A stretch of 64,000 nt of DNA from Choricystis sp. odSpoLacu1 (Eukaryota; Chlorophyta; Trebouxiophyceae), in contig OY253651.1 of the NCBI GenBank assembly GCA_958009055.1, positions 1-64,000 on the forward strand, in the 5' to 3' direction. Shown here in pieces: positions 1 to 64,000 of the stretch. How positions within the stretch are numbered: the first letter of the stretch is position 1; the number at the start of each line of letters is the position of its first letter. Both the position numbers and the translations under genes were made by a program. The notes beneath the pieces were generated by a model. It worked only from the letters and a program-made list of their open reading frames with translations, searched no databases and was not told the origin of the DNA.

Positions 1-383
1 ACCCTAACCCTAACCCTAACCCTAACCCTAACCCTAACCCTAACCCTAACCTAACCCTAACCCTAACCCTAACCCTAACCCTATCCCTAACCCTAACCCT
101 AACCCTAACCCTAACCCTAACCCTAACCCTAACCCTAACCCTAACCCTAACCCTAACCCTAACCCTAACCCTAACCCTAACCCTAACCCTAACCCTAACC
201 CTAACCCTAACCCTAACCCTAACCCTAACCCTAACCCTAACCCTAACCCTAACCCTAACCCTAACCCTAACCCTAACCCTAACCCTAACCCTAACCCTAA
301 CCCTAACCCTACCCCTAACCCTGACCCTGACCCTAGCCCTACCCTAACCCTAACCCTAACCCTAACCCTACCCCTAACCCTGT
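1..383. repeat. Telomere, (CCCTAA)n, left chromosome end
   Basis: Tandem CCCTAA units run from the first base, so the G-rich strand is TTAGGG pointing outward at the left end. The array is nearly perfect to about 308, with one short unit (CCTAA) near 50 and one CCCTAT near 83. From about 308 to 383 it degenerates into variants (CCCTAC, CCCTGA, CCCTAG) before unique sequence. That proximal-variant pattern is typical of a true telomere base. Confidence 0.98.
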
Positions 384-645
384 GATGCCCCCAAGCATCG
401 ACTGATGACAGGTAGAGAGGGCCGCCCCGGTCACGTAAGGCTTTGTGTGTATATAGTTAGGGCTTTGAGGCTGGTCACGTGGCCTCATCATTCTGTGACC
501 GTCTTGCCCCCGGCTCAAACCTCACCGAGAACGCCCCCACCTTCTCACTCCTCATCCCACCATCACGTATCTGCCTCCCTACAGCTGAAAAACAATGCCA
601 ACCACAGTCTACAAAACTACGCTAGCCCCCAAACCTACACCTCCC
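384..645. other. Short subtelomeric spacer
   Basis: About 260 bp of unique sequence separate the telomere from the first gene-like ORF. I see no tandem satellite, transposon or duplicated gene family here, so there is essentially no subtelomeric buffer. Confidence 0.6.
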
Positions 646-1209
646 TCATACCACCACCACCCGCCACCTCCCCCCCCCCACCCTCTCCACCGCCGCCGCC
701 GCCACGCCATCACTCACTATCACTTCTTCTAGCGATGCCGCGTGTGCCAAACCACCCACATCCTCCAACATCGGCATGCCACTCACATTGATGTGGCGCA
801 GAGCGCGCAGCCGTTCGAAAACATTGCTCTTGCCCACACTGACCAACTGGTTGCCACTCACATCCAGCTCGGTCAACGCGGTCAACTCGCGAACACTCGC
901 CGGCACACTCACCAGCCCGTTGGCCGCCAGCGACAGCACACTCACTGTCGCCGCCCCACCCCTCCCCGCCACCTTCTCCAACGCCACCGCCACCCGGCAC
1001 GCGCACGGGCCGCCCACGTGCACACACATCAAGTTGACACAGCGACAGTCTTCGGAGGAGGTCAGGTCGATGGCGTGCAGGCGGCCGGTGGGGGCGAGTT
1101 GCAGGGCAGTGGTGATGGACGTGGCTGTGTGGAAAGGGGGTGTGCTGGCATGGTGACATGCAGGCCATCGCCGTCGCCGAGCCAGGCTGCGCGCCGCAGC
1201 GGCCAGCAT
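646..1209 (-). CDS. Leucine-rich-repeat protein, short
   Basis: A single-exon reading frame of 187 aa from an ATG at 1209. The N-terminus (MLAAAARSLARRRRW) is basic, Ala-rich and lacks acids, so it resembles an organelle-targeting peptide. The middle has Cys residues (CRCVNLMC, CAC). The C-terminal half holds two to three leucine-rich repeats, including a LSLAANGL...VPASVRELTALTELDVSGNQL-type unit and a weaker LRHINVSGMPML. No other domain is visible. It is divergent from the zinc-finger gene starting near 1347, with a very short shared 5' region. It is the first gene inside the telomere. The function is unknown; LRRs normally bind proteins. Confidence 0.6.
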   Translation of the reverse strand: MLAAAARSLARRRRWPACHHASTPPFHTATSITTALQLAPTGRLHAIDLTSSEDCRCVNLMCVHVGGPCACRVAVALEKVAGRGGAATVSVLSLAANGLVSVPASVRELTALTELDVSGNQLVSVGKSNVFERLRALRHINVSGMPMLEDVGGLAHAASLEEVIVSDGVAAAAVERVGGGRWRVVVV

Positions 1210-1346
1210 GTCGGGAGGAGGGGCGGCGTGTGAAAAAAGCAGCGGCCTTTGTGTTTGGACACAATTCGTTCCGAGTTTTGTTGGGTTCGCCCTCCTCTCA
1301 CCTCCGCCAACGTCCTCGCCTCCCACACACTCACCCTCTGCACGCC

Positions 1347-2045
1347 ATGCGCATCACCGCCACACCATCCACAACGGCGCGGCCGCCACCCCCTTCCCTC
1401 CCACGCCGCAACAGCGCCTGCGCCCCACTGCGCGCCACCCCCCCCCTCCGACCGTTCCTTTGACGGTGAAGACGAGCTGGACGCCGGCCTGGGCGCCGAG
1501 CTGGCCAGCCTGGTGGATCCCGACCGCGCCCGCAGACAGGCGGCTCACTTGGAGCTGGTGCTGAACGTGTCCAAAGTGAGTCGAATGGGGTTGGAGGCAT
1601 GCGCGCGTGCGCTGGGGGAGAGAGAGCGGCAGGCACGGCGCGTCTGCATCGCCGTTGGCGCGCGGCATGCTGTGCCTCACACACTGGGCGTGGAGCAGGA
1701 CGGAGAGAGGGTAGAGAGAGGTGGCTGCCGCGCGCGTGTCGCACAACGCAGCACACACGTCCTCGTCGTTCGCTTTCCCTCCCACACACACACGTCCCCC
1801 CTTCCCAACCCCCCCAGCGCCCCCGCCCCGAAACCTGCGACTGCTGCTCCGGTGCCGGCACCTCCTCCTGCGGCTTCTGCCACGGCAGCGGCGCCCTGAC
1901 GGTGGGCGCAGACCGCTTCTGCTCCCTCGCGGCAGGCTGCAAAGACTGCCCCGCCTGCAACGGGCGGGGCGCGGTGCCTTGCCACGCGTGCAAGGGCACG
2001 GGGCGGCGGGCTGCTTGGTTGGGGCCGGGTTGTCCGAATGAGTGA
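1347..2045 (+). CDS. DnaJ-type Cys-rich zinc-finger protein (BSD2-like), probable plastid
   Basis: The second exon (1818-2045) encodes four CxxC-type motifs in the DnaJ central-domain pattern (CDCCSGAG, CGFCHGSG, CKDCPACNGRG, CHACKGTG) and ends a few residues later at TGA. Stand-alone domains of this kind occur in plastid assembly chaperones such as BSD2. Exon 1 encodes an acidic stretch (SFDGEDELDAGLGAEL) up to a GTGAGT donor at 1576; the phase-0 join to 1818 keeps frame. No ATG lies in that exon's frame. The nearest ATG, 1347, begins a transit-peptide-like Ser/Thr/Arg/Pro stretch one frame off, and a run of C at about 1437-1445 separates the two frames. Either that run is miscounted by one or the real start lies elsewhere. 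Confidence 0.6.
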
Positions 2046-2513
2046 GAATGGTGGGTGGTGGGTTGGTGGGGTGGTGGGGGGTGCTTCGCCACCCCTTGTC
2101 TGCCGCCTCCGCCTCCCGCCCACGCCACACCCCTTCCCTGTTAGCTTCTAGCTGTTGTGCTTCTTACGATTGTTTCCCCATAGATGAACTTGTCCCCTGT
2201 GCATGGTGCCCCTTTTTGTCTTCCTCACGCGCTCAGCCTCCCCTTTTTGTCCGCGCCCGCGTGTGCTGCCCTCCCAGTGCGTGGCTGCGCCGTGTATTCC
2301 AACCTACCCCCCCCTACAACCCCCACTGTAGCACCATCTCGCAAGGCAGACTGAAAAGCGCGCGGTCGCGCGCCCCTTGATAAAAAAGTTCAAACGCGGG
2401 TGCTGCCGTGCTTTGGTCTCTTTGCATCACACTCTCCTCCCACTCGTCACTCTCCAAAAGAAATCACAGCCACTCTCTCGCATCAACTCACAAACACACC
2501 ACCTTCCACTCTC
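2046..2513. other. Convergent intergenic spacer
   Basis: Lies between the 3' ends of the zinc-finger gene and the HDS gene. It is pyrimidine-rich with no credible ORF. I see no RNA gene or repeat; it presumably holds both 3' UTRs. Confidence 0.5.
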
Positions 2514-5370
2514 TCAAGCCGCCACGCTCACCTCCTCCCCGACCACACCCTCCTCATCCTTGGGCGGGTCCACCCACCGCCCGTGCACTTTCACCAGGTC
2601 CACCAACTCGTCGCACGCGTTCTCCATGGGCACGGCACGGCGCACGACTTCTTTGCCGACATATAGGTCGATCTTGCCGGGGGCGCCGCCCACGTAGCCA
2701 AAGTCGGCGTCCGCCATTTCGCCAGGCCCGTTGACGATGCACCCCATGATGGCGATCGACACGCCCGGCAGGTGCCCCGTCCTCTCCCGAATCTGTTCCG
2801 TGATGTCCTGCAGGTCAAACAGGGTGCGCCCGCACGAGGGGCACGACACGTATTCGGTCTTTGTGTTGCGCATGCGGGAGCCTTGGAGCAGGCCAAACGA
2901 CATTGTGCGCAAGAAGTCGGCGTCCTCGGTCGCGCACTCCACCAGCACGCCATCCCCCTTGCCGTCCACCAGCAGGGCGCCCACGTCGGAGCCCGCGGTC
3001 AGGATGACGGCGTCGCGGGACGCGCCGTCGGGCAGGCGCAGGTGGTGGATGACGGGGACGTCGGCGCCCGCGTCGGTGAGCGCATCAAACACGCGCCTCG
3101 ACGCGTGCACGCAGGAGACGCCCGGCTTCACGTCCAGCAGGGCCAGCAGGGGGGCGTTGTCGTTGCCATCGATGGGGGCCAGGGAGGCGAGGGCGGGGGT
3201 GTCCTCGGTGCCGTCGATGATGGCGGCCCAGCGCACAGCGCCCGTCGGCAGCGCCGGCGCGCCGCCCGCGGCGACTGCATCGCGCAGGGGGACGACGGCC
3301 ACCGCGCCAGGTAGCGGGTTGGCGGTCAGCGCATCAATGGAGGCCAGGATGCCGACGCCAGCGTCTTGCAGGCGGGACAGGGTGCGGCGGGCAGTGGCGT
3401 CGGATGCGGGCGGCACACCATCCGTCAACATGATCGAGTCGCTCGTCGCCAAGTCTTTAAACGGCATGCCCACCACCAGCTTGCACCCCAGCCGCCAGTA
3501 CAGGGCGTCGGGGGAGGCGAGTTCGGCCACAGACACAGGGCACAGGACAGAGCCGTCGCGGTGGAGGTAGGGCGTGACATCGTGCTTGCCGTCCTCGGCG
3601 CGCGCTTCGGGCAGGCGCCCCACGCGCCGCGCAAACGTGTGCGTGTCTCGGTGGTGCTCGGCAAAGGGGGCGACGCCGCGGCCCTCGGTCGCTGCGGCGG
3701 CCCCGATGTCGCGCAGGACGCGGCAGGGCTCGATCTCGAGTTCAGGGTCTTCTGTGAGGGAGACGCGGATGGTGTCGCCGAGGCCGTCGGCGAGGAGGGC
3801 CCCGATGCCGATCGCGCTCTTCATGCGGCCATCCTCGCCTTCGCCCGCCTCCGTGACGCCCAAGTGAATGGGGTAGTCCCAGTCTTTGACGTACATCTCT
3901 TCAGCGAGGAGGCGGTAGGCTTGCACCATGACCAGAGGGTTGGACGCTTTCATGGAGAACAAAAAGTTGTGGTAGTCTGAGTCGCGGCAGATGTCGGCAA
4001 ACTCGAACGCCGACTGCACCATGCCGCGCGGGGTGTCGCCATAGTAGGACAGGATGCGGGCGGACAGGGAACCTGGGGGGGGAGGGGGGGTGAGTGGGAG
4101 GTTGGTGTTTTTTTTGTTTTTGTTTTTGTTTTGCGCAAACTCCCAACTCTCCACCTTCCCTCCCTCTTCCACCCTCCCTCCCTCTTCCCTCCCCCCGTTC
4201 CCTTTCCAACTCTCACCATGGTTCGTCCCAATGCGCATCGCCCTCCCCAGCTTCTTGCACTTGTCCACCAGAGGCTGGAACGTTTCCCGGATGGCCTCCT
4301 GCTCCGCGCGGAATTGGGCAGGGTCATCATAATTGATCTCTTCAAACTTTTTGGCGCCATCCGCAAAGTTGCCTGGGTTGATGCGAATTTTCTCAAAAGC
4401 GTCCGCCATCATGAGGGCGACCTGGGGCTGGAAATGGATGTCGGCGACGAGGGGGACGTCGTAGCGGTCGCGGAAGAGGGCCTCTCGAATCTCGCCGCAC
4501 GCTTGGGCTTCTTTGCGGCCCTGCACTGTGATGCGCACAATCTCGGCGCCCGCGTCCACGCAACGTTTCACTTGTTCCACTGTGGCGGCGACGTTGCGCG
4601 TGTCTATGGGTTGAGGGAAGGGTGGAGGGAGGTGAGCAAGAGGCGATTTCTTTGCGCTCTCTCCTCCTCTCCACCCCTCTCTCTCTTTTCTCTTTCCAAC
4701 CTCACTCACCCGTCGTCGTCATCGTCTGCACGCGGACGGGGTGCTCAGACCCGACGAGCACTTTGCCGATCTAGAGTGGGGGGAGAGAGAGGGTGGCGGA
4801 TAAGCACGGACCCCCCAAAAACGGAGCGCCGTGAGCCCGACGTTTTTGCGTTGGCGTGCCCGAATTTCGCTCCCTCCCTCCCTCCCTCCCTCCTCCTCCA
4901 ACTCCACACCCACACTGTCTCTCACCGAAATCGTGCGCGTCGGGCGGCGCACCGTCTTGTAGACGTGCTCGCAGTACTTGGGGGGCAGCAGGCTGCCGTC
5001 GGCGCGCGCGGCACGCGCAAAGACGCGCTGTTGTGTGTTGGGGGGGGGGGGGGGACGAAAGGTGAGCAAGTGGTCCCGTGTCGCCCGCATTGCAGCACAG
5101 CCTGCACGCTGGCTGGCGGTGGGCGGGCGTGGGAAGCGCCCGGCACACGGTCCCCCGCGCCGCAGAACACCCGCCCTTCGCTCCCCGCAAAAAAACAGCG
5201 CTCCTCCCCTCCCCCCTCCCCCACCCTCCGCCGCTGCCGCATTGCGCCGCAGGCGCACGCCAGCGCACAAGCTCTACCGGCTCCCGGGTCCGGCAGGCGG
5301 CGCCACCCCCCTCTGAACGCACCCGGCGGGGGGCGGCCCGACCAGTGGCAGCAGGCACCAGGCTCGACAT
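2514..5370 (-). CDS. ISPG: 4-hydroxy-3-methylbut-2-enyl diphosphate synthase, plastid (HDS/IspG)
   Basis: HDS converts methylerythritol cyclodiphosphate to HMBPP in the plastid MEP isoprenoid pathway, using a 4Fe-4S cluster. Five exons join in frame: 5370-5323, 5027-4926, 4770-4710, 4603-4217 and 4072-2514, giving 718 aa, close to plant HDS. The start gives a typical transit peptide (MSSLVPAATGRAAPRR). The TIM-barrel part shows VLVGSEHPVRVQTMTTTDT, VPLVADIHF and RIGTNHGSLS. A large plant-type insertion follows, then the cluster domain with CPSCGRTLFDL (Cys about 610 and 613) and GCIVNGPGE (Cys about 644). All expected cluster ligands are present and no lesions are seen. Introns begin GTGAG or GTGCG and end in YAG. 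Confidence 0.97.
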
Positions 5371-5874
5371 GTTCGGTTTGGTTGAAAAGTGTGCGTTCAC
5401 ACACACAACCAGCGTGGGTCTGGCGCTCGACACGGAGTGTGTGCAACGCGTGGGGGAGGGAGGAGGGGCCGCGATGTGAAAGGGGGGACGTGGCGCGGGG
5501 GAGAGTTGTGTGCTGCGTACGCGGCAAAGAGAAAAGAAAAAAACGTCGGGCTCACGGGGGGCGCTCCCCTTCCTCCCTCTCCCCGGCACACGTTTTTTCG
5601 CGGCCCACAGGCCGTCCGGTCTAAGCCGATCACGAGTCTCCTAACTACATTAATCACTCACCCCCCACACGCACGTCACGCTGTCTTGTCCCAGCCCGCG
5701 CCCTCTCCACAACCGCCACACACTCACCACCACGCCATCACTGTTCACCAGCCCTGGCGCAGCCCGCACCCCCGTCAACCCGCACGTGACCGCGTCGCTG
5801 TCTTGCGCGTGCTCCCTCCACACGTCCACTGGGGTGGCGTCGGCTGCAGCCGTGAGGTTGGGGTCGGTGGCAGC
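5371..5874. other. Spacer upstream of HDS
   Basis: About 500 bp between the HDS start and the 3' end of the aftiphilin-like gene, both on the minus strand. It must hold the HDS promoter and 5' UTR. No clear TATA element, ORF or repeat is visible. An additional 3' exon of the upstream gene cannot be excluded. Confidence 0.45.
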
Positions 5875-7026
5875 TTAGGCACGCGCGAGCGCAGCACGCA
5901 GTGCACCTGCGTGCCGGCTCCCCTCCCACACGCTTTCCGTGCCTCCAGCCGCAGCCTGCATGACCCGCAACACAGACAGCACGTGGGCCACACCCTGCAA
6001 CCACCGTGCCACGTAGGGGTGGGTCGCCGCGTCGGCGCCATGCTGTGCGGCGGCAGCACACACAGCCGTCCACGACTCGCGAGCGGCCTCCAGCTCCACA
6101 CACGTTGCATTAACCAGGGCAGCCCAGGCGGGCAGCGGTGGGTAGGGAATGGAGGCGGGGGACGGGTTGGCCGCGGGCGGGGGCGATGGCGTGCGTGCTG
6201 GTGGCCACGGCGAGGCGGCAAGGAGGGGGGGGGACGGCGTTTCTGCCGGCGGGGCTACTGCTGACGGGACCACAGCCCCGCCCTCAAACTCGTCCCACTC
6301 ATCGTCGGAGCCAGGCGCAGGCGGAGAGGGTGAGTGAGGAAGGGTGTCGGCAGCAGCGTCGTCGGCTGCCGCCGCCTTAGTGCTCCCTGCATCGTCGACG
6401 TCAGCATTGTCGGCGTCCAGCACTGGCTTGGCGTCGTCGACACCAGCAGGCATCGCGCCATCGTCACCAACCGACGCCATGCTGGCCGCCTTGTCGTCGT
6501 TTCCACCAACCACCACCTCCTCCTCCACCACTGCCGCCTCAGCAAACAGGTCATCCGGCAGCGCCTGCCCCGCGGGCACCAGTTCAGCCACCGCGATGGC
6601 GGCGGGGGCTTGTGTCCACCCATCGGGCGGCGTCCAGGGGGTGGGAGTGGATGTGGCGGGTGCGGCGGTCGGTGTGTCGGCAGCGCCGTCTCCATCGCCC
6701 ACGTGCACGCCCGCCAGGCGGGACACGATGTCCACGCCTTCAAAGTCGCCAAAGGTGTCGTCTTCTGGGGTGGATGCGGCGGCAGGCGCGCCAACCGCCT
6801 CCAGTTTGAGTGGCGGCGGCGGAGGTGCCACGTGGGGGCTGCTGATCCCGTCATCCGCCGCACCTCCGCCCTCGAAATCTCCAAACTCGTCATCGCCATC
6901 ATCAGCATCATCCCCACCATCAACAGCAGGCTGCGCAGCCCTCGCCACGCTCGCACTCGTGCCCTGCGCGCTGTCCTCGCCACCACCCTCAAACGCGCCC
7001 CACTCGTCGTCGCTGGACAGCGCCAT
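5875..7026 (-). CDS. Aftiphilin-like clathrin/adaptor-binding protein
   Basis: One exon of 383 aa from the ATG at 7026 (MALSSDDEWGAFEGG). The protein is mostly acidic and disordered, with four spaced acidic-aromatic peptides: DDEWGAFEGG (residue 6), DDEFGDFEGG, DDTFGDFEG and DDEWDEFEGG. Such (D/E)FGDF and WxxF peptides are gamma-ear and AP-2 ear ligands, as in aftiphilin and gamma-synergin. The C-terminal 100 residues are folded-looking, with Trp and Leu (RWLQGVAHVLSVLRVMQ), consistent with the clathrin-binding box of aftiphilin. Between them lie Pro/Ala/Thr-rich linkers. The inferred role is cargo sorting at the trans-Golgi network or endosome. The call rests on motif pattern and length, not on a full domain match. 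An extra 3' exon is possible. Confidence 0.65.
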   Translation of the reverse strand: MALSSDDEWGAFEGGGEDSAQGTSASVARAAQPAVDGGDDADDGDDEFGDFEGGGAADDGISSPHVAPPPPPLKLEAVGAPAAASTPEDDTFGDFEGVDIVSRLAGVHVGDGDGAADTPTAAPATSTPTPWTPPDGWTQAPAAIAVAELVPAGQALPDDLFAEAAVVEEEVVVGGNDDKAASMASVGDDGAMPAGVDDAKPVLDADNADVDDAGSTKAAAADDAAADTLPHSPSPPAPGSDDEWDEFEGGAVVPSAVAPPAETPSPPLLAASPWPPARTPSPPPAANPSPASIPYPPLPAWAALVNATCVELEAARESWTAVCAAAAQHGADAATHPYVARWLQGVAHVLSVLRVMQAAAGGTESVWEGSRHAGALRAALARA

Positions 7027-7262
7027 GCGACGGGTGTGGCAGGTGGTGAGGGGGGCGATGGATCGGCCGCCTTCTCGGGGGAGGTGGCCGGTTTCGGGTG
7101 CGGGCGCCCGTGATTGGGGAGCGTGTGTTTTTCTGCTGTCCGACGACCGCCCCACCTCTCTCTCGGCTCGGAAACAAGACAGAGAAATGACACGAGCCGC
7201 GCCAACTCATACACCAAAGAAACACACACCAACACACACACACACACTCCTCCCTCGCCTCA

Positions 7263-8069
7263 TCACACCGCCCCCCCCGACTCGATCTGCTCAATTTCGG
7301 CGTCCGTCAACACGCGCGACCTGGACAGTTTGGTGCCCCTCTCCCGCCCGATGTAGAGGCCGCCCCGGCCCGCGCTCAGGCGGGCCAACAAATTCTCACC
7401 GTCATCCAGGTCGCGGGCGGCGGCCTGGGCCGAGGCGGGCAGGGAGGAGATGCGCGTGCCCGCGGTCGACACGCGGCGCGGGAAGCGGATAGAGGGGCGC
7501 CGGTGGTGGGTGGCGGAGGTGGTGACGACAGGAGCAGACGCTGATGATGGTGGTGGTGGCGGCGGCGGCGGCGGTGCAGCAGCAGCACCAGCAGGAGCCT
7601 CTGGTGGCTGCGCCGCCGCGGGCACCGCAGGCTCCACCACGACAGCCCCCTCCTCCCCTTGCTGCAGCACCACCACCAACTGGCCCACCACCACGCTGTC
7701 GCCTTCGGCCACCAGCACGGAGGTGACGACGCCGGCGGACGGCGCGCGCACGTCGACTGTGACTTTGTCAGTCTCCACGCTGGCCAACACCGCGTCCTCG
7801 GCGACCACGTCCCCCGGCCTGACGTGCAGGGTCGCGATGGCGCCCTCACTGATGGATTCGCCCAGGGGGGGCAGCCGCACCTCGAGTGGGGCGTGCGCGG
7901 ACGAGGGTGGCGTGGCGTGGAGGGTGCGGCGCAGGGTGGCACGGTGGACGCCGACAGCGGCGGCCGCCGCCAGGGGGTTAGTGTGTGCAGCAGACAGCAC
8001 AGGCAGCGGCCCTGCGGTCAGCAGAGGGCGCAGCAGGGCGCGCGCCAGGCGGCGCGCGGAGGGGCGCAT
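7263..8069 (-). CDS. Lipoyl domain fused to KGD4/MRPS36-like tail (2-oxoglutarate dehydrogenase complex), mitochondrial
   Basis: A single exon of 268 aa from the ATG at 8069. The N-terminus (MRPSARRLARALLRPL) is a strong mitochondrial presequence. Residues about 60-135 form an E2-type lipoyl domain with LPPLGESISEG and the lipoyl-lysine motif VETDKVTVDV. A Pro/Ala linker follows. There is no E3-binding domain and no acyltransferase core. The last 85 residues instead resemble KGD4/MRPS36, the subunit that recruits E3 (lipoamide dehydrogenase) to the E2 core of 2-oxoglutarate dehydrogenase: RRPSIRFPRR near its start and RVLTDAEIEQIESGGAV at the end, like the conserved C-terminus (yeast Kgd4 ends ELESINSGGAW). 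The lipoyl call is secure; the KGD4 match is from memory of the family. A full-length E2 gene should exist elsewhere. Confidence 0.8.
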   Translation of the reverse strand: MRPSARRLARALLRPLLTAGPLPVLSAAHTNPLAAAAAVGVHRATLRRTLHATPPSSAHAPLEVRLPPLGESISEGAIATLHVRPGDVVAEDAVLASVETDKVTVDVRAPSAGVVTSVLVAEGDSVVVGQLVVVLQQGEEGAVVVEPAVPAAAQPPEAPAGAAAAPPPPPPPPPSSASAPVVTTSATHHRRPSIRFPRRVSTAGTRISSLPASAQAAARDLDDGENLLARLSAGRGGLYIGRERGTKLSRSRVLTDAEIEQIESGGAV

Positions 8070-8470
8070 GGCGCGGGTGGATTGCGAAGAAAAAAAAAAC
8101 AAAAAAAACGGGGGCGGAGGGGGTCGCGTCGCCGTCACGACACCAGCCTGTCCAGGAGTCAGACGACGGGCTTTGGACAGAAGCGAAAAAGGGGGCGCAA
8201 ACCACGCAGGCGCGCCGCGTGTTGTGTGGGAAAAGCAAGAGTGTTCTGTTTTGGGCGCGGAAAAAAAACGCCGTCAACGCACAGTCCGCCTCTCCCACAC
8301 ACCCCGACACAGCGCTTCGTCGTCCTCCCCACGCCACACACTGTCGCACTCTGTTCGACTCTCTCAAATGTCAAAGAAGAGGGTTTTGGTAACACAAGAA
8401 AATCGCCCACCACAAGTCTCCCCCACTCAAAAAAACAGTTCACCTCACGACACACACACACACTCTCATT
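8070..8470. other. Spacer between uL24 and the lipoyl/KGD4 gene
   Basis: 400 bp, upstream of the lipoyl/KGD4 start and downstream of uL24 (both minus strand). It contains A-runs near 8090-8110 and CT/CA-rich stretches. No ORF, RNA gene or repeat is recognised. Confidence 0.45.
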
Positions 8471-9381
8471 TCACGGCAACACCTCCCCCGTCTTCAGCAG
8501 CACGCGCACCTTCTTGCCATCCACCTCCTTGTGCCCCACCCGAGACCGCACCTCCTTCTCTTTGGAGTAGTGCATCACGTTGGACGCGTTGACGGGCGAC
8601 TCGCTCGTCACCAGGCGCCCCGTCTCGTCGCGCGACTTGGGTTGCACCGTCTTGGTCTTGACGTTGACACCCTCGACGACGACCATGCCGCGCTTGGTGA
8701 GCACTTTCTGGACGACACCCACTTTGCCCTTGTCGGTGCCGGTGACCACTTGGACGGTGTCCCCCGTCTTGACGTGCACCTTTTGGAAAACGGGCTTGCC
8801 GTTGGGGGTGAGGGGCGTGTTCTCCCACTTTTTGCCGGGGCCCTGGTGATGGTGGGGAGGGGAGGGGGGGAGGGGAGGTGTGGGAGGCTGCGCAACAAGA
8901 AGAGGAGGGCGTTCGGGTGCCCTTCTCTCCCTCTTCTCTCTCCCGCATTCCCAAAACACTCACAATGGCGGACGCGCGCACGACGACAGACGCAGCACGG
9001 GCAGGCTGTGTGGATGGGTGTGGGGAGAGGGAAGACACGGTGAGCCAAAACCAAACCAAAAACCAAGCGGCGGCCCGCCACAGCGTTGCGAGAGCGAAGC
9101 GGGGAGTGGTGCTCGCCGGCCTCGCCCGGCGCTGCAGCCTCCTCCTGTACCACCCACAACGCGCATTGTGGCTTGGCGTGGCTGCAGCGGTGGATGGAAG
9201 CAGAGGAGGGCGGCAGCACGAGGCGCGGGGAGGCGGGCACAGGACGCTCCAGCCGCCTGTCCAGCGAAACCTCCGCGGCTGCCCTCTCTCGGCGCACTCT
9301 CGCGCATTGTCCCCCCATCTCACGCACCCTGCGCGCGGCTGGCGCCACGCCGGCAAGGCGGGTGCCGGCAAAGGACGACAT
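8471..9381 (-). CDS. RPL24: Plastid ribosomal protein uL24 (L24), nuclear-encoded precursor
   Basis: Large-subunit protein of the plastid ribosome, an early 23S rRNA assembly initiator. Three exons (9381-9328, 9005-8964, 8842-8471) join in phase 0 to give 155 aa. The first two encode a transit peptide (MSSFAGTRLAGVAPAARR, then an Ala/Val/Arg stretch). The mature part has the KOW motif region (VHVKTGDTVQVVTGTDKGKV), then GVNVKTKTV, and a plant-chloroplast-like tail with NVMHYSKEKEVRSRVGHK and KTGE. That tail distinguishes it from mitochondrial L24. The gene is usually plastid-encoded in red-lineage plastids and nuclear in green ones, so it is useful phylogenetic evidence. Confidence 0.95.
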
Positions 9382-9552
9382 GGAGGGGGTAGGGGGTGGA
9401 GGGGAGGAAAAGAGAAGCTCACGAAACGACGACCTCGGTGTGTGTGAGCGGGCTCTCGACACTATTCTTTTCTCTTTGCATCGCGTCGTCTTTCGTCAAA
9501 GCCGTTCACCCCCTTGTCTCCCTCCTTTTCCTAAAAAAAAACACCAGAAACC

Positions 9553-10236
9553 ATGGCAGGAGTCCCCGTCGCCCTCAACAAAAGCCTGGACGAGATCATC
9601 GCCGAGCGCAAGGCCGCCCCCAAACCTGATCGCGGCGACGCACCCGCGGATGACCGCGCCGCCCCCCGCCGCCGCCGCCGCGGCGGCCGCGGCCGGTCGG
9701 GTGGTGGTGGCGGTGGTGGTGGCGGTGGTGGTGGCTCCGACGCCGCCGTCGCACCCGCCCGCGGCGGCGTGGACAAGCCGAGCAGCAGCCGCGGCGGAGA
9801 CGCGCCAATGGGGGACGCCGCCAAAAAGAGGCGCCGCCGCTCGGGCAAGCCGCGCCCCGCGCGCCGCCCCCTGCTGCCGGCGCACCGCGTGGGTGGCGAT
9901 GGCGCGATCGAGGTGCTGTTTGATGGTGCGTGCGTGGCCCGCGTGGGGGTCGACGGCACGATTGCGCTCGACACGACCGCCCTGCCCGACCGCACCGCCG
10001 CCCGGTCGGCTCCTTTGCGCCGGGCCTCAGCTGCCGCCCTGGAGCCTCTGGGCGTGGGCCTGGATGCCGAGGGTGAGGGTGACGCCATCGTGTGGACTGT
10101 CACTGCTCCCGGCGGCGCGGTTGCCCCTTTCGTTGACGGCATGACGGTGACCGCCGCCGCCGACGCGGCGACCACGGTGGCGGCCCACCTGGCGGCGGGC
10201 CGGGTGGCCAAGAAGGCGGGCGCGGGGCCGGCTTGA
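9553..10236 (+). CDS. UAP56-binding-motif protein, Arg/Gly-rich (ALYREF/UIF-like mRNA export adaptor candidate)
   Basis: A single exon of 227 aa; the ATG at 9553 sits in an ACC-ATGG context. Residues 8-17 (LNKSLDEIIA) match the short helix with which ALYREF, UIF and similar adaptors bind the DEAD-box helicase UAP56/DDX39B (consensus xMSLDDII). Next comes an RRRRRGGRGR stretch, a Gly run and a second basic patch (KKRRRRSGKPRP), suited to RNA binding. The C-terminal 110 residues look folded, with alternating hydrophobics (IEVLFDGACVARVGVDGTI), but I do not recognise the fold and no canonical RRM motif is seen. The inferred role is a nuclear mRNA export or TREX-associated factor. Confidence 0.6.
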   Translation: MAGVPVALNKSLDEIIAERKAAPKPDRGDAPADDRAAPRRRRRGGRGRSGGGGGGGGGGGGSDAAVAPARGGVDKPSSSRGGDAPMGDAAKKRRRRSGKPRPARRPLLPAHRVGGDGAIEVLFDGACVARVGVDGTIALDTTALPDRTAARSAPLRRASAAALEPLGVGLDAEGEGDAIVWTVTAPGGAVAPFVDGMTVTAAADAATTVAAHLAAGRVAKKAGAGPA

Positions 10237-10510
10237 AGGACAGGGGCGACGGAAACACTGCGGACGGTGTGCGAGTGTGTGTGTGTCCCCTGCTGCCCCC
10301 ACAAGAACACGGCGGCGCGTATGTTTGTTTGTGTAGTCCATTTTTATCCAGCGAGAGAGAGAGAGAGAGAGAGAAAGCAGTGGGGCGTCATCATCGACTC
10401 GGAGGCCCTGGGTCGACGAGAGCGAGAGCGAGAGAACAACGCCGCCTCGCTCGCTCACACTCGTGCTCTTTTCCCCCTCTTCTCCGCCGCCAAGAGAACA
10501 AAACCTCACC

Positions 10511-11760
10511 ATGGCTGTGCCTGAGATCAAGCTGTTCGGCAAGTGGACGTATGACGACGTCGAGGTAGGCTGAGCACGCTGGAGGCGCGGGCGGGGGGGG
10601 AGAGCGACCGGCGGGCCGACCGCCCCCGAAATCGCGCCGCCGCCCAGCCCGCGCCGGGGAGCTCCCCGTCGCCTCCTCCCTTCCTCTGCCCCCTTCCTCC
10701 CCCACACTGCCGTCGGGCTGCACCTGCGCGTCGGCAGGGCACCAGGTTCCGGTCGTATCGGGGCAGCCACAGGGGCCGGGAGACGAGCGCAGGCGCGGGC
10801 GAGCACGCGGCGGCCGATCGAAGCCCCGAGTGCGAAAAGCCTGGGCGCCCCGCCTCACCACCCTCCTCCGTCCCCACCCCCCAGGTCAACGACCTCGCCG
10901 TGCAGGACTACATCGCCGTCAAGACGGGCGGTCCCACGTCGGCCGCCGTGCTGGTGCCGCACACGGCGGGGCGCTACCAGAAGCGCCGCTTTCGCAAGGC
11001 GCAGTGCCCGATTGTGGAGCGGTGAGTTGGTGTGGGAGAGTGACAGGGGGCACATGCGCGTGTGTGCGCGAGGAATCGGGGCGGGAGGCCGCGGGCGCGA
11101 GTGAGGAAGAGACCCGACCGCGTGCGACGGCCGCCGAAAAACGACGACGCTCACCCCTCCTCTCCCTCCACACAGCCTCGTCTGCTCCCTCATGATGCAC
11201 GGCCGCAACAACGGCAAGAAGCTGATGGCGGTACGTTTTACTGGTGGTGGGATGGGGCGTGGTCTGGAGAGCGGGCGGCGCGAGAGGCAAAGCCCGCGCG
11301 CCGCGCGATCCACCGCCGCCGTTCGCCCCTCCGCTCTTCTCGGCCCTCCGCTCTCCTCGCCCACACCAAAACTCACCTCCCTCTCCCTCTCTCGCCACCC
11401 TTCCACCCACAGACCCGCATCGTGCAGCACGCCTTTGAGATCGTCTACCTGCTGACCGACCAGAACCCCATCCAAGTCCTCGTCGACGCCATCATCAACG
11501 GCGGCCCGCGCGAAGACGCGACCCGCATCGGGTCGGCGGGCGTCGTCCGCCGCCAAGCCGTCGACATCTCCCCCCTGCGCCGCGTCAACCAGGCCATCTA
11601 CCTGCTGACGACGGGGGCGCGCGAGTCTGCTTTCCGCAACATCAAGACGATCGCCGAGTGCCTGTCTGATGAGTTGATCAACGCGGCCAAGGGGTCGTCT
11701 AACTCGTACGCCATCAAGAAGAAGGACGAGATCGAGCGCGTGGCCAAGGCCAACCGCTGA
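10511..11760 (+). CDS. RPS5: 40S ribosomal protein uS7 (RPS5)
   Basis: Cytosolic small-subunit protein at the mRNA exit and E-site of the 40S head. Four exons (10511-10564, 10885-11021, 11176-11230, 11413-11760) give 197 aa, within the usual range. It begins [18 protein letters not shown] and has the conserved [65 protein letters not shown] and terminal [14 protein letters not shown]. The exon-1 donor is GTAGGC; the others are GTGAGT and GTACGT. The first intron (320 nt) is the longest, as is common in ribosomal protein genes. No lesions. Confidence 0.98.
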
Positions 11761-12276
11761 GGCTTGAGAGTGTGGTGTGGGGGAAGGGATGGCGTGTGGG
11801 GGAGGGTGGGGGAGACCGTTTCCCCCCTGCCTCACCCACCTCATCCCTCCCTCTTGTTTTTCCTTCTTTGCTGTTTATGGGGGCTGTCCCTGCTCGCCCC
11901 AGCGGGCGTGCCGCTTTTCGTGTCGGTCACGGGCCTGTGTGGGAGGCCCGTTTTTTTTTTCTTACCCCCCTGTGCAATGCTCCGATTTTCCTTTTTTTGC
12001 GTCCATCAAGATGCGGTGTGTTGTGTGTGTGTGTGTGTGCGTCTCTCTCTCTCTCTCCCTCTCTGTCTCTCGTTGTGTTGGGGATGGCGCGTGCTCGAGA
12101 GACAGACCACTTTTTTTGTTGTTGTTTTCGTGTCGTTTCGAGACTCTCTGATTGTTTTGCACAGCACCAGGGCGGCGCCACGCACGCGACTCTACTGAAA
12201 GATTGGAAATGGGGAATGAAAGAAGGGAGGAAGAGCAATCTGGAAGCAAAAGCAGGGGGGGCGTTCCTTTTCTCTC
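11761..12276. other. Convergent spacer between uS7 and the glycosyltransferase
   Basis: Holds both 3' UTRs. It includes a short GT run followed by CT repeats (about 12017-12070) and T-rich stretches. No ORF or RNA gene is supported. Confidence 0.5.
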
Positions 12277-14341
12277 TCACCGCCCAGCCGTAGCGTCGCC
12301 ATCCACATCACCCCCCGCCTCCACCACCCCACCACTCGGCTTCAACTCGCCCCGCGTCCCCGCCAGCACCGCCAGCGACCCGTGCGCCGGGTTGGGGGGG
12401 GCGTGCTCGGCAGCTGCAGCGGCAGCGGCAGCAGCAGCCGCTTCCGCAGCCGCCTCCACCGCCGCGGGTTTGGCGCCACGCATGAAGATCTGGGGTTCGT
12501 ACAGCCGCACAAACAGGCCACTCTTAAGTAGGTCGGTCGTCACGGCAGGGTCGTTCCACACCAGCCTCTCCCTGAACCATTTCAACAGGTCGGCATCAGA
12601 TCTCATGGACGCCGCCAGGAACGCCAACCGATCAAACGGCAGAATGAAGCAGCGCTTGGCGTCGTCCTCGGTCGGCGCGCAGTCGCACCGGTCGCGCCGA
12701 CTCTTCAAATCGTCAAACCGGTTATACGTAAAGTGCAGCACGGCCGACTGTTCAGAGGTGACCTCCTTGGGCGCTTTGTTGTAAGAGTACCAGCGGTGGG
12801 CGCCGTTAGGGCGCAGACCCGGGCGAACGCGCGCCGCGCTCTTGCCATTGCCGTAGGTGATGAAATAGTTGGGGTTGCCCCGCGCCACAGCATGGTACGA
12901 CTTGAAGTAAGCGTCCGGCACGACGTGCGCATAGTTGCGCTTGAACAGGGTGACTTGCTCAAACGGCGCGGTCACGTCATCGCGTTCCGGCAGCGCTTCG
13001 TAATTGGGAAACACCACCGTGTCCACAGAAGCCGGATACGCTGCCAGCACCGTCTGCAGCGAGAACTCGGGCCCGGTGCCCGGGTACATGAGTTCATCGG
13101 TGTCGATGTGGAGCAGCCAGTCGATGCCGTCACGTTCTGCGAGCGCGATGCCCACCTCCATGTTGAGCGACTGCAGGACAAAGAGTTCATGGTTGCAGGT
13201 TTTGTGGAAGAAGGCGGCGAGCCAGGTCTCATTCCACACGCGGGAGGCAGCGTGGCGGGCTTTGAGGTCGGCGTCGCGCGGGATGACGACGACGCCGGGG
13301 AGCGCGCGCAGGCGCGCGCTCACGGGGGGAGTCGCTGCCACGCCGTCCACAAACAGGTAGTAGGTGCCGACGCCCAGGGCGCGGTGGTAGTCGTACCACA
13401 GCTTGATCTGGTCGTAGGGCTCGGAGGTGGTCGTGATGAAGGCGAGCTGGAGTGGGGGAGAGATGAGGGTGTGAGTGAAAATGACTGGAGGAGGGGGAGG
13501 GACCACACGCCATCCTCCACTCTCTCTTACCTTGGGCCCGTTGGCATCATAAAACGAGCCTGGCTTCCACTCGCCATCCCCCGGGCGCCACGAGTCTTTG
13601 ACGGCGGCGTTGCGGGCGGTGTAGCCGCCTGCAGAGAGCGTGGTGGCGGCGGCAGCGCCCGCCGTCGTCGAGGCAGCGGCGCCGCCGGCAGCGGTGCCAC
13701 TGTCACCGGCACGCACTGCACGCGATGTCTTGGCGGTGGTGCGGCTGTGGGGAAGGAGGGGTGGTGAGGCCAAGCTCTGTGTGCACCGGCCACCACCCAT
13801 CGTCGCAGCGTTTTCCGTCCAAGCACGTTTTCCGTCCAATCACCTGGGCTCCGTGCCGCCCGCCAGTGCGATGGAGTCGGTAAGGCCAGCATCAGAGGGC
13901 GTGGACCACTGGGGGGAAAGAGGGCAGGGGAAGGGTGAGCGAAGCCACCACAAAAACGAAAGCGCATCAAACGCGCGCCTGCCCTCCCCCGCCGCCCTCG
14001 CGCCCCGCGCAGCACCCCACACACCCCGCGGTTGACACCACTGCACACGGCACCAGCGTTGGCTCTGCGTTCGAGGCCGGGTCGGCGGGCGGCGTGTGTG
14101 GCACACCGGCCCGCGAGCGCTGCCCGACATCGCGCGTACACGAAAACACGAGCAGGCCCCCGCCCCTGCGCGCCTGACACTCAGCCGCCAACCCCCAAAA
14201 CACTGCCCCTCCATCCATCACCTGCAACGCCAACGCAAACGCGGCCAGCGCCAGCGGCAGCAGCAGCAGCAACTTGCCCGCCGACGCGGTCACCAGCAGG
14301 CCAGCACCCGGGCCGCCGCGGCCTTTGGGCGTGGCCAGCAT
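12277..14341 (-). CDS. Type II membrane glycosyltransferase, GT92 (DUF23)/GT2-like, Golgi
   Basis: Four exons (14341-14222, 13908-13844, 13744-13531, 13446-12277) give 522 aa. Exon 1 encodes a short cytosolic tail and one hydrophobic anchor (KLLLLLPLALAAFALAL), a type II Golgi topology. The catalytic domain has a pattern I associate with GT92/DUF23-type enzymes: IKLWYDYHRALGVGTYYLF, SLNMEVGIALAERDGIDWLL, then HIDTDELMYPG, whose DTD is the likely metal/nucleotide-sugar DxD. Further on are VVFPNYEALPER and several Cys and Trp residues. The end carries a poly-Ala stretch and a low-complexity tail. Donor and acceptor sugars cannot be told. It is divergent from OMA1 across 256 bp. Confidence 0.78.
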
Positions 14342-14597
14342 CGAGGACCGCCGCGTGGCGGGCGGGTCGGCGCGCGCGCCGGGTCCGCGAGAGAGGGAGG
14401 GGAGGGCGCCGGCCAAGGTGGCGGACGCGGAGAGAGATTTCGCGTGCGCAAAACGGGAGCGGAACGAGTGAAGAGTGAGCAGCAGCCAGGCCGAAGAAAA
14501 AACACACCCACCCCCATCGAACCCCGGGCCGAGGCCGCTGCCTGTGTGTGTTTGCCTGCACCCCCTCGACATCCACACGGCTCACGCACACACACCC
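14342..14597. promoter_or_regulatory. Bidirectional promoter region, glycosyltransferase / OMA1
   Basis: The 256 bp between two divergent start codons must contain both promoters and 5' UTRs. The sequence is GC-rich with GAGAG and CACA stretches. I see no clear TATA box. Confidence 0.45.
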
Positions 14598-15946
14598 ATG
14601 CACCGCGCCGCTGCCGCGCTGGCCGCGGCCGCTGTGCGCGCCGCCCTGCGCCGCCGCACCGGCCCCGCCAAGCCGTACTTCACCGGGGGCGACGGGTGAG
14701 AGAGAGAAGAGAGAGTGAGTGTGAGTGTGTGCGTGTCTACACAAGCTGCGTCCTATTTCTTCACCCCTTCTCTCCTTGTTCACTCAGCTACCAACGCTGG
14801 GGCGACCGCGGCCAGCGCGGCCGCCCTGCAGCCGGCCCCTTCCGCCCCCGCCCCCGCGCCCTGAGCCTGCTGGGAGGGGCCACCCTGGCGGGGGGCACGG
14901 TCGTCTACATCTCGTCCCGGGAGGAGGTGCCGTACACAGGCCGCAAGCACGCCATCCTCGTGTCCACCTCCCTGGAGCGCGCCCTGGGGGAGACCACGTT
15001 TGACCAGATCAAGCAGGATGCGGCGTCCAAGGGCGCGTTGTTGCCGGCCCACCACCCCGCCACGCGTGCAGTCGAGCGCGTGGGGCGGCGGCTGGCCGCC
15101 GTCGCGTCCGACGGGGGGGGTGGCGGCGAGTTTGCCCACATGAAAGGCATGGACTGGGAGTTTATCGTGGTGGACGACCCCGCCACGGGTGAGTGTGTGA
15201 GAGAGAAGATGTGGGTGGGGTGAGTGGATGGTAGAGCGGTGGCTGCGTTTCCACACTCTTTCTTTACCTTTCCCACAGTCAACGCCATGGTCGCCCCGGG
15301 CGGCAAGGTCGTCGTCTTCACCGGCCTGCTGCGCCTCATGAGCTCCGAGAAAGAGTTGGCTGCCGTGCTGGCTCACGAGTGCGCGCACGTGCTGGCACGC
15401 CACACCGCAGAAAAAGTGACGTCCATGCAGGCGGCCACCCTGGTGCGCTCCATCCTGTACTGGGCGTTTGGGCTGCCGCTGCCGGCGGGCGCGTTGGAGT
15501 TGGCCCTCTTCCTGCCCAACTCCCGCAAAGCGGAGACCGAGGCCGACGTCATCGGCATGCGTCTGGCGGCACGTGCGTGCTACGACCCGGGGGCCGCAGT
15601 CTCGGTGTTCACCAAGCTGGGCGAAGCCGAGCGCGAGTTGGAGAAAGCGACGGGCATGCACACGCCCGCCATGCTGCGCACCCACCCGTTGAGCGATGCC
15701 CGCGTCATGCGCGTGCAAGCCGAGCTGCCGGCCGCCATGGAGCTGTGGTCGGAGGCGGGGTGTGGGCTGCCAGGGGGGCGGTTTCGCCAGTTTTTGGACA
15801 TATTGGGGGGCGTGGAGCATGATGAAGCGCGGCCGCCCCCGCCCCAGCAGCAGAGGGAGAGGGCGGGGGGTGGGCATGGCGGTGGCGGCCCTCGCTTCGT
15901 CATTGTGACGGAGGAAGAAGGGGAGGAGGGGGACGGCAGGTGGTGA
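14598..15946 (+). CDS. OMA1: OMA1-type M48 metallopeptidase, mitochondrial inner membrane
   Basis: Zinc protease of mitochondrial inner-membrane stress response, which cleaves dynamin-like fusion proteins in other eukaryotes. Three exons (14598-14695, 14788-15188, 15279-15946) give 388 aa. It starts with a basic Ala/Arg presequence (MHRAAAALAAAAVRAALRRR). A hydrophobic segment (LSLLGGATLAGGTVVYI) precedes the family signature EEVPYTGRKHAI. The catalytic zinc motif HECAHVLARH (HExxH) follows FTGLLRLMSSEKELAAVLA, and the third ligand region is RKAETEADVIG. The tail is Pro/Gln/Gly-rich. The active site is complete and there are no lesions. Confidence 0.95.
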
Positions 15947-16064
15947 GAGAGGAAGGGAGTTTTTTATGGTATCCCGACACCACACGAAAAGAAACTTGAT
16001 CACAATGAAACAAAACAAAAGAATGAAATCACCCCCAAACACACGCCACCACTCCCTCTCTCCT

Positions 16065-31486
<15,422 letters not shown>

Positions 31487-31645
31487 GGTGGTGTGGGTAT
31501 GAGCAGCAGCGTCTCCACACGAAGTGAAAGTTGGTGTGTGAAGGCGGGGTGGGAGAGGAAGAGCCTTTTCAGAGCCGGGGGCGACGCTCGCCTCGCTTGT
31601 TTCTTTTTGCACGTTCTCTCTCCCCGCGCCCCCTCCCAAACAACC
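31487..31645. promoter_or_regulatory. Bidirectional promoter region, dynein / ARMC6
   Basis: The 159 bp between divergent start codons hold both promoters. No motif is recognised beyond a CT-rich stretch just before the ARMC6 ATG. Confidence 0.4.
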
Positions 31646-33335
31646 ATGGCCCAAGCCGCCTTCAACGAGGCGATGGCCACCAACATGGATGACTTTGACA
31701 TGGACCGCGCGGCCGCGGTGGCGGCCGCGCTGGACGAGCTCAAGCTGCAGGTGTGTGATTGGAGGGATGGGTCGATGCGTGTCGGCCTCTGCCCCCCGCC
31801 TCTCTCTCTCTCTCTCACACTCCACACACAACCACTGCGACCCACCCTCACTCACAGGGCATCGAAACGGCGGGCATCGTGACGTCGGCGCCGGGGGAGG
31901 AGGCCAGGTGAGAGAGGAGCGCGATTGGCGCAGGGAGGCGAAAAGGTCGGCTCCGCTCTCTCACCTCCCCCAAAACTCACAGCCACCCCGCCGCCCTCGC
32001 CGCCTCCGCCCTGGCCACCGCCATCGCCACGGGCGATGAGGCCCAGGTGGCGTCTGCTTGTGCAGCCTTGGCGTCGGCCGCCAGCGACGACGACGCGGTC
32101 AACAGTTGAGTGATGAGGAGAAGGAGAGGGGGGGTGGTCGGGCGCAGCCAGGCTCTCTTGTCTCTCCTCTCACCCTCCCTCCCTCCCCCTCACCATCAGT
32201 CGCCACCCGTGCAGACGCCATCCCCACCCTCGTGACCGCCGCCACCGTGGCCCCCATCCCCGCCCACACCGCGCTCGCCTCGATGCTGCGCACCGACGCG
32301 GCGCGCGACGCGCTCCCGCCCCCCGCTGTCTCCTCCCTGGCGTCCTCAGCCGCCACCGCTGCCGAGGCGGGCGATGATGCTGCCCTCACAGCAGCCGCCT
32401 CCGCCCTGGCGGCGGCCGCCACCAAGGCGGAAGCCCACAAAGCGGCCGCCGTCTCCGGCGGGAGCTTCGCGCGCGCGGCAGTCGCCGGCTTTGCGTCCGC
32501 CTCCCCCGCCGCCGTGGCCGCCCTGGCGTCCGCCGTGGCGGCTGTCACGACGGCGGACGACCTGCGCCCCGTCACATCGGCCGCGTTCCAGCATGGGCGC
32601 GCCCTGGGGGCGGATGGAGTGGCAGTCGCGGCTGTGTCTGCGCTGCGCCGCCTGACAGAACACGCAGAGACTGCTGCCTCTTCCTCGGCAGCCGCCGCTG
32701 GTGTCGCCACCGCCGCCCGCAAGGTGGCCGTCAACGATGAACTGTGTCGCGGGGCCGCCGACGCGGGCGCGGTGGGCGTGTGCCTGGCCGCGCTGCGGCG
32801 GGCGTCGCCGTCGCCGCGGCTCGCGCGCTCTCTGTTTGCTCTTTTACGCCAGCTCGCCGGCTCGGACGCGCTGAAGGCCTCCATCGTGCAGTGTGGTGGC
32901 CTGACCCTGGCCGCCGCCGCCGCCCCGGGCGCCCCCCCTGCCCTGGCGGAGCAGGCGTTGGGCCTGGTGGCAGCTTTGACACTCCGCAACCCGGACGCCG
33001 CGCGCGCGGCGGTCAACGCTGGCTGTCCCGCTGCCCTGGCGGCCGTCCTGCAGCCTACCGGCGCCACAGACGACGAAAACGCAGACCCCGCCTCCGTGCG
33101 TGCTGTCGCCTACGCTCGGCGCCAGGCGTGCGCGGCAGCACGCAACATCGCGGCGCGCGCGCCCGACGCTCGCCCCGCGCTGCTGGCGGCCGGGGTGGAG
33201 CCCCTGCTGCGGGCGGCGCGGGACGCGCACCCGCTGGCGTGTGGGGACGTGGGGGAGGCAGCGTTGCGCGACCTGGGCTGTGTTAATTATTTGAGGGCGG
33301 GGAGGGTGGGTGGTGGGGGTGGGGAGGTGGAGTGA
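31646..33335 (+). CDS. ARMC6: ARMC6-like armadillo-repeat protein
   Basis: Four exons (31646-31750, 31858-31907, 31983-32104, 32200-33335) give 470 aa, close to animal ARMC6. The N-terminus (AFNEAMATNMDDFDMD...LKLQGIETAGIV) matches the family's characteristic start (TFDAAVRENIEEF...QGVDLSNIV in human, from memory). The rest is an all-helical, Ala-rich armadillo array with repeats near LRRLTEHAE, LFALLRQLAGSDALKASIV and QACAAARNIAARAPD. It ends with GEAALRDLGCVNYLR, matching the family's ALRDLGC end. The third donor is a less usual GTTGAG. ARMC6 function is poorly defined. No lesions. Confidence 0.85.
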
Positions 33336-33404
33336 GAGGGTCGAGAAAGAAAACGAAAAAAACGAAAACCGACAGTTCCCTTTTGCCTTTCTCTCTCTCC
33401 CTCC

Positions 33405-34538
33405 ATGAGCTTCCTGGGGCTGGGCGGCGGCCCAGCCGCCACAGACCCGGACAGCGTTCCGTCTGCCCGTGTCGTGGTGGTGGGCAGCCCGGGTGCGTGG
33501 GGGGGCGGTGCGGATGGGCATGCATGCGTGTGGTCGCGGTGCCGCGGTTGTCGTACCTCAAAAACAGCGGGCGCACCCACTGTCTCCTACCCATGTGTCG
33601 AGCGTGCATGCTGAGTCACAGAGTCGGAGCCAAACACCGCGTGCGCACGCAGCCAACCATCCACCCCCCACCTCACAACAACCCAGGCTGCGGCAAGACG
33701 TCCCTCGTGCACGCGCTCGTGCACGGCCGCCCCCCCGCCCGCCCCGCGCCGACGGTGGGGTGCAGCGTTCAGGTCAAGGTGGGTGTGGTGAGAGGTGTGC
33801 GTGTGTTTTTTGGTTGGTGGATGGAAAAAAGGCGGGTGACACCAACCACCTCACCACCACTCACAGCTCGTCACCGTCCCCGACCCCACTAACACTCCTC
33901 GCGACGCCTTCATCGAACTGTGGGACGTGGGCGGCGGCCGCCGCTCGGCCCCCCTGCGCCGCCTGTTTTATTCAGACGTGGCGGGCGTCATCGTGTGCCA
34001 TGACCTGTCCGCCTCCTCCTCCGCCGACGGCGCCGCCAGCAAGGCCATCGTGCGGTCCTGGACGCAGGAGGTGGCGGAATGCGCCTCGTTCAGGGGGGCG
34101 GTGGGCGGTGGTGGTGGCGGCGCACGGCTGCCCGTCCCTCTCCTCGTTGTCGGCACAAAAGCCGACGCCGCGCCGCGGGGAGGGCGCTCCCCCCCTCGCC
34201 GCGGCGCCCTGGCCTCCCTGGCAGCCATGGTGGCGCGCGTGTCCCCAGTGCGGCAGCCTGGGGGAGGGGCAGCCGCCGCGCGGGTCGCGGTCACTTCCCC
34301 TCCCCCCACGCGCGCCGGCGTAGCCACCGCCACCACGTCGGCGACCGACGGCGACCTGGATGCCGCCACGTTTGCCGACTTCTTCAAGTCGGTGCTGGCG
34401 TTTAGGATGACGGGGTCGCCGCCCACAGGAGGCGGTGGTGGCGGCGGTGGATACGCGGGGTGGTCGCCGTCTCCCGGGGGCAGGGTCGGTGTCGCCGACG
34501 TGGGCGGCGGTCTGGGCGATGATGACGACTTGGTGTGA
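33405..34538 (+). CDS. RABL3: RABL3/LIP1-like small GTPase
   Basis: Three exons (33405-33492, 33687-33778, 33867-34538) give 283 aa. The P-loop GSPGCGKTS is split by intron 1. PTVGCSVQVK matches the RABL3 switch-I region, FIELWDVGGG the G3 region and VPLLVVGTKAD the G4 region. The family lacks C-terminal prenylation Cys, and none is seen here; the tail is Gly-rich and acidic. RABL3 acts in Ras-family protein handling in animals, and its plant relative LIP1 in clock regulation. The start follows the ARMC6 stop by only 69 bp on the same strand, so the intergenic promoter must be minimal or overlapping. Confidence 0.88.
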
Positions 34539-34697
34539 CTGTTTCGGGATGTGAACGAGTGTTAGAAAACAACTGGTTAGTTTGACTGAAACAGTCGGAA
34601 TGTAGAGAGGGTCCTCACAGTCGTGGGGAGCGTTTTTTTGTTTTCGACCGCGTCCCTCTTCCTCCTCACACACACTCTCTTTCCCCGCATTCTTCAC

Positions 34698-35759
34698 ATG
34701 CCTTCCACTCCCACGCCACCCACCCACGGCCTGCGCCGGCCCCAGGTGGAGAAGGCTGCCACCGCGCTGCTGGCGCACGCAAAGGCTGAGCGCGCGCGCG
34801 GCGGGGGGCAGCTGTTTGACGAGGAGGACCAGTTTGTGTACATGGTACGAGAAGAGGGGGGCGAGTGAGCTGTGTGGAAGACAGGGAGGGGCGTGTGCGT
34901 GCGGCGGGCGGCAGTGCCTCTTCGCGCCGCGAATTTGGCCGCCGGCTAGCCGTCGCTGTTTTTTCACACGCTCTCCCCCTCCCTCTCCCACAGATTCTGT
35001 CCCTCAAAAAGGTGCCCCAAGAGTCGCGCAACGACAAACCCCTCCGCCTGTGCGTGTTGTTTTTGCGTTGGGCAGCCGGGGCAACGGAAAAACCGACGCA
35101 CGCAAAAACAAAACTCATTGAACCACCCTCCCCACCCCCTCCACAGCCCCATCCCGCACCCCATCTACACCTTTGACGGCGCTGAAGTCTGCCTGTTTGT
35201 CAAGGACGCCCCGGGCGGCGGCGCCAAAGCCGCCAAAGCCAAGGCGGCCGACCAAAAACTGGCGTCCGCGGCGGGCGTGTCGCGCGTGCTGGCCCTGTCC
35301 AAGCTGCGCCAAAAGTTTGAGCCACACGAGGCCAAGCGCAAGCTGGCGGGCGCGTACGACCTGTTTTTGGCGGATGCGCGCGTCCTGAGATCGTTGCCCA
35401 AGGTGCTGGGCAAGGCGTTTTTCAAGTCGAAAAAACAGCCTATTCCTGTCGACCTGTCGCGCAAAGACTGGGCGGGGCCCGTTAAAGACGCAGTGTCTGC
35501 CACCTACCTGTTCAAGGGGGGGGGCTCGTGCGTCAACATCAAGGTGGGGCGGACGAGCCAGAGTGCTGGCGAGATTGCCGACAACGTGGAGGCTGTTCTC
35601 GCAGGTGCCCTGCCCCATGTCGCCAAAGCGTGGTCGGGGGTCGCGTCCCTGTTGCTCAAGCTGGCGGCCAGCGCGGCGCTGCCTGTGTACCAGGCGGTGG
35701 GTGGAGGGAAAGAGGTGGGGATGGAAGGTGGGGGTGCGCCGGTCGCGGTCGAGGCGTGA
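34698..35759 (+). CDS. Ribosomal L1 domain-containing nucleolar protein (RSL1D1/Utp30-like)
   Basis: Three exons (34698-34844, 34994-35049, 35147-35759) give 271 aa. The protein contains an L1-like fold: QVEKAATALLAHAKAE near the start, then FDEEDQFVYMILSLKKVP, PIPHPIYTFDGAEVCLFVKD, SKLRQKFEPHEAKRKLAGAYDLFLAD and RSLPKVLGKAFFKSKKQPIPVDL, which is diagnostic of the eukaryotic RSL1D1/Cic1/Utp30 family. The C-terminus has GSCVNIKVGRTSQSAGEIADNV. The inferred role is ribosome biogenesis in the nucleolus. It follows RABL3 in tandem by about 160 bp. No lesions. Confidence 0.9.
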
Positions 35760-35935
35760 TGTGTTTTTGATGTTTGTGTTTTGTTTTTCGCCAGCTGTTC
35801 TTCCTGTGTTACGCTTCTTCAACCAAGAGAGGAAAAAAACGACCCCCAAAGCAGGAGCGTTGGGGGGGGGGGGCACATTTTGATTGCAAAGGGGGAAACG
35901 AAACAAACAAAAAAAACATCAACCCCACCACCCTC

Positions 35936-37360
35936 TCACTCCGCCTTCATGCTCTCCGCCTCGTCCCGAATCTGTTGGAACAGGGCCGTGCTCAGGTAGC
36001 GCTCCCCAAAGGACGGCAGCACTGTCACAATGAGCTTGCCCTTGTTCTCGGGGCGGGCGGCCAGCTCGGCCGCCGCCTTGACGGCCGCGCCGGACGAGAT
36101 GCCGACAAGGAGCCCTTCTTCGAGGGCCAGGCGGCGGGCGACAGCCACGGCATCATCCGACGCGACTTGGATGACTTCGTCCAGCAGGCCGACGTCCAGG
36201 TTGCCGGGGATGAAGCCCGCGCCGATGCCCTGAATCTTGTGGGGGCCCGGCTTGCCGCCGCTGATGACGGGCGATTCAGCCGGCTCGACAGCGACGACCT
36301 GGATCGCCGGTTTTTTTTCTTTGAGGTACCGGCCCACGCCCGTGATGGTGCCGCCCGTGCCGACGCCGGCGACAAAGATGTCGACCTTGCCGGAGGCGGC
36401 GTCCCAGATTTCGGGGCCCGTGGTTTCGTAGTGGATCTGAGTGGGTGCGGAAAATGGTGTGTGTGTGTGTGGGTCGTTGCGTTCGTGTTTCTCTCCTCGT
36501 CCAGCCACACACACACACACACACCCACTCAACTCTCATACCTTGGGATTTGCCGGGTTCTCAAACTGTTGCAGCACGTACGAGTCGCGCGTGGTGGCCG
36601 CAATCTCCTCCGCTTTGGCCACCGCCCCCTTCATGCCCAGCGCGGGATCCGTCAACACCAGTTCCGCCCCAAACGCGCGCAGCAGGATGCGGCGTTCCAG
36701 GGACATGGAGGCCGGCATGGTGAGCACCAGTTTGTAGCCCTTGGCGGCGGCGATGAAGGCGAGCGCGATGCCCGTGTTGCCACTCGTGGGCTCCACCAGT
36801 GTCGTGCGCCCGGGCGAGATGCGGCCCGCGTCCTCGGCATCCTTGATCATGGAGAAGCCGATGCGGTCTTTGACGGAGGAGCAGGGTTCCATGATCTCCA
36901 GTTTGGCTGTGACACGGGCGCCGCCAGCGGGGACGACACGGTTGAGGTAGACCATGGGGGTGCCGCCCACGAGGGCGGACACGTCCGACGCGATGTTGAG
37001 GATGGTGACGGCGGTGTCGGCCGCGGCGGCCAGGGTGAGGGTGGGGCGGCGGCAGGGTGTGGTGGGGCGCTGGGGGAAGAGAGAGTGTTTGTGTGGGTCG
37101 GCATGGAAGTGCTCGGGGCACCGCGCCCTGCGCGCACGCCTACAGCCCTCTTCTCTTTCCACCACAGCCGCACCCAGACCCAGACCCAAGCCAGACCCAA
37201 ACACGCTCTCTCTCCAGCTGTGTGTTCAGGAGGCGGGGCGGCTCTCCGCTCTGCCCTCCACACAAACAACAAAGCTCACCGTCGCCGTCGGGCGGGCCGC
37301 GCGCCGAGGCGCGGGCGCGGCGCACAGGGCGCCAGCTCTCTTGCTGCACGTCACGCGCAT
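35936..37360 (-). CDS. OASTL: Cysteine synthase / O-acetylserine (thiol)lyase, plastid
   Basis: PLP enzyme that makes cysteine from O-acetylserine and sulfide. Three exons (37360-37280, 37069-36542, 36436-35936) give 369 aa. The N-terminal extension ([20 protein letters not shown]...) is a likely plastid transit peptide. The mature enzyme shows [27 protein letters not shown] with the PLP-binding Lys, [15 protein letters not shown], the [12 protein letters not shown] phosphate loop, and [11 protein letters not shown]. All catalytic elements are present. Intron 2 is bounded by complementary GT/CA repeats. The gene converges on the L1-domain gene about 175 bp away. Confidence 0.97.
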
Positions 37361-37562
37361 GGTGGAGCGTCTACACGGGGGTGGTGCGGGCGGGCGGCGT
37401 GGGAAAGGCAAGTGGGTTGTGTGTGTGTGGAGAGATTGGAGGGTCTCGAATTTTGTCGACCACGTTAGCCCTTGTCGAAAAAACACTGCCTGCCTGCGAA
37501 AAAACACCCACACTGGCTGTGTCTGCGTCTAACAACGCCCTTCTACCCAAACTAAAACAATG

Positions 37563-38891
37563 TCAAGCCACCTCCAGCCCAGCATCACCCAGCAATGGTT
37601 CATTGGCCTCCTCCCGCCCGCCCTCACTACTCGCAACGGGGGCAATCGTCACCACGCCCAACCCTGCCACCAACAGCACAGCCCCCACCACAAAGTACGG
37701 CCCCAACTCGGGCGGCGGCGGCAGAAACGGCCACGGCACCGCAAACGCGGCGATCGCAGCCGGCACGATGGCGGCGGCCGCGATGCTGTAGGTGAAGGCG
37801 CCCGCGAGGCGGAGGAGCGTGATGAGAGCAATGTTGAAGAGAACGTTGGCACACACGTACAGCGCAGGCAGCAACGGGCACCCGGGCACGTCGCCCGCCA
37901 GGTCGGCGAACCCTGCCGCCAGATAGGCGGGCAGGGCGGTGACGGCGACGCCGCGCGCAGTGGCTGTGATCGGCAGGGCGGCTGCGACGGCGGCAGCTTG
38001 GGCGACGGAGGCACGTGCGGTCAGCGCAAACACGTCCAGGGGGCGGCCCAGGCTGGCTTGGGCGCACTCAAAGATGGATTGTTTGGCCAGGGCGGCGACC
38101 GCGGGGAAGACTTGGGCAGTGGCGAAGAGGGCGGCAGCGCCGGCAGGGATGGCGGCGACCGCGCCCGCGCGCGGCGTGGCGGCGGCCACGACGCCCGCGA
38201 TCACCAGGACGGCTCCCAACGCTCTGTGTGGTGGGACACGCCGGCCTAAAAGCAACCTTTCAGCCGCCAACTGCCAGATGAGCATGGTTTGAGACAGCAT
38301 CGGCAGCGCGGCCCCCGGCAGCGACCGTGCTGCCACAAAGCCGAGCGTCGAGGACGCCGCCTCCCCCGCCCCGATGGCGGCCGCGGTCCACCCGTTGACG
38401 GCGGCCAGGTCGGCCCGGGTGGCGGCGCCGGTGGCGAGGCGGGCGGCCAGGATGACGCAGTAGGCGGCGGCCGGGGCAGAGGCCTGCAGCAGGGCGAGGA
38501 AGAGCGTGTTTTTTGGGCCGACAGCTTCGAGGGCGCCTTTGTACAGCAGGCGGTTGATGACGCCAGTGATGACGACAGCGGTGGTGGCGCCGATCAGTGC
38601 CAGTGGGCTCGGTGGCGGCGTGGGCGGGCAGGGTGCGAATTTGGCTGGCAGAGCAGCGACGAGTGGGAGCGGTCGACGCGTTGCAGACGTGGCGTTGCTC
38701 AAGGCCAGCGGGCGCGGTGGTGGTGTGGAGGGGCAGGGCGCGAGTTTGGCCGGGTGATGAGCATCGGCGAGTGGGGCGAACGGTCGGCGCGTCGCCAGCG
38801 CGCGGCGGCGAGGGCACACGCGCGCGCGGGCAGTAATGCAGCCTGGCACGACGGCTGTGCACGCGGGCCGTCGTGCTGCTGGGGCGTGCAT
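37563..38891 (-). CDS. CRT-like (CLT) plastid transporter, drug/metabolite superfamily
   Basis: A single exon of 442 aa from the ATG at 38891. The first 90 residues are basic and Pro/Arg-rich, a probable plastid transit region. They contain an imperfect duplication (LAPCPSTPPPRPLAL and FAPCPPTPPPSPLAL). About ten hydrophobic helices follow. The signature NRLLYKGALEAVGPKNTLFLAL matches CRT-like transporters, the plant homologues of the Plasmodium chloroquine resistance transporter, which export glutathione precursors from plastids in plants. SQTMLIWQLAAERLLLGRR matches the conserved second-half helix. The cysteine synthase gene next door may be only coincidental. No lesions. Confidence 0.85.
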   Translation of the reverse strand: MHAPAARRPACTAVVPGCITARARVCPRRRALATRRPFAPLADAHHPAKLAPCPSTPPPRPLALSNATSATRRPLPLVAALPAKFAPCPPTPPPSPLALIGATTAVVITGVINRLLYKGALEAVGPKNTLFLALLQASAPAAAYCVILAARLATGAATRADLAAVNGWTAAAIGAGEAASSTLGFVAARSLPGAALPMLSQTMLIWQLAAERLLLGRRVPPHRALGAVLVIAGVVAAATPRAGAVAAIPAGAAALFATAQVFPAVAALAKQSIFECAQASLGRPLDVFALTARASVAQAAAVAAALPITATARGVAVTALPAYLAAGFADLAGDVPGCPLLPALYVCANVLFNIALITLLRLAGAFTYSIAAAAIVPAAIAAFAVPWPFLPPPPELGPYFVVGAVLLVAGLGVVTIAPVASSEGGREEANEPLLGDAGLEVA

Positions 38892-39123
38892 TGGTGGAAA
38901 AAGGAAGCGGACAGAAAGGGCAATGGAGAAAGGGAGTGTTTGGCCGAGCGAGAAAACAACCTTTTTGCCACGCTTCATCCACTACACACTTTCGGGGCCG
39001 CGGCGAGCGCCCCTGTGTTTAGAAACACAGGGCGGCACGCTGCCGCCCACGATCACTTCAACAGTTTGAAACAAAAAAACAAGCAAAGTCTGATCAAAAA
39101 AAAAACACCCCCTCCTCCAAAAA

Positions 39124-40037
39124 TCACCGCAAGCAGCACCGCAAACAGCAGCAGCACAGCAGCCCTAGCGCGATCAGCCCCACCAACGCGCCCGCCACGC
39201 ACACCATGATGGCGATGGGGGACAGCTGCTTGCCCAACACACGCAGGCACAGGGGGCCCGCGTACGCACGCGTCTTAACTTCAAACGTCAGCCGCACGGG
39301 TTCGTTGCACATGTTGAGCACGTAGACGTACCCCGTGTCCTTGTTGGCGCACACGTTGTCGCCGTCAAAGGTGGCGCCATTGGCGGCACCCGCCGCGGTG
39401 GCGGCGTTGAGGATGGAGTCGGGCGGGCCGGTCGCGAAAGCGTTTGCGCACGTCGTGCCTCCCACGTTGGTGGCGGCGGGGCACGTAAACTCTTTGTATG
39501 ACTGGAAGCCCAGGTTGTTGTCGCGCAGCGACAGGCAGGCGTCGCGCACGTAGAGGCGGGTGATGCTGTGTTGGAGGGGAAAGGTAAGGTAAGCGCAGGG
39601 CGCGCGCGTGGAGAGAAACCCGCATGGGCTGCTTTTGGAACGCGCTCTCTCCTTCCCCACACTCCCTCCTTGCCCTCTCCCGCCACCGGCACGCATCACC
39701 AGTGTTGCAGTTGACCGTGCGGCAGGCAAATGCGGCGCTAACCGCCCCAATTGGCGAGACGACACATTGTCCGCCGTACTTGTTTTGGCGACGCGCCGGG
39801 CGCTCTCCCGCACTCTACTCCCCACACTACTCACTTGACCATGCTGCGTGAGCAAAACGGGCCCGCCTCGAACGACGTCAGGCGCAGGTCGTAGCCAAAC
39901 TTGGAGCCCAGGCCCCCGATTTCGAGGCCGTGGCAGGCACGGCCTTCCACTGTGAGAGCTGCAGGCGCGTTCACGACGGCTGCATTGACGGTGGCAGCGG
40001 TGGCGATGAGCAGGACGAGAGTCGTGGGAAGATGCAT
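39124..40037 (-). CDS. Secreted/type I single-pass membrane protein with Cys-rich tail, unknown
   Basis: Three exons (40037-39835, 39737-39693, 39565-39124) give 229 aa; the middle 45-nt exon is inferred from frame and uses a GTGCCG donor. A signal peptide (MHLPTTLVLLIATAATVNAA) starts the protein. The lumenal part has about ten Cys residues in pairs (GRACHGL, GPFCSRS, ACRTVNCNTG, RDACLSL, FTCPAATNVGGTTC, NVCANKDTG, LNMCNEP), so it should be disulfide-bonded. One TM helix (SPIAIMVCVAGALVGLIALGLL) is followed by a very short cytosolic end (CCCCLRCCLR) that could be multiply palmitoylated. I do not recognise the family. Confidence 0.7.
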
Positions 40038-40144
40038 TGTTAGTTTGGAAGGCGGTCGCCAGAAAGGAGAGAAAGCGACGGGAAGTGTGAGCGAGCGGCG
40101 CTAGCCACGTCTCTTCGTTGCAAAACCCTCTCTCTCTCTCCGTC

Positions 40145-40317
40145 CTCCCACCGTCGTCGTAGGTCGCGCCCATCGTTTTGCGCTCGCGTTCGCAGGCGGG
40201 GCAGACCGTGAGCGCCTCATTTTTCAGCTCCTGCGAAAACTGGGCCTTGTACCGGATCCAGGCGTGGGCGTCGTCTCGCGCGTACTGGAGGGAGCCGCCG
40301 CGCGGGGGGCGAGACAT
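40145..40317 (-). CDS. Small conserved-looking gene, 3' end unresolved
   Basis: The ATG at 40317 opens a compositionally ordinary frame: MSRPPRGGSLQYARDDAHAW, then IRYKAQFSQELKNEALTV and CPACERERKTMGATYDDG. It does not look like a shadow frame: it has balanced composition, aromatic residues and a CPAC pair. A plausible donor (G|GTGGGA) lies near 40144. Only about 110 bp remain before the next gene's start, so any second exon is short; acceptor candidates are near 40105-40110. I cannot assign a function; size and charge would suit a small mitochondrial or cofactor-type protein. Confidence 0.45.
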
Positions 40318-40682
40318 GGTGTCTGTGGCAGCTGGGCGCCGCGTCAAAGCGGAAAAAAAGAACAAAGGGAGAGTGCTTTTTTTCGTTTTCGGTCCCCCTT
40401 TTCAGGGTCACACACTGCGACCGACACCACCAAGCAGCGCTGGCGGAGGCCAACGGCACGTGCTCTCTGTTCTGCCAGTGCCTGTCAGAGTGCCTGTCAG
40501 AGTGTCAGAGTGCCTGTCACACAGACACACGTGACCTCCCTCTCTCTCTTGTGCACTGCGCCCCTCTGTCGACCCAACACACCTCGCCCTCGCTTTCGTG
40601 CAGGTCTTCCTCTCCCCCGCGCCACCCCCCAAACTCTCCCCGCTCCTCCTCTCCACCTCTCTGCCAGTCACTGAACACTCCC
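40318..40682. promoter_or_regulatory. Divergent spacer, small gene / sulfatase
   Basis: 365 bp between divergent starts. It includes three close copies of a GTGCCTGTCAGA-type unit (about 40479-40517), a short tandem repeat directly upstream of the sulfatase gene. No ORF is supported. Confidence 0.45.
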
Positions 40683-43424
40683 ATGCACCGCGCCACAGCA
40701 CTGGCCGTGCTGGCGGCCGCCTGCTTGCTGGGTCGGCAGGCGGCAGTGGAGGTGAGCGCAAGATGGGGAGGCCAGTTGGGGGCGTATTGGGACCGGTGCT
40801 CTGGTGTTCGACGCTGCAGGCGTGGAAACATGACCGCATGAATCGTCTTAGGCGTGATAACGAGTTTTTGGGGAGAGAGAGTGGGGAGAGGGCGGCGCAA
40901 TCGTCCGCGCGCGAACCAGGCCAATGCGCGCACCCTGCACCTCTCTCGCTTCGAACCACCCCACCCCACCCACACAGGCCCTGCTGCCCGACCCTTTCGT
41001 CGACCTCAAATCGTTCAACGCGTCCACGCTCAACGTCACCGCCAAGCTGGCCAACGCCAAGGAGTCCGCCGCCCTGGCCGCCTCCAAAGCCAAAAACGCG
41101 CTGTTCACCGCCAAACAGACGGTCGTCAACGCGGCCCTCAACGACAAAGTGGGCGGCGTGACGGAGGCTGCCGCCCAGGCGACCGCCAAGAAGGGCCCTG
41201 GCTTTGGCGCGTTCAAAGGCAAAAACGTCATCGTGTTTTTGTCAGACCAGGAGGCGGCCGACTTGGATTTCATGCCGCCCGGGTGGGAGGAGGCCAACCT
41301 GCCCGCCAAAACTCGGCTCCGCAAAAACGGGGTCGAGTTCACGCGCGCCTACACTAACGCCTGCATGTGCACCGCTGCGCGGGCCACCCTGTTCACCGGC
41401 TTCCTGACCACTCAAAACAACGCGCGCTGGGTGCTGGAGACGCCGATGCCGAATGATCTGTACCCGCAGCGCGACACCCCGGACGACCTGCCCGGGCTGG
41501 CTGCCGCCGCCGCGGCGGCAGGCTATGAAGTCGTTTACAAGGGCAAGATGCACCTTGCCAAACCCATCAACCCAGACTTTTCGTGGACGGCGTCAGACGC
41601 GCTCAGATTCGGGTTCACGCGCTGGAACTATCCCGACGCGGGCGCCAACCAGTCGCTCTTCGAGGCGGGCGGCTCGCCCGCGTTCAACGACAGGCGTTTC
41701 ATGGAGTCGGAGGGGTCGGTGGACGCGGGCGAGGAGGGCGTGTTCCAGTACCTGCGCCGCCGCGCGGCCGACCCGCGCCCCTTTTTCCTGGTCGTGTCGT
41801 TGGTCAACCCGCACGACGTGCTGTTCTACCCGTTGCAGTGGGCGGCGAGTGGGTACAGCAACACCCTGCTGCAGGGGCCCGCCACGCTGCCCGCGACGTG
41901 GAACGAAAACCTGTCCACCAAGCCCTCTGTCCAGGCTCAGTGGGCTGCATTCAACGTCGCGACTGGTGTGGCGCCCCAGAACGCGTTGTAGGGGGTGGCC
42001 TACCTCAACCTGTACGCTGTACGCCAACCTGGTCAAGGAAACGGACAACTATTTTTACCAGACCATGCTGCTGGCCGACCAGTTGGGCCTCACTGACGAC
42101 ACGGTCTACATCAAGACGGCGTACCACGGCGAAATGAAGCTGACGCACAACAACCAGGTGAGATTAAGTGCGGGAGGGGTGTGGGAGGGGCGGGTGCCGG
42201 CCCGCCACCACCACCGCCGCCCCCCGTCGCCTGCTCCGACACCGCCACTGCTTCTCCCCACTCTTCCTCCACCGTTTCTATTCGAACCACAGATACAAAA
42301 GAACTTTATGAGTTACCAAGAGAACACGCGCGTGCCGCTCATCTACTCCAATCCCATCATGTTCCCGAAGCCGGAAGTGTCCAACGTGCTGGTGTCGCAC
42401 GTCGATTTCGTGCCGACCCTCGCCACTCTTCTGGGCGCGCCGTCCGGCCTGGCCGCCACCGTGGGGTTGCAGGGCGTGTCGTACGCCGACTTTGTGGTGG
42501 ATCCAACCAACACCAACCGCTTGCCGCCGCAGCAAGAGGTCGTGTTCCTTTTCGACGACTTCCAGGTGCGTGGGGGAGGAACGCGCCGCGCCGCACACGC
42601 AGAAACAGCGCCGCGTTCTGTGTCCCCGAACCGAAACGCTCGATCTCATACTGCGGCGCACCCACACTTTGCCCTCCCCCCACAAACCGCCATACAACTA
42701 ACAGTACGGCCAGTCCGTGTGGCCCGGCATCCCGACCCCGCCCGCCAACGTCCGCGCCATCATCGAAGAGCGCTACATGTTTGCAGAATATTGGGACCCG
42801 TCCGGTCGTGACAGCAGTGCCTATGAAATGTATGACCTTTTAACCGACCCGCAAGAAACCTACAACATCGCGTTCCCGGGCAACGCGCCCTACCTGACGC
42901 CCGAGCAGCAAGCCCAGAAGGCTCGCCTGTCTGCCAAGCTGGCTCAAACAGTGACCCGCAAGCTGGCGCCACGCCTGGGCGTTGCGTGGCCCATCTCCGT
43001 CAGCGGCGCGGTGGACACCACCGCCGCGTCCGACGGGGAGCGGTCGGCGACGGGCGCGGTGACGGGCACGCCGCTGGGCGGCTTCCCCACGACGCTGCCC
43101 GCCGCGTCGGCTCAAGTCGTGTTCACGCCTGCTGGCGGCTTTGTGACGGCCGCCCAAACGGGGGCCTGCATCGCTGACGTCGACTTTTCGCTGTACTCGG
43201 GCGCGGGCTCCATCCAGGGCACCGCCAAAGCGGTGTGCCAGATGCAGCGCGACGGCACCGCCACGTTTGACGGCAAGGCGGCCGTCCTGTTTGGCACGGG
43301 CGCGTTCCGCGGGCTGCGTGGCGAGGGGCTCAAGTTCACTGCGACGTCGCCGCCCCTAGGGTCGCCGCGCAACGGGTCGGTCAGCCTGGTGGGGACTGCC
43401 TACATCAAAGAGTTGATGCGCTAA
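40683..43424 (+). CDS. Secreted sulfatase with C-terminal barrel-like domain, disrupted
   Basis: Four exons (40683-40751, 40978-42157, 42293-42565, 42705-43424). Exon 1 is a signal peptide (MHRATALAVLAAACLLGRQA). The sulfatase domain starts GKNVIVFLSDQEAADLDFMP and has the formylglycine motif CTAAR-ATLFTG (Cys at 41368-41370), KGKMHLAK and VVSLVNPHDV. Then comes an in-frame TAG (41989-41991), and within 30 nt a perfect tandem duplication TGTACGC TGTACGC (42011-42024) shifts the frame. Sulfatase sequence continues in the new frame (ANLVKETDNYFYQTMLLADQ). The usual metal-binding DHG reads YHG (TAC at 42122-42124). After the sulfatase end, about 150 residues (GVAWPISVSG... FGTGAFRGLRGEGL) look like an allene-oxide-cyclase/dirigent-type beta barrel. 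Probably a young pseudogene. Confidence 0.85.
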
Positions 43425-43938
43425 AAAAAGCTCAGTCAAACTCGCCACCCGTTTTTTTGGACCCGGAGAAAGACGCTGCATCGAAACGATAGTTTGCGCA
43501 CACTCACCGCTGAGACAGGCACTAGGGCGGGCTATGCATAAAAAAAAGCACGAGTTCTGTTTGGACAGCGTGAGTACGGCGCCCCGCCCGCCCCCGCCCG
43601 TCGCGCTGCGCCCCACCCGCCTCGTCGCACGCGTCAAACCGTCCGACTCCCCCTCGCCGAGGCGCAACTCGCTCCACGCGCGGGCAGCGAGCAGTGCACG
43701 GCGCACAAGCTGAATGCGCGACGCCCTCATCTTCCCCTCCTCCCCCGCCTGACTCACGCAGCAGGGGCCGTGGGTGGCGGGGTGGAACGATGGGCACAGT
43801 CTGGTGGGCAGCGCGCGCGCGTGTGTGCGTGGTGCTGGCAGAGAGAGAGCGCCACCGCTCCGTTTCGTGCGAAGCGTGGGTGGGTGTGAACCTCTTGTTT
43901 TGTTTTCCATCGCGTTTTGTGTTTGTCACAACTCTCTC
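43425..43938. other. Convergent spacer after the sulfatase
   Basis: 514 bp holding the 3' ends of the sulfatase and of the unknown membrane protein. I see no gene, RNA or repeat beyond simple CA/CT stretches. Confidence 0.5.
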
Positions 43939-45119
43939 TCACGCCCGACCCTGCCGCCTGAACACCCTGAAAAAGGGCAACATGCCCAGCAGCGAGGTGG
44001 AGGAGGCGTCAGCGTCAGCAGGCGCCGCATCGACATAAGGGCTGTTCGCCTCCGCCGCCTCCACCCACTCTGCCTGCCGGGCCACCGGCGCCGCCGCCAC
44101 AGCCGACACCCACCCCTTGGGCGGCGGCAACGCCAGCACCGGCTTGGCGGCAGGCGTGGCTGGCGGCGGCACCCGTCCTAGAGTAAACGCGGCCACCACC
44201 GTCCACACCCACGCCCGCCGCGCGCTGGCCAGGCGGGCAGCGGCATCCGCATCGCTCAACCTCGCTCGGCGGGCGGCGTCGGCAGCGTCCGCGGCGGCGG
44301 ACTTGAGGTCGAGCACGCCGTCGTCACCAAGGAGGGCAGCTAAAGCGGCATCCAGTTCATTCCTCAGTGTGGCGGCGCGGCGGGCGGTCTCCAGTTGCAG
44401 GGTGGACACATTGTCAATGTGGGAGTAGACGATCTGATGAGGGTGGGTGGGTGGTGATCAAAGGCGTAGTGACGGTTTTTCTCTCGCGCTCCTTTCCCCC
44501 CTCTTCCCTTCAACTCACCGCCAACCCTCTGTCAATCCCGGCCAGCGTCTCAGAGTGCTCCGCCAGACTGGCCCTCAATCTTCTCGCCTCCTCCACCGCG
44601 GGTGCGGCTGCGGTGTGGGCGACGGCGGCCATGGCAACTGCGGCTAACAGCCAGACCGGGGCGGCCGCGAGGGTTGCGGCCGCGGCAGACGCGGCGGCTG
44701 TAGCAGCAGCGGCCAGGTGGCCAGCCGCCAGCGAGGCACCATACAGAGCCGGCCCGTGCGCCAGAATGAGGGCAGCGAGGAGCGGGGCGGCGGCCACGCG
44801 GGCGGCGGCGGTGAGGGTTGTTGTGGCGGTTGCCTAGTGGAGGTGAGGGAGGGTGAGTGTGAATGGCACCCAGAAAAAACGGACGCCTGGCCGCAGTGTC
44901 CCGCCAAACCCCACCAAAGAATGCCCGTGAGTGTCGTGCGCACGTGCGGGGTGTGGGCGGTATTGGAGAGGGTGTGCGCAGGCGTGGCGGGCACACCATT
45001 GCCCTCACCATAGCGGCGCATTCTACACGCCGCGCCGCCGCCCGGCGCGGCGGCAGCGGCCGCCACTCTGCGGGTGGCGGGCGACAGACTGAGAGAGGGC
45101 GTGTGGCTTGTGTGAGCAT
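43939..45119 (-). CDS. Ala-rich membrane protein with coiled coil, probable plastid, unknown
   Basis: Three exons (45119-45009, 44833-44519, 44433-43939) join in frame to 306 aa. Exon 1 ([20 protein letters not shown]...) is acid-poor and Arg/Pro-rich, like a transit peptide. Exon 2 has two hydrophobic stretches ([20 protein letters not shown] and [19 protein letters not shown]), then a helix rich in charged residues ([20 protein letters not shown]). Exon 3 continues as an amphipathic coiled coil ([20 protein letters not shown]) and a third hydrophobic segment ([13 protein letters not shown]). It ends with an acidic then basic tail. I do not recognise the family. The region is divergent from proteasome alpha-1 across 197 bp. 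Confidence 0.65.
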
Positions 45120-45316
45120 TGGAAAATAAAGTAGGGAGGGTTGTTTATGGGGGTATTGTGTGGGGAGGAAGCGCGGGTGCGCCGAAGTGTGAAGAGAGCC
45201 TTTTTTTCTTCTCGGTCGGGAATCAGAACGCAGCGCAGGTTTCTGCGTGTCGACGTGTGCTGCGCGTTTCCTCCCTCCCTTCCCCTTCCCCACACACCCA
45301 CCACGCCCCACCCACC

Positions 45317-45785
45317 ATGTCGCGCGGCTCGGCGTCCGGCTTTGACCGCCACATTTCCATCTTCTCGCCCGAGGGGCGGCTGTACCAAGTCGGTGCGTGT
45401 GAAGGAGCAGGCGGGGGCATGCGCGCGCCGCTGTCAACGACAGAGCGAACCCGCGTGTGTGTGTGGGCGTGGAGAAGTGGGGGAAGGAGGGCGGGCACAG
45501 GGGCAGTGGCCCGCGATCGTTGCGTCGGCCCCGATGCGCGCGAAAAACGCATTGAACACGCCGGCTCACCCCCCTCGCCACGCCCTCCCTCTCCTCTCAA
45601 CCACCACAGAGTACGCCTTCAAAGCCGCCAAGTCGGCGGGCACCACCGCCGTCGGCGTGCGGGGCGCCGACTGCGTCGCGGTTGTGACGCAGAAGAAAGT
45701 GCCGGTGCGTCGTCTGGTTGTGGGGGTGTGGGGGAGCGGGGGCCGGGCCACAGGCGCAGGAACGGCGTGTGTGTGTGTGTGCGTG

Positions 45786-45824
<39 letters not shown>

Positions 45825-46585
45825 AGAGCGCACGTCGAGCGGGGCAGCGCGCGCGGTGGCCGCGGTCGTCTTTGATGGGACACCCAATCCCACCTCCCAA
45901 CCCACCCTCCACTCTCCCTAGGACAAACTCGTCGACCCCACCTCCGTCACCCGCCTCTTCACCATCACCCGCACTCTGGGCATGCTGGTCACCGGCCCCC
46001 CCGCCGACGCGCGCGCCCTCGTCCAGCGCGCACGGGCCGACGCCGCGGACTTTCGCCAGCGCTACGGCTACGACATGCCGCCCGACGGCCTGGCCCGCGT
46101 GCTGGCGGACGCGGCCCAGGTGTACACTCAGCACGCCTACATGCGCCCCCTGGGCGTGGTGCCGCTGATTGTGGGCATCGATGCCGAGCGCGGGCCCCAG
46201 CTGTTCAAAGTGGACCCCGCCGGCCACACCGTCGGCTACGTGGGGGCGGGGGCGGGGGCCAAGGAGACGGAAGTCGAGAACCATTTGGAGAAGAAGTTCA
46301 AGGTGAGTGGGAAAGGGGGTTGTGTGGGTGGCAGAGGCGGCACAAAAAACGACGCACTCGCTGACACAACCCAACCACTCCTCACAGCCCGACACCCCCC
46401 CCCTGTCCTCCGACGCCACCATTCGCACCGCCATCGGCGCCCTGGCCGCCGTGCTGGGCGAAGACTTGAAAGCGGCCGAGATCGAAGTCGGCGTCGTGCG
46501 GACGGGCGTCAACTGCGGCGCGTTCACTGTGCTGCCCGCCAGCGAGGTGGACGACCACCTGGTGGCCCTGTCGGAGCGCGACTGA
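45317..46585 (+). CDS. PSMA6: 20S proteasome alpha-1 subunit (PSMA6 type)
   Basis: An outer-ring subunit of the 20S proteasome. Four exons (45317-45392, 45610-45704, 45922-46302, 46388-46585) give 249 aa. It begins [20 protein letters not shown] and continues [20 protein letters not shown], the alpha-subunit signature in its alpha-1 version. It then has [39 protein letters not shown] and [19 protein letters not shown], and ends in [15 protein letters not shown]-rich microsatellite (about 45768-45820) lies in intron 2. No lesions. Confidence 0.97.
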
Positions 46586-46854
46586 GGGAGAGAGAGAGAG
46601 AGCGTGTGTGCGTGTGGGTCTGTGTTTCTGCTGCAACAACGAACAAAACGTTCTTTTAATCTTTTGTTTGAACATCTTTCTTTTTCTTGCACAAAGGAGG
46701 GGGTTTGGAGTTGAATGAAAACACAGCGCGCGCGCCCTGCGTCAGCGCAATGAAAGCGGCCGGCGCGCGGCGCAGGGAAGAAAAAGAGAAGACGGCAAAA
46801 AGGCACAAGAGAAGAAAAGAGACCGAACCCCGACACACCCACACACTCACTCTC

Positions 46855-48868
46855 TCAAGCCGCCACCCCACCCTCCCCCACCCTCCCAAACTTGCCCTCC
46901 AGCCAGGCCATGGTGACGGACTTGGGCCGCTCAATGGGCAGCCCCAGCGCGCGCGACCACACACCCTGCGCGAGGACGCCAATCGCGCGCGACACGCCAA
47001 ACAGCACCGTGTAAAACCCTTCTTCGACAATGCCATACTTTTGCAGCAGCACGCCCGAGTGGGCGTCCACGTTGGGCCACGGGTTTTTGACTTTGCCGGT
47101 GGCGGTCAGCACGGCGGGCACAATCTCGTACATTTGAGACACAAGCTGGAAAAGAGGATCATCCGGCATGTGTTTGAGTGCGAATTCACGTTGGCACAGG
47201 TAGCGCGGGTCGGTGCCGCGCAGCACAGCGTGACCGTAGCCGGGCACGACTTTGCCTGATTTCAGGGTTTTCCAGACAAAGGCCTCCACGTCGGCCGGGG
47301 TCGGCGTGTCGCCGAGTTCAGACCGCACGTTCAGCAGGAAGCGCAGCACCTCCTGGTTGGCCAGGCCGTGCAGGGGGCCCGCGAGGCCGCACAGGCCGGC
47401 GGCAAAGGCGTAGTAAGGGTCGGAGAGAGCCGACCCAACCACGTGCGTCGTGTGGGCCGACACGTTGCCGCCCTCGTGGTCAGTGTGAATGGTTTGGTAC
47501 AGGCGCATCAACTCATACGCCTCGGGATCATCAAACCCCATCATGTGGGACAGGTTGGCGGCCCAGTCGAGGCCGGGGGCGGCGGCGATGTGGGCGCCAC
47601 CGTGGTAGGTGCGGCGGTAGATCCTCGCGGCCGCCGCGGGCAGGCGCGCGATCAGGTCGAGCGAGTCCTCCAGCACGGGCTCCCAGTAGCGCGACTTGTG
47701 GAGGCCCGCCTCATAGGCGGCCGTCATCTTGGAGTCGGGCTGCATGGCCAGCACCGCGGTGGCGAGCTGGGTCATGGGGTGGGTGGTGGTCGGCAGCGCG
47801 TCGATCACGGCCACCGCGGCGGGGGGCAGGGCGGACCGCCGCTCCAGCTCGGCCGACAGGGCGCGCGCCTGGGCGTCGGACGGGATCTGTGTGGATGGGT
47901 GGTGTGGGGTGTGAGGGTGTGTTCGTTTTTGGCCAGGGCGCGCCCGTTTTCGCCCCCATGCCCATCTCTCCTCTCTCTCCTCACCTCTCCCGTCAGCAGC
48001 AGCCACATGAGGCCCTCCGGGATAGGCTCCCCCCCGGGAATGGCTTTGGGGAGTCTGGCCTGTGTGCGTGGGTGGGGAGGAGGGGGAAGGAAAGTGGGTG
48101 GTGAGCGACACAGCGTTCCGCGCACAACACTCGACGTCGGGTGACGCGTCGTCGTCGTCGGTTTGACCGACTGACCGGGCGTCTCTCTCCCCCTCTCTCC
48201 ACTCACCTGGCACTCGGGGATGCTGTACCCCCGGAACTTGATGCCCTCCTCCGCGTCCAGCAGGGACGTCTCCCAGAGCAGGCCCTGTGTGTGGGGGTGG
48301 TGTGTGTGGGTGAGTGGGGGGACGTGTGACAAGGCGGCGCGTCGACCAAACCGGCGTGTTTCGCGTCTGACGACCAACCCGTTCGTCCTCTTCGCTCACC
48401 GTGATGCCACGCATCCCGCCGACGACCATGTCCACGGTCACCGCGCCCACTTCCTTGGCGCCGTGCGCTTTCTTGATGGCTTTCAGGCGTGCCTGGGTGT
48501 GTGGAGTAGGGAGGGGAGGGTGAGTATTGGCACACGAGAGGGGCGCGGACGCATTGGCCGCGAGTCGACGGACGCGAGCGCAAGGGGGTCGCCCTCGAAA
48601 AGAGGGTAGGGCCGCGCGCGCCGCCCTCCCTCCCCCCCTCCTCCCCCCTTCCACACTCTCTCACCTGTTCCACCGGAATCTTCTGCTCCAGCACGGCCTT
48701 GATGTCCAGCGAGTCGGCGGCGGCAGACAGTGCGCGCGCGGCCGCGGCGGGGCCGCCCGCGCAGTGCTTGACGGCAGCACTGGTCAACCCTGCCAAGTCG
48801 TCGCTGGACAGGCGCTTGACCAGGGTGGCGGACGACGACGCGATGCGGCGCCCTGTGGAGGCAAGCAT
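46855..48868 (-). CDS. CS: Citrate synthase, mitochondrial
   Basis: Condenses oxaloacetate and acetyl-CoA in the TCA cycle. Five exons (48868-48665, 48492-48400, 48284-48207, 48059-47985, 47886-46855) give 493 aa. It starts with a presequence ([19 protein letters not shown]). Family motifs include [46 protein letters not shown], the catalytic His regions [20 protein letters not shown] and [12 protein letters not shown], and [17 protein letters not shown]. The catalytic Asp lies in the [14 protein letters not shown] region. It is the animal/plant mitochondrial type. No lesions. It shares a 187-bp divergent promoter with TSR1. Confidence 0.97.
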
Positions 48869-49055
48869 GGTTGTTTGGATTCGGAAAGGGCAGAGGAACG
48901 CAGACACTTCGTTGGGAGGTTGTGAAGGAAGAGCGCTAACCAGTTTTTTGTTTTGTTTTTTGGCTCTGGGCTGCGCGCGCGCCCTCGCCACCAGCGTCCC
49001 ACGCAGCGCTCTCGCGCTCGTGCGTGGACTTCCAGGTCTTCACGCCACACCCCAA
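48869..49055. promoter_or_regulatory. Bidirectional promoter region, citrate synthase / TSR1
   Basis: 187 bp between divergent start codons, with a T-rich run (TTTTTTGTTTTGTTTTTTGG, about 48943-48962). No other element is recognised. Confidence 0.4.
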
Positions 49056-51746
49056 ATGGGCGCCAACCAAAAGAACAAGCGCCACAAGGCGGGCCGGCGC
49101 GCGGGCAAGAGCGCGAGGGAGAAGCACGCCGACGCCAAAGGTGAGGGTGTGGATGTGTGTGGAGAGATGTGTGGTGTGTGTGCTGAGGAGAATGGGGCGC
49201 AAAGCGTGCGGCGGCCGCCTCCGCGCCACGTTGGCTAGCCCGACGTCGCGGCGGCTCTAATGCGCTGCCTCCCACACCTCCCTCCCCGCCTCCTCCCCTC
49301 TCACACACACCCCCACAGGCGGCGCCCCTGCTCCCCGGCCCTGCATCAAGAGCGCCGCCTCGGCCGGCGACAAGGCGGCCCGCCTGCAGGCCGCCAAAGC
49401 AGTGCGGTAAGTTGGTTTTTTGAGAGGCGGGGGGGGAGGGGGTGCAGCACACGCGACACACACACTCACACAAGCAACACCACTCTTCACACACACAGTG
49501 ACAAAAAGAAGGCGGACGCCGTCGCCGCCCGCCGCGCCGCGCGCTCCGCGCCGCGCGTTGTGGCACTGCTCCCCCTCTCCTCCGCCGCCGACGCCGCCGC
49601 CGCGGCGGCCGCCATTGTGGCTGGCTGCTGCGCGACAGAAGGAGAAGACACTGTCATCCTCGACGCCGCCCCCACCGCCCCCGTCCACCTGCCCCCCCCT
49701 GCGCGCGGCGTGCCGGCCCTCCTCCTCCTCCCCCCTCTCACCGACCGCAGCGACCCGCTGGCCGTCGTCGACCTGGTCAAAGCGGCGGATGTGCTGGTGC
49801 TGGTGGTGGCGGCTGATGGAGGGCAGCCCCCGATCGATGGCGATGGCGAGACTGCCGCCCACATCGCGCGCGCGCTGGGCGCGCCGACCACGCTGGCCGT
49901 CGCCACCGGCGCCCCCTCTGGCGACCTGAAGGCCCGGTCGGCCGCCAAGAAACGGGCTGCCCTGGCCGTCGCCTCCATCCTGCCCGGGCGCGAAGCGCGG
50001 ACCCTGTGCACCGGCGACCGCGGCGACGCGGGCGCGCTTGCGCGTGCGCTCACCGACACGGCCGCCCCGCAGCCCGTCTGGCGGGCGCCGAGGGCAGCCC
50101 TGCTGGTGGAGGGCGCGTCCATCGACCCCATCGACGGCACGCTGAGACTGACGGGCCACGTGCGCGGCGCAGGGATGGCGGCGGCGGCCCTGGTGCACGT
50201 GCCTGGCGCGGGCGACTTTCAGATCGAGTGCGTGCGGTCGGCGCCGCTGCCGGCCACGCTGACCCGCGCGGGGGCGCCGCCCGCGCCGCCGTCCACCCCG
50301 GCCAAAGCCTCTGACACCACCATGAACGTGGATGCTGGCGGCACTGTGCTGGCGACTGTCCCCCCCGACGCCCGCGAACCGCTCGACCGGGAAGCCGCCC
50401 CCCCCCCCGACGCGGATGCCGCGTGGCCGACAGCGGACGACTTGGACGCCGTCCTGTATGCAGCCGCCGCAGCGGACAGGGAGAGGGCGAGGGCGGCGGC
50501 CCGCCCTGCCGCCCTGCCGGCGGGGACCAGCGACTACCAGGCGGCGTGGTTTGTGGAGGGCACGTTTGGTGGTGGCGGCTCGAGCTGTGACGACGATGAC
50601 GACAACGACGACCACACCATGGCGCCGCCTGGCGCTGCTGCTGCCGACGCCGCGTGCCCCGCCCTCATGGACGCGTCCGATGATGACGAGGACGACCGAT
50701 TGACCGATGGCGCCACCGACGCGGCCGACGCCGACGCGGCGGCTGCCGCGGCCGCAAAGGCGGCCTACCGCGCCGCCACCGACGACGCCGCCTGGCCCGA
50801 CGAAGTCGACGCCCCGCCCGACGTGCCCGCCCGGGTGCGGTTTGTCAAGTACCGGGGGCTGGCCCCCACGTGGAGGGCGGCTGAGTGGCATGCCGCGGAT
50901 GGCGCGCCCGCCGAGTATGGTCGTGTCTTTGCGTTTGAGTCGGCGCGGCGCGCACGGACGCGCGCGGTGGCGGCTGCTGCTGCTGCGGGCGCCCCTGGTG
51001 GCCCGCCCGGCGTCCCCGCCGGCACCCGTGTCGAGGTCGCGCTGGCGGGTGTGCCCGCTGACGCAGCAGCTGCAGTCGTTGCGCGCGCTCTAGCCGCCGC
51101 GACCGGCGCCGCCGCCCCCCTCACCGCCACTGCCCTGCTGCAGCATGAAGGCCGCCTGTCCGTCATGCACTACGCCCTGCGCAAGGCGTCCACCTACGCC
51201 CCCCCCATCCGGGGCAAAGATGAACTGCTGTTTGTGACGGGCGTGCGGTCCCACCCGGTGCGTGCGATCTTCTCGTCCGACGACCACGGCGCGTCCAAAT
51301 TCAAACTGGACAGGTTTTTGCAGCCCGGCCGCCCCTCCATCGCATCGGCCTACGCGCCCATCGCCCACGGACCGTTGCCCGTGCTGGCGTTTGCGAAGGC
51401 GCCTGGTGGCGGGTGGTCTTTGGCAGCAACCGGCGGTGTGCGCGGCGCAGACCCCGACCGCGTCATCCTCAAGAAGGCCGTGCTGACGGGCTACCCCGTC
51501 AAAGTGCACAAACGCAAGGCTGTTGTCAGGTGGATGTTCCATTCCGCTGACGATGTGCGCTGGTTTGCGCCTGTGGAAGTGTGGACCAAGGCCGGCCGCC
51601 GCGGGCGCGTGCGCGAGCCCGTCGGTACGCACGGCGCCATGAAGTGCGTGTTTGATGGGGGCGTCGTGCAGACGGATGCCGTATGCATGAGCCTGTTCAA
51701 GCGGGCTGCGCCGCCGTGGCCGCCAGGGGATGTGTGGACAGGGTGA
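49056..51746 (+). CDS. TSR1: Pre-rRNA processing protein TSR1
   Basis: A 40S maturation factor related to BMS1 and translational GTPases but catalytically inactive. Three exons (49056-49140, 49319-49406, 49499-51746) give 806 aa, similar to yeast and human Tsr1. The N-terminus (MGANQKNKRHKAGRRAGKSA) is the basic family start. A GTPase-like domain without a P-loop follows (VVALLPLSSAADAAAAAA, VDLVKAADVLVLVVAADGG). The centre has acidic clusters (DDDDNDDH, DASDDDEDD). The BMS1/TSR1 C-terminal region shows FVKYRGLAPTWRAAEW, KDELLFVTGVRSHPVRAIFS, VILKKAVLTGYPVKVHKRKA, VRWMFHSADDVRWF and a final MSLFKRAAPPWP. No lesions. Confidence 0.95.
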
Positions 51747-52052
51747 AGAGGAGAGAGAGGGGGTTGATGTTTTTGTTTTGTTTTCTTTCTGCAAAAAAAA
51801 GTGCTAAGAGGCTGTTCAATGCATGATCGCGTCGGCCCGACGTGCCAGACGCCACACACGCGTCGGTGTGTGGCCCCCAGGGTGGGGGCAACCTTTGTTA
51901 CGTCTTGACGTTGCCTGTTGTTTCGAACCCTGCGCACACCCTCCTCCCTTTTGGAGGGCATCCCCTCCTTTTCCCGCCCCGTCCGCTCTCCTACCTCCCT
52001 CAGGGGGCGTGCGTGTGAGCTCCCTTGTCCCACGACCGAAAAAAACCGCACC
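51747..52052. other. Spacer between TSR1 and the Cys-repeat gene
   Basis: 306 bp on the plus-strand tandem side, holding the TSR1 3' UTR and the promoter of the next gene. No ORF or repeat stands out. Confidence 0.45.
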
Positions 52053-55000
52053 ATGTGTTGGCCCGCCCTCCTGACCGCGCTGTGCATGGCGCGCACCGCC
52101 TGCGCGGTTGAAATCGCTGGTCCGTACGACCCCGCCAACTCGACGCTGGTGGGTGGTTGACGAGTGGGGCTGACTCCGATACATGTTGCGTGCATGGGCG
52201 GGGGGGGGAGTGGGCGCGGGCCGCGTGCAGGGCGGGAGGCGTTGTGGGAGGCGCGCGCGCGCCAAATGGGTCCACACCGGAGTCAACGTTTTTTCCCCAC
52301 ACCCACACCCAGGCCCCCGCCAAGCTCGACCCCATCGTCGGCACCGTGGCTGAAGCCAAGCTGCTGCGTGAGTGTTTGGGATGGGGTAGTGGGGCGTGTG
52401 TGTGTGACTCGGCGTTTCTTTTTCACTCCCTTTTCGCCAACCCTCCCTTTACAACCACCCACCCACACAGTCGGCAAAGCCAACTCCTGGAACGGCAAGT
52501 TCAACCCGCCCGCCGGCATCGTGTGCTACGTGGACCCGGCCTCCGGCATCGTCACGGGTGTCGACGACGGCTCAGGCGGCCGCTGCGGCGTCGTCAACGG
52601 GACTGCTGTCCAACTGCCCCTGCCCGCGGGCCGGTTTGTCAAGACGGTGGACGTGGGGGTGGTGCCCGGCACTGACTTGATTGGTGAGATAGAGGGAGAG
52701 AGAAGATGAGGAGAGGACGTGTGTGGGTGCGTGTTTGCCCTCTCCAACCACCACCCCACCCTCCCCCCAGGCCGGCTCACCTTCCACGTCTCCACCTACA
52801 ACGCGTCCAAGCTGGCTCCGCCGTCCACCACCTTCACCTGCGGCAACGCGGTCAAGGTGGTCATGCTGGTCGGCGTCGGCGCACCAGCCGCGCTGCCGGC
52901 CGCGGTCGAGGCGGCGACCGCCCCGGCGGCGCTGTCGTGGGTGGCCTCCCTCAACACCAAGGCGTCGTGGCTGACCACGTCCACGTCCGCCAACTCGGCC
53001 CACGTGGCTGCCATTCGCTTCCACAAGTGTCTGACCAACAGGCTGGCCCCGCTGAAGTTGACCGTGCCCAACCTCAAAAACAGCACCAAACTCCAAGCCC
53101 TGGAGCAGGCGGCCGCCGACACGCTCTCCCTCGCTGAGCCGCGCGTCCCCCTGCCCTCCACCCTGGACCCCGCCTCCCTGGAGCTGGTGTACACGGGGCG
53201 CACGTGCAAGCGCGCCATCGAGTGCGTGCCCGGCAGCGTGGTGACGATCGAGGAGAGTGGGTGCGTGCCGTCGGGCGATGGTTACACGTGGGTGTTTGTC
53301 GACAATGGTGTCGCCACCACCACCGTCACCTGCCCCCCGCCCGGCCAGTCCAACGACATAAAGTACCAGGAGTTGATGCCTGGGGAGTCGCCAAGCTGTG
53401 TGACGAGCAACACGTGCATCGAGCCCGCGGAAGACCCAGCGGCCGACAACCCGGGCGACCCGCGGCTGACGGGCGTCGTGGGCGCCGAGTGCGTCATCAA
53501 TGGCCAGACCCAGACGTGCCACGCTGCAGAGGTGGGGTGCCCCGCTGGCCTGGTGGTGGTGCCTGATGAAGCGGGGACGTGTGTGGAGGGTGTGTGCTGC
53601 GACACGCCCACCCCGCCCGCGCCCGCCGCCCTCTACTCGCCCCCTCCCCCTCCCATCGACCCCGTGTGCGCGGCTGGCCAGCAATCCTGCTCATCCGGGT
53701 GTGCTAATCTGGCCACCGATCCCGCCAACTGCGGCGCGTGCGGGCGCCAGTGCTTGCTGCCCCACACGGCGGCCTACACGTGCGCGTCCGGGCAGTGCGC
53801 TGCGGCGGGCTGCTCCCCCCTCTACGGCGACTGCGACGCCAACCTGGCCAACGGGTGTGAGACTCCTCTGGCTGCCGACGTCCAAAACTGCGGTGCTTGC
53901 GGCGCGTTGTGTCCTGTGAGCGGGTCGGTCTGCGCTGGCGGTGTGTGCTCTTGCCCCCCAGCCACTCCCACCGCCTGTCCCACCCCGACGGACGTCACTC
54001 TGCTGGCTTGCGTCAACACGCAGACAGACGCCAACAATTGCGCGTCCTGCGGAAACGCGTGTGGTGTGGCCAACAGCGTTGGAGCGTGCTCGGCAGGGGT
54101 GTGCAGCATCGCGTCTTGCAATGCCGGCTACGGCAACTGCAACGGCATCGCGGCAGATGGCTGCGAAACCGACCTCAGCATTGACGTCAACAACTGCGGT
54201 GAGAGAGTGTTTGTGCGGATGGTGGGAGATGGTGTGGCATCGATCGATCGATCTATTTCTCTCCCCTAAACCTCCCACCCCTTTTCCCTCCCCACAGGCA
54301 CCTGTGGCACCGCTTGCAGCGTCGGCCAGACCTGCGCGGCTGGTCAGTGCTTCACCCCGCCCCAACAGTGTCCCGCGGGGCGTGCCCACTGCTCAAACAA
54401 CCCTGCGGATTATTGCGAGATCAACACGCAGAGCGACGACAACAATTGCGGCGGGTGTGGCGTTACCTGCTCCAACATTCAGACGTGCCTCAACGGAGCT
54501 TGTCAGTCCACGTGTCCGGCGGGCCAGTCGCTGTGCAGGTGAGCAGGAAAACAAGACGGAAAAAAAAATAATTTTCTTCAACTGCCACCACCTCTTCCCT
54601 TCTCACCCTCTTTCCCCTACCTCCCCCCCCCCCATTCTCTTCAGCGGCGGCTGTGTGGACCTCCAAAACGATTCCCAATCCTGCGGGACCTGCGGAAATG
54701 TGTGCAGCGGTGGGTCCACTTGCATCGCCGGGCAGTACGCCTGCGTCAATGGCCAGCAACTGTGCCAAGGGTCCTGTTTCACGCTGGCGAGCGACCCTGC
54801 CAACTGCGGGGCATGCGACAATACGGTGAGTCGAAAATTGATTAAAAATGATGGAGCGGTCGGTCGGTTGGAACGGGTGGAGCTCAACAGTGTCTCATTC
54901 CCCTCTTCCTTTTCCCTCCTCAGTGCGCCGCTGGCCGCCCCTGCACCTTTGGCGTGTGCGGCGTCGCTTGTACAGGCGCTGGCAAGCTCACCTGTGGCCA

Positions 55001-55958
55001 GCAGTGCGTTTCCTCGTTAACAGACAACCAGAATTGTGGGCTTTGTGGCAACGTGGTAAGTTTTGAGGGTTAGAGCTAGGGTTGGGGCCAGGGTTGGGCG
55101 CTCACAACCCGCTTGACCTTGTGGCTCATTCCTCTCTTTCCCATTCCTTCAGTGCCCCTCCGACAGCAGCTGCTCCAACGGGGGCTGCGTTTGTGTCTCC
55201 AACGGCGTCACCCACCCGATCGCGGGCTCACTGCAGCAGTCCAACAACCTGGTGCCCCTGTCCACGACGCAGCCGGGCGGCATCGGGTGCCAGTACCAAA
55301 CCCAAAACACGAAAACATTGAACCTGGGCACCCCGACCCGCGTGGCGGGCGGCTCCCAGCCCGCGTACTGCACGCTCATTTACAATTCGTTCGGCATCCC
55401 GGATCGTTACATCCTGCACGCGGCGTCGCCGTGCGGTCCGATCATCGCCGACACATCGTTCACGGGTACGTACAACTCTGGGTTCGTCGCCAGTGCGCCA
55501 TGCTGCAAATCCACTGACGGGCAGCAGTGTTTGGGCCCGTCTCCGACAGCCATCCCTGCTAATCTGGGGAAGCGTGCCCGCGCACGTCCACCAACTCGCC
55601 GGGCGTGACCCAAACCAACCAGAATGGGTACTACCCCGGCCCCGGCAAGATGACCATCCCCATCGGCAACGCCGCCAGCCAGCATTCGCCCACGGAGGAC
55701 ATGTGGGTGTCGGTGTTTGGTGTATGCTCTGGCACCGGCAACTCTTTTGCCCAGGTCTGCTGCAACACGCTGGCTCCCGACGGCCACTGCCCCAACACGG
55801 GGCAGCCCGCCACGTACAGCGCGGGGTATCAGCCGTCCAACGGGTCCCTCGCGTACGTGCCTAACGGCACCGGGTGCCAAGCAAACGTCCAAGCCCACAC
55901 GCTGACGCCCAACACCGCGGCTGACGGCAACTGTGCGACGTGCTGTTTGACGGCGTAG
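52053..55958 (+). CDS. Large secreted Cys-repeat protein (STIG1-like repeats), one frameshift
   Basis: Eight exons (52053-52148, 52313-52367, 52471-52683, 52771-54198, 54298-54538, 54645-54825, 54924-55055, 55153-55958) encode about 1,050 aa. It starts with a signal peptide (MCWPALLTALCMARTACA) and an N-terminal domain of about 370 residues that I do not recognise. Then come some seven Cys-rich units of the type C..G...CGxxCVDLxxDxxNCGxCGxxC, as in STIG1-like and many algal or myxobacterial extracellular proteins (GCETDLSIDVNNCGTCG, NCGACGRQC, NCGLCGNVC). Later introns fall between units. The C-terminal domain (about 230 residues) is Cys-rich and globular. Near 55573-55580 the frame changes with no intron; one added G in CTGGGGAAG would restore it. 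Probable cell-wall or matrix protein. Confidence 0.8.
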
Positions 55959-56566
55959 ATGGATGGATGGGCGGTCTGATGGAGGTGACGGCGAAAGGGT
56001 GGTGATTGAGCCGCCCTCGAGTCACACCTTTTGGATGTTGGACGAAAGTCCACTTTCATCTTTAGGCCATTCTAAAAACCCACACATTCACCCCCCCTCC
56101 CCCGCTTGCGCACTAGCGTGCATATGGCTACGGCGTCCTGTGCGTCGCCCACGCCCTTTTATTATTTACATATCACGTATGACTTTTTTACGGATCGTCA
56201 AACAACATCTTTTTTACACCCCACCCCACCACTTTCCCCCCTCCCCAATCTAGCTCCCCCCCCAACCTACCATGTTGAGGGGGGGAGAATGGGGCGAGCA
56301 ACCACAATCCGTTGGGTTAGGTGAGTCTGCTCCACCCCATATTTGTAAAACGGATGATCATATTTACATATCACGCACCCTGAACCGTTGAGCGGGGCGG
56401 GGCTCAGTAGGCCAACAGCACAGTGCTGTTGTACTGGGAAACAGACAACGAAAGGAAGGGTGGGATGGCTGGCGTGAGACCGTCTCTCCTTCTTAACCGC
56501 CACACCAGCAAAGCAAATAAAAAAAGAAACGCGATTACTAGTGACGGCATTGTCCAAACCGGCGCA
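55959..56566. other. AT-richer spacer with a 14-bp direct repeat
   Basis: About 600 bp, clearly more AT-rich than the rest of the window. The motif ATTTACATATCACG occurs twice (56164-56177 and 56362-56375). It lies between the Cys-repeat gene and MnmE, both plus strand, so it may contain MnmE control elements or a decayed insertion. No ORF is supported. Confidence 0.55.
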
Positions 56567-58210
56567 ATGTCGCCCGCCCGCCGCCTGGCGGCCGCCGTCG
56601 CCGGCCGCCTGCTGCTGCACACGTCACCCCTTCCCCACCTCTCCCCAGCCGCCCACGCTGCGCGCGACACCATCGCGGCCGTGGCCACGTCGCGCGGTCC
56701 GTCCGCGCTCGCCGTCGTGCGCGTTTCCGGCCCGGCCGCCCCATCCATCCTGCTGGCGTTGACGCGTAGGAGACGGCTGCCGACGGCTCGCACCGCGACG
56801 CTGGTGCGGTTGTGGGAGCCAGAGAGTGGGGTGTCCACTGCTGCTGCTGCACACGGCACTCCGCGCCCACCCCTCGACACCGCGCTCGCCCTGGTGTTTG
56901 ACGCGGCCGCCTCCTACACGGGGGAACCCGCGGTTGAGCTGCAAGTACACGGCGGGCCCGCCGTGGTGGAGGCGGTGTTAAATGCCACTCTGGTGGCGGG
57001 GCGCGGGGTGCAGCACACGGCTGCCGCTGCCTCCACCACGAGGTTGGCCACCCCGGGTGAGTTCACACGCCGCGCCTTTGACGCGGGCAAGCTCGACCTG
57101 ACGGCGGCGGAGGGTGTGGCCGCGTTGACGAGCGCACGCAGTGAAGCCGCGCGTCTCGCGGCGTCAGCACTGGCAGACGGTGCATTAACACGCGCTGTCG
57201 CCGGGTGGCGCGACCGCCTCATCCACCTCTCAGCTCTGGCTGAAGCGGCAGTCGATTTCGAGGACGACCCTGGCGCCCTGAGCGTGGCCACCGACACCAC
57301 CCCCAAACCAGCCGCCCCGCTCCCCGCTGCAGCCGCCGCCCTGGCCGCCGACCTGCGCGCCCACCTGGCCGCCAGCGCCACCTGCGAACTGGCGGCCGCA
57401 GGCGTGCGCGTCGCCCTGGCGGGTGCGCCGAACGCGGGCAAGAGCTCCCTTGCCAACGCGCTGGCCGCGCGGGCTGCCTCGATTGTGTCTGACCACCCGG
57501 GCACGACACGGGACGTGATCGAAAACCACGTGGCTTTACAACACGGCGCCCACATTGTCGTGTGCGACGCGGCGGGGGTGCGGGACGGGGTGGCGGACGC
57601 GGCGGAGGCGGAGGGCGTGGCCCGCGCGCGCACGCTCGCGCGCGCCGCCCCCGTCGCGTGCGCTGTGGTGGATGGGGTGGCAGGGGCGGGGATGGGGGCT
57701 GAGGCTGTGGTTGATGCTGTGAGAGTGCTGGTGCCGCGTTTGGGGGGCGGTGGCGGCGGCGACAGCCAATCACCCTCCACCGCTGTCGTCGCGCTGACCA
57801 AGTCCGACGCCGCCCCGCCCGGCGCCGTGGCCGGCCTCGCCTCCCACGTCGCCTCCTTGCTGCCGCCGTCGGTGACCGTGGTGGCGGTGTCGTCGACGAC
57901 GGGGGATGGGGTGCCCGCGGTCGCGCGCGCGCTGGCCGCGGCCGCCACGGCCGCTGCCCCGACCTCCGACCCGCACGCGCCCCCACCCCTGCTATCCCGC
58001 ACCCGTCACCGAGAAGCGGTGGCCGTGGCAGCGGCCTGCGTGGACGCAGCGTCGCAGGCCGCCCGTCTCGACGCGCCCGAGCTCGCAGCAGAGGAGTTAC
58101 GGACTGCAATCGCCGCCCTCGACGCTCTGGTGGGGCGGGGGGGGCCGCGAGGCGGCGACGTGGAGGAGACGCTGGGGCGCGTGTTTGCCGAGTTTTGCGT
58201 AGGGAAGTAG
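56567..58210 (+). CDS. MNME: tRNA modification GTPase MnmE (GTPBP3/MSS1), organellar
   Basis: With MnmG it makes the 5-carboxymethylaminomethyl-type modification at wobble U34 of organellar tRNAs. A single exon of 547 aa. The ATG at 56567 starts a targeting-like N-terminus (MSPARRLAAAVAGRLLLH). The folate-binding N-domain begins ARDTIAAVATSRGPSALAVV, with GEFTRRAFDAGKLDLTAAEG. The helical domain is interrupted by the G domain: GAPNAGKSSLANALA (G1), DHPGTTRDVIE (G2), CDAAGVRD (G3) and LTKSDA (G4). It ends FAEFCVGK, preserving the catalytic Cys of the (C)(I/L/V)GK tail. No lesions; the stop is TAG. Confidence 0.96.
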   Translation: MSPARRLAAAVAGRLLLHTSPLPHLSPAAHAARDTIAAVATSRGPSALAVVRVSGPAAPSILLALTRRRRLPTARTATLVRLWEPESGVSTAAAAHGTPRPPLDTALALVFDAAASYTGEPAVELQVHGGPAVVEAVLNATLVAGRGVQHTAAAASTTRLATPGEFTRRAFDAGKLDLTAAEGVAALTSARSEAARLAASALADGALTRAVAGWRDRLIHLSALAEAAVDFEDDPGALSVATDTTPKPAAPLPAAAAALAADLRAHLAASATCELAAAGVRVALAGAPNAGKSSLANALAARAASIVSDHPGTTRDVIENHVALQHGAHIVVCDAAGVRDGVADAAEAEGVARARTLARAAPVACAVVDGVAGAGMGAEAVVDAVRVLVPRLGGGGGGDSQSPSTAVVALTKSDAAPPGAVAGLASHVASLLPPSVTVVAVSSTTGDGVPAVARALAAAATAAAPTSDPHAPPPLLSRTRHREAVAVAAACVDAASQAARLDAPELAAEELRTAIAALDALVGRGGPRGGDVEETLGRVFAEFCVGK

Positions 58211-58722
58211 GTGTGATTTGTTGGTGTGCCTGTGAGAAAGTTACAACTGTTCAAATCATGAGGACGACGACGATGGAACATTCTGATGATGTTGTTTTCT
58301 TCTCCTGGTGTGTTGTTCGTCTCATTTTCTTCTCTCGAACTGCGGAAAACGCTCGCGCTCAAAAGTCATGGTGTTGTGTGGGTGGGGGTGGGGGGCAAAT
58401 GGTGGTGGTCCTCTCGTGCGTTGCTGAATGGTTGAGCAATCGTTTTGTGAAACAAGGGGGACGAAATCGGGCAAGGGTTTCCAGGGAATGCACACATGGC
58501 GTGTGTAGAGGGAGGGGCAGTGGTGGCGTCGCAGGCACGCACACACAAATACAATCGACGAAAAGAAAGAAAGGGGTACAAGGAAATGAAACACACGTGC
58601 GGCCAGGCCTCTCCCCTGCCAAATGAGTGCTGCGCAGAGGCGAGCGATGAAATAGGGACAAATGCTATTGGGAAAAGGGTTTGGTGGTACAAAGTTTTTT
58701 TGGGGGCAAAACCCCTTTCCTC
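58211..58722. other. Convergent spacer after MnmE
   Basis: 512 bp between the 3' ends of MnmE and the small membrane-protein gene. It is relatively AT-rich with purine tracts. I searched by eye for tRNA-like arms and found none convincing. Confidence 0.5.
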
Positions 58723-59467
58723 TCACTCATCCAGCCAGCGCCGGATCTCGATCAACAGCAGGCAGATGGTCAGCATGAAGATGTCGCCCGAGGACGCGAG
58801 GACGGTGCCCAGCTTGGCCATGGCGGTGTGGACGGCTGGGTGAAAAAGTGAGGGTGTTTTCGGCGTCGTGTGAGGGCCGTCGAGTTTTCTGCGCGAGGGC
58901 TTTGGTCGGTCGCGGCGCGCGGGGGGGGCGTTGTCACTCCCGCGCCCCCGTGCGCGAGTCTGTGATTCCGTGGCAACGCCCTGGCCATAGGTGGTCACGA
59001 AGGACGCGGCGTCGGGGGGACGGAGGCGAGGGCTCGACGCGAAACGCCCCGATGAAAAAACACATGCCCCCGCCTTCCGTCCCACTCACCAGGCGACTGC
59101 ACTTCCTCGATGATGGATGCCAGGATGCGCATCTCCGGCATGATCTGTGTGTGGATGGTGTGGTGTGGGAGGCGGGCGTGAGGGCGCGGCACGAAGGCGT
59201 TTCGGCGCTGACGCGGCGGCGCCATGCACACAACAACGCACCCCCGCCGCCGCGTCCCCCTCTCTCCCCACATCTCCTCACCTTGTACGCCGCGCAAAAG
59301 CTAGCGGCATTGATCATCATGCCAACGCCAGTCCCCAGAATGATGGCGGCGGGCGGCGGGCTGTTGCCCTGCCCAAAGTCTGACTCGGCGCGCGGCGCGG
59401 CGGCGGGGGTGCGCCGGCGGCGGGCGGCAGGGGCGGACGGGCGCAGAGTAGAAGTAGTGGCGCGCAT
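58723..59467 (-). CDS. Small two-helix membrane protein, probable plastid, unknown
   Basis: Three exons (59467-59282, 59144-59090, 58835-58723) give 117 aa. The N-terminus (MRATTSTLRPSAPAARRRR) is a typical plastid transit peptide. Two hydrophobic segments follow: PAAIILGTGVGMMINAASFC and GDIFMLTICLLLIEI. Between them is a short amphipathic stretch (MPEMRILASIIEEVQSP). It ends RRWLDE. Ordinary composition and clean splice joins support a real gene, but I do not recognise it. It shares a 156-bp divergent promoter with HMG-CoA synthase. Confidence 0.65.
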
Positions 59468-59623
59468 GGGTTTGGGGCGTGGCGTGTGGTGTGTGCGGTG
59501 TTGCTTGTCGAGAACAAGCAAAAAAGCAAAAGACGAGAAGTGTTTTCAACGACGCGTGCGCGTCGGCGTCGAGCAATCAAGTGTGTGTCGCCGTTTTCAA
59601 TTCGCTTTCCGTTTGCGCGCCTT
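59468..59623. promoter_or_regulatory. Bidirectional promoter region, small membrane protein / HMG-CoA synthase
   Basis: 156 bp between divergent start codons, among the shortest shared promoters in the window. No TATA element is seen. Confidence 0.4.
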
Positions 59624-61460
59624 ATGGCGTTGGTGGAGCGCACCGTCGCCCACGCCGCGGCCCGCGGCACGGGCGCCGCCACCTCTCCGTCTCGCCCGAC
59701 ACTCGTGCCGGCCACTGCACCACCACGGGCGGACGCCGCCGTTGACGACGACGCGCCGCCGCCGAGGCCGCGCGCAGTGGGCGTCCTCAGGCTGGAGGTG
59801 TACGTGCCCCGGCGCTATGTGAGCGTGTGGCGTGAGGGTAGGGAGCGGGGGGAAAGCGGTTGTTGTTGGGGGAAAAATCAATGTGCTTCGTCTCACCTCT
59901 CACACCCCCCACCCACCACCACACCAACAGGTCGACCAAGCCGACCTGGAAGCCTACGACAGCGCTCCCGCCGGCAAATACACCACGGGACTGGGCCAGC
60001 GCGCCCTCGCCTTTTGCGGCGACGGCGAGGATGCAGTCTCGTTTGGGTTGACCGCGCTAGACGGCCTCCTGACGAAAGCCCGCGTCCCACCATCCGCCAT
60101 TGGCGCTCTCTACGTGGGCACCGAGTCCTCCCCCGACCGCGCCAAGAGCGTGAAATCCAGCCTGATGCGGCTGCTGGCCGAGAAGGAGGCGGGAGTGAGT
60201 TGGGGCGATGGCACGTCCGCGTCCCCGCCAGCCGCCCGCGTGGAGGGCGCCGACATGGTGTCCGCCTGCTATGCAGGCACGGCCGCCCTGATGGCGGCCG
60301 TGAACTGGGTGCAGAGCGAGTCTTGGGATGGGCGCTATGTGAGTGTTTTTTTTTTTGGGGCAGGGCAAAAGAGGGAGAGACCCGCTCTCACCCTACCCAC
60401 CCACCCCTCCTTCCACCAGGCCGTCGTCGTCGCCACCGACATCGCTGTCTACGCCGCCGGTCCCGCCCGCCCCGCTGGCGGCTGTGGCGCGGTGGCGTTA
60501 TTGGTCGGGCCGGATGCCCCTCTTCCCCTCGAACGAGGCATGACCTCCACCTGGTCCGCCGACGTGTGGGACTTTTACAAACCGGCCGGCCTGTGGCCCG
60601 TGGTGGCGGGGCGGGTGTCAGTGGAAACGTATTTGAGAGGGCTGGACGCGACGTACGCGGGGGTGATGGCGGCGCTCGACGCCAAAAAACAGAAAAAAAA
60701 CAACAAAACGGCTTCGTCCACCCCTCCACCTCCCTCCTCCTTGGCCACCGATGTCGACTATGTCGTCATGCATGCACCATACGGCAAGCTTCTGAGGAAA
60801 GGCTTTGCCCGGCTGGCGCCGTCCGATTCGGTCCGCGCGGCCGCGGCCGCGGCGGGCGCGCCGCCTCCACCCCCCGGCCCTGGCCCTGATTACGAGGAAC
60901 GCGCCGCCGTCGCCGCCAGCGCGCCCTCCTTTGACGCCATCGTGGGCCCATCGTCCTGGCTGGCCGCGGCTGCAGGCAACATGTACGCTGCCTCCCTGTT
61001 TGGCGGCCTGGCTGCGCTAGTGGAAACGGTTGGTCCCGCCCTGGCAGGCAAACGCATTCTCCTCTACTCCTATGGATCGGGCGCCTCTGCCCACCTCTAC
61101 TCCATTGTACCCCGGGCTGGGAGCGGCGACTTCACACTGGCCGCTGCCGCGTCATCGCTCGGCCTGCGCTCCACCCTCGCGGCCCGCGTCCGCGCCCCCC
61201 CCTCCGCCCTGGCGGCCGCCCTGGCGGCTGCTGAAGCTCGCCATTGTGCTGCCGACTACGTGCCCGACGACCGGCGCAGCGCAGTGGCGAGGGGGGCGTG
61301 GCGGTTGGTGCGGGTGGATGCTGCCCACCGGCGCGCGTACGCGCGGCGGCCGGCGGACGACGACAGTGAGAGTGAGGAGGAGACTGGTGATGGTGGCACA
61401 GAAGGTAGAGCGCCCGTGCACGACGGGGTCAACGTGGAGGACGTGGTGGCGGCGGGGTGA
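59624..61460 (+). CDS. HMGS: Hydroxymethylglutaryl-CoA synthase (mevalonate pathway)
   Basis: Condenses acetyl-CoA with acetoacetyl-CoA to HMG-CoA. Three exons (59624-59818, 59931-60338, 60420-61460) give 547 aa. Landmarks: VGVLRLEVYVPRRYVDQADLE at the start of the domain, KYTTGLGQRALAFCGDGEDA, LYVGTESSPDRAKSVKS, and the catalytic Cys in VSACYAGTAAL. Further on are VVVATDIAVYAAGPARPAGG, HAPYGKLLRKGFARL with the catalytic His, and a LYSYGSGASAHLYS-type glycine-rich segment. A low-complexity KKQKKNNK/Pro insertion sits near residue 345. A disordered acidic tail ends the protein. No organelle presequence is obvious, so cytosolic. No lesions. Confidence 0.96.
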
Positions 61461-61678
61461 CGGAGAGAGGGGGGGGCTAGACGCGGCATGCGGCCACGAC
61501 GCATAATCATAACTCTTTGTTTTTCTTTTCACATTGTGGCACCGTTTTCATCACTCTTGCTGTGTACTTGCCGCCTTGCCCAGGTCCTGACACTCGCCAG
61601 CGCTTCTGTGCGTGTGCACGCCGCCTGGACGCGCGCCAACCGCCGCCCCTCTCTGCTGTGCGTCGAAACCGTTTCCCA

Positions 61679-63403
61679 ATGCACGTCCGCGCTCCACCCA
61701 CCCCCCGCGCCCGCCCCGCTCGCCGCGTCACAGTGGCCGCTTCCTCTTCTTCATCATCATCACCCACCCCTCGCGCCGTCGTCATCGGCGGCGGGTGGGC
61801 TGGCTTTGGGGCGGCCCACCACCTGTCGAGCCAGGGGTGGGGCGTCACCCTGCTGGACGCGGCGCCCGACCCGGGGGGCAGTGCGGCCGGGTGGCGCACC
61901 AAGGGTGAGAGAGCTGTGGGTTTGGAAGGAGTGGGAGGGCGACGTGTGTGTGTGTTTTGGCGGCTTTTCTTACCGTTTGTTCACCCCCGTACACCAGCCG
62001 GCCGCCCCATGGAGGCAGGCATCAAAGGCTTCTGGTGGTCGTATCCTGCCATCTGCCAGCTCTTGGCCGACGTGGGAATCCCAGAAGACGACATTTTTAC
62101 GCCGTGGTCGACCAGTGGCTTTTGGGCGCCGCGCGCCAACGGCACGCGCGCCGAACTGATCAACCAGGCGCCCGTCTTCTCCAGGCTGCCCCGCCTGCCC
62201 ACGCCGCTGGGTCAGATGGTGGGCACAGCAGACGCGTTCACCACGTTGTCCCTGGCGGACAGGCTGTCCGTCGTCGGCATCATGGCTGCCCTCGTCGACG
62301 TCGACTCGTCCCCGGCCCGCCGCGCGGCGCTCGACAAAATGTCGGCGCGCGATTTGTTTGTGCGGCTCGGCGTGACCGAGGCCGTGTACCGCGACTTTTT
62401 GTGCCCCACGCTTCAGGTGGCCGTCTTTGCGCCGCCCGAGGATCTGTCGGCGGCAGAGACGCTCAAGTTGCTGAACTTCTACGCTTTGCAACACCAAGAA
62501 TCGTTCGACGTGCGCTGGTGCCGCGGCTCGGTCGCGGAAAATATTTTCGCGCCCCTCGTGTCCGGGTTGACCGACCGCGGCGCAGACTGCCGCTTTGGCA
62601 CCGCGGCTGCTCGCGTCGACGTTGAAAATGGGCGCGCCACCCGTGTGCACACCGCGGACGGCGCCACCCTGGACGCGGACGCTGTGATCTTTGCAGTCGG
62701 CATCAAGGGCATGAAGACTTTGGTCGCAGCGTCCCCCGGCCTGGCTGCGCTGCCTGAATTCCGAGCCATCAACACGCTGCGCACGATCGACTGCATCAGT
62801 GCGAGGCTGTTCTTCGATGCCCCCACCCCGACTCGTTTTCCCTGCAACGTCCTCGCCGGCTTTGACGGCCCCAACGTTGGCGGCACCTTTTTCAACCTCA
62901 ACGCCCTGCAAGACGATTTCAAGGTGCCGGGGGCGGAGGGCGTGATTCACGCCGACTGGTATGGCGCGGCCGAGCTGATGCCCCTGTCGGACGACGCCCT
63001 GGTCGACCGCGCCCTGGCCAACTTGAGGGCCTGCGAGCCCGGCTTCAAATACCGCACCCTCGTCGACTCGTGCGTCGCGCGCGCGCGCGGCGCGGTCACC
63101 CACTTCTCGCCGGGGTCGCTCTCCGCGCGCCCGCGCCAGGCCACGTCCCTCCCAAACACCTTCATCGCGGGCGACTACGTGAAAGACGTGGACACCGTGG
63201 CCGACGGCCTGAGCCAGGAAAGGGCGCTGGTCACGGGGCTGGTTGCGGCAGGGTTGGCGTGCGAGTCGGCGGGTGTTGGGGGCGCCCCGACCATCGCGAC
63301 GCCCGAGCCGGATGAGCCCCACATCGCGGCCGCCAAGAAGGCGGCCAAAGCGGTGCGCGGCGTGACGGAGGCGTGGGGGGTGCGCGGGCCGTGGCTGCAG
63401 TAG
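61679..63403 (+). CDS. Plastid FAD-dependent amine oxidase/carotenoid desaturase-like protein
   Basis: Two exons (61679-61904, 61998-63403) give 543 aa. The ATG at 61679 begins a transit peptide (MHVRAPPTPRARPARRVTVA, then a Ser run). The Rossmann dinucleotide motif AVVIGGGWAGFGAAHHLSSQGW and a GGSAAGW segment bind FAD. EAGIKGFWWSYPAICQLL and FTPWSTSGFW resemble phytoene/zeta-carotene desaturase relatives of plants and cyanobacteria. The C-terminal FAD motif TFIAGDYVKDVDTVADGLSQE is well kept. The substrate is unclear: it could be a true carotenoid desaturase or one of the PDS-like plastid oxidoreductases of unknown role. No lesions. Confidence 0.8.
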   Translation: MHVRAPPTPRARPARRVTVAASSSSSSSPTPRAVVIGGGWAGFGAAHHLSSQGWGVTLLDAAPDPGGSAAGWRTKGERAVGLEGVGGRRVCVFWRLFLPFVHPRTPAGRPMEAGIKGFWWSYPAICQLLADVGIPEDDIFTPWSTSGFWAPRANGTRAELINQAPVFSRLPRLPTPLGQMVGTADAFTTLSLADRLSVVGIMAALVDVDSSPARRAALDKMSARDLFVRLGVTEAVYRDFLCPTLQVAVFAPPEDLSAAETLKLLNFYALQHQESFDVRWCRGSVAENIFAPLVSGLTDRGADCRFGTAAARVDVENGRATRVHTADGATLDADAVIFAVGIKGMKTLVAASPGLAALPEFRAINTLRTIDCISARLFFDAPTPTRFPCNVLAGFDGPNVGGTFFNLNALQDDFKVPGAEGVIHADWYGAAELMPLSDDALVDRALANLRACEPGFKYRTLVDSCVARARGAVTHFSPGSLSARPRQATSLPNTFIAGDYVKDVDTVADGLSQERALVTGLVAAGLACESAGVGGAPTIATPEPDEPHIAAAKKAAKAVRGVTEAWGVRGPWLQ

Positions 63404-63714
63404 TGGGGGTGGGTTAGTGTGTGTGTGGGCAGACGGGCGGGAGAGGGTGATGGTGATGAAAAAAAAAACACGACGAAAACACACTCGCGCTGCTTTCCCC
63501 TCCCATCGCCCACTCGAGAGAGAGCGCACGCTAGCCGCTGCCCCTCCTTCCCTCCTCCCCCCCCTCACACCAACGCAGTTGAGTCTGCGCCGCGTGTGTG
63601 GAGGACTCTGGGCCCGGGAAACGAACCAGCTCCCACTTTCCCCCCCCCCCCCCGCTAGCCAAAAGGGGTCGGAAAAAAACAACAACACCCCCCTGCGACG
63701 CGGTCCACCCAACC
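63404..63714. other. Spacer before the last gene
   Basis: 311 bp, plus-strand tandem. CT-rich with a C-run near 63641-63654. It holds the 3' UTR of the desaturase-like gene and the promoter of the next one. No other feature is visible. Confidence 0.45.
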
Positions 63715-64000
63715 ATGCCCACCGAACTGGGCCTGCTCACGGTGCACGTGGTTGACACAGGGCTGTCGCTGCCGACGCGGGCCAACGACATCTACGTTGT
63801 GGTGAGAAAGCGGGGGGGGGTGGGCGCGCATGCGGGAAAAAACTAGGCGGCACGATGCCCGGAGGCTAGTTTGCGCCACACTCCCTCGTCCTGCTGCCCA
63901 GTGCGCCATATTCACATTGCGATGGCGATGTGTGGTGTGTGTGCATTGGTGCAGGGGGAGGGAGGAGGGGGGCACGCGCGGGAGGGACTGCCAATGCGGG
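63715..64000 (+). CDS. 5' end of a C2-domain-like protein gene, cut by the window
   Basis: The ATG at 63715 (ACC-ATGC) opens a 29-codon first exon ending at a GTGAGA donor at 63802; the rest of the window is intron. The peptide starts MPTELGLLTVHVVDTGLSLP and ends TRANDIYVVV. It fits the first beta strands of a C2 domain (xLxVxVxxaxxLxxxxxxDxYVxV), including an Asp at the usual calcium-binding position. The rest lies beyond the window, so the protein type cannot be given. Confidence 0.55.

Follow-up and report, generated by a model that had tools for sequence, protein, structure and literature searches.

Within the window, a 64,000-nucleotide stretch of DNA from the green alga Choricystis sp. 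odSpoLacu1, one gene (7263..8069, minus strand; a single open frame of 268 amino acids and a stop) encodes a protein in which a lipoyl domain is fused to a tail resembling KGD4/MRPS36, a subunit of the 2-oxoglutarate dehydrogenase complex (OGDHC). The chain runs from a presequence-like start through one E2-type lipoyl domain and a Pro/Ala linker to an 80-residue KGD4-like tail, and on the sequence evidence set out below we regard this architecture as real and conserved. From it we infer lipoylation and two contacts of the tail, and we consider it fairly likely that the protein is a lipoyl-bearing, KGD4-like E3 adaptor of the OGDHC, which would be anchored by its GG end, hold E3 at an IRFP motif and carry lipoate on Lys102.

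A preliminary description of this DNA had proposed an open frame with a lipoyl domain, a Pro/Ala linker and a KGD4-like tail at this place, and translation and Pfam searches confirm it. Residues 1–50 (7920..8069, minus strand) have a presequence-like composition, with eight Arg/Lys and no Asp/Glu; the first acidic residue of the protein is residue 63, and an RRTLH motif lies at 47–51. R-x-L-H is present in the relatives P0002, P0003 and P0005 and absent from P0004, and by eye RRTLHATPP in the window protein and RALFHASPP in the E2o of the same genome each stand upstream of the lipoyl domain. Given this composition, the protein is presumably targeted to the mitochondrion. The Pro/Ala linker (residues 138–189; 7503..7658, minus strand) is evident from the sequence and is of low confidence (pLDDT blocks 42–52) in an AlphaFold model of the single chain, which was built from a 21-row alignment (A4) and has a mean pLDDT of 66.4 and a pTM of 0.38; blocks in the lipoyl domain reach 88–96 and those in the N-terminal motif region of the tail 79–88. 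The absence of a catalytic core, also claimed beforehand, holds up: among the seven Pfam families matched by the whole protein at E ≤ 10 there is neither E3_binding nor 2-oxoacid_dh, that is, neither a PSBD (PF02817) nor an E2-like catalytic core (PF00198), while the C-terminus is kept in relatives and the five E2 cores of the genome sit elsewhere. Splicing of this frame as an exon onto an acyltransferase core, which had been named as a possible refutation, finds no support, as the protein ends at its conserved C-terminus. Four relatives (P0002, P0003, P0004 and P0005; 92, 77, 62 and 60% identical) share this layout and end in GGAV or GGAM, and the common order and common end argue that the fusion is not an accident of assembly.

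The lipoyl domain (residues 61–137; 7659..7889, minus strand) is of the E2o type as judged by Pfam, AlphaFold, Foldseek and its identity to E2o. In the Pfam scan of the whole protein, PF00364 matches residues 63–135 with 68.1 bits (E 5.8e-19), and the fold includes the expected acceptor lysine of a DK pair, Lys102 in ETDKVT (7764..7766, minus strand), which bears out the E2-type domain with a lysine in VETDKV that had been described from the letters; Lys102 is the predicted lipoylation site. Foldseek ranks two integrative E2-chain models first, both at rmsd >20, and places 1ghj, an OGDH-complex lipoyl domain, third (rmsd 1.9, E 4.0e-6). With the E2o lipoyl domain of its own genome the window's domain shares 54% identity, versus 24–39% with five other E2 lipoyl domains of that genome, and in nine other fusions that we compared E2o was again the nearest lipoyl domain, at 43–59% identity. 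A lipoyl-domain tree has long branches, with one of its 13 inner branches well supported, and cannot show a single clade or a point of split from E2o, so that we use the identity contrast alone.

Both KGD4/MRPS36 ends are present in the tail, PSIRFPRR first and then a C-terminal LTDAEIEQIESGGA stretch. The N-terminal motif, RRPSIRFPRRVSTAGTRISSLP (residues 190–211; 7437..7502, minus strand), is the expected E3 contact, has a single match in the genome and is colinear with PLIRFPDRR of human MRPS36. Between the motifs lies a predicted helix (residues 212–233; 7371..7436, minus strand) that is variable in relatives and along which confidence declines (pLDDT blocks of 83 down to 47). The C-terminal motif, SRSRVLTDAEIEQIESGGAV (residues 249–268; 7266..7325, minus strand), is the expected anchor on the E2o core and includes a short helix in the AlphaFold model (256–263). 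Residues invariant throughout the 21 rows of alignment A4 (I194, F196, P197, R199, G204, S208, G265 and G266) cluster at these two ends, with the variable middle between them. Mammalian MRPS36 is likewise conserved at its N- and C-termini, and by published cross-linking its N-terminus contacts E3 and its C-terminus the E2o core (PMC9974300); by this likeness the tail would hold both contacts. The protein had been cast beforehand as an E3BP-like recruiter for the OGDHC whose tail brings in E3, and the architecture supports such a recruiter, but the role of the tail needs correction from E3 alone to both contacts.

Profile evidence for the tail is colinear and modest. The excised window tail scores 14.2 bits with PF10937 (E 0.14; profile positions 98–116 of 116), and 0.14 divided by the 24736 models searched is about 6e-6 for one model named beforehand; the curated cut-off of the family, 22 bits, is reached neither by this tail nor by the best algal protein, P0058 (15.4 bits, spanning profile 7–116). 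P0067 (14.8 bits; residues 178–269 on profile 30–116) and P0052 (14.6) score similarly, and PF10937 was matched by three of 27 tail sequences at E ≤ 1 and by three of nine algal proteins at E ≤ 10; it was not matched at E ≤ 10 by the whole window protein in the Pfam scan or by the unfused-looking P0053. The family gave no match across the genome, and the control genomes likewise gave none. Conversely, human MRPS36 scores 15.9 bits against an HMM built from 28 algal tails, its alignment beginning at the IRFP motif and extending to the GG end, while the best of 10,000 shuffled sequences (5,000 each of the human and yeast proteins) reaches 9.6 bits. When the same HMM was run on 1,920 sequences, comprising 1,914 stop-to-stop frames from the window and loci (many of them overlapping), the gene copies and the human protein, five gene copies ranked first, human MRPS36 next and the best decoy at 7.6 bits. 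The human sequence used here itself passes PF10937 (25.8 bits). Yeast Ymr31 is weaker, with 4.0 bits from the C-terminal GGA stretch alone, and hhalign to human MRPS36 is short, covering 17 columns at the C-terminus (probability 21%, E 0.0011). No KGD4 chain turned up in the PDB by sequence search, whether the query was the tail, its profile or human MRPS36. A reading of the tail as a degenerate PSBD found no support when hhalign was run against the four E3-binding domains of the genome (probability 0.1%, one column). A lack of any profile similarity, which would have counted against the preliminary description, is thus not what we see: the similarity is weak and below the cut-off, but above chance, colinear and present in both directions. 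Being modest and below Pfam's curated cut-off, it leads us to call the tail 'KGD4-like' rather than a formal Pfam member, and the tail is probably homologous to KGD4.

The host genome (14.6 Mb, 19 contigs) has 26 places with the chlorophyll a/b-binding family, one of which, compared with the PDB, finds its best matches among the chlorophyll a-b binding chains of LHCI and LHCII, in keeping with a green alga. Genome-wide we found five E2 cores, four E3-binding domains and fifteen biotin/lipoyl matches; two of the last (contig C3, 740454–740657 and 759962–760165) have an identical score and lie 19.5 kb apart, probably as a recent duplication or an assembly duplicate. The E2o, on contig C2, has no E3-binding domain and the other four E2s carry one each, so that the statement that eukaryotic E2o lacks this domain is true of this host. 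The C2 core has a lipoyl domain of its own ahead of it, by sequence of the E2o type, but lipoyl domain and core change frame across a run of 15 C (L001 1467–1481; C2, ~815546–815560), probably a homopolymer length error; otherwise the E2o would be split. We rejected the idea that the E2o is armless and that the fusion supplies its arm in trans, as a recognisable lipoyl domain is still present. Two E1o-type C-terminal domains and four Pyr_redox_dim places were found, with E3 expected among the latter. A second KGD4-like tail was not found in the genome, where an incomplete assembly or an intron-split copy could hide one; five weak candidates (L027, L028, L029, L033 and L034) were set aside, none showing both motifs by eye. 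The suggested search of the genome for a separate KGD4 and a full-length E2o thus gave no separate KGD4, and an E2o whose lipoyl domain and core were both found, but in shifted frames.

The fusion is more than a peculiarity of one genome, as it might have seemed from the window. Protein searches gave P0002–P0067, which with the window protein (P0001) make 67 sequences, and P0006 and P0060–P0067 show the same domain order at greater distance. The N-terminal motif occurs in 34 of the 67, the window protein included, and HMM searches find a lipoyl domain in 15 of these 34: full in 13 (P0001–P0006, P0060, P0061 and P0063–P0067) and partial in two (P0055 and P0062). All 15 keep [ED]TDKVT, and they fall into four divergent groups (P0001–P0005; P0006 with P0060–P0066; P0067; and P0055). 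Two of the searches admitted long proteins only (in one, ~211 to 672 amino acids), favouring fusions, and a third, which added 52 new proteins of 45 to 185 amino acids, excluded whole fusions; the counts are biased by these admission lengths, and 15 of 34 should not be read as a frequency. The other 19 sequences with the motif start within 89 residues of it, too close for a whole lipoyl domain and its linker (~55–60 residues) to fit, though part could, and at the start of P0008, P0052 and P0057 one can make out by eye what resembles the last part of a lipoyl domain. P0053 (141 amino acids), with a presequence-like stretch ahead of its KGD4-like motifs, may be an unfused KGD4, and the remaining 33 sequences, C-terminal pieces that lack the N-terminal motif, are probably single exons. 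The window's host alone is identified as a green alga, and the hosts of the relatives, judged by similarity, are presumably green algae as well. As would be expected of KGD4, which is known from eukaryotes only, no relative of the tail was confirmed among 339 pattern matches in a prokaryote genome collection or among 234 in viral contigs.

If the protein is an adaptor of the kind we favour, its C-terminal GG helix would anchor it non-covalently to the E2o core, and the IRFP motif would hold E3 in place of the PSBD that the host's E2o is missing. Lipoylated at Lys102, the adaptor would bring an extra swinging arm to the very E3 that it holds; the lipoate would reach that E3 and the active sites of neighbouring E2o subunits, and the arm could feed dithiols to E3 and exchange electrons or succinyl groups with E2o lipoyl domains. 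We put forward more tentatively, as a possibility we would not favour at present, that green-algal OGDHC has two classes of arm, those of E2o and that of a lipoylated KGD4, placed next to the E3 that it recruits and relaying reducing equivalents from E2o lipoyl groups to the few E3 dimers; recruitment and re-oxidation of E3 would then be coupled on one removable subunit. The fusion may also illustrate how the E2-like order of lipoyl domain, E3-binding part and core-binding part was rebuilt from pieces after the eukaryotic E2o lost its PSBD.

How far the lipoyl domain matters to such a role can be questioned. It might be structural or regulatory, unlipoylated or idle, in what would be a KGD4 with a spare domain from an E2o duplicate, and since E2o has its own lipoyl domain another arm is unneeded on stoichiometric grounds; retention of the acceptor motif in every fusion across divergent groups makes this rather unlikely. 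The partner is a separate matter. A lipoyl domain does not by itself fix its complex, and E3 is normally common to several, such that the protein could recruit E3 for the branched-chain or mitochondrial pyruvate dehydrogenase, or be a free lipoyl carrier like the glycine-cleavage H protein. We think this highly improbable, given a lipoyl domain nearest to that of E2o (54% against 24–39%), a tail that resembles the OGDHC adaptor, and a genome in which the four other E2s have E3-binding domains of their own and E2o has none.

The reading of the tail as KGD4-like can be doubted as well, its IRFP and GG motifs being then convergent or due to chance in an algal lipoyl protein with another function. 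The sub-threshold PF10937 matches throughout, the near-absent match to Ymr31 and the 17 columns of hhalign all lean that way; against them stand a pair of motifs that keep their order on either side of a variable middle, the forward and reverse profile tests, the E2o type of the lipoyl domain, and a genome whose E2o is without an E3-binding domain and in which no other KGD4 was found, and we hold non-homology to be very unlikely. An artefact, be it two genes joined by the assembly or a decayed E2o copy, deserves next to no credence: the assembly does have at least one apparent homopolymer problem (the 15-C run of the E2o), but the fusion occurs in one frame in other sequence sets, its ends are conserved and its frame is open without a stop. 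A lipoyl-bearing E3 adaptor of the OGDHC remains the reading that we prefer.

Such an adaptor would resemble several known proteins in part. With KGD4/MRPS36/Ymr31, the E4 subunit of the OGDHC, it shares both end-motifs in order (IRFP...; ...LTxxEIxxIxxGGA), a presequence-like start, the lack of a confirmed prokaryotic relative and a genome whose E2o has no E3-binding domain; but KGD4 as described is a small adaptor that has no carrier domain, and here an E2o-type lipoyl domain and a linker are added before the KGD4-like part. Like E3BP (protein X) of the pyruvate dehydrogenase complex, it is a non-catalytic chain with a lipoyl domain, a flexible linker and a presumed part in E3 recruitment, and its lipoyl, E3-binding and core-anchoring parts would follow each other as they do there; unlike E3BP, it matches neither PSBD nor core, and core anchoring would use a short helix. 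By analogy it would work as E3BP does, but as PSBD and core were both searched for without a match we do not count it in the E3BP family. Bacterial E2o (lipoyl–PSBD–core) offers the same order of lipoyl domain, putative E3 contact and putative core contact, and the same lipoyl type as 1ghj; in the fusion, however, the core contact would be non-covalent and the E3 contact a KGD4-like motif. In Chaetomium thermophilum, KGD4, named E3BPo, sits N-terminally in a protein annotated as holocytochrome c synthase (passages of PMC10203282), which is again KGD4 within a longer frame, but one whose other part carries a cytochrome c synthase annotation, with no lipoyl fusion mentioned in those passages.

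The preliminary description knew of no described example of a lipoyl–KGD4 fusion, and we too found no report of one in titles, abstracts and passages of the mainly open literature, so that the architecture is undescribed as far as we have searched. The portions consulted of PMC7050145, PMC8146983 and PMC13311838 mention no such fusion, the words plant, algae and Arabidopsis are absent from the main text of PMC9974300, and PMC4584976 was a false match to sample labels. KGD4/MRPS36 has only recently been assigned as the holder of E3 in eukaryotic OGDHC after loss of the PSBD, and with dissent: its role is disputed, which weighs against the adaptor reading, and a review reports OGDHC activity in human cell lysates to be no higher when MRPS36 was co-transfected (passages of PMC8146983). 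A natural fusion to a lipoyl domain is evidence from genomes, and independent of earlier work, that KGD4 occupies a position in which a lipoyl arm has to act. It points to algae having assembled a subunit resembling E3BP out of other components, and would place one more candidate among the few mitochondrial proteins that are lipoylated. As a single chain, it also lends itself to structural work on a flexible adaptor.

The gene lies ~7 kb from the end of its contig, which is probably a chromosome end, and CCCTAA telomere-type repeats occupy window positions 1–380 at the contig start. Its upstream neighbour on the same strand (8471–8959, minus strand) is by eye like ribosomal protein uL24. On its other side, a 426-residue open frame (5875–7155, minus strand) contains four acidic W/FxxF stretches (DDEWGAFEGG, DDEFGDFEGG, DDTFGDFEGV and DDEWDEFEGG), which resemble motifs of clathrin-adaptor ear-binding proteins.
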